A DNA stretch of 64,000 nucleotides from Acidobacteriota bacterium (GTDB lineage: Bacteria > Acidobacteriota > Vicinamibacteria > Vicinamibacterales > Fen-181), in the NCBI GenBank assembly GCA_003170135.1, contig PMZR01000009.1, forward strand, positions 62,001 to 126,000, read 5' to 3'. This document shows positions 1-64,000 of the stretch, piece by piece. Made by a program: the position numbers and the translations under genes. Numbering within the stretch: position 1 is the stretch's first letter; each line of letters begins with the position of its first letter. The notes under the pieces are model-generated. The model worked only from the letters and a program-made list of their open reading frames with translations, ran no database searches and was not told where the DNA came from.

Positions 1-1670
1 TCCCGGTCGATAACCACGAAGTCAGCCAACTTGCCCGTTTCAATGGAGCCGCGGTCCTTCTCGCTCCGGTTCAGGTAAGCCGACCAGCACGTGTACATTC
101 GAAGCGCCTGTTCGCGGGTGAGGCGCTCCTCGGGGTGGATGACAATGCCCTGTGCCGTCTTGCGGGTGATCGCGATCCACATGCCGAGAAACGGGTTGTA
201 GGCGTTGACCGCCGTGTTCTTGTCCCATCCGACCATGTGATCGCTGCCACCCGCGAAAATGACACCCGCTTTGGCCAGCGACCCATACGCGTTGAAGTAC
301 CGCATCACTTCTGGCGACACCACTTTCGACATCGCGACGCCATCGAAATACAACCAGTCCGGCTGGACATCGAACAGCACACCGATCTTCTTGGCGCGTT
401 CGATCAGATCGGGGGCCATAAAGCTGGCGTGAATGAAATGGGAGCGCGTCGGAGCAATCGGTTTTTCCTTGTCCAACGTTTCGAACACGGTGAGCAGCTC
501 GTCGATGGCGGCGTCTCCCTGGTCGTGAGCGGCCATCGTCCAGCCTTTTTGATGCGCCACCCGCATGATGGTCAGGAGCTGATCAGGAGTGAAATTGACG
601 AGACCGCGATTGTTGGGGTCGTCGATGCCGAACAATTGAGCCGAGTAGGGTCCCCACGGCGCTCGCATCTTCGACGTGCCGTTGTTGATGCCTCCGTCGA
701 GGATGACTTTGAACGTCCCGTACTTGAGCCATTCATCGCCGCTGTCGGTCACCACGTCGGTTGTGTTCTGAAGCTGCTCCAAGCCGACCAGATACGTCAT
801 GACCACGCGGACGGGCAGCCGCTTCTGCTCTTTCAGCTTGTTGTAGAGAGGAATTGCCTCGACGGCCCCTCGGTCGGTGATGGAGGTCAGCCCGGCGGCC
901 AGGTACCGTTTCAACATCGCTTCGAGCGCATCGAGCCTCTCCTGGTCAGTGAAGCGCTCCGTCCCTCTCGACCTGTTCTTGAGCAATGAGGACGCACGTC
1001 CGACGAGGATCCCTGTTGGTTCTCCCTTGTCGTCGTGAACGATGCGCGCACCCTCTTGCGGCGGATTGGGCGTATCTTTCGTGATCCCGCTCATCTTCAG
1101 CGCGTACGAGTTGACTGCGCACGCGTAGCTGGCGTCGTAGTGGACCGGATGGTCCAAGGCTACGTCGAGAACATGCCGATCCGGCATCCGCATCTCTTTC
1201 AGCCGCGCCGGGAACGTCTTGGGAACGTCGATCCACTCGCCCTTCGGCGTCGCGGCCGCCTGCTGACGGATGTAATCCTGGATTTCGGCAAATGAGTGGA
1301 GCACGACAACCGGCTTTCGGAGCTCGCTGAGCGCAGCGCCCAGCGGGTGCACATGCGACTCGAGGAGTCCCGGCAGCACCGTCCGACCTTTGAGGTCGAT
1401 CATCTGCGTCTGCGGACCCTTTTCCCGAGCTACGATGTCTGCCGTGCGGCCCACCGCCACGATGCGACCCGCCCGCACCGCCACCGCCTCGGCAACGCTG
1501 AAGGTGGAGTCGGCAGTGACCACCTTCCCACCAGACAGGATCAGATCGGCCTTGGGGGCGGTGACCTGCGGCGCGAACGCCAGGACAGCAACGGCCAGCA
1601 GGAGCAGGAACCCAACGAGCCCTGCGCTGCTGCGAGTGAGCCGGAACGCCGGTCGGCGGAAACTGCTCAT
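1..1670 (-). CDS. Amidohydrolase family protein (YtcJ-like), 3' end outside window
   Basis: Metal-dependent hydrolase of the amidohydrolase superfamily (Amidohydro_3/YtcJ group), probably exported and acting on an unknown amide or cyclic substrate. The ATG at 1670 follows a purine-rich AAAGGGGATGGA. Translation shows a hydrophobic N-terminal segment (about residues 17-34), then the typical start ADLILSGGKVVTAD, the metal motif HVHP in GLLESHVHP near residue 107, a long TIM-barrel region, and near the window edge GKLADFVVIDR, which is the usual C-terminal beta-sandwich strand. About 30-40 residues are therefore missing beyond base 1. It lies 97 bp downstream of the LarA-like gene on the same strand and may share its transcript. 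The substrate cannot be predicted; family membership is secure. Confidence 0.9.
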   Translation of the reverse strand, partial: MSSFRRPAFRLTRSSAGLVGFLLLLAVAVLAFAPQVTAPKADLILSGGKVVTADSTFSVAEAVAVRAGRIVAVGRTADIVAREKGPQTQMIDLKGRTVLPGLLESHVHPLGAALSELRKPVVVLHSFAEIQDYIRQQAAATPKGEWIDVPKTFPARLKEMRMPDRHVLDVALDHPVHYDASYACAVNSYALKMSGITKDTPNPPQEGARIVHDDKGEPTGILVGRASSLLKNRSRGTERFTDQERLDALEAMLKRYLAAGLTSITDRGAVEAIPLYNKLKEQKRLPVRVVMTYLVGLEQLQNTTDVVTDSGDEWLKYGTFKVILDGGINNGTSKMRAPWGPYSAQLFGIDDPNNRGLVNFTPDQLLTIMRVAHQKGWTMAAHDQGDAAIDELLTVFETLDKEKPIAPTRSHFIHASFMAPDLIERAKKIGVLFDVQPDWLYFDGVAMSKVVSPEVMRYFNAYGSLAKAGVIFAGGSDHMVGWDKNTAVNAYNPFLGMWIAITRKTAQGIVIHPEERLTREQALRMYTCWSAYLNRSEKDRGSIETGKLADFVVIDR

Positions 1671-1767
1671 GATTCCATCCCCTTTTCACGTTCCATGAAC
1701 TTCAAGAACGGAAGCGCGACAATCCGAGCCAATGCCAGATGACGTGGCTCGCGAATGAACGTCCCTG

Positions 1768-3024
1768 TCAGTCGTCCTGCTCCAGCCTGTAGAGCATCTC
1801 GCCCGCCCGGCGCACCAGGAGCTCGCCGTCCTGCTCCCGCCCCGCCCAGTCCTCTATGCGGATGCTGGCGGGATCCAGGTAGGCGAGGTTGATGCGTTGG
1901 CAGCGCTCGCGCGGAATGCCAGTTGCGAGCGTCACGTTGATGCGGGGCGTCTCGATGCCTCGCTTCGCGTCATAGCACCCGCGTCCCTTGACGTGCGTCG
2001 AATGCGCGAGCACGGCGCGCGGATAGGATCTGAAACGCTCCCAGTCGGCAAGAAAGAACGGACAGCAGTGATACCCGATCTCGTCGAGAATTGAACCGTG
2101 CGTGTAACTGACTTCGGTGATGTGGGGCGCGTAGATGATGACTTCCCCGCCGTCGGCCACGGCCGGCTCCAGCTTGTACATCCCTTTTGCGGCGGTCCAC
2201 AGGTCGGCGTACATCTCCGGCATCACCGCCAGCGCGCGCCTGAAGGGCGCCTTCACCTGAACGACGTGCTTGCGCGCCGAGAGGTCGGCGGCGGCGCGCC
2301 AGGCGGGCTGCACCGCTCCAACGTACAAGCCGGCGACGCCTTCATGCGTCACAACGAAGCTGAGGGAAGTCGTCGGGCGATCGATGAATCCGGCGGCGCG
2401 ATCGATCACCGCGCGCACCGGCGTGCGGGATCGTCCAATGACGGCGGCGCTGGTCACGAGCGCGCCAAGCCAGTGTGTCGCGTCGATAATGTGGGAGCCG
2501 CCGATGCCGGGGAAGAAGTACTTGTTCCCGCCCGAGAAGCCCGCCACCTCGTGGGGAAACACCGGGCCGCAGATGAGCAGGTGATCGTAGTCGAGGATCA
2601 GCCGGTTCACGCTGACGTCGACGTCCTCGGCAAGGAGTCCGCACGTCAGATCCGCGATCTCGCGGCTGGGGATCGTCCCGAGGGTGACGAACGTCGAGGA
2701 GACGTCCCACTGGTGATTCAGGACCCGGGTGCGTCCGACCTGACCGTTGACGACTGGGCGACCGACCAGGCGGGTAAGCTGCCTGTCGGTTAGAACAGGG
2801 TGAGTGCCGAGGGCCACCAGGTAGTCCAAGGCCGCGACCCGATCCCCCAGTAACTCCTGCAGCACGCCGAACAGCATCGGGACCGGCATCGTCCGGGTGC
2901 CGTCGGGAATAATGGCAAGCACGCGGCGGCCATCGATCGCGAGGGGCGCAAGCCCGTCGCGGACGATCCGACGCACTTCGTCGTCGGTCAGGCAGCGATC
3001 GACGGACCCTTCACCGGCAACCAC
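1768..3024 (-). CDS. larA: LarA-like nickel-pincer racemase (DUF2088 family)
   Basis: Homologue of lactate racemase LarA, which uses a covalently lysine-bound nickel pincer nucleotide to racemise 2-hydroxy acids. From the GTG at 3024 (preceded by GGGGGTGGG) it is 418 residues, close to the usual 420-430. Visible motifs in order: PDGTRT (the Asp/Arg of the DxTR motif), LGTHPV (catalytic His), HEVAGFSGGNK followed by FFPG (second His and the pincer-bearing Lys), and HIIDATHWLG (third His). The open frame extends further upstream, but that part overlaps the cupin gene and is composition-like, so the internal GTG is preferred. No larB, larC or larE is in the window, so the cofactor must be made elsewhere. 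LarA paralogues act on varied hydroxy acids; D/L-lactate itself is not certain. Confidence 0.85.
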   Translation of the reverse strand: MVAGEGSVDRCLTDDEVRRIVRDGLAPLAIDGRRVLAIIPDGTRTMPVPMLFGVLQELLGDRVAALDYLVALGTHPVLTDRQLTRLVGRPVVNGQVGRTRVLNHQWDVSSTFVTLGTIPSREIADLTCGLLAEDVDVSVNRLILDYDHLLICGPVFPHEVAGFSGGNKYFFPGIGGSHIIDATHWLGALVTSAAVIGRSRTPVRAVIDRAAGFIDRPTTSLSFVVTHEGVAGLYVGAVQPAWRAAADLSARKHVVQVKAPFRRALAVMPEMYADLWTAAKGMYKLEPAVADGGEVIIYAPHITEVSYTHGSILDEIGYHCCPFFLADWERFRSYPRAVLAHSTHVKGRGCYDAKRGIETPRINVTLATGIPRERCQRINLAYLDPASIRIEDWAGREQDGELLVRRAGEMLYRLEQDD

Positions 3025-3116
3025 ATCCCACCCCCAAAGGCCGACCCCAACAGGAACCCCGGGCGTGAAGCGAACACGTAGAGATGTCGGACGACGTGCG
3101 GCTCGCCTACGGCGTC

Positions 3117-3488
3117 TTAACGCGGAGCGTCGCCCCGCGGCAAAAAGTCCTCGCGCACTGGCGTGAAGATGTCCAGGAGAATCACCTCTTCGTCGAGCAT
3201 CACCGCGGCGTGCTCCAACTGCGAGGGAAAGCACACCACGTCGCCCGCCGAGGCCTCCACCGTCTGGCCGTTCACGGTGAACCGAACGCGGCCTTTCTGC
3301 ACCAGCGTCATCTGTTCGTGCGGGTGCGTGTGCAGGGCGGTAGCGACGTGCGGGCCGAATCGCACCCGGCACACCATCAGTCGCTCGCCCCAGATCAACT
3401 GCCGCTCAATTCCGTCGGCGACGCGCTCGACGGGAATCGTGTCCCATGCAGCATGCTGAAAATCGAGAACCGAGCCGCGTTCCTTCAT
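3117..3488 (-). CDS. Small single-domain cupin protein
   Basis: A 123-residue cupin. The conserved motif 1 is visible as HTHPHEQMTLVQKG (metal-binding His, His and Glu), and motif 2 as GDVVCFPSQLEHAA (second-shell His). The start ATG at 3488 is preceded by GGAGGCGGA, a good ribosome-binding site. Cupins of this size are often sugar-isomerase-like, auxin-binding-like or pectin-degradation proteins; no substrate can be read from the sequence. It lies 83 bp downstream of the ROK regulator and 92 bp upstream of the LarA-like racemase, all on the minus strand, suggesting one sugar-acid or hydroxy-acid catabolic transcription unit. Confidence 0.85.
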   Translation of the reverse strand: MKERGSVLDFQHAAWDTIPVERVADGIERQLIWGERLMVCRVRFGPHVATALHTHPHEQMTLVQKGRVRFTVNGQTVEASAGDVVCFPSQLEHAAVMLDEEVILLDIFTPVREDFLPRGDAPR

Positions 3489-3571
3489 TCCGCCTCCATG
3501 CGGCTGCGGTCCAGGGGGGGAACCGATCGCCGCGAATTCGGGCTGCATGTCCATACCGCCCACTCGACCGA

Positions 3572-4837
3572 TCAGATCAAGGCCGGCTCCTGCTTCCTGT
3601 TGGCGACCGAACCGCCAAACCACGCGTTGGGCGACGCAAACGCCGGCGCGGCGATCAGCGCCGCCGCCCCCCGCAGTCGCGGATACTCGCTGGCTGCCAC
3701 CAGGCGGATCTCGGTTTCCGCCGCTGCGGGCGTGAGCGCACGTTGGGCCATCGCCGCACGCAACCGCCCCTCGACCAGGTCCCACGCGAGCGTGATCTCA
3801 CCGCCGATGTACACGCGTGACGGGTCGAGCGCCTTGATCACCGAGGCGAGACCCATCCCCAGGTAGTGGCCGGTCGTCTCAATTGCGGCCACTGCCCTCG
3901 CGTCGTTCGCACGCGCCCGTGTGACGAGGTCTTCGACCGTGAACGCCCGGTCGTCGGTTGGCGCGGCCGCGCCGGGTCCCCCGCTGCGGCCGAAGTAGCG
4001 CGCGAGCAGCGCACGATTGGAGACATACGCTTCCCAACATCCATTCGCGCCGCACGAACAGGGCGGACCGTCGAGGGAGAGAGGCAGGTGGCCGAACTCA
4101 CCCGCAATGTTGTGGCTCCCTCGGAGGAGCTCGCCCTGGACCATCACGCCCACGCCCACACCATCGGAGACGCTGACGAAGACGATGTCCGTCTTGGCGT
4201 CCGCCACGCCGTCGCGTACCGTCCATGCCTGCGCGAGCACGCACGCACGCCCTGAATTCTCGATTTGCACGGGCAGGCCGGTGGCCACCGCCAGCGGCTC
4301 CCGCAAGTCCACATCCCGCCATTCGAGTGTGGGCGCGTGCAGCACGCGCATCGTGGTGTGCTCCACCATACCCGGCACCACCACTCCAACGCCTTCGCAG
4401 ACTTCGATCTCGGGGTGATCGGCCAGCAGGCTTCTGATGCGCGGTGCGAGCGCCGCCACGAGACCACATGGCTCGCCAACAGTCTTCAGCCTGACAACGC
4501 CGGAGAGCGGCTTGCCCGACAGGTCGGCCAGCATCAGGAACGTGCCGCTGGCACGAATGTCGACCGCGACGATGCCGCGACCTCGCGAGTCGATGTAGAG
4601 AAACGTGGGTTTGCGGCCGCGGACGGTTTCGGCAATCGCCCCTTCGACAAGCAGGTGACGCTCGAGGAGATCGTTGACGATGAGGGTAATGGCGCCGCGG
4701 CGGACACCCATGTGGCGGGCAAGATCAGCACGCGAAATGGGCTGATGCACGCGCACGAGATTCAGCGCGATGCTGCTGTTGATTTCCCGCGTGGTTCCGC
4801 GGGTAGCGACTCGAAACTGAGGAGGAATGGCAGACAT
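3572..4837 (-). CDS. ROK family transcriptional regulator (NagC/XylR type)
   Basis: A 421-residue ROK repressor. The N-terminus carries a MarR-like winged helix (RADLARHMGVRRGAITLIVNDLLE, residues about 36-58). It is followed by the sugar-kinase-like ROK domain with the zinc-binding signature GHLPL, then CSCGANGCWE. ATG 4837 is chosen because GGGGAGA sits five bases upstream; an in-frame TTG twelve bases further up lacks such a site. A strong promoter and a palindrome at the promoter's downstream edge lie upstream (see 4933-4980), so the protein probably represses itself and the cupin, larA-like and amidohydrolase genes downstream. The ligand is likely a sugar or sugar acid (inference from the family). 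Confidence 0.9.
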   Translation of the reverse strand: MSAIPPQFRVATRGTTREINSSIALNLVRVHQPISRADLARHMGVRRGAITLIVNDLLERHLLVEGAIAETVRGRKPTFLYIDSRGRGIVAVDIRASGTFLMLADLSGKPLSGVVRLKTVGEPCGLVAALAPRIRSLLADHPEIEVCEGVGVVVPGMVEHTTMRVLHAPTLEWRDVDLREPLAVATGLPVQIENSGRACVLAQAWTVRDGVADAKTDIVFVSVSDGVGVGVMVQGELLRGSHNIAGEFGHLPLSLDGPPCSCGANGCWEAYVSNRALLARYFGRSGGPGAAAPTDDRAFTVEDLVTRARANDARAVAAIETTGHYLGMGLASVIKALDPSRVYIGGEITLAWDLVEGRLRAAMAQRALTPAAAETEIRLVAASEYPRLRGAAALIAAPAFASPNAWFGGSVANRKQEPALI

Positions 4838-4932
4838 TGGTCTCCCCAATGAACTAAACCGCCGGACCTGAAGTCCCGACAGGGCCGGTTGACGCGCTTT
4901 TGGGGGTCTTTGGGGAGGGGGCTAGCCGGACG

Positions 4933-4953
4933 TTTGTCCCAAGTTGGGACAAA
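4933..4953. promoter_or_regulatory. Perfect 21-bp palindrome, probable ROK operator
   Basis: Two 10-base arms, TTTGTCCCAA and TTGGGACAAA, are separated by a single G. The palindrome directly abuts, by one shared base, the -10 hexamer of the minus-strand promoter for the ROK gene, so it covers the initiation region. This is a classic autorepression layout. That ROK itself binds here is inferred from position. Confidence 0.75.
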
Positions 4954-4980
4954 ATATACGGCGGCCAGACCATTTGTCAA
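4953..4980 (-). promoter_or_regulatory. Sigma-70-like promoter for the ROK gene
   Basis: On the minus strand a perfect -35 TTGACA (4980-4975) is followed after 16 bases by -10 TATATT (4958-4953). The surrounding DNA is locally AT-rich in an otherwise GC-rich window. It drives transcription toward the ROK gene at 4837, leaving a leader of about 110 bases that contains the operator. Confidence 0.75.
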
Positions 4981-5426
4981 CAGAAATATTTTCTTGAATG
5001 ACTTCTTCCCGGCGAAGACCGGTCGGCGGACGCCGGCAAGGTTCGTGTGGAAGACGCCTTCGCGATCGATGCGCCGGTGGGTGTGCACGCCGAAGGATTC
5101 GCGCTGCGCTGGCCGTCAGGTTCGCCAGCAGGCGCCAACTGCGACAGGCGTCGCAGTTGGCGACCGATCCGCTCGGGCCATGGCGGGAATGCCGAGGCCG
5201 ACCGCCGTCTGCACGCTATTGCGCCACGATTCCCGGCGAGGCCCGACCGGCTGGAGGCTGGCCACTCCTCAGCGATCCGGCCGTTCCTGGTTGCGCGAAG
5301 ACGGGACGACCCGGCATGGTGCATGCGGATGGCTGTCGGCGCGACCAGGCACTCGCGCTCTGCCCGGAGCGGGCGTGAAGGTCATAGCGTCGCCGTGACC
5401 TTCACATCGCTGCAAACTGCGTGCGC
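4981..5426. other. Intergenic region with two hairpins
   Basis: No convincing gene. A perfect 13-bp stem with a 4-base loop lies at 5133-5162 (arm CGCCAACTGCGAC). Its arm resembles the ACTGCGA/ACTGCCA heptamers found at 26741-26810. A second hairpin lies close to the end of the esterase gene (separate entry). The remainder has no recognisable features. Confidence 0.5.
5375..5405 (-). terminator. Hairpin downstream of the carboxylesterase gene
   Basis: A perfect 10-bp stem, GTGAAGGTCA paired with TGACCTTCAC, with an 11-base loop, begins 21 bases past the esterase stop codon. No run of T follows on the minus strand, so it may stabilise the 3' end or act with another factor rather than being a simple intrinsic terminator. 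Confidence 0.5.
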
Positions 5427-7139
5427 TCAAATCGATGACGTGATGGGCTTTATCAGTCTGCGCGCCTCGCCGACGGGGTCGTTCTTCACGATACAGACAT
5501 TGTCGAAAATCATGGTCGGCACCGTCCGGGGGTCATACGCAGGCCAGTGCGGAACTCCCGGATGGTTGGGATTGCCCGTGCGCGCAAACGCCACCCAGCA
5601 ATCGCAGACCTTCGCGGCGAGGGCCCGGGCCTCGTCGCTCGCCCCGGTGCGGGCTTCGCTCAGGTCGGTGGTGTAGAACTGGAACGAGATCTCCGCCATG
5701 TGAAAAGCACGCGGACGACCGTTCAGGTGCTTCGCTTTCCAACTGAAGAGGTAGTTGTAAGCTGGCGCCCGGCCCTGCGCCACCTTGCGCTGCGCCACCA
5801 TTAAAGCGCTTTGGCGCCCTGGAGTCGCCATGGCGAGCGAATAGACATCGTAGGGCTTCGAACCGGGATACGCTTTCAGGAATGCGGCGTAGATCGCGTC
5901 GGCATCCCCGAAGGCGGCCTTGCTCAGAAGACCCCTCGCCTCTGTTTCGGTCATGTTCTCGAGTTCAGGATGACCGACTGAATACGTCTGCTCGTTCAGG
6001 TTGCTTCCGACGATAATCGGCACGTCGGCCGAGATTTCCGGCGCGGTCGGATAGAAAGCCGGAATCGGGAGGGACCGACCGTCCACCGTCGGGCCCCAAC
6101 CCCCACGAATCTTGCCGCTCGCTTCCACCAATTGGTCGATCGGAATCTTCTGCAATTCGTCCACGTGCGAGGGGCTGAGGTTCAGCTCCTTCAGCAGGTT
6201 GGCCGCGATCTCCGCGCTCTGTTCGGGCTTCGTGTAGCCATAGACCGCACCGGAACCACTCTGGATCGACGCACGATGGACCAACCCCTTGGCCGAAGGC
6301 ATGGTCAAGGTCGTCATCACCTTGCCGCCGCCGCCGGACTCACCCAAGATCGTCACCTTGCCGGGATCGCCGCCGAAGCCGGCGATGTTGTCGTGCACCC
6401 ATTGCAGCGCCGCGACCAAGTCCATCACGCCGACGTTTGCCGAGTCGGCATACTTGGAGCTGTAAGAAGCAAGGTTCAGAAAGCCTACAACATTCAAGCG
6501 GTGATGGATGCTCACCACGACCACGTCGCCGCGATGGGCGAGGTTTTCACCGTCATAGAAGCACAGTTGGGGAATTCCGTGCGAATAACCGCCGCCATGC
6601 ATCCACACCATCACCGGCCGCTTGGCATTATCGAGGCCCGGCGTCCAGACGTTCACGCGTAGACAATCCTCGCCGTACTCGGCCGCAGGCGGATTGCCGA
6701 AGAACGTGATCTCGTCATTGTCTCGTTTCGGAATAGTCTGCGGACTGCCCGGTCCCCAGTAAAGCGAGCTGCGCACGCCCTTCCACGGAGTGGGCTTGGT
6801 CGGTGGCATGAAGCGGTTGGCGCCGCTCGTGTCGCCGCCATAGGGAACGCCGCGGAAGGTGCGGATGTCGTTGCGGATGAAACCGCGCACCCGGCCATAG
6901 GCGGTGTCGACCTCGGCGGCGCCATCCTGGACTATCAGCTTGGGCGCTCCCGCTCCGCTGTAGTTCGCCGAACCAGTGCCGGCCGGCTTCTGGCCCGTAG
7001 CGACACTCGCCGCTTCGAGAGCGTTCATCGACACCATGGCTCCGATCCCAACCGCAGCGACCGGCGCTTTCAGAAGAAAATTCCGTCTGGCCATGCTAGG
7101 CGGCTTTGCTTGCCCCGTCCTGTCGCGTTCCTTGGTCAC
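5427..7139 (-). CDS. Tat-exported type B carboxylesterase
   Basis: Serine hydrolase of the carboxylesterase/lipase family (COesterase), 570 residues from GTG 7139, which follows AAGGGGGA. The N-terminus has a twin-arginine motif, ARRNFLLKAPVAAVG, so the folded enzyme is probably exported. The oxyanion-hole motif appears as MHGGGYSHG, the nucleophile elbow as GESGGGG (family usual GESAGG), the acid residue probably in NLNEQT, and the catalytic His in RAFHMAE. The substrate is unknown: aryl or alkyl esters, or acylated plant material. It stands alone, with a long upstream non-coding region and a hairpin after its stop. Confidence 0.92.
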   Translation of the reverse strand: MTKERDRTGQAKPPSMARRNFLLKAPVAAVGIGAMVSMNALEAASVATGQKPAGTGSANYSGAGAPKLIVQDGAAEVDTAYGRVRGFIRNDIRTFRGVPYGGDTSGANRFMPPTKPTPWKGVRSSLYWGPGSPQTIPKRDNDEITFFGNPPAAEYGEDCLRVNVWTPGLDNAKRPVMVWMHGGGYSHGIPQLCFYDGENLAHRGDVVVVSIHHRLNVVGFLNLASYSSKYADSANVGVMDLVAALQWVHDNIAGFGGDPGKVTILGESGGGGKVMTTLTMPSAKGLVHRASIQSGSGAVYGYTKPEQSAEIAANLLKELNLSPSHVDELQKIPIDQLVEASGKIRGGWGPTVDGRSLPIPAFYPTAPEISADVPIIVGSNLNEQTYSVGHPELENMTETEARGLLSKAAFGDADAIYAAFLKAYPGSKPYDVYSLAMATPGRQSALMVAQRKVAQGRAPAYNYLFSWKAKHLNGRPRAFHMAEISFQFYTTDLSEARTGASDEARALAAKVCDCWVAFARTGNPNHPGVPHWPAYDPRTVPTMIFDNVCIVKNDPVGEARRLIKPITSSI

Positions 7140-7799
7140 AGCGTCCCCCTTGGTTTTGGCGCATCAGTACTGAAGTAGTTCGTTATTCGGCAGGGGTAGG
7201 TCATTTCTTGATCGTCCGGATCCAAGGCCGCCTGTCTCAAGATGGGCGGGCGCGGCCCACCCGGAATCGGTCGAAAGGGGCAGGCTCCGCACGATTGCTG
7301 GTGATTGCCGTCGATCGAGGGTCGGCACCCGACAAGCACGAGGTGACGCGGTACCTACCACAAGCTCTGCGTCGTGTCAACAATTCTCAGAGTGGAGGGC
7401 GCATTTCTAAAGAGGTTTGGCAGAGGACCATGGTCGGACCGGTCTTCGACAGTTCAAAAAGTCAACTACCTGTGGTAGAAGGATTTACGGGCGCCGCTGT
7501 CGTGTAGTGTCACGCGGATCCCGCTTCTTGGACGCCGTGGATGCCTGCTCAGAAGGGGCGCGCCGGCGGGATCGCCACACGATGGCGAGCCTGGAGCAGG
7601 TGCGGACGCTGGCGAAAGGCGCATCGGCGCGTGTCCAGAGGTGGCTCATCTTCTGGCCGCGGCAATGCGCCGAGCGCGCCTCGCGAAGCGTGTGCCCTCA
7701 GGCCAGCGACAGGAACCCGCGAACGGTCATCGATGCTGCGGCGCGTGTGGTCCAGTCCGCGATCGCAACCAGGGCCGTTCATGCACTGAACAAACCACC
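7140..7799. other. 660-bp non-coding region upstream of the esterase
   Basis: No gene is supported on either strand. It contains an interrupted palindrome, CTACC-TGT-GGTAG (7466-7478), and a second copy of the half sequence in the opposite sense, CTACCACA (7355-7362). These are plausible binding sites for a GntR- or LacI-type regulator of the esterase. I could not identify a clear promoter. Confidence 0.4.
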
Positions 7800-8951
7800 T
7801 CACGCCGCGCGCTTGCGGGCGCGGGCCGCGGCCAGACTGAGAATCGCGACGCCGAACACGAGCAGTTCCAGCGCCTCCCGCCAGAACGTCTCCAGCCCCA
7901 CGCCCTTCAGGAAGATTCCCCGGACGATCACCAGGTAGTAGCGCAGCGGAATCAGGTAGGTCAGCGGCTGGATGATGGCCGGCATGTTCTCGATCGGGAA
8001 GATGAACCCGGACAGATAGAGCATCGGCATCACGACGAAGAAGGCCGCGGTCATCATGGCCTGCTGCTGCGTGTTCGAGATCGTCGAGACGAAGAGGCCG
8101 AGGCCGAGCGCGCCGAGCAGGTACACCAGGCTCATCACGAAGAGCAGCAGGAAGCTGCCGCGCAGCGGGATCTGGAACCAGAACACGGCCACGGCGACGA
8201 CCAGGCACACGTCGATGGCGCCGATGAGCCCGTACGGCAGCAGCTTGCCGACAATCAGCTGCCAGCGGCCGAGCGGGGTGACGTTCAACTGTTCGAGGGT
8301 GCCGAGTTCCTTCTCGCGAACAATCCCCATCGAGCCCAACACCGCGGTCATCACGAGCAGCAGCAGCGCGAGCACGCCCGGGATCATGAAATCCTTGCTC
8401 TCGAGCTGCGGGTTGAACCAGACGCGCAGCTGCGGGTCGAAGGCGCCGACCCGCGCCCGGCCGGCTCCTTTGTCAGGGCTGAAGCCCTGCCCGACCGGAC
8501 GACGGGTGGCCGCGAGCGTCTGCGCATAGGTCGCGACGAGAGTGGTGGCGTATCCGAGCGCGACGGTGGTGGAATTGGCGTCGGTCCCGTCGGCGACCAC
8601 CTGCACGGTCGCCGGCGTGCCCGAGCCGACGGCTTGTCCGTAGCCGGTGGGAATCGACAGCGCCATCCACGCGCGCGACCGCTCCAGGTACGGGTCGATC
8701 TCGTCGACGGTCGTGACGACGCCCACGATGGAGAAGTACGGGGACGCGTCGAAGCGCTCGATGAGATCGCGGCTCGCGGAGGTCCGGTCCGCGTCGGCCA
8801 CCACGATCGGCACGTTCTTCACGTCGGTGGTCGCCGCGTACCCGAAGACCGCGAGCTGGAGGATCGGCGCGACCAGCAGCACGCGCAGCAGCTTCGGGTC
8901 CTGCCGCAGCTCGAGCAGTTCTTTCCAGATCAGGAACAGCGTTCGCCGCAT
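7800..8951 (-). CDS. ABC-2 type permease, last gene of efflux operon
   Basis: A 383-residue ABC-2 membrane protein of the YhhJ/YbhR type. It has an N-terminal transmembrane helix (LLRVLLVAPILQLAVFGYA), a long extracytoplasmic domain (about residues 45-175), then five C-terminal helices with the family motif SGFIFPIENMPAIIQPLTYLIPLRYY. It begins 4 bp after the stop of the previous permease and ends the operon. Together the two permeases probably form the membrane channel driven by the two ATPases of this operon, exporting drugs or other toxic amphiphiles through the HlyD and TolC partners. Confidence 0.93.
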   Translation of the reverse strand: MRRTLFLIWKELLELRQDPKLLRVLLVAPILQLAVFGYAATTDVKNVPIVVADADRTSASRDLIERFDASPYFSIVGVVTTVDEIDPYLERSRAWMALSIPTGYGQAVGSGTPATVQVVADGTDANSTTVALGYATTLVATYAQTLAATRRPVGQGFSPDKGAGRARVGAFDPQLRVWFNPQLESKDFMIPGVLALLLLVMTAVLGSMGIVREKELGTLEQLNVTPLGRWQLIVGKLLPYGLIGAIDVCLVVAVAVFWFQIPLRGSFLLLFVMSLVYLLGALGLGLFVSTISNTQQQAMMTAAFFVVMPMLYLSGFIFPIENMPAIIQPLTYLIPLRYYLVIVRGIFLKGVGLETFWREALELLVFGVAILSLAAARARKRAA

Positions 8952-8955
8952 CGCG

Positions 8956-10071
8956 TCACCCCCGCTCCCTGGCCAGCCGGACCGACGCGAGGCCGAGCAC
9001 CGCCGTCGCGTAGAGGACGAGCGCGCCCAGCTCGGGCCACACCGCCATGGCGCCGACCCCCTTCAGCACGATGCCGCGCAGCGCCACGAGAAAGTAGCGC
9101 GCGGGCACGAGATAGGTGAGGAGCCGGATCGGCACCGGCATGCTGGCGATCGGAAAGATGAAGCCGGACAGGAGGAACGTCGGCAGGAACGCGACAATCA
9201 GCACCACCTGGAAGGCGACCAGCTGCGAGTCCGAGATTGTCGAGATGAACATGCCGGTACCGACCGCGCCGGCCAGGAACAGCGAGACCGCGAGCAGCAG
9301 GTCCGGCCAGGTCCCGCGCATCGGCAGATCGAAGAGCGCCATCGCCGCGAGCATGATCCCCATCGCGGACGCGATCGCGATGGCGAGGTACGGGATGGTC
9401 TTGCCGCCGACATAGGCCGGCGTCCCGATCGGCGCCATGCGCACCTGCTCCCACGTGCCGCGTTCTTTCTCGCGCACGATCGACAGCGCGGTCGAGACGG
9501 CGCCGGTGATCATCCCGATGAAGGCAATCAGGCCGGGCACCAGGAAGAGCGTGCTCTTCAGTTCCGGGTTGTACCAGATGCGCGGCTCGGCCACGACCAG
9601 CGGCTGCGAGCGGATGCCACGCCGGTCGACGAGCAGCGACGAGGACACGCTGCGGACCGTGTTGAGCGCATAGCCCATCACCGTGCTCGCGGTGTTCGCG
9701 TTGTCGCCGTTGATGAGGATCTGCACGCTCGCAATCTGCCCGGTGTCGATCGCGCGGCCGGTCCGCTCCGGGATGACCAGCGCCGCCCGGATCTCGTTGC
9801 GGTCCATCAGCCGATCGATCGCCCGGTCGTCGTAGACGGACGCCACGAGGTCGAAGTAGCCGGAATTGACGAACGCGGCGACCAGCGCGCGGCTCGCGAC
9901 CGTCCCGTCCCGGTCCTCGACCGCGAGCGTGACGTGCTTGATGTCGAAGTTGAGCGCGTAGCCGTACAGCAGCAGGAACATCACCGGCGCGAGGAGCAGG
10001 ATCGACAGCGTGCGCCGATCGCGCACGATCTGGTGAAATTCCTTGCGGCCGACGGCGAGGGCCTTCCTCAT
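8956..10071 (-). CDS. ABC-2 type permease (YbhS-like)
   Basis: A 371-residue ABC-2 permease, paralogous to its downstream neighbour. The topology is the same: one N-terminal helix, a large periplasmic loop with a typical pattern (DRDGTVASRALVAAF), and a C-terminal helical bundle with SGFIFPIASMPVPIRLLTYLVPARYF. Its ATG overlaps the TGA of the ATPase gene in an ATGA arrangement, indicating translational coupling. Confidence 0.93.
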   Translation of the reverse strand: MRKALAVGRKEFHQIVRDRRTLSILLLAPVMFLLLYGYALNFDIKHVTLAVEDRDGTVASRALVAAFVNSGYFDLVASVYDDRAIDRLMDRNEIRAALVIPERTGRAIDTGQIASVQILINGDNANTASTVMGYALNTVRSVSSSLLVDRRGIRSQPLVVAEPRIWYNPELKSTLFLVPGLIAFIGMITGAVSTALSIVREKERGTWEQVRMAPIGTPAYVGGKTIPYLAIAIASAMGIMLAAMALFDLPMRGTWPDLLLAVSLFLAGAVGTGMFISTISDSQLVAFQVVLIVAFLPTFLLSGFIFPIASMPVPIRLLTYLVPARYFLVALRGIVLKGVGAMAVWPELGALVLYATAVLGLASVRLARERG

Positions 10072-10997
10072 GACCGCCCCGCCTTCTCCACGACGTCGAG
10101 GAACACGTCCTCGAGCGACGGCGCCACCGTCGCCACCGCGCGAATGTCCAAGCCTTGGGCGCGCAGCCGTTCCCCGACAACCTCCGGCGGCACGGCCATG
10201 GTCCGCAGCACCGCGTGCACCGCCGTCCCGAAGAGGCTCGTCTTCTCGACCTCGGGCATCTGGTCGAGCGCGCGCATGGCGGCCACGGCGTCACCGGCCT
10301 GCACTTCGACGATCGGCCGCGTCACGAATGCCTCTTTCAGCTCGCCGGTCGTGCCCAGCGCCGCAAGCCGGCCGGCGTGAATCAGCGCGAGGCGGTGGCA
10401 ATACTCCGCCTCGTCCAGGTAGTGCGTCGTCACGAGGATCGTGACGCCCGACGCGGAGAGTTGACCGATCAGGTTCCAGAACTTGCGGCGCGACAGCGGG
10501 TCCACGCCGCCCGTCGGTTCGTCCAGAAAGAGGATCGGCGGCTCGTGCAGGATGGCGCACCCGAGCGCCAGGCGCTGCCGCCAGCCGCCGGGCAGGTCGC
10601 GCGCGAGCATCTGCTCGCGGCCTTCGAGCCCGGCCATTTCGAGCACGACGCGCCGGCGCTGTGTGTACCGCTCGCCCGACAAGCCGTAGAGGCCCGCGTA
10701 GAACCGGATGTTCTGCCCGACGGTCAAGAGCTCGTACAGCGAGAACTTCTGCGACATGTAGCCGATGCGCCGTTTCACCCCTTCGGGATCGCGCGACACG
10801 TCGATGCCGCCGACCACCGCCGACCCGGCGGTTGGTCGCAGCAATCCGCACAGCATCCGGATGGTCGTCGATTTGCCCGCGCCGTTGCTGCCGAGAAAGC
10901 CGAAGATCTCGCCCGCGTGCACGTCGAACGACACGCGATCGACGGCCACGAACTGGCCGAATCGCCGGGTGAGGTCGCGGACGATGATGGGATCCAT
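10068..10997 (-). CDS. ABC transporter ATPase, equivalent of YbhF second half
   Basis: A 309-residue nucleotide-binding subunit. Walker A is GSNGAGKST, the Q-loop lies in YMSQKFSLYE, Walker B is ILFLDEPTGGVDP, and the H-loop is in TTHYLDEAE. The signature is a divergent LPGGWRQRL instead of LSGGQ, which is what the second nucleotide-binding domain of the fused protein YbhF also tends to show. The ATG at 10997 follows the end of a heptamer array and has no visible Shine-Dalgarno sequence. It partners the more canonical ATPase at 12507-13493, probably as a heterodimer. Confidence 0.92.
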   Translation of the reverse strand: MDPIIVRDLTRRFGQFVAVDRVSFDVHAGEIFGFLGSNGAGKSTTIRMLCGLLRPTAGSAVVGGIDVSRDPEGVKRRIGYMSQKFSLYELLTVGQNIRFYAGLYGLSGERYTQRRRVVLEMAGLEGREQMLARDLPGGWRQRLALGCAILHEPPILFLDEPTGGVDPLSRRKFWNLIGQLSASGVTILVTTHYLDEAEYCHRLALIHAGRLAALGTTGELKEAFVTRPIVEVQAGDAVAAMRALDQMPEVEKTSLFGTAVHAVLRTMAVPPEVVGERLRAQGLDIRAVATVAPSLEDVFLDVVEKAGRS

Positions 10998-11001
10998 AAG
11001 A

Positions 11002-11140
11002 GTGCTATGTGCGAGGTGCGACGTGCGAGGTGCTGTGCATCGTGCGACGTGCGAGGTGCGAGGTGCGGTGCCTCGTGCTTTGTGCCTGGTGCGTGCGACG
11101 TGCGGCTGCGCTCGCGGTCCGCACTGCGCACCTCGCACGA
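11002..11140. repeat. Heptamer array, GTGCGAG type, with inverted end
   Basis: The gap between the TolC-like gene and the second ATPase gene is filled by 7-nt units such as GTGCGAG, GTGCGAC and GTGCTGT. The phase drifts in the middle, and copies in the opposite sense (CCTCGCAC) lie next to the TolC stop codon. The two senses could fold into an imperfect hairpin within the operon mRNA. It belongs to the heptamer family discussed in the findings. Confidence 0.8.
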
Positions 11141-11142
11141 TC

Positions 11143-12510
11143 CTATCTTCCCAACGCGCGGGTCAACCGCGCTTCGGCCAGCTTGACGCTGGCCAGGGCC
11201 TGCGTGCGATCGAGATCCGCCTGCAGCAGCGCGACCTGCGCGTCCAGCACGTCGGTGGCCGTCGCCACGCCGCTCGCAAATCGGTCGGCGACCACGCGGC
11301 GCGCTTCGGCGGCCGCCGCCAGGCCGTCCATGGCCGCCGCGACCGCGGCCCGGCCGGATTCGACGTCCAGCCAGCGCTGGCGCACTTCCACTTCGAGCGC
11401 GCTGTCGAGATCGGCCAGACGCTCGGCGACCGCGCGCTCGGAGGCGGTCGCCTCCGCGACGTCGGCCCGCACGCGCCCACCGTCCCACAGCAGCCAGCTC
11501 AGGTTGATGCTCGCATCCCAGGACTCGCGCAGCTCGCCCAGCCGCGGAAAGATCCGCGGGTTCGGCCGCGCATAGTCCACGCCGCCCGCAACGCCGAGCA
11601 GCGGGCGCTTCCCGGCGAGTGCTGCCTCGCGACGATTGCCGGCTTCCGCGACTCGCGCCGCGAGCGCCTGGCGTTCGGGACGCGCCCGCCGCGCCTCGGC
11701 AACCAGCGCGCCGACCTGCGCGCCTTGTGCCGCGGCGGGTTGCACCGGGGCCGCCGGCTGGTCGAGCAGCGCGTCGGGTTCGATACGCGTGTCGGGAGAG
11801 AGGCCCGCGAGCCGCGCCAGGTCCGCCGAAGACAGATCGAGCTGGTTGCGGGCCTGGATGAGCAGCATCTGCTGCCGCGAGCGTTGCGCTTGCACGGAGA
11901 GCACGTCGTTGGGCGGCACGAGCCCGACCGCGAGGCGATTCCGGACGTCCTGGAGCGACGAATCCATCCGCATCAGCGACTGCTCGAGCACGTGCACCGA
12001 TTCGCGCGCGGTGACGAGCGCCCAGAACGCACGCGTGACGTCCAGCTTCAGGTCGGCTCGCCCGACCTCCACGTCCTTGCCGCTGGCGTCGGATTCCGCC
12101 TGCGCGAGACGCTCGAGCGCCGCGGTGCGGCCGAAGGAGTAGATCGGCCATTGCAGGTCGAGCCGCGCGCGGTAATTGTTCGGAATGTCGGGGTAGATGA
12201 CCTCGAACGCCCGGCCGGGCAGGCCGATCCCGAACGCGTCGACGTGATTGGTGCGCGTGTAGCCGGCCTGCGCCGAGACCTGCGGGCGATCGGCGGCCTG
12301 GCGCCCTTCCCAGGTGGCGTGCGCGCCGGCCTGTCGCGCTCGCAGCTCGCCCAGGTGATGGCTGGCCTCGACGGCGCGCGCAATCGCCGCGTCGAGCGTC
12401 AGGTGCACGACCAACGCCTGGTTCACCTCCGCCGTTTGCCCGGCGGCCAGCGGCGCACGAAGCAGGATCAGGCAGAGGATGCCGGTGACAAACCGTGGAA
12501 GTCTTCTCAT
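11143..12510 (-). CDS. TolC-family outer membrane efflux protein
   Basis: A 455-residue outer-membrane efflux channel subunit. It starts at ATG 12510 with a signal peptide ending around LAAGQTAEV. Two homologous repeats of long alpha-helices follow, with typical pieces such as ADLKLDVTRAFWALVTARESV and ATDVLDAQVALLQADLDRTQA. It is expected to trimerise and dock with the HlyD-type adaptor encoded two genes upstream. Its start codon overlaps the preceding ATPase stop as ATGA. Its location between the two ATPase genes is unusual (see findings). Confidence 0.93.
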   Translation of the reverse strand: MRRLPRFVTGILCLILLRAPLAAGQTAEVNQALVVHLTLDAAIARAVEASHHLGELRARQAGAHATWEGRQAADRPQVSAQAGYTRTNHVDAFGIGLPGRAFEVIYPDIPNNYRARLDLQWPIYSFGRTAALERLAQAESDASGKDVEVGRADLKLDVTRAFWALVTARESVHVLEQSLMRMDSSLQDVRNRLAVGLVPPNDVLSVQAQRSRQQMLLIQARNQLDLSSADLARLAGLSPDTRIEPDALLDQPAAPVQPAAAQGAQVGALVAEARRARPERQALAARVAEAGNRREAALAGKRPLLGVAGGVDYARPNPRIFPRLGELRESWDASINLSWLLWDGGRVRADVAEATASERAVAERLADLDSALEVEVRQRWLDVESGRAAVAAAMDGLAAAAEARRVVADRFASGVATATDVLDAQVALLQADLDRTQALASVKLAEARLTRALGR

Positions 12511-13493
12511 GAGTTGTCCCGAGGGCCCGGCCCGCGACGACCCGATGTCGGGGCAGGCTCCGTTTCGTTCGTCGCGTGCAGCACCTGGTTGATGAAGACG
12601 TCTTCGAGGGACGGGGACACGGCGCGCGACGAGGTCACCCGCACGCCCGCCTGTTCGAGCGCCGCGCGCAGCCGATCGGGCGCACGCTCCTCGGCCGTCG
12701 CCAGCCGCGCATGCAACCGCTCGCCGAATGCCTGCACCTCCTCGACGCCCGCCAATGCGGCGAGGAGGGCGGAGGCGCGCTCCTGCGGTTCGGCCATCAC
12801 TTCGATGAGGTGGCCGGGATACGCCGCGCGCAGGTGTTCCGGCGTGTCGAGCGCGAGCAACCGTCCTTCGTGAAGCAGACCGACGCGCGAGCAGCGCTCG
12901 GCCTCGTCGAGGTACGGCGTCGTCATGACGATCGTGATCCCCTGGGAGAGGAACTCCGACAGCAGCTTCCAGAACTCGCGCCGCGACACCGGATCGACGC
13001 CGGTCGTCGGCTCGTCGAGCAGGATCACCTCGGGCTCGTGGACCAGCGTGCAGGCGAGCGCGAGTTTCTGCTTCATGCCGCCGGAGAGCCGCTCGGCCAG
13101 CCGGCCGCGGAACGGCGTCAGCTGCGTCATGTCGAGCAGCCGCGTGCGCCGATCCTCGTAGTGCCGGACGCCGTGAATCTCGGCAAAGAAGGCGATGTTC
13201 TCGTCGATGCTGAGGTCCCCGTAGAGGCTGAAGCGCTGCGAGAAATAGCCGACCGATTGCGTGACGGCGACATGCTCGCGAACCGGATCCCGCCCGAGCA
13301 CGCGCACCACGCCCGCGTGTGCCGGCAGCAGGCCGCACAGCAACCGGATCGTCGTCGTCTTGCCGGCGCCGTCCGGACCGATCAACCCGAACATCTCGCC
13401 TCGCCGCACGTCGAAGGTCAGGTCACGCACGGCGACGACGGCGCCGAAGCGACGGGTGACCCGGCTCAGCGACAGCGCGATGGGATCAGTCAT
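12507..13493 (-). CDS. ABC transporter ATPase, equivalent of YbhF first half
   Basis: A 328-residue nucleotide-binding subunit starting at ATG 13493, 14 bp after the HlyD stop. Walker A is GPDGAGKTT, the Q-loop lies in YFSQRFSLYGDL, the signature is LSGGMKQKLALACTL, and Walker B is VILLDEPTTGVDP. The H-loop position reads TTPYLDEAE, so the usual His is replaced by Pro; the partner ATPase retains TTHYLDEAE. This suggests one degenerate and one canonical catalytic site in the pair. The first domain of fused YbhF has the same LSGGMKQKL signature. Confidence 0.92.
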   Translation of the reverse strand: MTDPIALSLSRVTRRFGAVVAVRDLTFDVRRGEMFGLIGPDGAGKTTTIRLLCGLLPAHAGVVRVLGRDPVREHVAVTQSVGYFSQRFSLYGDLSIDENIAFFAEIHGVRHYEDRRTRLLDMTQLTPFRGRLAERLSGGMKQKLALACTLVHEPEVILLDEPTTGVDPVSRREFWKLLSEFLSQGITIVMTTPYLDEAERCSRVGLLHEGRLLALDTPEHLRAAYPGHLIEVMAEPQERASALLAALAGVEEVQAFGERLHARLATAEERAPDRLRAALEQAGVRVTSSRAVSPSLEDVFINQVLHATNETEPAPTSGRRGPGPRDNS

Positions 13494-13507
13494 CACCAGC
13501 CACCGCC

Positions 13508-14527
13508 CTAGCGAAGCGGAATGTCCGCTTCCACGGGCATGCCCTGTTTCAACGTCCCCTGCCGGTTGTCCACCGCGACTTTCACGCGGTAGACGAGCTT
13601 CGATCGTTCCTCGGCCGTCTGCACGTTGCGCGGGGTGAACTCCGCTTTCGGCGAGATGAATGTGATGGTGCCCTCCATCGCGGCGCCACCGCCGTCGGGG
13701 CGCAGCGTGGCCGCCTGCCCCAGGCGGAGGCGCCCCACCATCGGCTCGTCGATGTAGACGTTGGCCCACGGCCGATCGAGGTCGGCGATGGCAACGACGG
13801 GCGTCCGGGGCGCGATCGTCTCGCCGGCATCCGCGAGTTTCTGCGTGACGAGGCCGGCGACCGGGGACGTCAGCGCGGCGTCGCCGACGTTCTGCTCGAG
13901 CGTCGCGATCTGCGCGTCGGTCGCCGCCAGGCGCGCGCGCGCCGCCTGAATCTCCTGCGGCCGGGCGCCCGCCTGCAACCGCGCGAGCCCCTCCCTGGCG
14001 GCCCGGACGCGCTGTTGCGCCGACCGCAGCCGCGACTGCGCCACGTCTTGCCGGCTGGCCGCGTCGTCGCGTTGCTTCCCGGTCCCGGAGTTCGACTGGA
14101 GCAGCGTCTCGAAGCGCTTCAGGTCCAGTTCGGCCGACGCGAGATCGTCACGCGCGGCCGCGGCGTCGGCCTCAGCGCCGGCGACCTGGGCCTCGGCCTG
14201 GCGGATATCCTCCGGGCGCGACCCGGCGAGCAGCAGCCGCAACTGCGCGTCGGCCTGATCGCGATCGGCGCGCGCGCGGCGAAGCATGAGTTGGACGTCG
14301 GTCGTGTCCAGCTCGACGAGCGGCTGCCCGATGGCCACGCGATCGCCTTCCACGAAATGGATCGCGACGATGCGCCCGCCGACCTGTGGAGAGACCTGGA
14401 CTTCGGTGGCCTCGACGTAGCCCGATGCGCGCACGGAGGTGGCCGGTGCCGCCTGCCGGCAGGCGGTCGCGAACGCCGTCGCGACCAACGCCAGGAGCAC
14501 CACGTGTCGGCTGGAGGGTCGGATCAT
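13508..14527 (-). CDS. HlyD/YbhG-type periplasmic adaptor
   Basis: A 339-residue membrane-fusion protein. The N-terminus has a hydrophobic leader with a possible lipobox (FATAC), followed by the biotinyl-lipoyl half motif RASGYVEATEVQVSPQVGGRI. A long coiled-coil hairpin rich in Ala, Arg, Gln and Asp follows (about residues 95-215), then the second lipoyl half and beta-barrel. It links the inner-membrane ABC complex to the TolC-like channel. Its ATG overlaps the TGA of the TetR gene (ATGA) and is preceded by GGGGAGAA. Confidence 0.93.
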   Translation of the reverse strand: MIRPSSRHVVLLALVATAFATACRQAAPATSVRASGYVEATEVQVSPQVGGRIVAIHFVEGDRVAIGQPLVELDTTDVQLMLRRARADRDQADAQLRLLLAGSRPEDIRQAEAQVAGAEADAAAARDDLASAELDLKRFETLLQSNSGTGKQRDDAASRQDVAQSRLRSAQQRVRAAREGLARLQAGARPQEIQAARARLAATDAQIATLEQNVGDAALTSPVAGLVTQKLADAGETIAPRTPVVAIADLDRPWANVYIDEPMVGRLRLGQAATLRPDGGGAAMEGTITFISPKAEFTPRNVQTAEERSKLVYRVKVAVDNRQGTLKQGMPVEADIPLR

Positions 14528-15339
14528 GCTTTTCTCCCCGATTGAGCGCGACGCGGCCGGCGCCCGGCCGGCCGCGGGAGGTCTGGCGCATTCTGCGGCG
14601 CGTCCATCACGGTGTCCGCCACGCGTCCGATCGCGGACGGGCGGTGACGCGCGCGCGGGCGAGAAGACGACTCGCCCGTGGCGTGCTCCGCCACCAGCAT
14701 CAGGAGCCTGCGAAGCACGCGCTGCAGGTGCGCGCACAGGGCGTCCTGGTCGCAGTCCCAGTCGCCGGCGCCCTTCAGCCGGCTCATCGCCTGGCGCACG
14801 GGCGCTCCGCCGAGAAACAGGATGAGAGGACCGATGAACGTGAAATAGACGAGCAGCGGCCGCACCGGCTCGAACCGCCCGGCCCGCTGCCCTTCCTCGA
14901 CCACGGCAGCCACCGACTCGTAGAGGCCGCTCATGGCCCCCAGCATCTGCCTGTCGAGGTGGCGGGCGCCCTCGGCGATCTCGCGCATCATGATGGGCGG
15001 CAGCTCGGGATGGGCGAACACGCGCGAGGTGATCATGGCCACCAGCGCGTCCAGCTTCGCCTCGGGCGCACCGGGCAGCGCGGCGAGGGCGCGCGCCCGC
15101 TCGCCGGCGGGCTCGAACAGGCCGGCGAGGATCGCGCGGTAGAGGCCGGCCTTGCTCTTGAAGTGGTAGTAGATCATCGCCTTGTTCACGCCGGCGCGGC
15201 GAGCGATGCGGTCGACGCCGGCGGCGGCGTACCCGCGGGCGGCGAATTCGCGGGTGGCGGCCGCGAGGATCGTGCGGCGGGTGAGGCCGGGCGCGCGCCC
15301 CGGCGGGCGGCCGCCGCGGCGCGGGATGGGCACTGGCAT
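14524..15339 (-). CDS. TetR family repressor (CecR-like) of efflux operon
   Basis: A 271-residue TetR-type regulator beginning MPVPIPRRGGRPPGRAPG. Its helix-turn-helix is at about residues 22-65, ending NKAMIYYHFKSKAGLYRAIL. The C-terminal ligand domain is of the CecR (YbiH) style, with an extra Arg-rich tail after about residue 215. The ATG at 15339 lies inside the operator palindrome and only a few bases from the predicted transcription start, so the mRNA would be nearly leaderless. As first gene of the seven-gene operon it probably represses the whole unit and is relieved by a pump substrate. Confidence 0.9.
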   Translation of the reverse strand: MPVPIPRRGGRPPGRAPGLTRRTILAAATREFAARGYAAAGVDRIARRAGVNKAMIYYHFKSKAGLYRAILAGLFEPAGERARALAALPGAPEAKLDALVAMITSRVFAHPELPPIMMREIAEGARHLDRQMLGAMSGLYESVAAVVEEGQRAGRFEPVRPLLVYFTFIGPLILFLGGAPVRQAMSRLKGAGDWDCDQDALCAHLQRVLRRLLMLVAEHATGESSSRPRARHRPSAIGRVADTVMDAPQNAPDLPRPAGRRPRRAQSGRKA

Positions 15340-15356
15340 AACTAACTTGTTAGTTA
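15339..15356. promoter_or_regulatory. TetR operator overlapping the start codon
   Basis: An 18-bp palindrome, TAACTAAC-TT-GTTAGTTA, spans from the last base of the -10 region to the first base of the TetR start codon. Binding would block both initiation and early elongation. The symmetry is perfect apart from the two central bases. Confidence 0.8.
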
Positions 15357-15381
15357 ATACCACGACCGGCCCGGGTGTCAA
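15354..15381 (-). promoter_or_regulatory. Promoter of the efflux operon
   Basis: Minus-strand -35 TTGACA (15381-15376), 16-base spacer, -10 TATTAA (15359-15354). Initiation about seven bases downstream leaves a leader shorter than ten bases before the TetR ATG, with no room for a Shine-Dalgarno site. Confidence 0.75.
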
Positions 15382-15463
15382 GCCGGAGCGCCCGGCCCGG
15401 GACCCGGGCTCCCCCCGCGCGCCGGGGTGGAACGATCGGCCACCACAGGCGTAATCTTCCCCC

Positions 15464-16414
15464 ATGCCTCATCCCCGCATCGTCGTGGCCGGCGGCAGCG
15501 GGCTGCTGGGCCGCGCCCTCTCGGACGGACTCGCGGCCGACGGCCACGACGTCATCGTCCTGACGCGTCAGGCCTCCTCTGCCACGCTCGACCCGGCCCA
15601 GGCCGCGACGACGCACGCCGGCGTGCGCCTGGCGCACTGGACGCCGGACGGCACGGCCGGACCCTGGGCCGCCTTCCTGGACGGCGCGGCCGCGGTCGTC
15701 AACCTGGCGGGCGAATCCATCGCCGGCGGGCGCTGGTCGGCCAGCCGAAAGGGCCGCCTGCGCGACAGCCGGTTCGACGCGACGCGGAGCCTCGTCGCCG
15801 GCCTCGCCGCCTGCCCGTCGCCGCCGGCCGTCTTTCTCAGTGGATCGGCCGTCGGCTACTACGGCACGCAGGGCGACGAGCCGCTCACTGAAGGAGCGCC
15901 CTCAGGCGCCGATTTCCTGGCGGACCTGTGCGTGGAGTGGGAGACCATTGCCGGGCGCGCGGCCGGTAGCGTCGGCCGCATCGTCGTCGTGAGGACAGGC
16001 CTGGTGCTGGACCGAGCGGGCGGCGCGCTGCCCGCCATGATCGCGCCGTTCAAGTTGTTCGCCGGCGGGCCGCTCGGAAGCGGCGCCCAGTACATCTCGT
16101 GGATTCACAGCGACGACTGGGTCGGCCTGGTCACGTGGGCGATGGGCCAGCCGGCGGTCAGCGGGCCGATAAACGCGACCGCGCCCGGTCCCGTGACCAA
16201 CCGCGAGTTCACGAGGACGCTCGGCGCCGTGCTTGGCCGGCCCGCCTGGCTGCCCGCGCCGGCGCTCGCGCTTCGTGCGCTCCTTGGCGAGATGGCCGAC
16301 GCGTTGCTTCTTGGCGGACAGCGCGTCGTCCCGGACCGCGCACGCGCGCTGGGGTTCCGATTCCGATATCCGGAGCTGCGACCGGCGCTGGAATCGTTAC
16401 TACGCCGGCGATAA
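15464..16414 (+). CDS. TIGR01777-type epimerase (YfcH-like SDR)
   Basis: A 316-residue NAD(P)-binding protein of the extended short-chain dehydrogenase fold. It has the N-terminal Rossmann motif GGSGLLGRAL, AGESIAGGRW, the signature SGSAVGYYG and the family-typical WIHSDDWVG. The C-terminal DUF1731 segment is visible from GRPAWLPAPALALRALLGE. YfcH proteins have no established substrate. It is divergent from the TetR gene and separated by about 125 bp. Its stop lies next to a short heptamer stretch. Confidence 0.92.
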   Translation: MPHPRIVVAGGSGLLGRALSDGLAADGHDVIVLTRQASSATLDPAQAATTHAGVRLAHWTPDGTAGPWAAFLDGAAAVVNLAGESIAGGRWSASRKGRLRDSRFDATRSLVAGLAACPSPPAVFLSGSAVGYYGTQGDEPLTEGAPSGADFLADLCVEWETIAGRAAGSVGRIVVVRTGLVLDRAGGALPAMIAPFKLFAGGPLGSGAQYISWIHSDDWVGLVTWAMGQPAVSGPINATAPGPVTNREFTRTLGAVLGRPAWLPAPALALRALLGEMADALLLGGQRVVPDRARALGFRFRYPELRPALESLLRRR

Positions 16415-16423
16415 GAAGGGCGC

Positions 16424-16444
16424 CTACCGACTACCGTCTCTACT
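16424..16444. repeat. Short heptamer array, CTACCGA type
   Basis: Three 7-nt units (CTACCGA, CTACCGT, CTCTACT) occupy most of the 25-bp gap between two convergent genes and run over the stop codon of the SYLF gene. Short, so less certain than the other arrays. Confidence 0.5.
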
Positions 16445-17144
16445 TACCGCAGTACTTCTGCAGCGTCTCCCGCCAGGCGCCAATGGCGGCGGGGCTGCCG
16501 CCGCGCCGCTCGATCGCGATCGCGCGGCTGTCGAGGCGCGCGCCGTACATCCGCTCGTTGGCGTCCACGTCGGCGCGGACCGACGAGCCGTTGACCGCCA
16601 GCCCGATGAACAGCCCGCGACTGCGCGAGTAACTGAGAATCTGGGCGCGCATGAGCACGTCGGTGGACGCCTCGGCGGATCGGCCGATGGGGCCTGCCGC
16701 GGCCGATGCTTCGCCGCCGATCTTGAACTGGTTCGTCAGCAGGTTGTCCACGCCGCGCTCGTTGACGACGACCAGCACCAGGTCGATCGACTGGCCGCCG
16801 ATTTGCGCGCCCCAGCTGCCGCCGGTGATGGTCAGGAACGCGGGCGCCGACCAGGTGCCGTTTGCCCGGTTGCGCACGCTGATGATGCCGCGGCCGCGCT
16901 GGCCGCCGAACACGAACGCCGCGCGCAGGAGGTTGGGAAAGACCGCGATCGCCTCGGCCTTCTCGAGGATCGCCTGCGGAATCTGCTTGTCGGGCGCCGC
17001 CATGATCTCGTCGAACACCGTCTGCGCATCCGTGACGATGGTCGCTTCCCGCGATTGCGATTGCGCGCCCGCACCGGCAGAGGCGCCCAGCACGACCAGG
17101 ACCGCCAGCGCAATCGCAACCGCGCGCCGCGTCGATTGTTCCAT
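16440..17144 (-). CDS. Exported SYLF-domain (Ysc84-like) protein
   Basis: A 234-residue protein with a clear signal peptide (hydrophobic residues 9-25, then AGAGAQS). The SYLF domain is recognised by AIAVFPNLLRAAFVFGGQRG, then TWSAPAFLTITGGSWGAQIGGQ, VVVNERGVDNLL and the glycine/serine-rich SRGLFIGLAVNGSSV. Eukaryotic SYLF domains bind phosphoinositides; bacterial members are periplasmic and of unknown role, often stress-induced. It is convergent with the epimerase gene. Confidence 0.9.
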   Translation of the reverse strand: MEQSTRRAVAIALAVLVVLGASAGAGAQSQSREATIVTDAQTVFDEIMAAPDKQIPQAILEKAEAIAVFPNLLRAAFVFGGQRGRGIISVRNRANGTWSAPAFLTITGGSWGAQIGGQSIDLVLVVVNERGVDNLLTNQFKIGGEASAAAGPIGRSAEASTDVLMRAQILSYSRSRGLFIGLAVNGSSVRADVDANERMYGARLDSRAIAIERRGGSPAAIGAWRETLQKYCGK

Positions 17145-17162
17145 CAGACTGACTCCTTCGCT

Positions 17163-17197
17163 GGCTCCAGGCTCCCGACTCCAGCCCTGAGCCCTTT
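17163..17197. repeat. Heptamer array, GGCTCCA type
   Basis: Five 7-nt units: GGCTCCA, GGCTCCC, GACTCCA, GCCCTGA, GCCCTTT. They fill the gap upstream of the SYLF gene and end inside the stop codon of the E1 beta gene (TAA at 17198-17196). Confidence 0.75.
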
Positions 17198-18179
17198 AGT
17201 ACGCGGCCAGCTTCCGCAGCGCCTCGGTGATCTTATCCGCGTTCGGCAGGTTCGCCTGTTCGAGCGCCTGCGCGAACGGGCTGTGCGTATCGGGACAGGT
17301 GACCCGCAGGACCGGCGCGTCGAGCGATTCGAAGCGCTCTTCGGCAATCACCGCCGCCAGTTCCGCCCCGATGCCGAGTGTCTTCACGTCCTCGTGCACG
17401 ATGAGCACGCGGTTGGTCTTCTCCACCGACGCGAAGATCGCGGGCTTGTCGTAGGGCAGCAGCGACCGCAGATCGATCACCTCCACCTCGACCCCTTCGC
17501 CCGCCAGGCGATCGGCCGCCTCGAGCGATGGCTGGACCATGGCGGCATACGTGATGAGCGTGATGTCGCCGCCCTCGCGCCGCACCGCCGCCTGGCCGAT
17601 CGGCACGACCTCGTCGCCTTCGGGCACCGGTCCCTTGATCCGCCGGTACAGGTACTTGTGCTCGAAGTAGATGACCGGGTTGTCGTCGCGAATCGCCGCC
17701 TTGAGCAGGCCCTTCGCGTCCCAGGGCGTCGAGGGAGCCACCACTTTCAGGCCGGGGCGATGAATGAACCACGCCTCGGGATTCTGCGAGTGATACAAGC
17801 CGCCGCCCACGTTGCCGCCGGAGGGCGCGCGCACGACGATCGGCACCGAGGCGCGCCCGCCGTACCGGTAGCGCAGCGTCGCCGCCTGGTTGACGATCTG
17901 ATCGAACGCGCACGTGATGAAGTCGCCGAACTGCATCTCGGCGACCGGCCGATAGCCGCGAAGCGCCGCGCCGACGCTGACGCCGACAATGGCCGACTCC
18001 GAGATCGGCGTGTCCAGGCAGCGCAGGTCGCCGAACTCGGCGTGCAGCCCCTGCGTGACGCCGAACGCGCCGCCGTACGCGCCCACGTCCTCGCCCAGCA
18101 CGAACACCTTCGGATCGCGGCGCATCTCCTCGAACAGCGCCTCGCGAATGGCCTCCAGGTAGGTGATGTCTTTGCTCAT
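17196..18179 (-). CDS. 2-oxoacid dehydrogenase E1 component, beta subunit
   Basis: A 327-residue transketolase-like beta subunit of a pyruvate, acetoin or branched-chain 2-oxoacid dehydrogenase E1. Motifs: GEDVGAYGGAFGVTQGL, RCLDTPISESAIVG, YRPVAEMQFGDF, RAPSGG and IVHEDVKTLGIGAE. It forms an alpha2beta2 tetramer with the alpha subunit encoded just upstream and binds part of the thiamine diphosphate. No E2 or E3 gene is nearby, so the complex is completed elsewhere. The start ATG is preceded not by a Shine-Dalgarno site but by two GTCCGAA units in the 26-bp gap. Confidence 0.93.
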   Translation of the reverse strand: MSKDITYLEAIREALFEEMRRDPKVFVLGEDVGAYGGAFGVTQGLHAEFGDLRCLDTPISESAIVGVSVGAALRGYRPVAEMQFGDFITCAFDQIVNQAATLRYRYGGRASVPIVVRAPSGGNVGGGLYHSQNPEAWFIHRPGLKVVAPSTPWDAKGLLKAAIRDDNPVIYFEHKYLYRRIKGPVPEGDEVVPIGQAAVRREGGDITLITYAAMVQPSLEAADRLAGEGVEVEVIDLRSLLPYDKPAIFASVEKTNRVLIVHEDVKTLGIGAELAAVIAEERFESLDAPVLRVTCPDTHSPFAQALEQANLPNADKITEALRKLAAY

Positions 18180-18184
18180 GAGAC

Positions 18185-18198
18185 TTCGGACTTCGGAC
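18185..18198. repeat. Two heptamers in the E1 alpha-beta gap
   Basis: Two exact TTCGGAC units (GTCCGAA on the coding strand) make up about half of the 26-bp spacer between the E1 alpha stop and the E1 beta start. The same heptamer is used at 36312-36374 and 63521-63575. Confidence 0.6.
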
Positions 18199-18205
18199 GA
18201 CCGCG

Positions 18206-19189
18206 TCAGGCGTACAGATCCGTCACCGCGTCGGCCGGGTCGGGATCGGGACTGCTCTCCGCGAAGGTCACCGCTTCGTCGACGATCGCTTTCACGCGCC
18301 CTTCGATCTCCTGCAGGTTCTCCGGCGTCAGCACGCCGCGGTCCTGCAGGAAGGTCGTGAAGGTCGGAATCGGATCGCGGCTGCGCCACATCGCCAGCTC
18401 TTCCTCGGTGCGGTAGAACGCCTTGTCGTGCTCCGAGTGGCCGTGCCAGCGGTAGGTCTTGCACTCGATGAGCGTCGGCCCGTCACCGGCGCGCGCGCGC
18501 TGGATGGCCCCCTGCGTCGCCTGGTAGACGGCCAGCACGTCGTTGCCGTTGATGGCCACCCCGTCGAAGCCGTACGACTCCGCGCGCTTGGCGACGTCCT
18601 CGATGGCCATCGCGTGCTCGAACGGCACCGAGTAGGCGTAGAAGTTGTTCTCGCAGATGAAGACGACGGGCACCTGCCACGCCCCGGCCATGTTGAGCGC
18701 CTCGTGAAAGTCGCCCGTGTTGCTCGCGCCCTCGCCGAAATACGCCAGGACGACGTTGTCGCTCTGCTCCATCTTGAACGTCAGGCCGAGGCCGGCCGCG
18801 ACGGGCAGGTTGGCGCCCAGCATGCTGGTGTTGCCGAAGATCCCCAGTTCGGGCACCCCGCTGTGCAGCGCCGAATCGCGGCCCTTCGACAGCCCGGTCG
18901 TCTTCGCGTACATCTGCGCCATCATCACGCGCGGCTCGACGCCCTTCATCAGGAACGTCCCGAGGTCGCGGTGCAGCGGGCAGATGTAGTCCTCGCGCCG
19001 CAGGCCGTAGCAGGTGCCGACGACGATCGCCTCCTGGCCGACGCCGGAGTAGACGCCGCTGCGGACCTTGCCCTGGCGTACGAGGATGCTCAACCGCTCG
19101 TCGAAGCCGCGAATGAGCTTCAACCAGTAGAGCATCTCGAGCTGCTGCTCGGGCGCGAGCTTGAACTTGGTGCGTTTGATCGGAGGCAT
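18206..19189 (-). CDS. 2-oxoacid dehydrogenase E1 component, alpha subunit
   Basis: A 327-residue alpha subunit. It carries the thiamine diphosphate motif, GEGASNTGDFHEALNMAG running to CENN (GDG-X-NN type with GEG), and YRWHGHSEHD containing the phosphorylation-loop region. HRDLGTFLMKGVEP and GNTSMLGANLPVAAGLG are also typical. It catalyses decarboxylation of a 2-oxo acid and transfer of the acyl group to the E2 lipoyl arm. Whether the substrate is pyruvate, acetoin or a branched-chain acid cannot be decided. Confidence 0.93.
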   Translation of the reverse strand: MPPIKRTKFKLAPEQQLEMLYWLKLIRGFDERLSILVRQGKVRSGVYSGVGQEAIVVGTCYGLRREDYICPLHRDLGTFLMKGVEPRVMMAQMYAKTTGLSKGRDSALHSGVPELGIFGNTSMLGANLPVAAGLGLTFKMEQSDNVVLAYFGEGASNTGDFHEALNMAGAWQVPVVFICENNFYAYSVPFEHAMAIEDVAKRAESYGFDGVAINGNDVLAVYQATQGAIQRARAGDGPTLIECKTYRWHGHSEHDKAFYRTEEELAMWRSRDPIPTFTTFLQDRGVLTPENLQEIEGRVKAIVDEAVTFAESSPDPDPADAVTDLYA

Positions 19190-19298
19190 GGCGCTGGCGC
19201 TCGGTTGGCTTTCGGCCTTTCAGATTGGGGAACCCACTGTTCAGTCTACCATCGGCGCGAGAAGCCGGTCAGTAACCGCGCACACCTGACGCGCCGCA

Positions 19299-19340
19299 CC
19301 TCCCGCCTCCCGCCTTTCGCCTACCGCTTGGCGCCTGGCG
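19299..19340. repeat. Heptamer array, CCTCCCG type, forming a gene end
   Basis: Six uninterrupted 7-nt units: CCTCCCG twice, then CCTTTCG, CCTACCG, CTTGGCG, CCTGGCG. The stop codon of the LmbE gene is inside the fourth unit, so its last residues (GAKR) are encoded by array DNA. Confidence 0.8.
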
Positions 19341-22125
19341 CTGCCGCCTGCGGTCGCAGGCTGATCAGGTTCGCGAACAGCTGGTAGGCGCCGTCGGTGC
19401 CGGCCGGTAACTGGCGCCAAAGGTTGAGACCGACGTAGATCCAGTGTCCCTTCCCGTAATCCGTCTCGACGAGCGCACCGCGCTTGACGCCGGCGTTATA
19501 GGGAAACGGGTCCTCCATCTGGACGAGATCCACGTAGCGCGGATCCTTGTCGCCCAGGAAATAGAGGCCGCGCTCCTGCACCCAGCCCTGCCACGCGGAG
19601 GGACCGATCGTGTTGGGAGTCGTGAAGATCGGATTCTGCGGTTGCAGCACCTGCACCGGCGCATTCTCGTCGGTGACGCGGCTGCTCGAGACCTTCGCCG
19701 GATACGGCCCGTACTGCGCCTGGTTGAACTCGGTCTTGTTGTACTGGACGATGAGCGTGCCGCCGTTTCGTACGTAATCGAGCAGGCGCTGGTTGTGCTC
19801 GCGCAGGTCGGCGCGGCGTTCGTAGGCGCGCACGCCGGTCACGATCGAGTCGTACCGCGACAGGTTGCCCCAGGCAAGCGCGTCGCCGTCGAGCATCTCC
19901 ACCTGCGCGCCGAGCTGCTCGAGCGCCGACGGCACCTGGTCGCCGACGCCCATCACGTAGCCCACCAGCAGGTGCGGGCGAACTTTCACGTCGATCAGCT
20001 TGACGGTCGCCTCGGCCGTCTCCACCATCTGCCGGTGCTCGATGTGCTCGTATTCGATCACCCGGTACCCCTGGTCGTACGACGTGCCCGCGTTCGACGC
20101 CTGGCCCGCCCCGACGGCGAGCCGGGCGACCGCCTTCATCCGGTAGGGACCCACGCGCGTGCCTTGCGCCGGCCGGATGCGGAACCTGACCGTCTGCACC
20201 TCGTCTTCACGCGCGAAGCTCACCTTCGCAACCGGCGGCGTGGCCTGCCAGCCCGCAGGCATCTGCAGCAGGATCTCGGCGTCGGTCGCAATCTTCAGGC
20301 CGTTGACGACGCTGACGCGCACTTCGCGCTCATCGGCGGCCGCCGGTTGGCTGGGCGCCGACCTCCGTTGCGCCGTCGCACCAACAGGTATCGATGACGC
20401 CTGGCTGCGCGCCGGCATGGCGACGTGCGACGCGGCAGGGACGATCGTGATATCCGGCGTGATCCGGACGGACAGTCCGGGGATGACCTGCAGCTCCATC
20501 CGTTTTTCGCCGCTGAAGATGTTCCCCTCGTAGCGGTACTGCACCGGCAGGACGCGCGTCACCTCGCTCCCGTGGATGCTCAGCTGGACTTGCGCCGTGA
20601 ACGGCGTCGGACGGAACGGCACGCCGAACGGGACGTCGGGCTCGAACTCGTACCGCGCGAAGTTGGGCAGCCGCTTCCAGTACGGCGTCGTCAGGTGCAC
20701 GCCCGGCGACACGCGCAGCGAAGAATCGCAGCCCGATCGCGGCGCGCCGGGTGGCTGGTAGGTCGCGCCCGGCGCAATGGTCGCGGGACGACAATTCGGC
20801 TGGCTCTCAAATCCCTCGAACGTAACGCGTTTCACCTCGACCGGCTCGGTCCCCCGGTTCGCGATGAGGACCCTCACGCCGAGATTCTGCCCGCCCACCA
20901 CCTGGCCATCGTCGGCGAGCACGTCGAAGTGCAGTCCCTGCGCGAGCACGACGGCATCCTGGAATTGCTGCTCCTTGATCTTGAGCCGGAAATCGATCTC
21001 GTACCGCCCGGCGTCGTCCAGGCCCGGCATCTGCGGCAGGCTGGCGCGAAGGGCGCGCACCTGGTCGAGACCGTCCGCGAGCGGCTGGATCGTGGCCGCC
21101 GGCCCGTCGGTCGAGAACGCCTTCTGCGCGGCGGCCGCGGCGCTCGAGATCGCCGCGAGGGCCGACGTCAGGGCGGCGGGCGGTGGCGCCTGCGCGAACT
21201 GCGCCAGGCCGCCGAGCGTCTGGTCGATGCCGTCGAAGAGCGACGCGTTCCGGCCCTGCGCCGGGCCGGCGCTGTCGCCGAGACGATAGGAAAAGACCGA
21301 GGGACCCGGCAGCGCGAGCAGTTGCGCCATGCCCTGGCACTTGTGCATGCTGCGCGCCTGGCTGCCGACGAACGCGCAGGTCTCGCCGAGCAGCGGATCC
21401 CACACTTCGTTGTCGATCCGCAGCATCGGCCCGCCCTGCGGCGCGGCGGCCGCGCCGCCGCCGAAGCCCGTGGAGTAGTACAACTTGCCCGGCTGCCACG
21501 GCCGCAGGCCTTCCTTCAGCTGTTCCGGGTACCGCGCGGGATCCGCGGCGGCGCGAAATGCTTCTCCAACGATGCGCGCGGACGCCTGGTGGTGCTGGCC
21601 GCCGCCCGTGCCCTCGGGCGACATCGCCATCATCACGCCCGGCCGGATCGTGCGAATCAGGCGCACGTAGTCGCCGACGATCTCGTCCTTCCCCCACCGC
21701 TCGAACGTCTCTTCGAGGCCGAACGAGTAGCCGAAGTCCACGGCGCGGGTGAAGTACTGCTCGGCGCCGTCGAAGCGGTGCATCGACATCAGCTCCGCCG
21801 TGCGCAACACGCCGAGCGCGTCGCCCAGCTCGGAACCGATCTCGTTCTGCCCCCCATCGCCGCGCGTCGCCGTCGCGAGCACCGTGCGGATGCCCTGGCC
21901 GCGCTTCAGCATGACGAGCAGCCCGTTGTTCTCATCGTCGGGATGCGCGACGGCCTGCATGAAGATGCCGACCGTGGAGAGTTGACGCAGCGCCATGCCG
22001 AGGCCGACGTACCCTTCCTCGGCAGCGAGTCCACGCGGCTGCGCGTGTGTCCCGAGCGAGAGGAGCACGAAGGCCAGCAGGACGGCGGCCAGGACGAGGC
22101 GACGGGTTTTCAGGGGAGCAGTCAT
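19321..22125 (-). CDS. Large exported PIG-L/LmbE deacetylase with C-terminal GATase-like domain
   Basis: A 934-residue multidomain protein. It begins at ATG 22125 with a signal peptide (MTAPLKTRRLVLAAVLLAF). The LmbE-like domain follows: zinc-binding AHPDDE near residue 58 and GGGQHHQASARIVGEAF near residue 165. The middle is beta-rich (about 430-690), probably Ig-like or NPCBM-associated modules. The C-terminal third resembles a ThuA/class I glutamine-amidotransferase-like fold (SIVTGVRAYERRADLR, GGTLIVQYNKTEFN). Probably an extracytoplasmic N-deacetylase of a glycan. It is divergent from the lipocalin-like gene with only 38 bp between start codons. Confidence 0.88.
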   Translation of the reverse strand: MTAPLKTRRLVLAAVLLAFVLLSLGTHAQPRGLAAEEGYVGLGMALRQLSTVGIFMQAVAHPDDENNGLLVMLKRGQGIRTVLATATRGDGGQNEIGSELGDALGVLRTAELMSMHRFDGAEQYFTRAVDFGYSFGLEETFERWGKDEIVGDYVRLIRTIRPGVMMAMSPEGTGGGQHHQASARIVGEAFRAAADPARYPEQLKEGLRPWQPGKLYYSTGFGGGAAAAPQGGPMLRIDNEVWDPLLGETCAFVGSQARSMHKCQGMAQLLALPGPSVFSYRLGDSAGPAQGRNASLFDGIDQTLGGLAQFAQAPPPAALTSALAAISSAAAAAQKAFSTDGPAATIQPLADGLDQVRALRASLPQMPGLDDAGRYEIDFRLKIKEQQFQDAVVLAQGLHFDVLADDGQVVGGQNLGVRVLIANRGTEPVEVKRVTFEGFESQPNCRPATIAPGATYQPPGAPRSGCDSSLRVSPGVHLTTPYWKRLPNFARYEFEPDVPFGVPFRPTPFTAQVQLSIHGSEVTRVLPVQYRYEGNIFSGEKRMELQVIPGLSVRITPDITIVPAASHVAMPARSQASSIPVGATAQRRSAPSQPAAADEREVRVSVVNGLKIATDAEILLQMPAGWQATPPVAKVSFAREDEVQTVRFRIRPAQGTRVGPYRMKAVARLAVGAGQASNAGTSYDQGYRVIEYEHIEHRQMVETAEATVKLIDVKVRPHLLVGYVMGVGDQVPSALEQLGAQVEMLDGDALAWGNLSRYDSIVTGVRAYERRADLREHNQRLLDYVRNGGTLIVQYNKTEFNQAQYGPYPAKVSSSRVTDENAPVQVLQPQNPIFTTPNTIGPSAWQGWVQERGLYFLGDKDPRYVDLVQMEDPFPYNAGVKRGALVETDYGKGHWIYVGLNLWRQLPAGTDGAYQLFANLISLRPQAAAPGAKR

Positions 22126-22163
22126 CTTATTGCTAATATACGTCGCAAAGACAAGGAGATTCC

Positions 22164-22700
22164 ATGCAGATGAGGGTGGCCGTGATGGTGATGGCGTTGG
22201 CCATCGGCGCCGTGCCTGCCCGGACGCAGGCGCAGACAAAAACCGACCCCTGGGCGCCGTACATGTTTCTCGTCGGCACGTGGGCCGGCGAAGGCCAGGG
22301 CCAGCCGGGCTCGAGCAGCGGGACCGCCACGTTTCGGCTGGATCTGGGCGGCCGGATCCTGGTCCGCACGAATCGAGTGACGGTTGCGGCGACTGCCGGG
22401 CAGGCGGCGGCCGTGCACGAGGACTTGATGGTGATCTATCGGGACGGCCCCGGGCAGCCGGTTCGAGCGACCTACTGGGACAACGAGGATCACACCATCC
22501 AGTACGACGCGAGCGTGTCCGCCGACGGGAACGCCATCACGTTCGTCACGGGGCCTGCGCCGGCCGCCCCGCGGTTCCGCCTCGTCTACACGCGCCTCGA
22601 CGGGTCGCGAGTGGACGTGAAGTTCGAGATGGCGCCGCCCGGCAGTCCCGAGGCGTTCAAGGTCTATACGCAGGGAGTGACGAGGAGAGTGGGGGGGTAG
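22164..22700 (+). CDS. Exported lipocalin/nitrobindin-like beta-barrel protein
   Basis: A 178-residue protein with a signal peptide cut near ARTQAQTK. A motif typical of small FABP-like barrels follows: FLVGTWAGEGQG (compare LxGxWxGxG). The rest is beta-rich (WDNEDHTIQYDASVS, RLVYTRLDGSRVDVKFEMA). AAGGAG lies 6 bp before ATG 22164. Function unknown; DUF1579-like proteins are close in style. It shares an AT-rich 38-bp divergent region with the LmbE gene. Confidence 0.8.
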   Translation: MQMRVAVMVMALAIGAVPARTQAQTKTDPWAPYMFLVGTWAGEGQGQPGSSSGTATFRLDLGGRILVRTNRVTVAATAGQAAAVHEDLMVIYRDGPGQPVRATYWDNEDHTIQYDASVSADGNAITFVTGPAPAAPRFRLVYTRLDGSRVDVKFEMAPPGSPEAFKVYTQGVTRRVGG

Positions 22701-22750
22701 TGCGGTGCTGGGTGCTCGGTGCAAGGTGCCGTGCCAGGTGCGAGGCACGG
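22700..22750. repeat. Heptamer array, GTGCNNG type
   Basis: Units GTGCTGG, GTGCTCG, GTGCAAG, GTGCCGT and, after a phase break, GTGCGAG fill the 60-bp gap between the lipocalin-like gene and the convergent FAD oxidoreductase gene. Confidence 0.7.
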
Positions 22751-22760
22751 CCCCCCGCGT

Positions 22761-23996
22761 TCATCTGCCGAAGCCCCACAGCGCGTCCTGCTTCTCGGCG
22801 GTGCCGGTGACATGGCGCAGCAGGATGCTCGCCGCGAGCAGCGCGCTCCCGTCGTCCGCGCGGCCCGCGCCAAGCGCGAAGAGGTGCCGCGGGTAGTGCC
22901 GATGCGGCCCGATGCGAGGCAGTCCGTCGTCGCTCGCGCTGATCCGCGCGTCCCACGCGTAATCCGCCCGGATGCCCGAGAGATCGGGATAGAGCAACGA
23001 CAGCTCGTACATCAGCTGGGCCGAATGCTGCACGAGCGCCGCGGGGCGCGAGCGTTCCGGCAGGCGCAGCCGCTCGACACCCGCGAAGAGCAAGCGGTGG
23101 TCGCGCGTCCAGCGCAGCAGGTGGCCCGGGCAGGTGGCCTCGCGCAGCACGAAGGGCGACGCGGGCAGGTGATGGCGCAGCGCCGCGGACAGCGGTTCGG
23201 TCACCACGCGATAGGTGACGAGCGGCGTGAACCGGCGCGTGATCGGCCGGAACAGGCGCGTCGGGCCTCCCGTCGTCACGATGACTTTCGAGGCCGTGAC
23301 GAGGCCCCGGGCGGTCGAGATTTGCAGGGGCATGGCGTCCCGCGCCCGTCCGCCACCTTGCTTGATGGCGACGACCGGTGACCCCTCGAAGATCTTCGCG
23401 CGATGCGACTTCGCCGCGCGGACCAGGCCGAGCGACGCGCGGTAGGGATCGAAGGTGGCGCCCGCTTTCACCCGGATGGCGCCAGACGACTCGGTTCGCA
23501 GCTGCGCGCTGGCCCGCGCCGCCGTCAGCCACTGCCCCTCGATGCCCATCTCGCGCCGGAGGCGACCCTCCCGCTCGAGCTCGCGTCCTTCCTCGCGCGC
23601 CGACAGGTAGTTGGCGATCTCGACCGGCTCGAGTTCCGCGCGCACGCCAAGCCGGCGCAGCAGCGCCGCGAAATCGAGGGCCGCGCGCCGCGACATCTCC
23701 CAGGCCGCCCGCGCCGCGCGGCGGCCGTGCATTGCGTCGAGCGTCACGAGCGGAACGGCGGGCTCCGGCACGATGACGCCAGGCGCGGCCGCAGTTGCCT
23801 GCTGACCGATCCGCTTCGCCTCGATGAGCGCCACCCGCACGCCGGCCGCCGCAAGCACATACGCGGTGGTGCAACCGAACAGGCCGCCGCCGACGATGGC
23901 GACCTCCACGTCGACGTGCCCGCGCAGGGATGGAAACCGCGGCTTGCGCGACTCGGCCAGGCGCGAAGTCCAGTAGGGCCGCATCCGCGCGCTCAT
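22761..23996 (-). CDS. FAD-dependent oxidoreductase (DAO family)
   Basis: A 411-residue flavoprotein. The dinucleotide-binding motif VAIVGGGLFGCTTAYVLAAAG at about residues 33-53 is followed by LIEAKRIGQQATA, VKAGATFDPYRASLGLVRAA and the DAO family C-terminal ISASDDGLPRIGPH. It probably oxidises an amine or amino acid. Its ATG overlaps the stop of the M55 peptidase gene (ATGA), so the two are translationally coupled: a D-aminopeptidase feeding an amino-acid oxidase or dehydrogenase is a reasonable inference. Confidence 0.88.
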   Translation of the reverse strand: MSARMRPYWTSRLAESRKPRFPSLRGHVDVEVAIVGGGLFGCTTAYVLAAAGVRVALIEAKRIGQQATAAAPGVIVPEPAVPLVTLDAMHGRRAARAAWEMSRRAALDFAALLRRLGVRAELEPVEIANYLSAREEGRELEREGRLRREMGIEGQWLTAARASAQLRTESSGAIRVKAGATFDPYRASLGLVRAAKSHRAKIFEGSPVVAIKQGGGRARDAMPLQISTARGLVTASKVIVTTGGPTRLFRPITRRFTPLVTYRVVTEPLSAALRHHLPASPFVLREATCPGHLLRWTRDHRLLFAGVERLRLPERSRPAALVQHSAQLMYELSLLYPDLSGIRADYAWDARISASDDGLPRIGPHRHYPRHLFALGAGRADDGSALLAASILLRHVTGTAEKQDALWGFGR

Positions 23997-24910
23997 GACA
24001 GCCCCGTGAGGATTTGCATCAGCCGGCTGATTTGCAGGATGTCGGCGAACGTGCCGCGGACCGTGTGCGCGTCCACGCGCGAGAGCCCGGGCACGTAGGC
24101 CGCCTTCTCGGCATCCGGCGTCAGCTTGAAGCCAACCTCCAGGTCGATCGGCGTCTTCAGTCGGAACGGCGCGGGGGCGGCCTTGCGCAGGGCCCGCGTG
24201 ACGCCCTCGCGTATGAGCTGCCTCGCTTTCGCCGGTGTCACGGTCATCGCCGAGTGGAAGCCGTAGGGCTCCTTCAAGACGACGCCCTCGACGGATGGAA
24301 GCGTCTTCTGCACCTGCGTAACCGCCACGCGGTCGCCCGACATGAACACCACGGGCACGCCGAAGTGGCCGGCGATGGCGGCGTTGAAAACCGCCTCCAT
24401 GACTTCCTGGCCATTCAGCTTGATACCCAGCAGCTTTGCGCTCGACATGGTGTGACTGCGCACGGCGTCCACGCTCCACTCGCTCGCGTGGTAGCCGATG
24501 AAGAGGACCGCATCGAAGGTATCGTCGATCCCCTGCATCATCTCGAGCGGACGCGGGAACCCGCGGACGATCCGCACGTCGTCGGGCAGCTCGTCAATGA
24601 GCAGGTTCTGCGCGTTGCCGTGGGAGTCGCAGACGACGAAGTCGGTCGCGCCGGCATCACGCGCGCCCTGGATGGCGGCGTTCACCTCGCCGGTTGCCCA
24701 CTCGCGGGCCTTCGCCCACTCGAAGCCGTCGGGCCCGAGCTGGGCCGGCTGCACGACGCCGGCGATCCCTTCCATGTCCACCGAGATGAAGATCTTCCGC
24801 ATCGGCCGGGCCTGTGCTTTCCCGGGCGCGCCCGCGGGCGCCGCCCGCAGCACGCACACCGCGACGACACCGACGAACGCGCACGCGAACCATCGGGCGG
24901 CGATTCTCAC
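23993..24910 (-). CDS. Exported M55 D-aminopeptidase (DppA-like)
   Basis: A 305-residue zinc peptidase of family M55. The start is GTG 24910 because GGAGG lies five bases upstream, within an anti-Shine-Dalgarno-like GGAGGTGATC. A signal peptide follows (AARWFACAFVGVVAVCVL). Metal and catalytic motifs: SVDMEGIAG (Asp and Glu ligands), VCDSHGNAQ, IGYHASE and SHTMSS (His). DppA-type enzymes form rings and release D-Ala or other D-residues from short peptides, fitting peptidoglycan-peptide recycling. The downstream coupled gene is a DAO-type oxidoreductase. Confidence 0.92.
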   Translation of the reverse strand: MRIAARWFACAFVGVVAVCVLRAAPAGAPGKAQARPMRKIFISVDMEGIAGVVQPAQLGPDGFEWAKAREWATGEVNAAIQGARDAGATDFVVCDSHGNAQNLLIDELPDDVRIVRGFPRPLEMMQGIDDTFDAVLFIGYHASEWSVDAVRSHTMSSAKLLGIKLNGQEVMEAVFNAAIAGHFGVPVVFMSGDRVAVTQVQKTLPSVEGVVLKEPYGFHSAMTVTPAKARQLIREGVTRALRKAAPAPFRLKTPIDLEVGFKLTPDAEKAAYVPGLSRVDAHTVRGTFADILQISRLMQILTGLS

Positions 24911-25009
24911 GATCACCTCCGGCAGGTCAGGGGGGCATCGAGACCGGCCCCTGTCGCCGTCATTGTATCCGCGTGTCACATCCAGCTGAAGTCCATCCTG
25001 CGTTGACGC

Positions 25010-25058
25010 CACATTCGGTATCCCGCGCACATTCCAGATTCCGTATTCCGTATCACTC
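25010..25058. repeat. Heptamer array, ATTCCGT type
   Basis: Seven contiguous 7-nt units: CACATTC, GGTATCC, CGCGCAC, ATTCCAG, ATTCCGT, ATTCCGT, ATCACTC. Less homogeneous than other arrays, but the period is exact. Confidence 0.7.
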
Positions 25059-25465
25059 TTGTCGGTTTGTCTTGCGTCGTCGAGACCACGCTTGCGTCGC
25101 AACCGCGCAACCTGGGACGGCGTGACCGCAGCTTCGAGCATCCCGCGCGGTCGGACGAGGCTGTCCCTGCTGCGTCCCAATCGACAGGCCGGAAAAACGG
25201 CTCGGCGGCATCGGTGACCGCTGGCCGCCAGGGTCGCGGGCACGGGGGCACCCCACCGCGGCTGCCGCGGCGGGGACCCCGCCAAAGAGGCCGTGCACCC
25301 GCTCAACCAGGCTGGCCCCCACCGCCGGCGAGCCGTTTTACTTCCTCACGCTCGTCGGCCTGTCTCCATGGGCCGCTGCAGGAACAGCCTCGTCCGACCG
25401 CGCGCGTTACGACGCCGCCCATGACGGCGGTGCCTCGGCGACGCTCATCCTTCCCCATGCAAGGC

Positions 25466-25514
25466 CCTCCACGTCGGACTTTCCACATTCGCTGCTCCAC
25501 ATTCCGCGTCCGGA
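25466..25514. repeat. Heptamer array, CACATTC/TTCCAC type
   Basis: Seven contiguous units: CCTCCAC, GTCGGAC, TTTCCAC, ATTCGCT, GCTCCAC, ATTCCGC, GTCCGGA. It ends next to the leader of the class V aminotransferase gene and shares the CACATTC vocabulary with 25010-25058. Confidence 0.65.
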
Positions 25515-25559
25515 AGGAGTAGGATCTACCGTTGCGACGCGTCTTTCGAGGGAGTCTTC

Positions 25560-26678
25560 ATGACACGCTATCCTGATTTGAATACATCGCCCCGCATCCT
25601 GCTCGGTCCCGGCCCCAGCATGGTTCATCCCCGCGTATTGCGGGCCATGGCGCATCCGCTGGTGGGCCATCTCGATCCGCAGTTCATCACGCTGATGAAC
25701 GAGGTGCAGGACCTGCTCCGCTACGCGTTCCGGACGAAGAACCCGCTGACCATCCCTGTGTCGGGCACCGGCAGCGCCGGCATGGAAGCCGCCGTGTGCA
25801 ACTTCGTCGAACCGGGCGATTCGGTCCTCATCGGCGTCAACGGCTACTTCGGCGAACGGCTGTGTGATATTGCCGGGCGCTACGGCGCCACGGTGCGGCG
25901 CGTCGAGCGGCCATGGGGACAGGTGTTCGACCCGGCTGAAATCGACGCGGCGCTGAAGCAGCACCCGGCGAAGGTCGTGGCGCTCGTCCACGCCGAGACA
26001 TCCACGGGCGCGCGCCAGCCGCTCGAGGGCATCGCCGACATCGTGCATCGGCACGGGGGCCTGCTGATTGCCGACTGCGTCACCTCGCTTGGCGGCGTGC
26101 CGCTCGAGATCGACAACTGGGACATCGACATCGCCTACAGCGGCACGCAGAAGTGTCTGAGCGCGCCGCCCGGCCTGGCGCCGCTCACCGTCGGCGAGCG
26201 GGCGCGCGACGTGCTGCGCCGCCGCAAGACGAAGGTGGCGAACTGGTATCTCGATCTCACGATGATCGAAACCTACTGGGGCAGCAACCGCACGTATCAC
26301 CACACGGCGCCCATCAGCATGAATTTCGCGCTTCGCGAGGCGCTGCGCCTCGTCGAGGAAGAGGGGCTCGAGCAGCGCTGGGAGCGACACGCCAGGAACG
26401 CGCGCGAGCTCTGGGATGGCCTCGAAGCGCTCGGCCTGAAGCTCGTCGTCCCGGCGGCCCACCGGCTGCCGTCGCTGACGACCGTGATGGTGCCGGACGG
26501 TGTCGACGAAGCGGCGATTCGCAGGCGCCTGCTGGACGACTACAACGTCGAGATCGCCGGCGGCCTGGGCGCCTTCAAGGGCAAAGCGTGGCGCATCGGC
26601 CTGATGGGCTACTCGTCGTCTCGCGAGAACATCCTGGTGCTGGTTGGCGCGCTCGAGCGGCTGCTCGGCCGGCGGTGA
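25560..26678 (+). CDS. Class V aminotransferase (alanine-glyoxylate/serine-pyruvate type)
   Basis: A 372-residue PLP enzyme. It starts with the family N-terminus RILLGPGPSMVHPRVL and contains SGTGSAGMEA (phosphate binding), HAETSTGARQPL, ADCVTSLGG and the PLP lysine in YSGTQKCLSAPPG. ATG 25560 is preceded by GAGGGAG. It probably transaminates glyoxylate with alanine or serine. Threonine aldolase downstream would supply glycine, so the pair may serve glycine/serine/glyoxylate interconversion (inference). Confidence 0.93.
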   Translation: MTRYPDLNTSPRILLGPGPSMVHPRVLRAMAHPLVGHLDPQFITLMNEVQDLLRYAFRTKNPLTIPVSGTGSAGMEAAVCNFVEPGDSVLIGVNGYFGERLCDIAGRYGATVRRVERPWGQVFDPAEIDAALKQHPAKVVALVHAETSTGARQPLEGIADIVHRHGGLLIADCVTSLGGVPLEIDNWDIDIAYSGTQKCLSAPPGLAPLTVGERARDVLRRRKTKVANWYLDLTMIETYWGSNRTYHHTAPISMNFALREALRLVEEEGLEQRWERHARNARELWDGLEALGLKLVVPAAHRLPSLTTVMVPDGVDEAAIRRRLLDDYNVEIAGGLGAFKGKAWRIGLMGYSSSRENILVLVGALERLLGRR

Positions 26679-26684
26679 CGAAGA

Positions 26685-26810
26685 GTTCGCAGTTGACAGC
26701 CAGCAGTTAGCCGCCGCGCGCCCGCCGCAGCGAATTGCCGACTGCGAACTGCCAACTGCGAACCGCCAACTCCGAACTGCTGACTGCTGACTGCCAACTG
26801 CTGACTGCCA
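26685..26810. repeat. Inverted heptamer array ending at a start codon
   Basis: Left arm: four units in one sense (GTTCGCA, GTTGACA, GCCAGCA, GTTAGCC, 26685-26712). Right arm: eleven units in the opposite sense (ACTGCGA, ACTGCCA, ACTGCTG and variants, 26734-26810) in unbroken phase. The two senses are complementary and could fold. The last unit stops six bases before ATG 26817, and no Shine-Dalgarno site is present. Confidence 0.85.
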
Positions 26811-26816
26811 ACTTAT

Positions 26817-27875
26817 ATGATCGACCTCCGAAGCGACACGCTGACCCTTCCGACCGAGCAGATGCTGCACAGCATCGGGACCGCGCGTCTGGGAGACGAC
26901 TCGCGGGATGGCGATCCGACCGTCGTCGAACTCGAGCAGCTGGCGGCGTCGATGCTGGGAAAGGAAGCGGCGCTGCTGACGGTCAGCGGCACGATGTCCA
27001 ACCTGCTCGCGCTGCGCACGCACTGCGAGGCCGGGGCCGCCGCCATCGTGGAAGAGAGCGCGCACCTGTACGGCATGGAATTCGGCGGGCTCGCGGCCGC
27101 GTGCGGGCTGCTGGTCCTGCCGGTGCCCGGGCGTCGCGGGGCGATCGACCTCGACGAGTTGCGCATGGCCGTGCGCAAGGCCGCGGCCGGCTTCCCCGCG
27201 CGGGGAGTGCTCTGCCTCGAGAACACTCACAATGCCGCTGGCGGCACCATCATCCCGCCGGACCACATCGCGCGGTGCGCGGAGATCGCGCACGCCGCCG
27301 GGTTGCCGGTCCACCTGGACGGCGCGCGGATCTTCAACGCGGCCGTCGCGCTCGGCGTCGACGCGCGCGAACTGACGCCGGCGGCCGATTCCGTGTCGTG
27401 CTGCCTGTCGAAGGGATTGTCGGCGCCGGTCGGATCGCTTTTGGCCGGCCGCCGCGACTTCATCGATCGCGCGCGCAAGGTGCGCCGCGCGCTCGGCGGC
27501 ACGATGCGCCAGGCCGGTGTCATCGCGGCCCCGGGGATCGTCGCACTGAAGACGATGGTTCCGCGGCTCGCCGAAGATCACCGGCACGCGCGCGTGCTCG
27601 GCGAGCGCCTCGCGGCCGTGCCGGGCCTGCGCGTGGATCTCGAGACGGTCCAGACGAACATGGTGAACGTGGACGTGGGCGGGCTGGGCATCGACGCCGC
27701 CACGTTTGCCGGGCACCTGGACGCGCTGGGCGTGCGCGGCCTGCCCGGCCTCGGCACCATCGTGCGGTTCGTCACCTACCGCGGGATCACCGAGGCGGAT
27801 GTCCTGATGGCGGCAGAGGCTGTCGAGATGATCGCGGCCGCGCGGCCGTGGGGGGCGGCGAGCGCCGCGGTGTAA
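26817..27875 (+). CDS. ltaE: Low-specificity L-threonine aldolase
   Basis: A 352-residue PLP enzyme of the beta-eliminating lyase family. The N-terminus IDLRSDTLTLPTEQML is diagnostic. The PLP lysine lies in SCCLSKGLSAPVGS, and HLDGARIFNAAVALG carries the cofactor-binding Asp. It cleaves L-threonine and L-allo-threonine to glycine and acetaldehyde. The start codon immediately follows a heptamer array and lacks a Shine-Dalgarno sequence, so translation may depend on coupling or on the array structure. Confidence 0.93.
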   Translation: MIDLRSDTLTLPTEQMLHSIGTARLGDDSRDGDPTVVELEQLAASMLGKEAALLTVSGTMSNLLALRTHCEAGAAAIVEESAHLYGMEFGGLAAACGLLVLPVPGRRGAIDLDELRMAVRKAAAGFPARGVLCLENTHNAAGGTIIPPDHIARCAEIAHAAGLPVHLDGARIFNAAVALGVDARELTPAADSVSCCLSKGLSAPVGSLLAGRRDFIDRARKVRRALGGTMRQAGVIAAPGIVALKTMVPRLAEDHRHARVLGERLAAVPGLRVDLETVQTNMVNVDVGGLGIDAATFAGHLDALGVRGLPGLGTIVRFVTYRGITEADVLMAAEAVEMIAAARPWGAASAAV

Positions 27876-27894
27876 TCGGCCGCGGCGCGTGACG

Positions 27895-27922
27895 GCCTTG
27901 CGCCTTGGGCCTTGGGCTCAAG
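27895..27922. repeat. Heptamer array, GCCTTGG type
   Basis: Four units, GCCTTGC, GCCTTGG, GCCTTGG and GCTCAAG, end exactly where the -35 element of the next promoter begins. Confidence 0.65.
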
Positions 27923-27952
27923 TTGACCCATCCTGCCCAATCAGGGCATAAT
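27923..27952 (+). promoter_or_regulatory. Promoter of the HTH-MNT/HEPN pair
   Basis: -35 TTGACC (27923-27928), 18-base spacer, -10 CATAAT (27947-27952). It is locally AT-rich. Initiation would fall just before the TTG at 27963, leaving almost no leader. Confidence 0.65.
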
Positions 27953-27969
27953 CATACCCATATTGGGCA
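27934..27969. promoter_or_regulatory. Inverted repeat spanning the promoter, probable autoregulatory site
   Basis: Arms TGCCCAAT (27934-27941) and ATTGGGCA (27962-27969) are separated by 20 bases that contain the -10 element. The right arm overlaps the proposed TTG start. Placement fits autoregulation by the HTH part of the downstream protein. Confidence 0.65.
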
Positions 27970-28592
27970 CGCTGCGTCGTCCTCATCGTTCCCGTCGCCG
28001 GGCAAGCCTCGCCGATGCACTCTTCACGAAGACTCAGCAGCGAGTCCTGCGCGTGCTGTTCGGGGAGCCGCATCGGAGCGTCTACGCGTCAGAGTTGATT
28101 CGCGAGGCAGGCACCGGATCCGGAGCGGCCCAGCGCGAACTGGCGCGTCTGGAGGCCGGCGGGCTGGTGGTGTCTCGACGGATCGGCCACCAGAAGCACT
28201 ACCAGGCAAACGCGGCCTCGCCTCTCTTTCCGGAACTCCGGAACATCGTCCTGAAGACAGTCGGCGTCGCGGAGCCGTTACGCGCGGCTCTGCAGCCCTT
28301 GTCAGCAGCAATCCGCGCCGCGTTTGTATTCGGGTCCGTCGCTAAGGCCACCGATCAATCGGCGAGCGACATCGATCTGATGATCATCAGCGACCGCGTT
28401 ACCTATGCGGACGTGTTTGCGGCCCTGGAAAGGCTGGCACCGGTGCTTGGCCGGCGCATCAATCCGACGGTGTACACCGTCGCGGAGTTCTCGAAGCGCG
28501 CCCGGGCGAAGAATGCGTTCGTGACGCGGGTGCTCGAGCAGCCGAAGCTTTGGCTGATTGGATCGGACGATGACCTCCCCGTCACGTCTTGA
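27963..28592 (+). CDS. Winged-helix plus MNT nucleotidyltransferase (antitoxin-like)
   Basis: A 209-residue two-domain protein. Residues about 22-85 form a winged helix (TKTQQRVLRVLFGEPHRSVYASELIREAG). Residues about 115-205 form a minimal nucleotidyltransferase with the signature FGSVAKATDQSASDIDLMII (GS and D-x-D). In MNT/HEPN systems this enzyme AMPylates and silences the HEPN toxin. The frame begins at TTG 27963 or later; no ATG start or Shine-Dalgarno site is available, so the exact start is uncertain. It overlaps the HEPN gene by 23 bp. Confidence 0.85.
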   Translation: MGTLRRPHRSRRRASLADALFTKTQQRVLRVLFGEPHRSVYASELIREAGTGSGAAQRELARLEAGGLVVSRRIGHQKHYQANAASPLFPELRNIVLKTVGVAEPLRAALQPLSAAIRAAFVFGSVAKATDQSASDIDLMIISDRVTYADVFAALERLAPVLGRRINPTVYTVAEFSKRARAKNAFVTRVLEQPKLWLIGSDDDLPVTS

Positions 28593-29010
28593 GCGTTTGG
28601 CAGGCCCGGGAAACGTACTCGCCAAGGAATCCCCGGATGCGGAGGAGTTCGCCGGTCTGGTCCGCTCCGGCCTCTCGCGCCTCAAGGACGCGGAGAACGA
28701 CACGATTTCGCTCGACAGCCGGTTCGATCTCGCCTACAACGCCGCCCACGCCCTCTCGTTGGCGGCCCTTCGGCATTGTGGGTTTCGCCCGACGAAACGC
28801 TACATCGTCTTTCAAGTCCTCCCCGATACGCTACGCCTGGGCGCGAACGTCTGGCGAGTGTTGTCGAAGTGTCACGACATGCGGAATCGGAGTGAATACG
28901 AAGGCGCGCTCGACGTAGACGAGCGCCTCGTCTCTGACTTGATCGCCGCCTGCCGCAAAGTCGCCGACGGGGTCCGCCGCCTTCCCGCGATTACGGGAAG
29001 ATCCAAATAA
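28570..29010 (+). CDS. HEPN-domain protein (toxin-like partner of MNT)
   Basis: A 146-residue all-helical protein. RFDLAYNAAHALSLAALRHCG matches the first long HEPN helix and HDMRNRSEYEG the last. HEPN toxins usually carry R-x(4-6)-H as the RNase site; here no such motif is visible, since His precedes the Arg (HDMRNR). It may be a divergent or catalytically altered HEPN. ATG 28570 lies inside the MNT gene, so the two proteins are translationally coupled. An upstream in-frame TTG at 28558 is less likely. Confidence 0.8.
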   Translation: MTSPSRLERLAGPGNVLAKESPDAEEFAGLVRSGLSRLKDAENDTISLDSRFDLAYNAAHALSLAALRHCGFRPTKRYIVFQVLPDTLRLGANVWRVLSKCHDMRNRSEYEGALDVDERLVSDLIAACRKVADGVRRLPAITGRSK

Positions 29011-29036
29011 CCTCGGCATGCGCGTTCACGTCATGC

Positions 29037-29060
29037 CGGGCGTACAATCGGGCGTACAAG
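29037..29060. repeat. 12-bp tandem duplication
   Basis: Two near-identical 12-bp units beginning CGGGCGTACAA lie between the HEPN gene and the small membrane protein gene. The period is 12, so it is not part of the heptamer family. Confidence 0.6.
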
Positions 29061-29099
29061 CCGGTCGGAAGGGCGCTCGATCCTCACTAAGGTCGCAGC

Positions 29100-29351
29100 A
29101 TGATCTATCTAAAGAGCATCGCCGCAGGGATCGCGGGCGCTATCAGCGGCGTGTTGCTGTCAGCGATCATCATCGTCATCGGCACGCTCGCGGGGCTGCA
29201 GTTCGAGATGTGGCGACAACGTGGCCGGGAAGGCGGAATCGGAGCGGTGTCGGCCGGAGTCGCCGAGACCATCGTGTTGGTCGGGCTCATTCTCGGCGCG
29301 GTCGGCTTCGTCGCCGGTTTCTGGTGGGAGTTCCGTCGCGCTTCCCGGTGA
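29100..29351 (+). CDS. Small two-helix membrane protein
   Basis: An 83-residue protein with two hydrophobic helices, residues about 5-30 (IAAGIAGAISGVLLSAIIIVIG) and about 55-76 (ETIVLVGLILGAVGFVAGFWW), joined by a charged loop. No family is recognised. Codon use looks native. It precedes another exported protein of unknown function and may be a lineage-specific gene. Confidence 0.6.
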   Translation: MIYLKSIAAGIAGAISGVLLSAIIIVIGTLAGLQFEMWRQRGREGGIGAVSAGVAETIVLVGLILGAVGFVAGFWWEFRRASR

Positions 29352-29399
29352 GCGTTCAGCGCCGGGACCACGAAGGCGTCCTTCGCAGGAGGGTTCACG

Positions 29400-30005
29400 A
29401 TGCCACGCAGCTGCCGCTCTCACGTCGCATTCCTCGTTCCACTCGTCGCAATTCTTCTCTTCTTCTCGGTCCGGCCCGTCGCGTGGCGTTCCCCCGCCCA
29501 GCCTCCAATGCTGGCCGAACGGTTCACCGCAAACGCGGTCGATCTGTTTCCCATGGGATTGCCGCCGCGGTCAAGCATGCGCCCCTCCGTATACCCGGTG
29601 GACATCGGCATCGAGCGCTGGTCTACCGACGCCGACGTCGAGCAGATCATCAAGGCTCTGCGGACAGGCGGACGGGCGGCCGTTGTCCAAGCCTTGGACA
29701 GCATGCGGCCAATTGGATACATCTACTACCCGTCGTCGTGGGCCGATGACGGGGCATACTTGCGCTGGAACCTGAAATACGCATGCGAGACGACCACCGA
29801 CAACGACGAACGGCGGCTTGTTCTCGCTACGGCCGAACCCGACAGTTCGCTGAAGGTGATCGAAATACGGTTCGCGCGAAATGGGGTTGGTGAGGGCCGA
29901 ATCGCGAGGGAGGTCGCCGGGATTGCGCTCAGCAAGGACCAGAGGACGATTCAACTCGTTGTCTACAAGGAAGCGCAGATCTGTTTAAAGGACGTTCGCA
30001 AGTGA
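29400..30005 (+). CDS. Exported protein of unknown function
   Basis: A 201-residue protein with an N-terminal hydrophobic segment (HVAFLVPLVAILLFFSV). The mature part contains IERWSTDADVEQIIKAL, GGRAAVVQALDSMRPIGYIYYP and a beta-rich C-terminus with FARNGVGEGRIAREVAG. This pattern is familiar from small Acidobacteriota exported proteins of unknown role; no enzyme motif is seen. It may be co-transcribed with the small membrane protein 48 bp upstream. Confidence 0.75.
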   Translation: MPRSCRSHVAFLVPLVAILLFFSVRPVAWRSPAQPPMLAERFTANAVDLFPMGLPPRSSMRPSVYPVDIGIERWSTDADVEQIIKALRTGGRAAVVQALDSMRPIGYIYYPSSWADDGAYLRWNLKYACETTTDNDERRLVLATAEPDSSLKVIEIRFARNGVGEGRIAREVAGIALSKDQRTIQLVVYKEAQICLKDVRK

Positions 30006-30076
30006 TAGCCCGCGGTGACGGACGACTCGTTGTGGCGAGCGATACCTTGAGGTTGCCCTGCGGTGCCGGTCAAGCC

Positions 30077-32038
30077 CTAAGCCGATTTCCCGGCCGTCTT
30101 CCCCGAGTACTCCAGCATCTGCGCCGTCAGGTCGAGCGGGTACGACACGCGTACGTCGGTGATCTCGCCCTGCGCGTTTCGCACGGCCTCCAGGCGCGGC
30201 ATGACGAACCCCGTGTAGGACGGCAGGTTCAGGTGTTCGACACGGCCGACCACCTCGTCGCGCAGCGTCGGATCGAAGTGGACGCCGTATCGCTCGAACA
30301 GCTCCCGCGCGGCCGGATGATCGCCCTCGGCCCAGATGCGCTGCACTTGCGCCAAAAGCGTCGCCACGCCCTGGTGGAACGCGCCGGCGTCGGCCATCAC
30401 GTAGAAGGTCCGGCCGTCCCGCCGCCGCAGTTCGATCGCCGACGTGTTGTCGATGAGCCAGTGGACGATCATCTGGCGGTTGCGCATGTGATCTTCTTCG
30501 AGCTGCGCCCCCTCGCGCACGCGGCGCAGCTGCACGAGCGCGTTGCGCGCATAGGCTTCGTACTCGGCCTGCACGATGTCGTCGTGATGATCCGAGGGCA
30601 GCAACCCGAGTTCCACCAGCTTCGGGTCCGGCAGGTAATAGAGCGCGACGAGATCGGCGCGTGATTCCTCGAGCGCGGAGAACTGCTCCTTCAGCGCGGC
30701 CTGCGGGTTTCCCTTCAACCGCTCGCTCACCTTCCCCGACCCGTGCCCGATCACCTCGTGCATCGTCGTCGTCAGCTCGGCGGCCAGCGGCCCCCACGCT
30801 TCACCACGCGAGGCTTCCTCGGGCGTCCACGAGAACTCGCTCCGGAACTCGGCCGGGGTGGATCGCTCGTAGGCGTCCAGCACGTTCGAGAGCAGCACCG
30901 ACTTGCTGCCGTAGCGTTCGCGCACCCACTGGTCGTTCGGCAGGTTGATGCCGATCGGCGAAATCGGCCCGGTATCGCCGGTCTCGACGATGACGTCGAT
31001 GGCGCGGCCGGTGACGCCCGTGACGCCGCGCTTGCGATACTCGGGCGCCCACGGCATGTGGTCCTCGAACCACTGCGCTTCGCCCGCCAGCTTGTGGATG
31101 CCCTCGGTCTTCTCGCGGTTCACGTAGAAGACGACCGATTCCCACGCGCCCTTGATCCCGCGCGCGTCCAGGTACACTTCGATGAACCCGTTGATGGCAT
31201 CCACCGGCGACGCCTGATCCTGGACCCACGCGATGTCGGATTTGCGGCGATCCGCCGTCGTGCCCGTCTCGTAGAACGCGATGAGCGCTTCGATCGCGGC
31301 GATGGTCGTCGGGCCGGCGTGCGCCAGCGCCCCACGTAGTTCGGCGACGATGGCCACCAACTGCTGCCCGTAGCGGCCGCCGACGCGGTAGACCTCCTCC
31401 ACCATGCGCCCGCCGCGCTTGACCAGGCGCGAGTTGAGCGGATGGCGCTCCTCGAACTGCTCGAGGTCCCGCATCGAGACGCCGCCGTACAGGTTGTTCG
31501 CGCTCGACAGCAGGATGTCCTTGCCGGGCCCCGGCGTCTTGTTGGTGACCATCGGATCGAACGTCACGTCGAAGAGCATTGGCTCGAGGCGCAGCAGCAG
31601 CGCGTCGATCGTCTCGCCCTCCGCGAGCGGGAACGTCGCGCCGGCGGCCCCGGCCGACAGGGCGGCCTGCCGGAACTCGTGCGGCGAGCACTTGAGGACG
31701 AACTTGCGCGCGGTCAGGTTGTTGTAGGGGCCGGTGTTCAGCCAGAACAGCTTCGTGTAGCGCCGGATCTCGGCCAGCGTCTCCGCCCTCACGCGGTCCG
31801 CGTGGGTGAGGATCTCCTCGAGCACGTCGCGCATCACGAGATTGTGCGCGTAGCGCTGGTCGTAATAGATGTCGCGGCCCGCCAGTGCCGCGCGATAGAG
31901 ATGCCAGGCGAGCATCTTCTCGTCGAGCGACAGCTCGTCGAACCCGTCCGCGTACAGCTGCACGACGGCGGCTTCGTCCACGCGTTCGAGAAGGTACGGT
32001 CGCTGGGCGGTGGCGACGTCCGTCGGTGTCACGCTCAT
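30077..32038 (-). CDS. Dipeptidyl-peptidase III family (M49) metallopeptidase
   Basis: A 653-residue zinc peptidase. The M49 signature HEVIGHGSG near residue 420 gives two His ligands and the general base Glu; EESRADL near residue 455 gives the third ligand Glu. YNNLTARKFVLKCSPHEF and WESVVFYVNREKTEG are also family features. There is no signal peptide, so it is probably cytosolic and removes dipeptides from oligopeptide N-termini. Length fits bacterial DPP III (about 560-700). It overlaps nothing and is convergent with the exported protein gene. Confidence 0.93.
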   Translation of the reverse strand: MSVTPTDVATAQRPYLLERVDEAAVVQLYADGFDELSLDEKMLAWHLYRAALAGRDIYYDQRYAHNLVMRDVLEEILTHADRVRAETLAEIRRYTKLFWLNTGPYNNLTARKFVLKCSPHEFRQAALSAGAAGATFPLAEGETIDALLLRLEPMLFDVTFDPMVTNKTPGPGKDILLSSANNLYGGVSMRDLEQFEERHPLNSRLVKRGGRMVEEVYRVGGRYGQQLVAIVAELRGALAHAGPTTIAAIEALIAFYETGTTADRRKSDIAWVQDQASPVDAINGFIEVYLDARGIKGAWESVVFYVNREKTEGIHKLAGEAQWFEDHMPWAPEYRKRGVTGVTGRAIDVIVETGDTGPISPIGINLPNDQWVRERYGSKSVLLSNVLDAYERSTPAEFRSEFSWTPEEASRGEAWGPLAAELTTTMHEVIGHGSGKVSERLKGNPQAALKEQFSALEESRADLVALYYLPDPKLVELGLLPSDHHDDIVQAEYEAYARNALVQLRRVREGAQLEEDHMRNRQMIVHWLIDNTSAIELRRRDGRTFYVMADAGAFHQGVATLLAQVQRIWAEGDHPAARELFERYGVHFDPTLRDEVVGRVEHLNLPSYTGFVMPRLEAVRNAQGEITDVRVSYPLDLTAQMLEYSGKTAGKSA

Positions 32039-32057
32039 GGAGAAGATGATAGTCGAC

Positions 32058-33440
32058 CTAGATGGTCACCGTCTGCAGGTACTCCGGCATCTCGACGCTC
32101 CAGTGCAGGCGCGTCCGGATGGCCTCGCCAAGCGCCTGCATGGGCGCCGGCTCCCCGTGCACGAGGTAGGTGACGCGCGGCGGATGCTCGAAGTTCGCGA
32201 GCCATCGCAGGATTTCGGACTGGTCGGCGTGCGCCGACATCGACTGGATCTGCTCGACGCGCGCCGCGACCGGCACCATCTCGCCGTGGATCTTGACCTC
32301 GCGCGCCCCCTCGACGAGATCGCGGCCGCGCGTGCCGGCGGCCTGGTAGCCGGTAAACAGCACCGTGTTCCGGGCGTCGGGCAGCGTTGCCGCCAGGTGG
32401 AACAGTACGCGGCCGCCGGTCGCCATGCCGCTGGCCGAGATGACGATGGCCGGCGTCTTCGCAAAGGCCAGGTCGATCGACTGCTGCGTGGACGACACGA
32501 CGCGGAAACGGCGCGTGCAGAACGCGGACAGTTCGCCGCGCCCGGGTCTCATGTCCGGATCGAGCTCGTAGCTGCGCGCGGCGTACTGTTGCAGGGCCTG
32601 GGCGGCCATGGGGCTGTCGAGGTACACGGGCAGCACCGGGATCGCGTGCCGCTCCTCGAGGTGTTTCAGCCAGTAGATCACTTCCTCGACGCGGCCGATC
32701 GCGAACGCCGGCACGATCACTTTTCCGCCGCGCTGCACCGTCTCGCGAATGATTGACGCCAGGCGCTCCCCCTGGTCGTCGGCTTCGTGCAGCCGGTCGC
32801 CGTAGGTCGATTCGAGCAGCAGGACGTCGGCCGACGACATCGGCGACGGGTCCGGGAGAATCGGCCGATCGTAGCGGCCGAGATCGCCGCTGAACACGAG
32901 GCGCACGCGCGGCGGGCCCTGGATCGTCAGCACGACGAACCCCGACCCGAGCAGGTGCCCCGCGTTGACGAACTGGACCTCGACACCCGGCAGCACGGGC
33001 GCCGCACGGGCGTACCCGAACGGCTGCAGGTGCCCGAGCGCGCGAATCGCGTCGGTCTCGGTGAACAGCGGCAACGCCGGCGAGTGACGCGTGTAGCCAT
33101 GCCGGTTCGCCTCGCGCGCATCCTCCTCCGCCAGGCGGCCGGCGTCGGGCAGGACGATGCGACACAGATCCGCCGTGCCCGCGGTGCAGAACGCCCGGCC
33201 GCCAAACCCTTGGGCGACCAGCCGCGGCAGGAAGCCGGTATGGTCCACGTGCGCGTGGGTGAGCACGACGGCCGAGATCGAGTCGGCCGGGACCGGCAGC
33301 GGCTCCCAGTTGCGCAGGCGCAGCTCCTTGAGCCCCTGGAACAGGCCGCAGTCCATGAGCAGGCGCCGGCCGTCGATGTCGAGCAGGTATTTCGAGCCGG
33401 TGACCGTACGGGCGGCGCCGAGAAAGGTCAGCGAAGTCAT
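32058..33440 (-). CDS. Metallo-beta-lactamase/beta-CASP RNase (CPSF-like)
   Basis: A 460-residue nuclease of the YSH1/CPSF73-like group. Motifs: the N-terminal TFLGAARTVTGSKYLL, the HxHxDH zinc motif LTHAHVDHTG, SGDLGRYDRPIL, ESTYGDR, the beta-CASP Asp/Glu motif IVPAFAIGRVEEV, SASGMATGGRVLFHL, and the C-terminal SMSAHADQSEIL and LVHGEPAPMQAL. It is expected to process or degrade RNA. The ATG at 33440 lies directly against a heptamer array whose AGGGA unit may serve as a ribosome-binding site. Confidence 0.93.
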   Translation of the reverse strand: MTSLTFLGAARTVTGSKYLLDIDGRRLLMDCGLFQGLKELRLRNWEPLPVPADSISAVVLTHAHVDHTGFLPRLVAQGFGGRAFCTAGTADLCRIVLPDAGRLAEEDAREANRHGYTRHSPALPLFTETDAIRALGHLQPFGYARAAPVLPGVEVQFVNAGHLLGSGFVVLTIQGPPRVRLVFSGDLGRYDRPILPDPSPMSSADVLLLESTYGDRLHEADDQGERLASIIRETVQRGGKVIVPAFAIGRVEEVIYWLKHLEERHAIPVLPVYLDSPMAAQALQQYAARSYELDPDMRPGRGELSAFCTRRFRVVSSTQQSIDLAFAKTPAIVISASGMATGGRVLFHLAATLPDARNTVLFTGYQAAGTRGRDLVEGAREVKIHGEMVPVAARVEQIQSMSAHADQSEILRWLANFEHPPRVTYLVHGEPAPMQALGEAIRTRLHWSVEMPEYLQTVTI

Positions 33441-33480
33441 CCCTGGTCCCTGGTCCCTGGTCCTTGGTGCGTCAAGGACC
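33439..33480. repeat. Heptamer array, GTCCCTG type, touching a start codon
   Basis: Six units: ATCCCTG, GTCCCTG, GTCCCTG, GTCCTTG, GTGCGTC and the inverted AAGGACC. The first unit contains part of the start codon of the beta-CASP nuclease gene on the other strand. Confidence 0.75.
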
Positions 33481-33598
33481 ACGGTGGCAAGCACGAGGCC
33501 GCCGAGGTGCGCGCAGGACCGCCTCGCGAGGAGTCTATCAGAATCTGCTAAGCTGGAGACGAGCCGATCGCCTGCCTTCTGAGACCGAGGAGACATCG

Positions 33599-34384
33599 AT
33601 GAAGCGCCTCTTCAGCGCGGCGATTCTCGCATGCGTGTGCGCGTCGCCCGCGCGGGCCGACGTCACCGTCCGGACGACGAACAAGGGACCGATGGGCGAC
33701 ACCCCGTCGGTGCAATACATCAAGGGCACGAAGATGCGCGTCGAATCGTCGGTCATGGGCCGCGACACCGTGACCATCGTCGACGCCACGGCCAGGCAGA
33801 TGATCTCGCTCGATCCCGCGACCAGGCAGGCCACCATCTTCGACCTCGGCAGGATGGGCGAACAGATCCAGCAGTCGGCCAATCCCTCCGACGTGAAGGT
33901 GTCGATGAAGCCGACGGGAGAGACCAGGCAACTGCTCGGCCGCGACTGCGCCGAGTACCTGCTCGCCATCACCTTCTCGGTGACCCCGCCCGACGTCGCC
34001 AACGCCGGCGCGATGATTGTGACCATCGGCGGACCGATGTGGGTGGCCAGGGATGCGCCTGGCACCCGGGACTTCCAGGCCTTCTACAGGGCCGCCAGCG
34101 AAGGCGGCCTGTTCTTCGCGCCGGGCGGGCGCGGGGGCCGCGGCAACCCGGGCGTGAACGAGCGGGGCATGGCCGCGATGTACAAGGCCTACGCCGACAC
34201 GATGGGCATCCCCTACGAGCAGCAGATCGAGATCAAGATGGACGGCAGCGGGCCGATGGCCGAGATGATGCGGGGGCGGGGCGGACCGCCGACGACCACC
34301 ATCACGGTGACGGCCATCTCGACCGATCCGATCCCGGACGACAAGTTCGAGATCCCGGCGGGATACAGCAGGAGGAATCAGTAG
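33599..34384 (+). CDS. Exported DUF4412-type protein
   Basis: A 261-residue protein with a signal peptide cut after SPARA. The conserved body has YIKGTKMRVESSVMGRDTVTIVD, QMISLDPATRQATIFDL and LLGRDCAEYLLAITFSV, a pattern of DUF4412 proteins in which a small beta-rich domain may carry a lipophilic ligand. A Gly/Arg-rich linker (GGRGGRGNPG) lies at about residue 182. GAGGAGA precedes ATG 33599. It is followed after 2 bp by the MTHFR-like gene. Confidence 0.8.
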   Translation: MKRLFSAAILACVCASPARADVTVRTTNKGPMGDTPSVQYIKGTKMRVESSVMGRDTVTIVDATARQMISLDPATRQATIFDLGRMGEQIQQSANPSDVKVSMKPTGETRQLLGRDCAEYLLAITFSVTPPDVANAGAMIVTIGGPMWVARDAPGTRDFQAFYRAASEGGLFFAPGGRGGRGNPGVNERGMAAMYKAYADTMGIPYEQQIEIKMDGSGPMAEMMRGRGGPPTTTITVTAISTDPIPDDKFEIPAGYSRRNQ

Positions 34385-34386
34385 GG

Positions 34387-35241
34387 TTGCCGAACCTTCT
34401 CGACGCGCTGAAGACGACGCCGAACGTCATCGCGGCCGAATTGCGACCGCCGCGCGCCGAGCTGGAATCGGCCGAGGGGATCGACGCGTGGATCGACACG
34501 TACCACGCGGTGCGGCGGCTGACGCGCGAGGACACGTTCGTCTTCCTGACCGACAGCGCCGTCGGAGCGGAGGAGGAGGACAACGTCCGCCACCTGGTCA
34601 CCAACCTCGGCCCAGACGTGTCCCGCGAGCGCATCGTCCCGTTCCTGACATCGAAGCATTCGCTGGAATACTGCCTGGCCTACGCCGAACGCGCCCGCCA
34701 GCACGGCCTGCCGGCGCTGGTGGTGCTGGGCGGCGATCGGAACGTGGGTACGCCGCGTTGCGTGACGCACGCGTTCCAGCTGCGACAGGCGATCCGCAGC
34801 GTGGCGCCCGGTCTGCTGCTCGGCGGCTGGGCGAATCCGTACGCCGATCCCGCGCAGCAGGCGCGGCTGCTCGGGGACCCGCAGTTCACGGGAGACTTCT
34901 TCCTGACGCAGATCGTCTCGCATCACCGCCTCGAACCGGTCCGGCGGTTCATCGGCGAGCTCGAGCGCGAGCGCGTGGCGCTGCCCGGCCTGTTCGGCCT
35001 CTTTTTCTACCGGAGCGCGAACCCGCGCACGCTGGCGATGCTCTCGCGCTTCCTGCCGGTCCCCGTCGAGGACCTGTCGCGCGAGTTTGCGGAGGTGCGC
35101 GACCCGGTTGAAGTGTGCGCCCGGACGGTGCGCGCCATGCTGGACGCGGGCGTGCGCCATTTCTACGTCAGCAATCTGCCGCTCGGTCGCGCGCGCGAAA
35201 CGCTCAAGGCGATCATGGACCGGGCGGGGGCGAAGACGTAG
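34387..35241 (+). CDS. Methylenetetrahydrofolate reductase-like TIM-barrel protein
   Basis: A 284-residue protein. From TTG 34387 (AGGAGG about 11 bases upstream, overlapping the end of the previous gene) it reads PNLLDALKTTPNVIAAELRPP, then VFLTDSAVGAEEEDN, RIVPFLTSKHSLEYCLAYA, PALVVLGGDRNVG and FFLTQIVSHHRLEPV. This order resembles the MetF barrel: the N-terminal substrate Glu, then the GD motif for flavin, then QxV for folate. It is a divergent member and the reaction is not proven. It is probably cotranscribed with the DUF4412 gene. Confidence 0.7.
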   Translation: MPNLLDALKTTPNVIAAELRPPRAELESAEGIDAWIDTYHAVRRLTREDTFVFLTDSAVGAEEEDNVRHLVTNLGPDVSRERIVPFLTSKHSLEYCLAYAERARQHGLPALVVLGGDRNVGTPRCVTHAFQLRQAIRSVAPGLLLGGWANPYADPAQQARLLGDPQFTGDFFLTQIVSHHRLEPVRRFIGELERERVALPGLFGLFFYRSANPRTLAMLSRFLPVPVEDLSREFAEVRDPVEVCARTVRAMLDAGVRHFYVSNLPLGRARETLKAIMDRAGAKT

Positions 35242-35253
35242 GACGATCACGTC

Positions 35254-35302
35254 GTCCGGAGTCCGGAGTCCGGAGTCCGGTGTCCGGGGTCCGGTGTCCG
35301 AC
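35254..35302. repeat. Heptamer array, GTCCGGA type
   Basis: Seven perfect-phase units: GTCCGGA three times, GTCCGGT, GTCCGGG, GTCCGGT, GTCCGAC. It fills most of the gap before the aminotransferase gene but leaves that gene its own AAGGGA ribosome-binding site. Confidence 0.85.
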
Positions 35303-35316
35303 GAGCAAAGGGACTC

Positions 35317-36555
<1,239 letters not shown>

Positions 36556-36570
<15 letters not shown>

Positions 36571-36661
36571 TCCTTGGTCCCTGGTGCGTGGTGCGGGGTC
36601 CTTGGTGCGCACCACGCACCCCGCACCACGCACCAGGGACCAAGGACCAAGGACCAAGGAC
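36556..36661. repeat. Mirror-image heptamer hairpin between convergent genes
   Basis: Left arm of seven units (GTCCTTG, GTCCCTA, GTCCTTG, GTCCCTG, GTGCGTG, GTGCGGG, GTCCTTG), an 8-bp palindromic centre GTGCGCAC, and a right arm of seven inverted units (CACGCAC, CCCGCAC, CACGCAC, CAGGGAC, then CAAGGAC three times). Five of seven unit pairs are exactly complementary, in the same order. The aminotransferase stop (36568-36570) is inside the left arm and the SDR stop begins two bases after the right arm. A likely bidirectional terminator. Confidence 0.9.
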
Positions 36662-36663
36662 TA

Positions 36664-37404
36664 TCACCGGATATGCCGTCCCCCATCCACGCGGATCGTC
36701 TCGCCCGTGATGAAGTCGCTGTCGACGAGCGCGGCGACCACCTTGGCGATCTCTCCCCCGCCTCCCCACTGACCGAGCGGTGTGGCTTTCTCGACCGACT
36801 CGTGCTCGTCATCGGCCAGGTCCGGCGGCGCCAGGATTGGTCCGGGCGCGATGGCGTTGACGAGAATGCGATCCCCGGCAAGTTCCAGCGCCAGCGCTTC
36901 CGTGAGCCCGATGACGGTCGCCTTCGCGACGTAGTAGGTCAGGAATCCCTTGTATCGCGGCCGGTGGCTGTAGGCGAGCCAGTCCGAGAAGTTGATGACG
37001 CGCCCGCCGCCCTGCGCGCGCATGAACGGCACCGCGGCCTGCGTGCACAGGAACGCCGCCCGCGCATCGATGCCCAGGCTCGCGTCCCACTGCGCCTCGG
37101 TCAGGTCGTCGTAAGGCGTCGACACGTAGACTGAGGCCATGTTGATCAGGATATCGAGACGTCCCATCGCGGTCGCAACCTGGGTGACCAGGGTGCGGCA
37201 GTCCTCGGGCCTGCCGAGGTCCGCCTGCACGGCGAGGGCGCGCCGGTTCAGCGCGCGGACGGCGCCGGCCGTCTGGTCGGCCTCGGTGCGGGACCGGTTG
37301 TAACTGAGCGCGACGTCCGCGCCGCGCCGCGCCAGATCGATCGCCACGGTGGCGCCGATCCGTTTCCCGCCCGTGATCAGCACCACGCGGTTCGCAATGT
37401 CCAT
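36664..37404 (-). CDS. Short-chain dehydrogenase/reductase
   Basis: A 246-residue classical SDR. The cofactor motif is VLITGGKRIGATVAIDLAR (TGGxxxIG, typical of the PTR1/FabG-like branch), with NMAS replacing NNAG, the catalytic YYVAKA (Y-x3-K) after a Ser, and the C-terminal ITGETIRVDGGRHI. NADPH preference is plausible because of the Arg after strand 2 (SYNRSR). The substrate could be a pteridine or a 3-oxoacyl compound; this cannot be decided. Confidence 0.92.
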   Translation of the reverse strand: MDIANRVVLITGGKRIGATVAIDLARRGADVALSYNRSRTEADQTAGAVRALNRRALAVQADLGRPEDCRTLVTQVATAMGRLDILINMASVYVSTPYDDLTEAQWDASLGIDARAAFLCTQAAVPFMRAQGGGRVINFSDWLAYSHRPRYKGFLTYYVAKATVIGLTEALALELAGDRILVNAIAPGPILAPPDLADDEHESVEKATPLGQWGGGGEIAKVVAALVDSDFITGETIRVDGGRHIR

Positions 37405-37691
37405 AAGTGCGCTCGCTTTTGGCCATGAGCCCGTTCACGCCCTGAGGCATGAGCCTCAACAGTCATGGGCCCTTGTCGTCCCAGCCTAATCCGCTCGCCG
37501 GTCGAGCGACAAGCGACGAGTCAATTGCTTCGGGTCTTCATCGAGCGACGCCACCCAGAGACGAATGAAAGGAGCAGATCGCACCGTCCTCAGAATGATA
37601 TCCACACGGTTCTTGCAAGCTTACTCGGTCCTCTCCGCACCCGCTGACCAGCTTCCTCTTCCTGCAGGGGGAATGATCGCGGGCCGAGCAG

Positions 37692-40114
37692 ATGCCTCGT
37701 CCGCCGATCGCGACGCGAATGGGTATGGCCAAGAAGAAGGCGCGGCGCGGCGCAGCCAGACCGACGCGCGGACGGTCCGCAAAGGCGTCGAAGCCGGTCG
37801 AGCCGGCGCCGAACGCCGTCGCGCCGGCCATGCCGGCCCAGCCGTTTGCCATCGTCGGGATCGGGATGTCGGCGGGCGGGCTGGAGGCCTACTCGCAACT
37901 GCTCGAGTCGCTGCCCGCGCAGCCGAAATTCGCGATGGTGCTCATCCCGCACCTCGCGCCCCATCATCACAGCACCCTGCCTGAGCTGCTCGCCGAGCGC
38001 GGGCGCATGCCGGTGGTCCAAGCGACCGACATGATGCCGGTCGAGCCGAACAAGCTCTATGTCATTCCGCCCGACGCGCTGATGGAGCTCGGCGGCGGCG
38101 TGCTGCGCCTGCTGCCCCGGCCGACCGAACAACACATCGCGCTCCCGATCGATTTCTTCCTGAACTCGCTTGCCGCGGTTCAAGCCGACCGCGCGGTGGC
38201 CGTTATCCTGTCGGGCACCGGCAGTGACGGCACGCTGGGCATCCGCTTCGTCAAGGCGATGGGCTGGAGATCCTCCAGTTCCGCGGACACACCGGGGCAT
38301 ACCTCGAGCCGCCGCCCGGCGACGCGAACCTCAGCGTGCTGAAGCTCGCGCGCGAGGGGTTGCTGCACGGCTTGCGAACGGCGCTGCAGCAGGCCCGCAA
38401 GACGCGCAAGCCGGTGCGCAAGACGGGGCTTCGCGTCCGTTCGAACGGGGCCTGGACGGACGTCGATCTCGAGGTGCTTCCGCTGGCCGGCCTGTCCTCG
38501 TTGCACTTCCTCGTCCTCTTCGATCGGCCCGGCCCGAAAGCGCACCCCGCCCCGGCGGCGTCCACCCGCCGTGGCAAGGCCGCGCCACGCGGCGGCCGGA
38601 ACACCGAGCGCCTCGAGCAGGAACTGGCCGCCACGCGCGAGTACCTGCAGTCGATCATCGAGGAAGTGGAAGCGGCCAACGAGGAAATCCTGTCGAGCAA
38701 CGAGGAATTGCAGTCCACCAACGAGGAGCTGGACACCGCCCGCGAGGAGCTGCAGGGAATGCTCTCCCACGTGCTGGGATGTCCCGACCAGGGACCGGGG
38801 ATCGTCGAGGTGCGGCTGCGGACCGCGGCCGGCGTCAAACCCGTGCAGCTCGTCACGCGACGCGACCCGGTTGCCGCCCGGACCGGCGTCTCCTACCACA
38901 CGGCGATCGTGGATCTGACCGACGTGCGCCGGCTCGAAGAGGCTCGGCAGCAGGCGGAACACGCCCGGCAGAAGAGCCTCGAGGGCGAGCGCGCCGCGCG
39001 CGCCGCGAACCAGGCCAAGGACCGGTTCCTCGCGATGCTGTCGCACGAACTGCGCACGCCGCTGACGCCGATCCTGGCGGCCGCCGACTGGATGGCGTCG
39101 CAATCGACGGTGACGCCGGATCTCGCCGGCAAGATCGACACCGTTCGCCGCAACGTCAGGGCCGAAGCGCACCTGATCGACGACCTGCTCGACGTCGCGC
39201 GCATCACGCAGAAGGACCTGACGATCCACCGCCTGCCGGTCGACCTGCACCGCGTGATTGCCGACACGCTGGACGGCTGGACGACGGTCCTGTCGCAGCG
39301 ACGCATCACGCTCGACGTGCAGCTGCAGGCCGGCGCCTGCTGAGTGAACGGCGACGCCGCGCGCCTCGCCCAGGTCTTCCGCAACCTGATCAGCAACGCC
39401 GTGAAGTTCACCGACGAGGGCGGCCGCATCGCCGTCACGTCCAGGGCGCGAGGCCGTCGCATCCGCGTTACGGTCACTGACAGCGGCGTCGGCATGACCG
39501 AGGCGCAGCAGCGCCGGTTGTTCCAACCGTTCATCACGAAGGACAGCGGGGTGACGCGCCGCGGCCTCGGCCTCGGCCTCGTCATCTCACAGGCGATCGT
39601 GGCGGCGCACGACGGCCGCCTCGAGGTCACGAGCCCGGGCGGTGGCCGGGGGACGACGGCCTGCGTGGAACTTGCAACCATCGCGGCGCCGGCGAAGCCG
39701 GAGAACGCACGGGTCGCCGCTGCTGGCGCACCCGCGGAGGTCGCGCCACTGCGCCCCGCGCGCGTGTTGCTGGTCGAAGACGACGTGGACAGCGCGCAGA
39801 TGTTCGCGCTGCTCTTCTCGTCGGCAGGCTTCGACGTGCAGGTGGCCGGGTCGGTATATGCGGCACTGCAGCTTGCGGACAGTTGCGAGGTGCTGGTCAG
39901 CGACGTCGCGCTGCCCGACGGCAGCGGGCTCGATCTCATGTGGACGCTGAGGGCCCGGCGGCCGACCCGCGCGATTGCCCTGAGCGGCTACGGCGGCGCG
40001 CAGGACGTGCAGCGCAGCCTGGCGGCGGGATTCAGGCAGCACTTGACGAAGCCCGTGGACCTGGACCAACTCATCGCCGCGGTGCGGCGGCTCGTAGACG
40101 AACCGCCGGCTTGA
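37692..40114 (+). pseudogene. Broken CheB/CheR-type hybrid histidine kinase
   Basis: Three open segments in two frames reconstruct a remnant of a CheB-CheR-PAS-kinase-receiver protein. Segment 1 (to about 38262) is the CheB N-terminal half (VGIGMSAGGLEAY, SGTGSDGTLGIRFVKAMG). It then jumps, with a frame change, to the region that normally follows the CheR domain (EILQFRGHTGAYLEPPPGD at 38267), the long coiled coil (EEVEAANEEILSSNEELQ), and the HisKA box MLSHELRTPLTPIL. A TGA at 39341-39343 interrupts the protein just before the ATPase N-box (VNGDAARLAQVFRNLISNAV), where relatives usually have Trp. The HATPase (GLGLGLVIS) and a receiver domain (VLLVEDD, SDVALPDG) follow. The rest of CheB and all of CheR are missing. 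Confidence 0.85.
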
Positions 40115-40121
40115 GCCGGCC

Positions 40122-42623
40122 TCACTGCTCGTCGGCGCGAAGCGCCTTCACAAACACCGCCCGCCGCGGCGGCGGCATCGGCGACGCGGCTCCCCGCACG
40201 GCCTTCCAGATGTTCTCGCTGAAGGCCAGGTCCGGCGCCCGGTCGGCCTCGGACAGGTCGAAGCCCCGCGCCTGCGCGGCGCCGGGCCCCTTTGGCGGAT
40301 TCAACCGGTCGAGCGGCACGCGCGCCTTTTCGGCGGTGAACGCCGATGGGTCCGGTGTCGCCTGGAACGCGTTGTAGAGCGGCGTCGCCGCCGCGTCCAG
40401 CTGCGTCATCGGCGGCAGGCCGAGAATCAGTTCCAGCGTGCGCAGCACCCCGCACGTCGTGTAGAGCGTGCTGTCGACCATCGTGCGGCGCACGAACGGG
40501 CTGATGACCAGCAGCACCGAGCGGTGCGCGTCCACGTGGTCCGGTCCGTTCTGCGCGTCGTCTTCGAGGACGAAGATCGCCGATTCCTTCCAGAAGCGGC
40601 TGCGCGAAATGGCCTCGACGAGGCGGCCGAGGGCGAGGTCGTTGTCGGCGACCATCGAGACCGGCGTCACTTCTCCCGCGCGCGCGCCGGCGGTATGGTC
40701 CCTGGGCAGCCTGATGATCGACAGCCGCGGCAGATCGCCGCCAGCCTCGAACTGGCTGAATTCCTTCAGCCAGATGTCCACGCGGCGCTGGTCCGTGATG
40801 GCCAGGTCGAAGGGCGGGAAGTCGGGGTCGATGCGTCCTTCGAGGCCCGGGACACTCGCGCGGATCGTGCGTTCGCCGCCGCTGGCCGGGGCGCCCGCGT
40901 TCCGCTCGCTCGACCGCACGCGTTCGACGAACTCGCCGTAGCTGCGAACGCTCACGCCCGCGCGGATGCACGCGTCCCAGATGTAGCCCTGCGACGGCGC
41001 CGCGATGTTCCCGTACGGCCCGCGCATGTTGCCGCCGCCCTCGCTCAGGTACACGCCGCCACGTTTCCCGTAATTCACCGGCCACATCTTCTCGACGATG
41101 TCGGTCGAGTAGGCGCCGGTCGAGTAGGCGTGCCCCCCGTAGCTCACCTCGGCGTTGACGTAGAAGTTGTCGAACAGCACGTAATTGCGCGCGATGGCGT
41201 GCGCGTTCGGCGTCACCTCCTCGCCAAACAACGCGAGCGACGCATCACCGTTGCCCTGCCGCATGTCGCCCAGCACCTGGTCGTAGGTCCGGTTCTCGCG
41301 GATCACGTAGAAGACGTACTTGATCGGCGAGCCGCCGCCCACGACGCGCGGAATGGGCGAGGCCACGGGCGCATCGGCGGGCGCGAACCGCGCGGCGGCC
41401 GTGTAGGGCGTCAGCGCGAACACGGTCGACGTGTAGCGCTGCAGCGCGGCGTCATCGGGCATCGGGATCGCCGACAGCGTCCCGGGCAGCAGCGTCGCGA
41501 TGTACTCGTTGCTCGTGCCCTTCACCGGATTGGGGCCCCCGGGATTCGCGCGCGAGCGCAGTCCCTTGCCGCTGAGCGCGTAGATCTGCTTGCCGTCGGG
41601 CGCGACGAGCACGCCGGTGGGATACCAGCCCGTCGGGATGAAGCCGCGCACGTGGGGATGGCTGTCGAGGGAGATGACCGCGATGGCGTTGTTGTCGGCG
41701 TTGGCAACGAGCAGCGTCGCGCCGTCTGGCGAGAGCGCCAGCGCGTTCGGCGTCGAGCCCGCGGGCGCGTCGGGATAGAGCGAGACCGTTACCTGTTCCT
41801 TCGCCTTCAGCGACGCCGTGTCGACGACCCACACCGCGTTCGTGTTCGCGCACGCGACGAACAGCGTTGCGCCGTCGGAGGACAGCACCATCGCGTTCGG
41901 GTGGTCGCCGGTGGGCACTTCGCCCACGGGCGCGAGCGTTTCGGCGTCGAACGCCAGCACTTTCCCGCCGCCCCACAACGACACGAAGACGATGCCGCCG
42001 TCGCGCGAGGTCACGCAGGTGTACGGTTCGGCCGGCAGGTCCACGCTCTTCTCGACCTTCCCGGTCTCGATGCTGACGGCGACCAGCGTCTGCGCGAGCA
42101 CGCGCACCGCGAACAGCCGCGTGCCGTCGGGCCGCACGGCGAGGCCGCCCGTGAAAGCGGATTTCACCGGGCTCGGGCCGAGCGGGAAGGTCCGCGCGGC
42201 GGTGACGGTGCCGTTGTCGAAGGTGAACTCGCGCACCGCGTTGTCGGCCGACGAGTAGAACCGCTTGCCGTCGGGGTGCCACACCAGTCCCAGCCAGGCC
42301 TCATCGACCGCCACGGTCGCCGCCACCGTCAGGGTTCGCGTATCGACGACGCTGAAGGTCGGCTTCGAGTAGCCGTTGTTGGTGACGATGAGGTACCGGG
42401 CGTCGGGCGAGAAGCTCATGTTGAGCGGCAGATCGCTCACCTGCACGTGCCGTCCGGCCGGCGCGATTCGCCAGCCGTTCGGAAGCACGGTCACGTCGCC
42501 GTCGGTCCCGGGACGCACGACGCGCGGCGTCGGTTGCGCGCGCATCGCAAGGACGCCGAACAGCCCGGCCGCCACCGCGACGGCCAGCCAGAAACGAACC
42601 GAGCGGGAGTGGATCAGGGACAT
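40122..42623 (-). CDS. YncE-type beta-propeller fused to phosphoesterase (PLC-like)
   Basis: An 833-residue exported protein. The N-terminal anchor or signal (RFWLAVAVAAGLFGVLAM) is followed by a seven-bladed-propeller-like region (about 45-390) with repeated patterns such as VLSSDGATLFVACANTNAVWVVD and ALSPDGATLLVANADNNAIAVI. A phosphoesterase domain of the phospholipase C/acid phosphatase type begins at about residue 430: KYVFYVIRENRTYDQVLGDM, NYVLFDNFYVNAEVS, then LEDDAQNGPDHVDAHR. Function unproven; such proteins are abundant in Acidobacteriota. It lies between two broken hybrid kinase genes. Confidence 0.9.
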   Translation of the reverse strand: MSLIHSRSVRFWLAVAVAAGLFGVLAMRAQPTPRVVRPGTDGDVTVLPNGWRIAPAGRHVQVSDLPLNMSFSPDARYLIVTNNGYSKPTFSVVDTRTLTVAATVAVDEAWLGLVWHPDGKRFYSSADNAVREFTFDNGTVTAARTFPLGPSPVKSAFTGGLAVRPDGTRLFAVRVLAQTLVAVSIETGKVEKSVDLPAEPYTCVTSRDGGIVFVSLWGGGKVLAFDAETLAPVGEVPTGDHPNAMVLSSDGATLFVACANTNAVWVVDTASLKAKEQVTVSLYPDAPAGSTPNALALSPDGATLLVANADNNAIAVISLDSHPHVRGFIPTGWYPTGVLVAPDGKQIYALSGKGLRSRANPGGPNPVKGTSNEYIATLLPGTLSAIPMPDDAALQRYTSTVFALTPYTAAARFAPADAPVASPIPRVVGGGSPIKYVFYVIRENRTYDQVLGDMRQGNGDASLALFGEEVTPNAHAIARNYVLFDNFYVNAEVSYGGHAYSTGAYSTDIVEKMWPVNYGKRGGVYLSEGGGNMRGPYGNIAAPSQGYIWDACIRAGVSVRSYGEFVERVRSSERNAGAPASGGERTIRASVPGLEGRIDPDFPPFDLAITDQRRVDIWLKEFSQFEAGGDLPRLSIIRLPRDHTAGARAGEVTPVSMVADNDLALGRLVEAISRSRFWKESAIFVLEDDAQNGPDHVDAHRSVLLVISPFVRRTMVDSTLYTTCGVLRTLELILGLPPMTQLDAAATPLYNAFQATPDPSAFTAEKARVPLDRLNPPKGPGAAQARGFDLSEADRAPDLAFSENIWKAVRGAASPMPPPRRAVFVKALRADEQ

Positions 42624-42764
42624 CTGAAGGACCTTTCGATCGACGCGGCTTCGAGGCGAGGATGGGCAGACCAGGGACGTAGCTTACATCAGCGACAGGA
42701 GATCCGGATCCTGGGCTTGGGCTGGCAGGTGATGGCGGAGTGGAAAGCGGATTGCCGGGCCGCC

Positions 42765-43402
42765 TCACTGCTCGGGTGTGGACGCGCGATGCTCGGAGGC
42801 CTTCGCGGAGCTTCCCACGGCAGACTGAACAGCCGCGACGAGTTCGTCGACGTCGACCGGTTTGGAGACATAGCCGTCCATCCCTGCCGCCAGACAACGC
42901 TCCTTGTCACCTTGCATCGCGTGGGCGGTCATGGCCACGATGGGAATGTGGGCGCCCGTCGGCTCTTGCGTCTTTCGTATCGCTGCCGTCGCTTCGAAGC
43001 CATCGATGTCGGGCATCTGGACGTCCGTGAGCACCCGCCGCCGGGGGAGCCGCACTTCATCGAAATGGTCGCCGTGAGCCGGTAGAGGCCCGCCCGGTAG
43101 CCGGCCAGCACGGTTCCGTCGGGCGCTTCTCCGAGGCTCAGGACCACGTCGTGAGGAAGACCGTCCACGGGCCCGAACCGTTGAAACCGCTGACCGTCGT
43201 AGCGAAAGACGCCGTTCTCCGTTCCGGCCCAGAGAAAGCCGGTCCGATCCTGGAAGAGCACTTTGACCGCCAGGTTGGTCAGACCATCCTCTGCCCCGTA
43301 ATAGCGGAAACTGTATTGTTGCGCGCTGACCGGCGCAGCAAGCGTCAGGCAGGTGAGGATGGCGGCGAGGCGCAGGGATGACTGACGGCCGGAAACCCAC
43401 AT
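42765..43402 (-). pseudogene. Remnant of a propeller-type hybrid sensor kinase
   Basis: The first about 110 codons are an intact N-terminus of a two-component regulator-propeller kinase: a signal peptide, then [39 protein letters not shown] and [20 protein letters not shown]. At about 43040-43080 the frame changes, and the last about 85 codons are the end of a receiver domain ([20 protein letters not shown], then [10 protein letters not shown] and MDGYVSKPV). The rest of the propeller, the Y_Y_Y domain, the kinase core and the receiver start are missing, so roughly a thousand codons have been lost by family standards. Confidence 0.85.
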
Positions 43403-43563
43403 ATAGGACGCATCGGTCAAGTTCGTTGATCCCTGTAGCCGGCCTCGGCCGAAATCGCGAGATCGTGGTGTAAACTCGGCTGAGAGCTCGATGGCGTCGC
43501 GGCGGCGTTCACGCCCTCGCTCGGCGGGTCTGAAGATCCGGCCGCACGGGCTCGCCAACCGAC

Positions 43564-45261
43564 ATGTTCTGGTCCCCCGCGCAAGCCCGCCGCACGAGTC
43601 CCCTGGACCTGCTGGCGCTGCTCATCTTCGGCCTGCTGGTTCTCGTCGTCTTCCTCGACATGCCACACGTGTTGCCGGGCCCGCAGGCGAGGCTCGATCT
43701 GGCGGTGTGGCTCCTGCCGCTCTACGGTCTGTTTTCGCTGCTCCGGATGCTCGCCGCCTACATCATCTCGCTGGCGTTCGCGCTGATGGTCGGCTATCTC
43801 GCCGCCACCTCGTTGCTGGCGCGTCGCTTCATCCTGCCGGGCCTGGACATCCTGCAGTCGGTGCCGATTCTCGGCTTCTTCCCCGCGGCGATCTTCTTTT
43901 TCATCTATCTGTTCCGCGGGTCGCTCGTGGGCGTCGAGGCAGCCGCGGTGTTCCTCATCTTCACCAGCCAGGCATGGAACCTGGCCTTCAGCGTCTACGA
44001 ATCGCTGATCACCATTCCGGAAGACGTCGCCACCGCCGTGCGGGTGAGCGGCGCGACCGGCGTCGTGCGCTGGCGGCGCCTGCTGCTGCCGGCATGCGTC
44101 CCGCGCCTGACCTACAACAGCATGCTGTCGTGGGCGGGCGGCTGGTATTTCCTCATCGCGAGCGAGATGATCGCGGTCGGCGCGCGCAGTTACACGCTGC
44201 CGGGCCTCGGCAGCTACATCGGCCAGTCGATTGCCGACGGCGCGTACGGGGCCGCGGCGGCCGGCATCGGAACGCTCGCGGCGATCATCGTCGTGCTGCA
44301 CATCCTCGTGTGGAGTCCGCTCGAGTATTGGTCGAAGCGTTTCCGGTACGAGTACGCGTCGCGCACCGAGGCTGCGCCGCCTCCGCTGGCGCTGACGCTC
44401 ATCCAGCGCGCGCCGCTGCTGCGCCGGGGATGGGTGCGCGCGCTGAACGTGGTGGGCCGCGGCGCGGGCGCCGTCACGGCCCGGGTGTCCGCCTCGCTGA
44501 CCGGCGCGGTGATGCGCTACCTGCTGGCCAGTCTCGGGCTCGCCGCCGCCCTGGCCATCGTCTACGGCGGCATGTCGGCGGCGGGGCAGATCATCCACCC
44601 ACTGCCGCCCGAGGCCCGCCAGATTCCGTCGGCACTCCTCTTCAGTTTCCTGCGGTTGCTCGTCGCCTACGTCATCAGCCTGGCATGGACGATCCCGCTC
44701 GCGTACTGGCTGAGCCTGTCGGCCCGACGCTCGGCGCGGGTGCTCCCGGTCGTCCAGGTGGTCGCCAGCATGCCGGCCACGGCGTTCTTCCCGGTGATCG
44801 TCGCCCTGGTCCTGGCCCTGCACCTCGATTTGAACGTGGCGTCGGTGGCGCTCGTCCTCACCGGCATGCAATGGTACCTGCTGTTCAACCTGGTGGCCGG
44901 AGCGCAGGCCATGCCCGAGGACCTGCGCGAGCTGGCGGCCGCCTCCAACGTGCACGGATGGCTGTACCTGCGGCGGTTCTTCCTGCCGGTCGCCGCCCCG
45001 AGCCTGATTACGGGCAGCCTGACGGGCTGGGGTGGCGGGTGGAACGCGCTCATCATCAGCGAGTACCTCACCGTGCGCGGCAAGACCTACACGGTCGAGG
45101 GCATCGGAACGCTGCTCGATCGCGCGACCTACGTGAAGGGCGACCTGCAGATGATCACGTTGACGATTGTGAGCATGGTCGTCGTGATTTCGTTGATCAA
45201 TCGCTTCGTCTGGCGCAGGCTGTACCAGCGCGCGACGGAGCGATATCGGTTGGAATACTGA
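43564..45261 (+). CDS. ABC transporter permease with two fused BPD domains (NitT/TauT-like)
   Basis: A 565-residue integral membrane protein with two homologous permease domains. Each has the EAA loop that contacts the ATPase: SGATGVVRWRRLLLPACVPRL near residue 160 and ASNVHGWLYLRRFFLPVAAP near residue 463. About twelve transmembrane helices are apparent. ESLITIPEDVATAVRVSGA is typical of the SsuC/TauC family. Fused duplicated permeases of this class usually lack a dedicated binding-protein gene, as here. The substrate is unknown. Confidence 0.9.
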   Translation: MFWSPAQARRTSPLDLLALLIFGLLVLVVFLDMPHVLPGPQARLDLAVWLLPLYGLFSLLRMLAAYIISLAFALMVGYLAATSLLARRFILPGLDILQSVPILGFFPAAIFFFIYLFRGSLVGVEAAAVFLIFTSQAWNLAFSVYESLITIPEDVATAVRVSGATGVVRWRRLLLPACVPRLTYNSMLSWAGGWYFLIASEMIAVGARSYTLPGLGSYIGQSIADGAYGAAAAGIGTLAAIIVVLHILVWSPLEYWSKRFRYEYASRTEAAPPPLALTLIQRAPLLRRGWVRALNVVGRGAGAVTARVSASLTGAVMRYLLASLGLAAALAIVYGGMSAAGQIIHPLPPEARQIPSALLFSFLRLLVAYVISLAWTIPLAYWLSLSARRSARVLPVVQVVASMPATAFFPVIVALVLALHLDLNVASVALVLTGMQWYLLFNLVAGAQAMPEDLRELAAASNVHGWLYLRRFFLPVAAPSLITGSLTGWGGGWNALIISEYLTVRGKTYTVEGIGTLLDRATYVKGDLQMITLTIVSMVVVISLINRFVWRRLYQRATERYRLEY

Positions 45262-45279
45262 CGCGGGGATCGGGGCCGA

Positions 45280-46023
45280 ATGGTCGCACCAATCCTGTCG
45301 CTGGTCGACGTCACGAAGCGCTACGAGACCGTGACGATCCTGCGGGACGTGTCGCTCGAGATGCGCGACCAGGAATTCGTGGCGATCATCGGGCCGTCGG
45401 GCTGCGGCAAATCGACGCTGCTCCGCATCGTCGCCGGCCTGGTCGAGCCGACCTCCGGCCAGGTCTCGTGCGAAGGCCGCGCCGTCGCCGGCCTCAACCC
45501 GGCCACCGCCATGGTGTTTCAGAGCTTTGCGCTGCTGCCCTGGCTGCGGGCGATCGAGAACGTGGCGCTGCCGCTCGAGGCGCGCGGCCTGCCGGCGCAC
45601 GAAGGGATCCGGCGTGCCACGCGCTACCTGGACATGGTCGGCCTGAAGGGACACGGGCGCGCGTTCCCGAAGGAGCTCTCGGGCGGGATGAAACAGCGGG
45701 TGGGCCTCGCCCGCGCGCTGTGCCAGGAACCGCGGCTCCTGCTGATGGATGAACCGTTCTCGGCGCTCGACGTGCTGACCGCGCGCACCCTGCGCGACCA
45801 GGTGCTCGACGTGCGGCAATCCCCGGACGTGCCGACGCGGACCATCCTGATGGTGACCCACTCGATCGAGGAGGCGGTGTACATGGCTGACCGGGTGGTC
45901 GCGATGACGGCGGACCCGGGCCGCATCGCCGGCGACATTCCGATCGACATCCCGCGCCCCCGGCGTCCGGACATGCCCGCGGTGCGACAGTACGTGGACG
46001 AGCTGTATTCGTTGCTGGTATAG
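45280..46023 (+). CDS. ABC transporter ATPase (SsuB/TauB-like)
   Basis: A 247-residue ATPase. Walker [11 protein letters not shown]-loop [12 protein letters not shown], signature [15 protein letters not shown], Walker [14 protein letters not shown]-loop [14 protein letters not shown]. The C-terminal [21 protein letters not shown] is typical of nitrate/sulfonate-type importers. It starts 18 bp after the permease stop. The AAA-associated domain usually fused to the C-terminus in this subgroup is encoded by the next gene. Confidence 0.92.
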
Positions 46024-46041
46024 GTCAACCAGAGGATCCGC

Positions 46042-46521
46042 ATGACAACGCCTGCGTTGCCTGACGTCACGATCGGTCGCCTGATGGGCCTGCTCGAAAT
46101 CATTCGAGACACCCCGGGACCGGATGACATGTACCGGCTGGCCGGCAGCCTGCAGCTCGAGCTGGATGACCTGGTGCCGCTGGTGGACGCGGCCGAACTC
46201 CTCGGGTTGATTTCGGTGCACGAGGGCGACTACGAGCTGACGGACCTGGGCCGCCGCATGGCGGACGCCGAAGAGAAGGAGCGCAAGCAGGTCTTCCGCG
46301 AACGGGCACGCGACGTGCCGCTGCTGCGCCTCATCGCCGAGCACCTGGCGGCAAGCGAGAACGGGAAGGTGCCGCGCGAAGAGATCCGGAGCGCGATGCA
46401 CGGCCACTTCTCGCGCAAGCGGGCCGAACGCCAGATCGACACGGCGATCGACTGGGGCCGGTACGCGGAACTGTTCGACTACGACGCGGACGCGCAGCAC
46501 TTCGTACGAGGACAGGGGTAA
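46042..46521 (+). CDS. Stand-alone AAA-associated (AAA_assoc_C) domain protein
   Basis: A 159-residue protein beginning 18 bp after the ATPase gene. The sequence IGRLMGLLEIIRDTPGPDDMYRLAGSLQLELDDLVPLVDAAELLGLI followed by DYELTDLGRRMADA matches the winged-helix-like domain found C-terminal to some NitT/TauT-type ABC ATPases. RERARDVPLLRLI and a second helical part follow. It probably binds the ATPase in trans and regulates it. In many genomes it is fused; here it is separate. Confidence 0.8.
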   Translation: MTTPALPDVTIGRLMGLLEIIRDTPGPDDMYRLAGSLQLELDDLVPLVDAAELLGLISVHEGDYELTDLGRRMADAEEKERKQVFRERARDVPLLRLIAEHLAASENGKVPREEIRSAMHGHFSRKRAERQIDTAIDWGRYAELFDYDADAQHFVRGQG

Positions 46522-46523
46522 GC

Positions 46524-49181
46524 GTGACGCACCAGCCGCGCCTGCCGGACGGCGAGCCGGCCACCGACGGTGCCGCGATCGACGGCGGTCGCGACAACGG
46601 ACAGAACGGTGGGGCGCCCGACAAGGGCGGGACGCCGCGGCATGGCTCGCCGCTGCTGGCCGGCTTCGAGACGATCGGGCTGTGGCTCGTCGGGCACGCC
46701 TCGCGGTTCCTGCCGTTCCTCGTCATCGCCGGCGTCGTCGCCATCAGCTGGGGACCGCTTCGACGGATTCACCCGCGCGACGTGCGCGCGGCGCTGGGGT
46801 CGCTCGACTCGTCGTGGCTCGCGCTGGCCGCGCTGGCGACGGCCGCGAACATCGCGGTGATGGGCCTCTACGACGTCCTGGCCTTCGCGCACACGCGGTC
46901 GAAGTGGAGCGAGCGCTGGCGCTACGGCGCGGTGGCGTTCGCGTGGAGCAACTTCCTCACGCTCGGGCCGCTGGCCGGCCCGGCGATTCGGTTCTGGCTC
47001 TACCGGCCCGCCGTCGATCGCTCGGCCGACATCGAGGGCGGCGTCATCAACATCGCCAGCGCGTTCATCGCGGGGCTCATCGGCTGGACGCTCGCCGCGC
47101 TGCTCGTCCCGCAGGCCGACAACGTTGCGTGGGTGGTCGCGCTGGCGGGCGGCGCCTTCGTGCTGTCGGTCGTCGCGGCCATCGCCTCGCGCAGCGTGAT
47201 CACTCGCATCGAACGGTTCGCGACGACGGCGGCGACCGGCACCGGCCCGGTGTGGCTGGCCGCGATCGGCTGGCTCGACTGGCTCCTTGCGTCGATCGCG
47301 TTCCTTGCCTGCGTGCGCTCGGCGCACCTCGCGATGCCGGTTCTCGGCACCGTCCGATCGTTCTTCTTCGGACAGGCGATCGGCCTTGTCAGCATGGTGC
47401 CCGGCGGCTTCGGCGGTGCGGACGGCTTCTGGATTGCGCACCTGCCGGTGCCCGGCAACGTCCCGCCGGATGTGGCCAACGGCGCGAGGATGGCGGTGGA
47501 CGTCACCTACCGCCTGATCTACTACGCCATGCCGTGGGCGGCCTCGTCGCTGCTCATCCTGACCTGGGTCACACACCGGACGCCGCGGCGTATCGAGATC
47601 GCCCGCCGTGTCATCGCGGGCATCGTGGGCGCGTCGGGCGCGCTGATGCTGCTCAGCGTGGCCACGCCTGGGCTGCACGATCGGCTGCTGCTGCTGGAAC
47701 GCGCGGTGCCGCTGCCGCTGGTCGAAGTCGGCACCCTGTCGGCCGCCGTCACGGGCGTGCTGCTGCTCGTGCTCGCGCGCGGCCTGGCGAAGGGTTACCG
47801 GGCGGCGTTCCGCGCCACGGTCATCATCCTCATCGTGGCGGCGATTTCCGCGATCCTCAAGGGGTTCGACTACGAAGAGGCGATCGTGCTGAGCGTGGTG
47901 GCGCTGCTCGCCGTCGCCCAGGCGCCGCTCTTCGATCGGCCGAGCCACGGCGACTGGCTGGAAGGCCGCGACGTCGGCGTCGCCTTCGTCGCGCTCGTGG
48001 TCTTCATGGTGTTCGGCATCTTCGCGCACCGCGTCACCCCCACGACGATCGATCGGCTGTCGCGCGTCGGGTATCGCTTCGAGGCGACACGGTTCCTGCG
48101 CACCGGCATCAGCCTGGCCGTCGCGCTGGGCGCCGTCGCCCTCTACGCGGTCCTGCGCGTGCCGATTCGGTTCAAGCGCCTGCCGGAGGGGGTCGTCGAA
48201 CACGCGCTCCATCTCAACAGCGAGATCGGCACGGCGACGACGCCGCTGATGGTCGCCAACGGCGACAAGGCGGTGTTCTTCGACAACGACCGCGGCTTCT
48301 GTCTCTATCGCACGACCGGCCCGTACCTGGTCGTCCTCTCCGATCCGGTCGTCCGCAACGCCGCCGACCGCGGCGCGTTCCTCAACGCCCTGTTCACGTT
48401 TGCGGGCGAGATCGATCGCCGGCCGGTGTTTCACCAGGTGTCGCTCGAGTGGATCCCGCCCTTGCACGACCGCGGGTATGCGTTCTTCAAGGTGGGCGAA
48501 GAAGGGCAGCTGCCGCTGGCGCGCGTCACGCTCGACGGGCCGGCCGGGAAGATCTACCGGCAGATCATCCGCCGCGGCGAACGCGACCTCGTCCGCTTCC
48601 GCGTGCTCGCCCCGTTCGAAGCGCAGCGCGCGCTGCCGCAACTGCGCGAGATTTCCGACGACTGGCTGCGCGCGAGACAGGTGCGCGAGCGGCAGTTCTC
48701 GATCGGGTTCTTCGACGAGCAGTACGTGCTGCACTTCCCGGTGGCGGTCGTCGAGGATGCGGCGGGCCGCATCATCGCGTTCGCGAACCTGCTGCCGGGA
48801 CCGAAACGCGAAGAGCTATCCATCGACCTGATGCGCTACCGGTCGGATGCGCCGAAGGTCATGGATTTCCTCTTCGTGTCGATGTTCCTCTACGGCAAGG
48901 AACGGGGTTACCGGCGCTTCAATCTCGGCATGGCGCCGCTCGCGAGCGTCGGCGCGCTGGCGGGCGCCCATCTGCGCGAACGGCTGGCGAACCTCCTCTT
49001 CCAGCACGGCGAGCACTGGTACAACTTCCAGGGCCTTCGGCAGTTCAAGGAGAAGTTCGAGCCGGACTGGGTGCCGCGCTACCTGGCGTACCAGAACGCG
49101 TGGGAGTGGCCGGTGGCCATCGCGCACTTGAGCGCGCTGATTGCGGGCGGATGGAGCACGGTGCTGTTCGGACGGGAGTGA
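46524..49181 (+). CDS. mprF: Bifunctional phosphatidylglycerol lysyltransferase/flippase MprF
   Basis: An 885-residue membrane protein. From GTG 46524 (AGGGG upstream) a polar tail is followed by about 14 transmembrane helices. These include the flippase-type motif GPLAGPAIRFWLYRP and VSMVPGGFGGADGFW. The cytosolic DUF2156 aminoacyltransferase domain runs from about residue 560: DKAVFFDNDRGFCLYRTTGPYLVVLSDPV, then FFKVGEEG, then DLMRYRSDAPKVMDFLFVSM. It uses aminoacyl-tRNA to add lysine or alanine to phosphatidylglycerol and moves the lipid outward, giving resistance to cationic peptides. It starts 2 bp after the AAA-associated gene. Confidence 0.93.
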   Translation: MTHQPRLPDGEPATDGAAIDGGRDNGQNGGAPDKGGTPRHGSPLLAGFETIGLWLVGHASRFLPFLVIAGVVAISWGPLRRIHPRDVRAALGSLDSSWLALAALATAANIAVMGLYDVLAFAHTRSKWSERWRYGAVAFAWSNFLTLGPLAGPAIRFWLYRPAVDRSADIEGGVINIASAFIAGLIGWTLAALLVPQADNVAWVVALAGGAFVLSVVAAIASRSVITRIERFATTAATGTGPVWLAAIGWLDWLLASIAFLACVRSAHLAMPVLGTVRSFFFGQAIGLVSMVPGGFGGADGFWIAHLPVPGNVPPDVANGARMAVDVTYRLIYYAMPWAASSLLILTWVTHRTPRRIEIARRVIAGIVGASGALMLLSVATPGLHDRLLLLERAVPLPLVEVGTLSAAVTGVLLLVLARGLAKGYRAAFRATVIILIVAAISAILKGFDYEEAIVLSVVALLAVAQAPLFDRPSHGDWLEGRDVGVAFVALVVFMVFGIFAHRVTPTTIDRLSRVGYRFEATRFLRTGISLAVALGAVALYAVLRVPIRFKRLPEGVVEHALHLNSEIGTATTPLMVANGDKAVFFDNDRGFCLYRTTGPYLVVLSDPVVRNAADRGAFLNALFTFAGEIDRRPVFHQVSLEWIPPLHDRGYAFFKVGEEGQLPLARVTLDGPAGKIYRQIIRRGERDLVRFRVLAPFEAQRALPQLREISDDWLRARQVRERQFSIGFFDEQYVLHFPVAVVEDAAGRIIAFANLLPGPKREELSIDLMRYRSDAPKVMDFLFVSMFLYGKERGYRRFNLGMAPLASVGALAGAHLRERLANLLFQHGEHWYNFQGLRQFKEKFEPDWVPRYLAYQNAWEWPVAIAHLSALIAGGWSTVLFGRE

Positions 49182-49191
49182 GTGGGAGGGC

Positions 49192-50537
<1,346 letters not shown>

Positions 50538-50553
<16 letters not shown>

Positions 50554-52172
50554 GGGTCATCAGTCGTCGAATTCACGGCCACGTCCGCGCCGGCAGCGCC
50601 CTGCGCGGCCGCCGGCAGATCGATCGTGAAGGTCGCCCCCGCGCCGTGCTCGCTGGTCGCCACGATCGTCCCGCCATGAGCCGTCACCACGTCCCGCGTG
50701 ATGCTCAATCCCAGGCCCGACCCGTGACCCGCATCCTTGGTCGTCACCCACGGGTCGAAGATCTTCGGCAGCAGGTCGGGGGCGATCCCGGTGCCGCTGT
50801 CCGTCACCTCGATGCGGACACCCGCCGGTGTGGGCGACACGGCGATTGCCAGCCGGCCGCCCGTCGGCATGGCGTCGAGGCCGTTGGTGACGAGGTTCAG
50901 CAGCGCCAGTTCGAGTTGCACGATATCGGCATTGACGAGCGGCAGATCGCGCGCGATGGTCAGCTTCAGCCCGACGCCGGCGGTATCCAGCTTGGGCCGC
51001 GCGACGTCGCAGACGCGTTCGACCAGCCGTGCCACGCTCGTGGGCTCATGCGGCGTCGGCCGCCGCGCGTGATCGAGCATCGTCCGCACGATCGTCGTCA
51101 CCTTCTGGATCTGCTCCTGCACGATCTGCAACCGCCGCGCGATGCGCGAGTCCTCGCCCGCCTCTTCCACCAGCATCTGCACGTAGCCCGAGATGAGGTT
51201 CAGCGGCGTGCCCACCTGGTGGGCCACGCTCGCCGCGGTCTGCCCGACCGCCGCCATCTGCTCGGCCCGCGCCAGCGCTTCCCGCAACGCGAACACGCGC
51301 TGGTAACTCTCCACGAGCTCGGCGTGGCTGGCGCGCAACTCGCTGGTCGCGTCGTTCACGCGCGTCTGCAGCGCAACGTTGAAGTTCTCGATCTGGGCCA
51401 GCATGTCGTTCAGGCCCTGCGCCACGGCGCCGATCTCGTCGTGCCGCATCATCGGCGCACGCGCCGACGGGTCGCCGGCCGCCACGCGCTGCATCGTCCC
51501 CCGGATGCCGGCAATCGGTTTGTGAATCAGGCGCCGGGCGAGCAGATCGACCAGCAGCGTGAGAATGATGACCGCCGGCGGCGTGAACCAGAGGACGACC
51601 GAGCGCCCGGTCTTGTGCATCTCGTCGATCGTTCCGAGCGAGAAGGTCACGACGACGACGCCGAAGATTTCGTTGTTCCAGTAGGCGGGCACGCCCACCA
51701 TCTGGAGCACATCGGCCCGGTCGCCCCAGACTTCCTCCTTGGTATCGATGGCGCGCTTCGCCAGCGGCAAGGCCTCGGTTCGTTCGGGCAACGCCGTGCT
51801 GGCGTAGACGTCCAGCTTGCCGGTCTGCGGATCCATCGCGATGACCGAGATTCGCCGGATCGACGGGACCGCGACGTTGAACTCGTGAAGCGTTTCGCCG
51901 ATGTCGTCCGCGTTCAGGTTCTTCTCATCCTGACCCTCGATGTCCTCGGCGACGACCTGGGCCGTCGATCGCGCCGCCTCGACCAGCTGCGCGGTTGCCG
52001 TGGTTTCGAACGACTGGATCTCGAGGTAGGACGACACGCCAACCACGACGGTCACGACGAGCGCGACCATCAGCCCCAGCCGCAGACGCAGCGTCAGGGC
52101 GTCGTGCAACTTCGCCACGGTGGGGCGGAAATGCCGGCGCCAGGGCGACCCTGCGGGACCTTTTGGTTCCAT
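50538..52172 (-). CDS. Membrane sensor histidine kinase partner of the sigma-54 regulator
   Basis: A 544-residue kinase. Transmembrane helix 1 (LMVALVVTVVVGVSSYL, about 34-50) and helix 2 (VVLWFTPPAVIILTLLVDLL, about 193-212) frame a periplasmic sensing domain of about 140 residues. A HAMP domain (about 213-265), a coiled coil and HisKA with ASVAHQVGTPLNLISGYV (phospho-His) follow. The ATPase core has NLVTNGLDAMPTGG, DSGTGIAP and GHGSGLGLSI. It has no clear Shine-Dalgarno sequence before ATG 52172. It is divergent from the small exported protein gene. Confidence 0.94.
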
Positions 52173-52225
52173 CTAACTACATGAACAACAAGGGCTTACA
52201 AGAATCCAGCCCGACCCGAACCTGC

Positions 52226-52240
52226 TGGCACAGGCCTTGT
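52226..52240 (+). promoter_or_regulatory. Near-consensus sigma-54 (-24/-12) promoter
   Basis: TGGCAC followed after five bases by TTGT matches TGGCAC-N5-TTGC with a single difference (C to T in the -12 GC). The expected start lies near 52252, about 58 bases before ATG 52310. It sits in the divergent region next to a sigma-54 activator operon, which supports it. Confidence 0.6.
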
Positions 52241-52309
52241 GTTCATAGCCGGTGCCACGGCAACTCCTGGTTGCCATACTTTACTCGTTTCCCGTTCACT
52301 GGAGGCACA

Positions 52310-52702
52310 ATGCGTCGCATTTTCACACTTCTGGCCGTCCTCGTCATGGCTGGCACGTTCGCCGCCGCCCAGACCGCACCGGTTGCCAAGCAGACCGAAC
52401 CCAAGGCGAAGGCCGCGAAGACCCAGAAGGCGCCGGCCGCAGCCAAGCTCAGCGGCACGATCGTTTCCGCGGACGCCACCACGCTGACCGTCAAGGGCAC
52501 GAAGGGCGAAGAGAAGTTCGCGCTGACGGCCGACACGAAGATTCAGCAGGGCGCCAAGACCCTCACCGCGGCCGACCTGACGGCGGGCGCGAAGGCCACG
52601 GTCACCTACACGAAGGCGGGCGACACGATGACGGCTACCAAGGTTGTCGTGAGCGCGCCGAAGCCTGCAAAGGCCGCGAAGACGCCCAAGGCCGCGAAGT
52701 AG
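52310..52702 (+). CDS. Small exported Ala/Lys-rich protein (DUF5666-like fold)
   Basis: A 130-residue protein with signal peptide MRRIFTLLAVLVMAGTFAAA. The mature part has an Ala/Lys/Pro-rich stretch, a small beta domain (LSGTIVSADATTLTVKG, ADTKIQQGAKTLTAADLTAGAKATVTY), then a Lys-rich tail (KPAKAAKTPKAAK). GGAGG lies 5 bp before the ATG. The basic tails suggest binding to polyanions such as lipopolysaccharide or DNA (inference). The gene may be controlled by the neighbouring sigma-54 two-component system. Confidence 0.8.
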   Translation: MRRIFTLLAVLVMAGTFAAAQTAPVAKQTEPKAKAAKTQKAPAAAKLSGTIVSADATTLTVKGTKGEEKFALTADTKIQQGAKTLTAADLTAGAKATVTYTKAGDTMTATKVVVSAPKPAKAAKTPKAAK

Positions 52703-52763
52703 GTCTTCTCCGTTTCGCGATCGATCAGACGGTCCTCGGTCGTAGCCACCTGTGAACAGCAGC

Positions 52764-52796
52764 GGGAAATCGGGGTCGCTCGAGACCCCGATTCCC
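52764..52796 (+). terminator. Terminator hairpin after the small exported protein gene
   Basis: A stem of 13 bp with one bulged A (core arms AATCGGGGTC and GACCCCGATT, 6-base loop) starts 62 bp beyond the stop. No strong T run follows. Confidence 0.6.
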
Positions 52797-52897
52797 CGTC
52801 GCCCGGGTCGCGACTGGGGGCCGTTTGCACTTTTGGCGCACCCCTTCACTCCCGCCAGACTCAGCTGGATTCCCCGACAAGACAGAGCAGGCAGATA

Positions 52898-52953
52898 GTG
52901 CGTGGTGCGGCGTGCGCGGTGCGATGTGCGCGGCGGGTTGCGAAGCGTGGAAT
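52898..52953. repeat. Heptamer array, GTGCGNN type
   Basis: Eight units: GTGCGTG, GTGCGGC, GTGCGCG, GTGCGAT, GTGCGCG, GCGGGTT, GCGAAGC, GTGGAAT. The array ends immediately before the stop codon of the ACT-domain gene. Confidence 0.75.
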
Positions 52954-53337
52954 CTACAGCCCGGCGGCGGCCGATGCGCGGGCGGCGTCGGGAACGCCGG
53001 CGACGACCCCGGCCATCGACTGGTCCTCGACCGTCGTCACGTAGAGGTATTCGAGGTTGACGCCTTCGGCGGTGAGCAGTGCCGCGATCCGCGCCAGGGA
53101 GCCGGGGCCGTTCGGGGCCACCGTGTAGATCACGTCGCGCTCTTCGACGTGGTAGTGCCGGTCACGGAGCAAGCCGGCGGCGTGAACCGGGTTGTCCACC
53201 AGCAGGCGCAGCGTCCCCGAGGGTTCCAGCGACAGCGCGAGGATGTTCACGCGCTCCTCGGCCAGCACCTGGCAGACACGGCCGAGCGCTCCCGGCATGT
53301 TCTGGACCCGGACGGTCAGTTCGCTTCGGATCGCCAT
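52954..53337 (-). CDS. Tandem ACT-domain protein
   Basis: A 127-residue protein of two ACT domains: LTVRVQNMPGALGRVCQVLAEE (about 7-28) and PNGPGSLARIAALLTAEGVNLEY (about 75-97). Each has the typical ligand-binding Gly/Asn-Pro-Gly turn. Such stand-alone tandem ACT proteins sense amino acids or act as regulators of unknown partners. Flanked on both sides by heptamer arrays. Confidence 0.88.
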   Translation of the reverse strand: MAIRSELTVRVQNMPGALGRVCQVLAEERVNILALSLEPSGTLRLLVDNPVHAAGLLRDRHYHVEERDVIYTVAPNGPGSLARIAALLTAEGVNLEYLYVTTVEDQSMAGVVAGVPDAARASAAAGL

Positions 53338-53338
53338 G

Positions 53339-53366
53339 TTCAGGAATCAGGAATCCCGAGTCCTCA
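53339..53366. repeat. Heptamer array filling a 26-bp gap
   Basis: Four units, TTCAGGA, ATCAGGA, ATCCCGA and GTCCTCA, occupy the space between the ACT gene start and the barrel-protein stop. The last unit contains that stop codon. Confidence 0.65.
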
Positions 53367-53981
53367 GAAATACACCACCACGCCGGTCGTCCACATCGAT
53401 CCTTCGTGCGAGAGCCTCAACTGTTCCTGCAGGCCGGTGGTCCCAGGCACCGGGATGGCGCCGCCGGCAGTCGGGGTGGTTCCCTGGTCGCCGAAGTGAA
53501 TGAACGTGTACCGGTAGTCGAGGTGCAACGACGCCCGCCGACCGAGCATCAATTCGCCGCCGAGTCCCGCATGGTATCCCATCTTGGTCGTCGATGTCTC
53601 GGCGATCGGCGCGACGAGAGTTTCGACTTTCCGGTTGTACCAGCCGACACCGCCGAGCAGGTACGCGGAGATAGCCGCATGAACCGGATAGACGAGAAGG
53701 GATCCCTGGAAAGGCAGATCGCGCGTCTTGCGGGTGAGAGCGTCGTCGGTGAATGTCCGGTAGTCGAGGGCCAGCTCGATCGCCGTGCGGGGCGAGGTTC
53801 TCGCCCGCAGCACGCCACCGATGTACCGCGCGGACGCAGTATCGGGCTGCGTCGCGTCGCCCCGGACGAAGGCGAATCGAGGGCCGAACCCGATGCTCTG
53901 TGCTCGGGCCGGCGCCGCCGCGAAGAGCAATGCGCCGCAGGTGAGCGGGATCAGGACGGCGAGTCTGGACGATCGTCTCAA
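53364..53981 (-). CDS. Exported outer-membrane beta-barrel protein
   Basis: A 205-residue protein. The signal peptide is cut at PARAQS. Alternating beta-strand patterns typical of small OmpW/OmpA-like barrels follow (SIGFGPRFAFVRGD, AIELALDYRTFTDD, AYLLGGVGWYNRKVE, ASLHLDYRYTFIHFGD), and it ends with aromatic GVVVYF, the expected C-terminal signature of outer-membrane proteins. Ligand unknown. Confidence 0.85.
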   Translation of the reverse strand: MRRSSRLAVLIPLTCGALLFAAAPARAQSIGFGPRFAFVRGDATQPDTASARYIGGVLRARTSPRTAIELALDYRTFTDDALTRKTRDLPFQGSLLVYPVHAAISAYLLGGVGWYNRKVETLVAPIAETSTTKMGYHAGLGGELMLGRRASLHLDYRYTFIHFGDQGTTPTAGGAIPVPGTTGLQEQLRLSHEGSMWTTGVVVYF

Positions 53982-54145
53982 TCTGGCCTCCTCGGGCCCT
54001 GGGCTACTTGGCTATCGGCGCTGGCGCGGGACTCCACCAGATTCAACGTATCGGCTGAAGCGATGGGTGCCTGTAGGCGCCCGGCCGGATGCAAAGCCGC
54101 AGCGAGTGGCCTCGCCCGGGCCGAGAGCGCGGCGCGGCGTCGCAT

Positions 54146-54415
54146 TTACCGCGCGCCGGCCGCAATGTGGATCTGGTGGGTGCCAGCCGCGTGAACGGAG
54201 CACCGTGCCTCGAGCGCGTAGCCGTACAACGCTCCGCCGTCCTCGAGACTCACGATGACCATCTGGCGACAATCGGCACAGAAGGAGACGACCGAGCGGC
54301 GATCGTTCTTCGCGCCGCGGAATGGCTGGAGTCGATGGCCCAGGCCCTCGGCGCGTTCGATGGCCTGGCGCTTCAGATCGTCGAGGGTGATCGCATCGAC
54401 GGTGTATGGGGGCAC
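54146..54415 (-). CDS. Small protein of unknown function
   Basis: An 89-residue protein. Features seen: an N-terminal helix (LDDLKRQAIERAEGLGHRL), then a beta-rich part with a Cys pair in FCADCRQMVIVS and another Cys in EARCSVH. The Cys pattern may bind a metal. No family is recognised and no signal is present. Codon pattern and position between the barrel protein and the Pal-like gene make it plausible, but it is short. Confidence 0.5.
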   Translation of the reverse strand: MPPYTVDAITLDDLKRQAIERAEGLGHRLQPFRGAKNDRRSVVSFCADCRQMVIVSLEDGGALYGYALEARCSVHAAGTHQIHIAAGAR

Positions 54416-54438
54416 TGGCCGCCTCCGGATCGGAAAAC

Positions 54439-54462
54439 GGGGTGGGAACGCCTTCCCACCCC
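54439..54462. terminator. Bidirectional terminator hairpin
   Basis: A perfect 10-bp stem (GGGGTGGGAA and TTCCCACCCC) with a 4-base loop is flanked by A-rich sequence on the left and TGTTT on the right. On the minus strand it is followed by GTTTTCC, so it should end the Pal-VWA transcript. Confidence 0.75.
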
Positions 54463-54513
54463 TGTTTCCGCGACGAGACTGGGCGCGCGGCGGCGTGCCG
54501 CCGCGAGATGGTC

Positions 54514-55179
54514 CTAGGTAAGCACGCGGATGACCACGCGGCGATTCTTCGCGCGGCCTTCACGCGTCTTGTTCGGCGCAACCGGATCTTCGGCGCCGTA
54601 GCTGATCACGTTAATCTTGTGCAGCGGGACCTGGTACTTCTCGTAGATGTAGCGCCGCACGGCCTCCGCGCGCTCGAGACCGAGACGCTGGTTGAAATCC
54701 TTCGATCCCCGGCTGTCAGTATACCCCGCCACTTCGATGTAGGCGCCGTTCGGGTTCGCCTTGAGCTGGGTGACGATCTCGTCCAGCCGAGCCGTCGCCT
54801 CGTCGGGCAGTAGCGCCTTGCCGAACTTGAACCCGCCCTGATCTTCGCTGAGCGTGACTTCATAGACGAGACGCTTGGACGCCTTGTCCACCGCCTCGGC
54901 CCTGGCCGCCGCGCTGTCCGCGGCGCCGCGGGCATCGGCCGCCGACTTGTTGGCCGCCTCAGCCTTCTGATCGACCTGGCCGACCCTCTGGTTCGTGTCA
55001 GCGATGGCCTGCTCGTTCTTGCGCGTACGCTCCTGGTTGTCCTCAACCGACTTGGACAAGGTCTCGACCTTGTCGTTCACCTCGCCCACGCGGGTCTTCA
55101 CGAACTTCTTCGTCGCACACGCCGACGATCCGCCCAGAGCGAGTGCAACAATTGGCAGGACCAGCAACAGCTTCTTCAT
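54514..55179 (-). CDS. OmpA/Pal-type lipoprotein with coiled coil
   Basis: A 221-residue protein. The start is ATG 55179, with GGAGAG just upstream. A signal and probable lipobox (GGSSAC) are followed by a coiled coil of about 85 residues (VGEVNDKVETLSKSVEDNQER and continuing Ala-rich heptads), then an OmpA domain with VAGYTDSRGSKDFNQRLGLERA, where Asp and Arg bind peptidoglycan, and VISYGAEDPVAPNKT. It tethers the outer membrane to peptidoglycan. It is cotranscribed with the VWA gene (14-bp gap). Confidence 0.92.
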   Translation of the reverse strand: MKKLLLVLPIVALALGGSSACATKKFVKTRVGEVNDKVETLSKSVEDNQERTRKNEQAIADTNQRVGQVDQKAEAANKSAADARGAADSAAARAEAVDKASKRLVYEVTLSEDQGGFKFGKALLPDEATARLDEIVTQLKANPNGAYIEVAGYTDSRGSKDFNQRLGLERAEAVRRYIYEKYQVPLHKINVISYGAEDPVAPNKTREGRAKNRRVVIRVLT

Positions 55180-55193
55180 ATGGCTCTCCACAG

Positions 55194-56153
55194 TTAACTG
55201 CCCGACGACGGTCCGGCGAAGTAGCCGCCCCGGGCGCGGACGCTGAGATGCCGATCGCGCAGCCTGACCTCAAGCGGATGCCATCCGGGCTTGCTGCCGG
55301 GTTCGAACGCGATCAGATACTGGAAGCGCAATTCGGCCACGATCTGCTTGACGGCCTGGCTCGACTGCGCGGGCGAACTGCTCATGAACGCGTCACCGCC
55401 GGTCCATTGAGCCAGGTCCATCAGTTCGCCGCCTGGCAAGACATCGAGCACCGCGGTCGCTTGACCCACGTGGTCGAGCGGCGAGACGACGGCCATGACG
55501 TAAACAGGCACGTCGATCGAACTGGCGATCCCCGAGACTTCCGCCGGCGTCAGCCGGCTGTTGTTGTCCACGCCGTCCGTGAACACCACCACGGCCCGGT
55601 GCGAACCGCCACGCGCGGCAACCTGGCGCGCGGCATCGGCGATGGCATCGCGCAGCGACGTCATCCCGAACGGATCTTCGACGTGTCCGAACGACGCTCG
55701 GACACGATCAGCATCCCGCGTGAACGCCTGGAGTTCACGCAGGCTGCTGTCGAAGCTGAACACCGCCACCTCGTCCCGGTCCCGCTGCAACCAGGAGAGA
55801 AACTGCTCGGCCGCACTTCTAGCCGCGTCCGCCTTCGACGCCACCTGCATGCTGCCGCTGGTGTCGAAGAGCAACGCCACGGTGATGGCCGCCTGGTCGG
55901 AACGGAAGTCTGTGATCTTCTGGGGCCGCCCATTGTCGAGCAACGTGAAGTCCGCCCGCTGCAGGTTTGGCACGACGTGGCCCCTATGGTCGCGCACGAC
56001 GGCGTTGACCGTGACCATCTCAACGCCGCTTCGGAACGTCGGGCGGTCAGGAAGCTGGGTCTGCAGCCCGACCGTCATCAGCACGCCAAGAACCAATGCG
56101 ATGGGTGAACCGGTCGGCACGCCCCGTCTATTCCAATCTTCTTGCCATACCAT
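55194..56153 (-). CDS. VWFA-related domain protein
   Basis: A 319-residue protein with an N-terminal hydrophobic segment (SPIALVLGVLMTVGL). It has the Acidobacteriota VWFA-related pattern: VTVNAVVRDHRGHVVPNLQRADFTLLDNG, then the MIDAS motif LLFDTSGSMQ, TSLRDAIAD and VFTDGVDN. Probably exported and anchored; such proteins mediate metal-dependent protein contacts. A minus-strand TTGGCC-N17-TAATTT around 56230-56260 is a plausible promoter. Confidence 0.9.
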   Translation of the reverse strand: MVWQEDWNRRGVPTGSPIALVLGVLMTVGLQTQLPDRPTFRSGVEMVTVNAVVRDHRGHVVPNLQRADFTLLDNGRPQKITDFRSDQAAITVALLFDTSGSMQVASKADAARSAAEQFLSWLQRDRDEVAVFSFDSSLRELQAFTRDADRVRASFGHVEDPFGMTSLRDAIADAARQVAARGGSHRAVVVFTDGVDNNSRLTPAEVSGIASSIDVPVYVMAVVSPLDHVGQATAVLDVLPGGELMDLAQWTGGDAFMSSSPAQSSQAVKQIVAELRFQYLIAFEPGSKPGWHPLEVRLRDRHLSVRARGGYFAGPSSGS

Positions 56154-56394
56154 CAAATAGCTCACTTTAAAGGACTTACCAGACGTGTGGCGGCTGGCAA
56201 ACGGCCCGACGAGGCCGCGTGTCGTGTATAAATTACACTGTCCTGGGCATCTGGCCAAGCGCCGCTATGTAAGACTTACTCAAGAGCCCGTGAACGGGGC
56301 AGGTCGGACGCGTAATGTTGCGGTCTGGCCCGTTTTCGACCAGGTCTGTTAAGATTCAGTGTTCATTTCTGAGGCTCCCCCGAGGGTTTTCATC

Positions 56395-57612
56395 ATGCCG
56401 CGTGTGACTTCTGCCATTCCGGTTGCCGGCCGCGTCGCCGGCTTCACCTATGCCATCCGCAACATCGTCGTCGAGGCGCGCAAGGTCGAGGCGGCCGGCA
56501 AGACCATCAGGTACCTGAACATCGGCGACCCGATCCCCTTCGGCTTCGAGACGCCGCCGCACATGGTTGAGGCGGTGGACCGGGCGATGCGCGACGGACA
56601 CAACGGCTACGCGCCGTCGCCCGGCATCGAGTCCGCGCGCGAGGCGGTCGCTGCCGAGTTCACGTCCCGCGGCCTGCCGACAACCGCCGATCGCGTCATC
56701 ATCACGTCGGGCGCGTCGGAGGGGATCGAGCTGGCGATGGGTGCGCTGGTGAACCCGGGTGAAGAGGTGCTGGTCCCGTCGCCGACCTATCCGCTCTACA
56801 CCGCGGTGCTCGCGAAGATTGGCGCGAAGATCGTCTACTACCGGACCGACCCCGCCCACGGCTGGATGCCGGACATCGATGAGATCCGCAGCCTGCTGAC
56901 GCCCGCGACGCGTGCGATCGTCGTCATCGATCCGAACAACCCGACCGGCGCGATCTATCCGACGTCGTTCCGGCGCGCGCTGCTCGACCTGGTCAACTCG
57001 CACAACATCGTCCTGCTCGCCGACGAGGTGTACGGCGACCTGGCCTACGACGACCCGGTCCCGGTGCCGCCCATCGGCAGCCTCGATCCGGACGCACCGA
57101 TCATTTCGTTCTCGAGCCTGTCGAAGGGCTACCTCGCGCCCGGCTGGCGCGCCGGCTGGCTGGCCGTCGGACGCAGCCCGCGCCTCGACGACGTGATGGC
57201 CGCGCTGAGAAAGCTGGCGGACGGCCGGCTGTGCAGCCCGGTGCCGATGCAGTACGCGGTGACGGCGGCCCTGACCGGAGACCGGTCGCACCAGATCCCG
57301 CTCCGCAAGGCGTTGCGCGAGCGCGCCGATTTGACGACAGCGCGACTGAACGCGATTCCAGGGATCAGTTGCGTCGCCCCGGTGGCGGCCTTCTACGCGA
57401 TGCCGAAGGTCGATCTGCCGCCGGGCAAGACTGACGAGGACTACGTGCTGGGCCTGCTGCGCGCCACCGGCATCCTGTGCGTCCACGGGTCCGGTTTCGG
57501 GACGCGGCCCGCCGACGGATTCTTCCGCGTCGTCTTCCTCGCGTCGCCGTCGGAACTGGCGGACATCTACGACACGATGGCGGTGTTCACGGCGGAGTAC
57601 CTGCGGCGGTAG
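56395..57612 (+). CDS. Class I aminotransferase (AlaA/aspartate type)
   Basis: A 405-residue PLP enzyme. IRYLNIGDPIPFGFETP resembles AlaA, which makes alanine from glutamate and pyruvate. Others: ITSGASEGIELAMGALVNPG, VIDPNNPTGAIYP, ADEVYGDLAYD, PLP lysine in SFSSLSKGYLAPGWRAGW and C-terminal FFRVVFLASPSEL with the substrate Arg. ATG 56395 is preferred over GTG 56359, in keeping with family starts. It is followed by a long hairpin and the AI-2E transporter. Confidence 0.92.
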   Translation: MPRVTSAIPVAGRVAGFTYAIRNIVVEARKVEAAGKTIRYLNIGDPIPFGFETPPHMVEAVDRAMRDGHNGYAPSPGIESAREAVAAEFTSRGLPTTADRVIITSGASEGIELAMGALVNPGEEVLVPSPTYPLYTAVLAKIGAKIVYYRTDPAHGWMPDIDEIRSLLTPATRAIVVIDPNNPTGAIYPTSFRRALLDLVNSHNIVLLADEVYGDLAYDDPVPVPPIGSLDPDAPIISFSSLSKGYLAPGWRAGWLAVGRSPRLDDVMAALRKLADGRLCSPVPMQYAVTAALTGDRSHQIPLRKALRERADLTTARLNAIPGISCVAPVAAFYAMPKVDLPPGKTDEDYVLGLLRATGILCVHGSGFGTRPADGFFRVVFLASPSELADIYDTMAVFTAEYLRR

Positions 57613-57625
57613 GGCCGGCGTTCCC

Positions 57626-57705
57626 GCAAATGCGGTCGGGAGCATTTTCCGCTCTGGGAGCACCGCCCGCGTGCTGACCCGAAAATTGCTCCCGACCGCA
57701 TTTGC
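57626..57705. repeat. Long hairpin between aminotransferase and transporter genes
   Basis: Arms 57626-57644 and 57687-57705 pair perfectly over 19 bp (arm GCAAATGCGGTCGGGAGCA), extend five more pairs inward past a single bulge, and enclose a second 5-bp stem (AGCAC/GTGCT). No T run follows. It could be a REP-like element or an RNA processing/termination signal. Confidence 0.75.
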
Positions 57706-57751
57706 CGGGCGTTGGCTTGGCGCCTGCAGGGGAATCCGCGGAGGCGGGCCG

Positions 57752-58804
57752 GTGGACGTGAACGCGGGAAGCACGTTGCAGCTCGTCAGGACGCTCGCCG
57801 TCATCTTCGTGGCCATCGTCATTGCGTGGGCGCTGTACCTGGCCCGTGGCGCCTTGCTGCTCGTCTACGTGGGTGTGCTGCTGGCCACGGGCTTCTCGCC
57901 GCTCATCACGCTCATCGAACGCCAGCGCGTGCTTCCCATCGGCTCGCGCATTCCGCGCTGGCTGGCGATCCTCGTCCTGTACTTCTTCTTTCTCTGCGTG
58001 ATCGTCGCGATCCTGCTGATGATCCTGCCGCCGTTCATCCAGCAGTTGAGCGATCTGTGGACGAAGCTGCCGGCGATGGCGGCCAGCGCGCAGAAATTCC
58101 TGGTCGATCGCCACCTCATCAGCCACGAAGTCACGCTTGGCCAGTTGGTGTCGAGCGCGCCCGGCTCGCCTGGCGACGCGGTTAGCGCGGTGTTGTCGAC
58201 GTTGTGGAGCTTCGTTGGAGGCCTCATCGGCCTCGTCACGATCCTCATCCTCACGTTCTACCTGCTGGTCGATGCCGAGTCGGTCATGGACACGTTCGCG
58301 CGGCTGTTCGCGGTGGAACGGCGCCCGGCCGTGATGGCGGCCGCGCGGCAGATCGCGCGCAAGGTGAGCGCGTGGCTGGGCGGTCACCTGATGCTGGCGG
58401 TGCTGATGGGCGGCGCGTCCGCGATCGGGTTGGGATTGATGGGCGTGCCGTACTTCTACGTGATCGCGGTCGTCGCCGCCATCGGCGAGATGATTCCGAT
58501 CATCGGCGCCATCCTTGCCGGCGTCGTGGCGACCGCCATTGCGCTGACCGTATCGGTGAAGCTGGCCGGCGCGGCGCTCGCCTACTTCGTGGTCCTGCAG
58601 CAGATCGAATCGAACGTGCTGGTGCCCAAGATCATGGAGCGGCAGGTCGGGCTGAGTCCGGTGGCGGTCATCATGGCGCTCATGATCGGCAGTGAGATCC
58701 ACGGCATCATCGGTGCGGTGCTCGCCATCCCGACGACCGTCATCCTCAAGGTCCTCTTCGAGGAGCTCACCCAACGCAAATCGGCAGCGAGCCGGATCGC
58801 CTGA
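57752..58804 (+). CDS. AI-2E family transporter (TqsA/PerM-like)
   Basis: A 350-residue polytopic membrane protein. It begins at GTG 57752 with GGAGGCGGG upstream; the frame is open further up but only across the hairpin. Seven to eight helices and the family motifs LLATGFSPLITLIERQR, LILTFYLLVDAES, GLMGVPYFYVIAVVAAIGEMIPIIG and NVLVPKIMERQVGLSPVAVIMALMIG are visible. Some family members export autoinducer-2 and others exchange ions; the substrate here is unknown. Confidence 0.9.
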   Translation: MDVNAGSTLQLVRTLAVIFVAIVIAWALYLARGALLLVYVGVLLATGFSPLITLIERQRVLPIGSRIPRWLAILVLYFFFLCVIVAILLMILPPFIQQLSDLWTKLPAMAASAQKFLVDRHLISHEVTLGQLVSSAPGSPGDAVSAVLSTLWSFVGGLIGLVTILILTFYLLVDAESVMDTFARLFAVERRPAVMAAARQIARKVSAWLGGHLMLAVLMGGASAIGLGLMGVPYFYVIAVVAAIGEMIPIIGAILAGVVATAIALTVSVKLAGAALAYFVVLQQIESNVLVPKIMERQVGLSPVAVIMALMIGSEIHGIIGAVLAIPTTVILKVLFEELTQRKSAASRIA

Positions 58805-59345
58805 AAGGCGTCGCGCGGGTGCGGTCGAGCAACAGTCCACCCGGGAACGGAGCCGACACGCGCGCGTCGGGTACGCAAGACGCTGCGGCCCTAACCGCAA
58901 TGTCTTTCGGAATTCTCTGGCTGCAGTTCCGGCCTGGGGGCGCAGCCCGCACCCGGCTCTGCCGCGTGCCGGGCTCCGCGCTCCGGAAAACTGCACTCCG
59001 TCCGCGCTGTTTTTCAGATCCTTGCGCCGCCTGGGCGCTGAAGCGCCTGCGGCGGGTAAAACAGCGCTACCTCCGCTCCGTTTTCGTCGCGTTGCCCGTC
59101 GGAGCGCTACGCACGGCCCGCCGCAAAGCCGGCCGCGGGCTGCTTCGCACCGCACACCAGCTATTTCCGAAAGGCCCTAACCGAGGCCTGACCCGCGGAC
59201 CTGACAGGCCGCGTGAATGCGCCAGGCGCCGACCCGTTCGCCGCGCGAACTCTCCTCGAACAGCTGGCACGAGCGTTGATAGGAAGTGAGGTGATCCCGA
59301 GATCGCCGGGCGCGAGTGCCGGAAATCGAGGGACTTCGGCAACAT
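58805..59345. other. Structured non-coding region containing the MITE-like element
   Basis: A 541-bp gap between the AI-2E transporter and the small DUF5658-like gene. Its middle (58887-59183) is the MITE-like element described separately. The short flanks, 58805-58886 and 59184-59345, show no recognisable promoter, terminator or gene. Confidence 0.5.
58887..59183. mobile_element. Candidate MITE-like element with 11-bp direct repeats
   Basis: An 11-bp sequence, GGCCCTAACCG, occurs directly repeated at 58887-58897 and 59173-59183. Just inside lie inverted 9-mers, CTTTCGGAA (58904-58912) and TTCCGAAAG (59165-59173). The interior has several strong stems, including GCGCTGTTTT (59004-59013) with AAAACAGCGC (59058-59067), which encloses GGCGCT-GA-AGCGCC. 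No gene is convincing. The layout suggests a non-autonomous element or a structured RNA; no transposase is in the window. Confidence 0.5.
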
Positions 59346-59672
59346 ATGCAACCGCTTCGGATCCTGCCGGTAACGCGATCGCGGTTTGGCGACACAATCA
59401 TCGTCGTCTTCCTGGTGTCCCAGGCCTTGGACGGCGTTCTGACCTACCTCGGCCTCCGGCAGTTCGGTCCCTCGGTCGAGGCTAACCCCTTGATCAGCTC
59501 GGTGATGCCGGTCCTCGGGCAAGGCATGACGCTGGCTTTCGTCAAGCTCTTCGCGTCGAGCCTGGGCGCCATCCTCCACGTCACCGGCGTTCACCGCGCC
59601 GTCGCGCTGCTGACCGCGCTCTACCTTGGCGCCGCCGTCGTTCCCTGGGCGGCCCTGCTGTTCGCGCACTAG
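59346..59672 (+). CDS. Small DUF5658-like membrane protein
   Basis: A 108-residue protein with three to four hydrophobic helices: TIIVVFLVSQALDGVLTYLG, VMPVLGQGMTLAFVKLFA and VALLTALYLGAAVVPWAALL. FGPSVEANPLISS between helices 1 and 2 matches the conserved E-x-NP pattern of DUF5658 proteins. Role unknown. Confidence 0.75.
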   Translation: MQPLRILPVTRSRFGDTIIVVFLVSQALDGVLTYLGLRQFGPSVEANPLISSVMPVLGQGMTLAFVKLFASSLGAILHVTGVHRAVALLTALYLGAAVVPWAALLFAH

Positions 59673-59778
59673 TCGCCCCTATTCCTGGCATCAACACCCG
59701 TGGCGTCGGCATTGGACGCCTCCACGAAATGTTGCTAGGATCACGCCCGATCTTCGCATTCTCTCCGCTCGCCGCTTC

Positions 59779-60262
59779 ATGCTCAGAAGGCTCGTCAACC
59801 CCGATTCGGCCGCCGGCGCCTGCGCGTGGTACGCGCTGCTGACGTGCGCCATGACCTGGCCGGTCGTGCTGCACCTCTCGACCGGCATCCCCGAAAACCT
59901 GGGCGACCCGCTGCTGAACGTGTGGATCCTCGGCTGGGATGCCAGCCACTTTCTGAAGGTCCTGCACGGCCACGTCGGCGCACTCGCAGGATTCTGGAAT
60001 GCCAACATCTCAACGGGCAGAGCGGACTGTGGCCGGCGAGCTACCTGAGGCGACAGAACGATCTGGCCCACCCACTCGACGCCCCGGACCGCGCATGGCG
60101 CACGCTGGTCGCCTCGGGCGCGACTACGCCATCGTGCACCAGGAACTGTTCAACAATCCGGGCGAAGGGCCGGCGGTCACCGAGTGGCTGCGGAAGTCCG
60201 GGGCGCGGGAAATCCTGCGCTCCGGCCCGGAACATCTGTTCGCGATCTCCGGAATGCGGTGA
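59779..60262 (+). pseudogene. Remnant of a polytopic membrane protein (GT39-like), internally deleted
   Basis: The N-terminal about 75 codons are intact (YALLTCAMTWPVVLHLSTGI, then LLNVWILGWDASHFLKVLHG and GFWNANI), a start seen in large Acidobacteriota membrane proteins of about 600-700 residues. The frame then ends within 15 codons. From about 60095 a C-terminal piece appears (RAWRTLVASG, then after a one-base shift DYAIVHQELFNNPGEG and ILRSGPEHLFAIS) and ends at 60262. The whole membrane core is missing. Confidence 0.75.
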
Positions 60263-60265
60263 GAC

Positions 60266-61654
60266 ATGGCAGAAGGTGATCGGAACCGTGGCCGACGGGT
60301 GCTCCTGGTCGTGTTCCTGCTCGCGTCGGCGCTGCACCTCTATTCGTGGTACGTCAACCCGAACCGGCCGTCGCTCCGGATCGGCGCGACGATGGGCTGG
60401 TACGGCGCGTCGGCCGACCACATCAACTACGTGCGCGAAGCCCGCGCGCTGGCGGACGGCGTCCTGCCAGGCATCTATTGGGACTACGACCGGAACGCGC
60501 CAAGACGCGATCGGCCTCCGGACATCGAGGTCAGCGACTACGCCTATGGCCTCGGGTACCCGGTGCTCGGGGTTTCGTTTATGAACCTCGGCCTGCGGCG
60601 CGACCCGTTCGTGATTCCCGACATGGTGGCGTTCGGCCTCATCATCTGCCTGGCGCTGCAGCTGGCCCGACGGTTGATGAGCGAGAGGGCCGCGCTCGTC
60701 TTCGCGGGCGCGCTGGCCCTCGCATCGCCGGTGCTGGCCTTCACGGTCGTACCCTGGAACACAACGGTCACCGTCGTGGCGGTTCTTGCGGCGCTGGTCG
60801 TGGCCACCTCGGACCGGCGAGACTGGAAGATCGGCGCGCTGGTCGGTCTCGCGCTCTCGCTCTGCTACGCCGCGCGGTTCAGCGACGTCGTCTGGCCGGT
60901 TCTCATCGTCGCGGCGGGCGCCGCGGCGACCTGGCGCCGCAACATCAAGGGGTCGGCGGCGATGGTCGCGGTCGCGGCCGGCATGTTCGTGGCGACCTGC
61001 CTGGTGGTCGGCTGGACCCAGCACGTGGTGTTCGGTGACTTCTTCACCAACCCCTATCACTATCACCTCCACGCGGGGAATCGCGGCGACTCGCTCGCCG
61101 AGTTCCGCCTCGGCCAGGTGCCGAGCGCCTTCACCGAGGTGTTCGTGACGGCGAAGACGGGCGGGCTGCGCGTGCCCGAACCGCACACCTCGGTGCTGCG
61201 CATGTTCGCGTGGCTGGTGGCCGCCCCGTTCGGGTTGGTGATGCTCATCCGCCGCAGGCACCCGCATCTCGGCCCGCTTCTCGTGGCCACCGCTGCCTCG
61301 CTGGTTGCATCCGTGTTCTACCTGTCCTACTGGTCGGGCACCGGCGCGGACCTCGTCCACGACAACCTGCGGTTCTTCGTCCCGTGGTTCCCGCTCTGGG
61401 GTTTGCTGGCCGCGGTGGCGTGGACCGCGCTCGCCGAGCGCGGGGCGGCCGCGATGCACACGGACAGGGACGCCGCCCTACGGTCGTCGCCGCCGCCGCC
61501 GAACAACCCGCGACACCGGTGGATGATGGCGGCGGTCGTCGCGGTCATGGCTGCGACGCTCGCCGGTGTCTGGTACGTGAACAGGCCGATCGTGATCGAT
61601 CTCGTGCAGAGATTCTCCGAGGCGCAGAAGAGGCCGGTGGGCGCCAGCGAGTAG
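60266..61654 (+). CDS. Polytopic membrane protein, probable GT-C glycosyltransferase-like
   Basis: A 462-residue protein with about nine to ten hydrophobic helices. Early features are YVNPNRPSLRIGATMGWYGASADHINYVREARALADG, a periplasmic loop with acidic residues typical of GT-C enzymes, and later ARFSDVVWPVLIVAAGAA and DNLRFFVPWFPLWGLLAAV. It could transfer a sugar from a polyprenyl donor, but the catalytic Asp is not assignable with certainty. It starts 4 bp after the preceding remnant. Confidence 0.7.
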   Translation: MAEGDRNRGRRVLLVVFLLASALHLYSWYVNPNRPSLRIGATMGWYGASADHINYVREARALADGVLPGIYWDYDRNAPRRDRPPDIEVSDYAYGLGYPVLGVSFMNLGLRRDPFVIPDMVAFGLIICLALQLARRLMSERAALVFAGALALASPVLAFTVVPWNTTVTVVAVLAALVVATSDRRDWKIGALVGLALSLCYAARFSDVVWPVLIVAAGAAATWRRNIKGSAAMVAVAAGMFVATCLVVGWTQHVVFGDFFTNPYHYHLHAGNRGDSLAEFRLGQVPSAFTEVFVTAKTGGLRVPEPHTSVLRMFAWLVAAPFGLVMLIRRRHPHLGPLLVATAASLVASVFYLSYWSGTGADLVHDNLRFFVPWFPLWGLLAAVAWTALAERGAAAMHTDRDAALRSSPPPPNNPRHRWMMAAVVAVMAATLAGVWYVNRPIVIDLVQRFSEAQKRPVGASE

Positions 61655-62078
61655 ACCTTCGCCCTCAGGACCGCGCAGATCGACGGTGAGACCAGGCGCG
61701 CCATCTACGCCCACCCGCCGGCCCGCATCACCTGGACGGTGACGTTGCCGGCCGAAGCACATCTGCGCGCGGCGCTGGGAATCGATCCGCACGCATGGGA
61801 CGCAGACGGGGACGGTGTCGTCTTCAGGGTGGGCGTGAACGACGGCAAGGGTTACCAGGAACTCTGGAACCAGCATCTCGATCCCCGCCACGTGCCCGGG
61901 GACCGGCGCTGGATTCCCATCATGATCGACCTGACACCGTTTGGCGGGCGCCGCGTCGAGATCATCTTCAACACGAACACGAGTCTGCCGGGACAGGGCC
62001 GACGATGCGCGCAACGACCTGGCACTCTGGGGCGCCCCGGCGGTCTGGCCGAGCGTGCTGACGGGTTCTCCTCAGTAG
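61655..62078 (+). pseudogene. C-terminal remnant of a related membrane protein
   Basis: Directly after the TAG at 61652-61654, and in the same frame, the DNA encodes a domain typical of the C-terminus of large membrane proteins in this group: TFALRTAQIDGETRRAIYAHPPARITW, then RAALGIDPHAWDADGDGVVF, VDIIFNT-like (VEIIFNTNTSLPGQG). Near 61997 one extra base shifts the frame to DDARNDLALWGAPAVWPS, which ends at 62078. No start codon or upstream part is present. Confidence 0.75.
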
Positions 62079-63499
62079 TTCCGATTGTAGATCTCGAGGA
62101 TCTCGTTCGGGCCGATGGTGGGGTCGAGCCACGTGTCGCGTGGCGTGCCCATCCAGCGGGCATTGGTGCGCAGCCGCGCCACGCGGTGGATGTTCAGCAG
62201 GTGCTCGGTCGAGATGTTGTCGGTGCTCAGGTTGCCGGCCCCGGTTCCGCAGGCGAGCGTCAGCGAAGGCCGCAGGCTGTTGAACAGGCCGCCGATCGCG
62301 CCCTCGGTCGACGGCTGGTTCACGAGGATCCTCGCCGCGTCCATCTTCCCGAAGTCGGCGATCACGCGTTCGTCGTTCGCGTAGACGCCGACGGTGTGGC
62401 CGACGCCGCCGCGCCGCGTCACCGCTTCGCACGCTTCGAGCGCCGCGTCGTAGCTGTCGCACACGTACTGCGCGAGCACGGGCGCCAGGATCTCGTTCGA
62501 CAGGGGGTGCTCGACCCCGATGCCGTCCGGTTGAGCGATGAGCAGGCGCGTCTTGTCGGGCACGGTAAAGCCCGCGCGCGCGGCGATCGTCGCGGCCGCC
62601 TGCCCGACGATGTCCGCGCGCATCTTCTGCCGCTCGCCGTCCCAGCACAACGTCCCCAGTGCGCGCATCTGGTCCGCGCTGCAGAAGTAGGCGCCACGGG
62701 CCTCGAGCAGCGGCCGCAGTCGGCCTTCGACGGCGCGTTCGACGATGAGCGCCTGCTCGCTGGCGCAGAGCGTCCCGTTGTCGAACGTCTTCGAGTGGGC
62801 GATCGCGCGCGCGGCGCCCGCAAGGTCCGCCGACGCGTGCACGTAGACAGGCACGTTCCCGGGTCCGACGCCGAGCGTCGGGGTCCCGGACACTTCGGCC
62901 GTGCGCACGATGGAACTGGTGCCGGTCGCGAGGATCAGCGCCAGCTTCGGGTGCCGCATGATCCGCTCGACGTACCCGGATTGACCGTGCGTGATGCACT
63001 GGACGGAGTCGCACGGCGCGCCCGCCCGGATGGCCGCCTCCGCCAGGATGCGCGCCGTTTCCTTGATGCACCTGCGCGCGCCCCGGTGAGGGCTGAAAAT
63101 CACGGGGTTACGCGTCTTCATGCAGATGAGCACCTTGAAGATCGTCGTGGAGGTCGGATTCGTCACCGGGATGGTCGCGAGAATCGGTCCTTTCGGCTGC
63201 GCGATTTCCGTGACACCCGCCGCCAGGTCCTGGGCGACGACGCCAACGGTGCGCCGATCGCGGATGTCCTCGTAAACGAGCACGCTGGCCCAGGCGTTCT
63301 TGATCACCTTGTGCTCGTAGACGCCCATCTGCGTCTCGTCGTAGGCGAGCCGCGCCAGGTCGAGCCGTGCCGTAAACGCCGCCTCGTAGACGGCCCGGAC
63401 GATGGCGTCGACCTGGGCCTGGTCGAACTGGCGGAACTGTCCCGCTGCCTTCCACGCGCGTCCGACGATCTCATCCGCGTATTGATCCGGGGTATCCAT
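62072..63499 (-). CDS. CoA-acylating aldehyde dehydrogenase (EutE/AdhE-N type)
   Basis: A 475-residue enzyme that converts an aldehyde, NAD+ and CoA to acyl-CoA. The catalytic Cys is in FDNGTLCASEQALIV. VTEIAQPKGPILATIPVTNPTSTTIFK, the NAD-binding LATGTSSIVRTAEVSGTPTLGVGPGNVPVY and the C-terminal GTGAGNLSTDNISTEHLLNIHRVA are typical of acetaldehyde dehydrogenase. No microcompartment genes are present. Threonine aldolase elsewhere in the window also yields acetaldehyde, a possible but unproven link. AGGA lies before ATG 63499. Confidence 0.93.
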   Translation of the reverse strand: MDTPDQYADEIVGRAWKAAGQFRQFDQAQVDAIVRAVYEAAFTARLDLARLAYDETQMGVYEHKVIKNAWASVLVYEDIRDRRTVGVVAQDLAAGVTEIAQPKGPILATIPVTNPTSTTIFKVLICMKTRNPVIFSPHRGARRCIKETARILAEAAIRAGAPCDSVQCITHGQSGYVERIMRHPKLALILATGTSSIVRTAEVSGTPTLGVGPGNVPVYVHASADLAGAARAIAHSKTFDNGTLCASEQALIVERAVEGRLRPLLEARGAYFCSADQMRALGTLCWDGERQKMRADIVGQAAATIAARAGFTVPDKTRLLIAQPDGIGVEHPLSNEILAPVLAQYVCDSYDAALEACEAVTRRGGVGHTVGVYANDERVIADFGKMDAARILVNQPSTEGAIGGLFNSLRPSLTLACGTGAGNLSTDNISTEHLLNIHRVARLRTNARWMGTPRDTWLDPTIGPNEILEIYNRNY

Positions 63500-63520
63500 G
63501 GTGTTCCTGAAGCCCGTGCC

Positions 63521-63575
63521 GTCCGAAGGCCGAAGTCCGAGGTCCGAAGTCGACTCCGGACCCCGGACTTCGGAC
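63521..63575. repeat. Inverted heptamer array, GTCCGAA type
   Basis: Left arm of four units (GTCCGAA, GGCCGAA, GTCCGAG, GTCCGAA), centre GTCGAC, right arm of three inverted units (TCCGGAC, CCCGGAC, TTCGGAC). It occupies the divergent region between the aldehyde dehydrogenase and CoA-transferase genes. Confidence 0.85.
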
Positions 63576-63624
63576 GACGCCTCGTGGAATCATCTATCAT
63601 ATCGTGCCACCCGAGGAGCGTGAC

Positions 63625-64000
63625 GTGACCGACCGCGCAGACGCCAATCTTGCCTCGCTCAGAGACAGCAACCCGGACAAGTTCGCCGACGAGGCGGAGG
63701 TCTTCAGCCGCATCCGGCGCGGCGATCGCATCTTCGTCGGCACCGGCTGCGGGGAACCGCAGTACCTGGTCCGGTCGCTCGCGCACTACGTCGAATCGAA
63801 CCCGAAGGCGTTCTTCGGCACCGAGATCATCCACGTGCTGACGCTCGGCGTCGCGCCCTACGCGGACGCGCGCTTCCAGTCCAATTTCCGCCACAACTCG
63901 TTCTTCGTCGGCCCGAACACGCGCGGCCCGGTCAACGAGGGGGTCGCCGACTACACGCCGATCTTCCTGTCGCAGGTGCCGGGCCTCTTCGACCGCCGCT
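63625..64000 (+). CDS. Acetyl-CoA hydrolase/CoA-transferase family protein, 5' part only
   Basis: The first 125 codons of a CoA-transferase (AcH/4-hydroxybutyrate CoA-transferase type). It starts at GTG 63625 after GAGGAG. FSRIRRGDRIFVGTGCGEPQYLVRSLAHYV and VLTLGVAPYADARFQSNFRHNSFFVGPNTRG are characteristic of the N-terminal domain. The active-site Glu lies further downstream, outside the window. Paired divergently with the aldehyde dehydrogenase, it probably moves CoA between acetyl-CoA and other carboxylates. Confidence 0.88.
   Translation, partial: MTDRADANLASLRDSNPDKFADEAEVFSRIRRGDRIFVGTGCGEPQYLVRSLAHYVESNPKAFFGTEIIHVLTLGVAPYADARFQSNFRHNSFFVGPNTRGPVNEGVADYTPIFLSQVPGLFDRR

Follow-up and report, generated by a model that had tools for sequence, protein, structure and literature searches.

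Between two convergent genes, for an aminotransferase and an SDR oxidoreductase (short-chain dehydrogenase), lies a 106-base hairpin built from seven-base units (36556–36661 of the window, the whole stretch of 64 000 nucleotides that was analysed). Is this a cruciform or RNA hairpin maintained by selection, as a preliminary description of the locus proposed, or the end product of a mutational process that multiplies heptamers and copies one arm into the other? Long simple sequence repeats are dominated by 7-mers (PMC4679880, and Mrazek 2007 to the extent that it is cited there), and the dominance of seven-base repeats among bacterial long simple repeats has so far had no explanation. The present genome carries many paired arrays in many unit families, which opens the question of their origin to numbers.

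Structure of the hairpin

The two arms of 53 nt follow each other without a loop and form 49 pairs, leaving mismatches at four of the 53 positions. The mirror-ordered heptamer arms around an 8 bp palindrome given in the preliminary description are borne out to the base, and the 8 bp lie within a perfect palindrome of 12 bp (Table 1). The same inverted repeat was recovered by a separate inverted-repeat search. Written as its reverse complement, the right arm reads GTCCTTG GTCCTTG GTCCTTG GTCCCTG GTGCGTG GTGCGGG GTGCGTG GTGC. Direct reading against the left arm confirms that five of the seven unit pairs match exactly and in mirror order; one of the two other pairs had been said to differ by two bases, which is true of that pair, and in fact both differ by two. 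The unit order is mirrored beyond that of permuted units (p = 0.007, or p = 0.02 when judged by folding). Several further palindromic arrays in the genome also have a GGTGCGCACC centre.

Measured against dinucleotide shuffles, the fold of the hairpin is extreme as RNA of the + strand (−104.6 kcal/mol, z = −13.2), as RNA of the − strand (−111.9, z = −15.1) and as DNA (z = −13.2), and in each of the three tests all 200 shuffles folded less well. Within a 744 kb sample of its own genome, no zero-loop palindrome is stronger. Comparison of 33000–40000 with Rfam gave no match to a curated RNA family. Intrinsic (rho-independent) terminators, i.e. a GC stem followed by a U-tract, were searched for in 36200–37000 with zero sites found, and this identity was dropped for lack of the U-tract.

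Table 1. Features of the hairpin, its flanking genes and the nearby arrays
Feature	Position	Strand	Remarks
Left (5') arm	36556..36608	+	GTCCTTG GTCCCTA GTCCTTG GTCCCTG GTGCGTG GTGCGGG GTCCTTG GTGC; sequence read and inverted-repeat search
Right (3') arm	36609..36661	−	Inverted copies of left-arm units; 49/53 positions complementary
Centre TGGTGCGCACCA	36603..36614		Perfect 12 bp palindrome, includes the 8 bp described earlier
Extended inverted repeat	36550..36667		59 nt arms, 90% complementary
Class I/II aminotransferase	35317..36570	+	PF00155, E = 5.5e-58
Aminotransferase TAG stop	36568..36570	+	Within left-arm unit CTAGTCC
SDR oxidoreductase (short-chain dehydrogenase), convergent	36664..37404	−	PF13561, E = 3.7e-44; TGA stop 2 nt from right arm
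In-frame GTCCGAA heptamer array	36312..36372	+	Within the aminotransferase gene; loop shorter in most homologues
GTCCGGA heptamer array	35254..35300	+	Gap upstream of the aminotransferase gene

Flanking genes and stop codons

Both flanking stops lie where they had been placed, that of the aminotransferase gene inside the left arm and that of the SDR gene two bases beyond the end of the right arm. Without its TAG the aminotransferase frame would remain open to 37134, adding 188 codons that run antisense to the SDR gene. The final C-terminal residues of the enzyme, LVLGP, are encoded by the array, which has thus taken over the terminal residues and the stop of the gene. CTAGTCC, the source of this stop, is among the two units at which the mirror symmetry fails. 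Selection is therefore visible here against the mirror and not for it, and this only sign of selection at 36556–36661 is the reverse of what had been proposed. Further upstream in the same gene, the GTCCGAA array is inserted in frame (SEVRSPKSEVERPTSETQRPSEG); at this site of the aminotransferase, two relatives of the same family (L130 and L131) carry a long insert of different sequence.

The same junction in related genomes

A comparison by aminotransferase sequence gives nearest relatives that belong, with few exceptions, to the Acidobacteriota, including some named Vicinamibacterales, and the convergent aminotransferase/SDR junction is conserved within the order. Among 24 relatives' junctions, all from genera other than that of the source genome, 15 have a gap of 11–45 bp and the stem is absent. 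The hairpin is thus an addition in this lineage that the two genes do not need. Several other junctions hold repeats of their own: an unrelated heptamer palindrome with GAATTNG units (L034), a non-heptamer hairpin with a perfect 29 nt stem (GACGAAAAAGGGGACGGGAGCTATTTTCC; L019), long-loop inverted repeats (L011 and L027) and other short repeats (L014).

Heptamer arrays across the genome

The genome statistics come from the 744 kb sample, which was partly chosen around matches to the 36556–36661 palindrome. It contains 138 arrays of period 7, compared with 0–2 for each of the periods 5, 8, 10 and 11. Outside the targeted spots the density is still about 158 arrays per Mb, which extrapolates to some 900 heptamer loci in the genome. 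The chief unit families are GTCCYTG, GTGCGNN and GTCCGRA; others are CAGGART, GGTAGTS, GTTGGTC and GTTAACM. In the window itself, further arrays, which represent four or more unit families, are seen at 11002–11138, 26730–26813, 33440–33468, 35254–35300, 52898–52933 and 63521–63551. The hairpin at 36556–36661 is one of these roughly 160 heptamer arrays per Mb, and fills a short convergent-gene gap in this lineage.

When placed relative to genes by our own dicodon calls, 109 of 152 merged arrays are intergenic, 26 lie at gene ends and 17 are within coding sequence. Array edges come within 5 nt of a gene far more often when facing a stop (46/148) than when facing a start (10/134), and divergent gaps hold few arrays. 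Genes that end at an array use TAG as their stop in 35 of 58 cases, compared with 171/508 (p = 1.4e-4); such an excess would follow from arrays providing the stop.

As in the heptanucleotide simple sequence repeats known as STRR or LSSR, degenerate 7 nt units are arranged head to tail at many loci, most of them intergenic, and their occurrence is patchy between related species. The six nearest genomes, all members of the same family, have no GGTCCYT arrays, and an array search over the order matched 14 of 162 genomes. Palindromic heptamer arrays are present in other families of the order too.

A few observations stand apart. In one genome of the Vicinamibacterales (G161; L184–L193 and L239–L243) period-8 and period-7 arrays are about equally frequent (16 and 18), and genome G038 has six period-9 arrays, so that the preferred repeat period differs between genera. 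At 33440–33596 of the window, the longest ORF of an MBL-fold/beta-CASP gene begins before the heptamer array and reads through it (..APRTRDQGPGM); the true start of this gene is probably a later ATG.

Polarity and mirror order of paired arrays

Paired arrays keep a constant polarity. Inverted GTSC neighbours are ordered GTSC...GSAC in 26 cases against one, or 31 against two when shorter runs are included, and two genera belonging to other families of the order give eight to zero. The same holds for unit families other than GTSC, where the G-richer array comes first in 15 of 16 pairs, or in 13 of 14 families when each is counted once. Base composition of the 5' arms follows suit, with G exceeding C in 45 of 61 informative arms (45 to 16) and T exceeding A in 46 of 61 (46 to 15). 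In array-free stems the G bias of the 5' arm is weaker (83 to 53). Of 50 single GTSC arrays, 40 are nearer to the ORF on their own 5' side (p = 2.4e-5). As in the repeats described by Rehm et al. (2015; PMC4692102), inverted pairs thus have one orientation and arrays are closer to the 5'-side ORF whatever its orientation. Several of these polarity counts draw on overlapping data and their p-values serve as guides.

Mirror order was assessed by permuting units. In the 31 paired elements tested, folding is on average more favourable with the units in their natural order than after permutation (mean z = −1.65, Stouffer −8.9, seven elements below 0.05); the permutation also shifts small spacing irregularities, and the score measures order and spacing jointly. 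Strict unit-by-unit mirroring as a rule for every pair was dropped despite this clear average folding effect: across 27 pairs the Fisher p-value is 0.15 and many pairs depart from it. Individual pairs can be near perfect. At locus L091 (841–952) 39 of 39 positions are complementary around a loop of 34 nt, and at locus L101 (11160–11295) the non-heptamer bases are mirrored as well. The paired arrays at L089 (9906–10020) and L091 (843–950) have a similar loop, GCGGA.CAG.GGA...GGTGGACGAAGGAC, and judging from this likeness one may have been copied from the other or both from a common source.

The types of mismatch over all stems are close to balanced (GT 37, AC 37, CA 33, TG 24). In view of this balance, and without sorting by transcribed strand, they are uninformative as a mark of RNA selection and were set aside.

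A model for the origin of the hairpin

On balance, 36556–36661 is probably a lineage-specific two-arm heptamer SSR of the STRR/LSSR kind that was expanded by slippage and mirrored by template switching in a hairpin. Slippage, the usual proposal for the expansion of 7-mers (Mrazek 2007, in so far as it is cited in PMC4679880 and PMC4692102), would first multiply the heptamer units. The nascent strand would then fold back and copy the 5' arm, such that the inverted arm is made and repeatedly corrected (template switching with quasipalindrome correction), with mirrored unit order and coordinated change on both arms as the expected outcome. Template switching is known to yield reverse-complement copies and to correct stems in blocks (PMC8794818, PMC8604942). 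This second step is suggested by the unit-permutation test, by near-perfect pairs that mirror non-heptamer bases and by the G–C/U–A asymmetry of the arms. Intrastrand switching corrects pairing according to the 5' base, whereby G–C and U–A come to exceed C–G and A–U in stems (PMC8794818); the excess of G over C and T over A in our arms is this same asymmetry and therefore counts for template switching. Thirdly, array growth would halt where coding sequence begins, which may be the reason that arrays abut stops, the position in which we find them. In the last step, which can be read directly at this locus, the array has overrun the end of the aminotransferase gene, where the variant unit CTAGTCC now gives the stop. 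On either strand the transcript is predicted to fold into a hairpin of great stability, by which 3' ends may be protected or the two convergent transcripts kept apart.

Judged from its end products, slippage with hairpin template switching, bounded by coding sequence, would account for the period, the mirror order, the coordinated change, the polarity and the position of the arrays. Slippage alone leaves the spread of the same unit families to many loci unexplained, and a spreading step is needed. The nearer 5'-side ORF of single arrays is likewise not explained by template switching alone, unless the singles are decayed pairs. The 5'-arm G bias of array-free stems, weaker as it is, and the many pairs that lack unit-by-unit mirroring also weigh against the model.

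Possible selection for a hairpin

It is unlikely, if still worth weighing, that a selected RNA hairpin ends or protects both convergent transcripts, be it as a bidirectional terminator that works without a U-tract, as a 3'-end stabilizer or by slowing ribosomes near the stop in the manner of REPs. The great stability on both strands speaks for such a role, as does the position, no more than 15 nt from either stop, the distance at which stop-proximal REPs of E. coli affect translation and its termination (PMC12306157). The favouring of gene ends by arrays, their scarcity in divergent gaps and the unrelated long stems that L034 and L019 bear at the same junction are also in its favour. Against it stand the relatives' junctions that are free of a stem, the missing U-tract and the occurrence of similar arrays within genes; moreover, most paired elements sit in gaps between tandem genes and not between convergent ones. 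We infer that any role of the hairpin as a two-way structure at transcript 3' ends would be incidental; it is not a canonical terminator.

The earlier proposal that a cruciform or RNA hairpin is under selection is not substantiated at this site: besides the stem-free junctions and the absent U-tract, similar arrays occur at hundreds of unrelated places including coding sequence. Its companion idea, that the units act as modules changing in a coordinated way, survives in part. The hairpin and its modular mirrored order are real, as the 31 paired elements attest, but such an order also arises when one arm is copied into the other by template switching (PMC8794818, PMC8604942), and mirror order therefore need not mean selection. 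It supports arm-to-arm copying, and it cautions that a hairpin between genes, however perfect its compensation looks, is not necessarily a selected RNA structure.

Directional machinery, mobile elements and artefacts as less likely readings

A single polarity is seen over many unrelated units in several genera, and with other units in Xanthomonas too. On this basis the constant polarity of pairs could reflect a directional machinery acting at 3' DNA ends, either by appending heptamers or by folding back from them, and not random slippage; we regard this as improbable. If true, bacterial heptamer repeats would be the traces left by a specific process of repair or end extension.

We see still less reason to expect a mobile palindromic element of the REPIN or MITE type, mobilized by a Y1/RAYT enzyme or another transposase. 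The same families do occur at dozens of loci, the GGTCCYT arrays are missing from the nearest genomes, two Y1_Tnp genes are present and a similar loop is common to L089 (9936–9962) and L091 (880–913). However, unit number and sequence vary, leaving no fixed element and no fixed ends, and two-arm and single-arm forms both exist. No arrays lie within 1.5 kb of either Y1_Tnp gene, and with zero arrays beside the two genes a RAYT-driven REP family was dropped.

The specific version of directional addition, in which an enzyme extends 3' ends at breaks with G/T-richer heptamers and the extended ends are then joined as in telomere fusions, is more doubtful again by a shade. It would fit the polarity (from 26:1 to 31:2 in this genome, 8:0 in other genera), the precedence of the G-richer array in all but one of the non-GTSC pairs, the presence of a Ku gene and the many pairs that are unmatched unit by unit. 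On the other hand, the mirrored order in a subset requires copying, template switching already predicts part of the asymmetry (PMC8794818) and there is no candidate enzyme; a search for RVT_1 reverse transcriptases gave no match, and a reverse transcriptase as the generator of the arrays was dropped. An assembly artefact in the form of a short-read palindrome chimera, conceivable in a draft of 141 contigs with 5.6% contamination, is scarcely credible given arms that differ at four positions, unique flanks that carry on the conserved aminotransferase/SDR synteny and dozens of similar arrays over many contigs.

Comparison with known repeats

Paired convergent heptamer arrays are already known from Xanthomonas, where 70–75 convergent inverted pairs of GGGAATC arrays occur per genome; sense-strand arrays lie near stops and antisense-strand ones near starts, few are found between divergent genes, and their stem-loop potential is mentioned by the authors (Rehm et al. 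2015, PMC4692102). Our arrays share with them the genome-wide 7 nt period, the constant convergent orientation of pairs and the placement relative to genes. They differ in that many unit families are present, that mirror order has been measured and that a stop lies inside an array. In addition, the main units here (GTCCCTG, GTCCTTG, GTGCGAN and GTCCGRA, i.e. the GTCCYTG, GTGCGNN and GTCCGRA families) contain no GGG and so lack the G-quadruplex character of the Rehm-type unit. G-quadruplexes can therefore not be the general reason for the polarity; it is a prediction of intrastrand template switching but does not follow from the G-quadruplex idea. What is new is the phylum, the non-G4 units, and mirror order and polarity measured across unit families.

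In the P6b hairpin of the Nostoc tRNA-Leu intron, degenerate heptamers pair with each other (PMC3488679, for the part in which it cites Costa et al. 2002); as far as that account goes, these cyanobacterial STRR heptamers resemble ours in having degenerate units on both sides of a stem and a repeat number that varies by lineage, and they differ in being intronic, in their unit sequences and in the phylum. The TAACTGA repeats of Beggiatoaceae have period seven, are intergenic and are patchy between species as ours are, but they are mostly direct repeats located before start codons, with one indirect repeat reported in the genome (PMC4679880). REP, BIME and REPIN sequences are likewise numerous intergenic palindromes near stops; they are fixed palindromes of 20–40 bp with a RAYT transposase, whereas our arms consist of heptamer arrays that vary and have no RAYT gene next to them. 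Template-switch hairpins (PMC8794818, PMC8604942) also resemble our arrays, with perfect or corrected inverted arms, compensatory changes in blocks and the G–C and U–A arm asymmetry, although those were described in rRNA, microRNA and yeast genes and not in heptamer arrays.

At 37692–39343 of the window, the match to a CheB methylesterase domain ends at position 136 of 174 near the end of the ORF 37692–38342, and the following ORF starts 8 nt earlier in a different frame. Judging from these reading frames, a frameshift in this CheB/CheR-type gene is possible.
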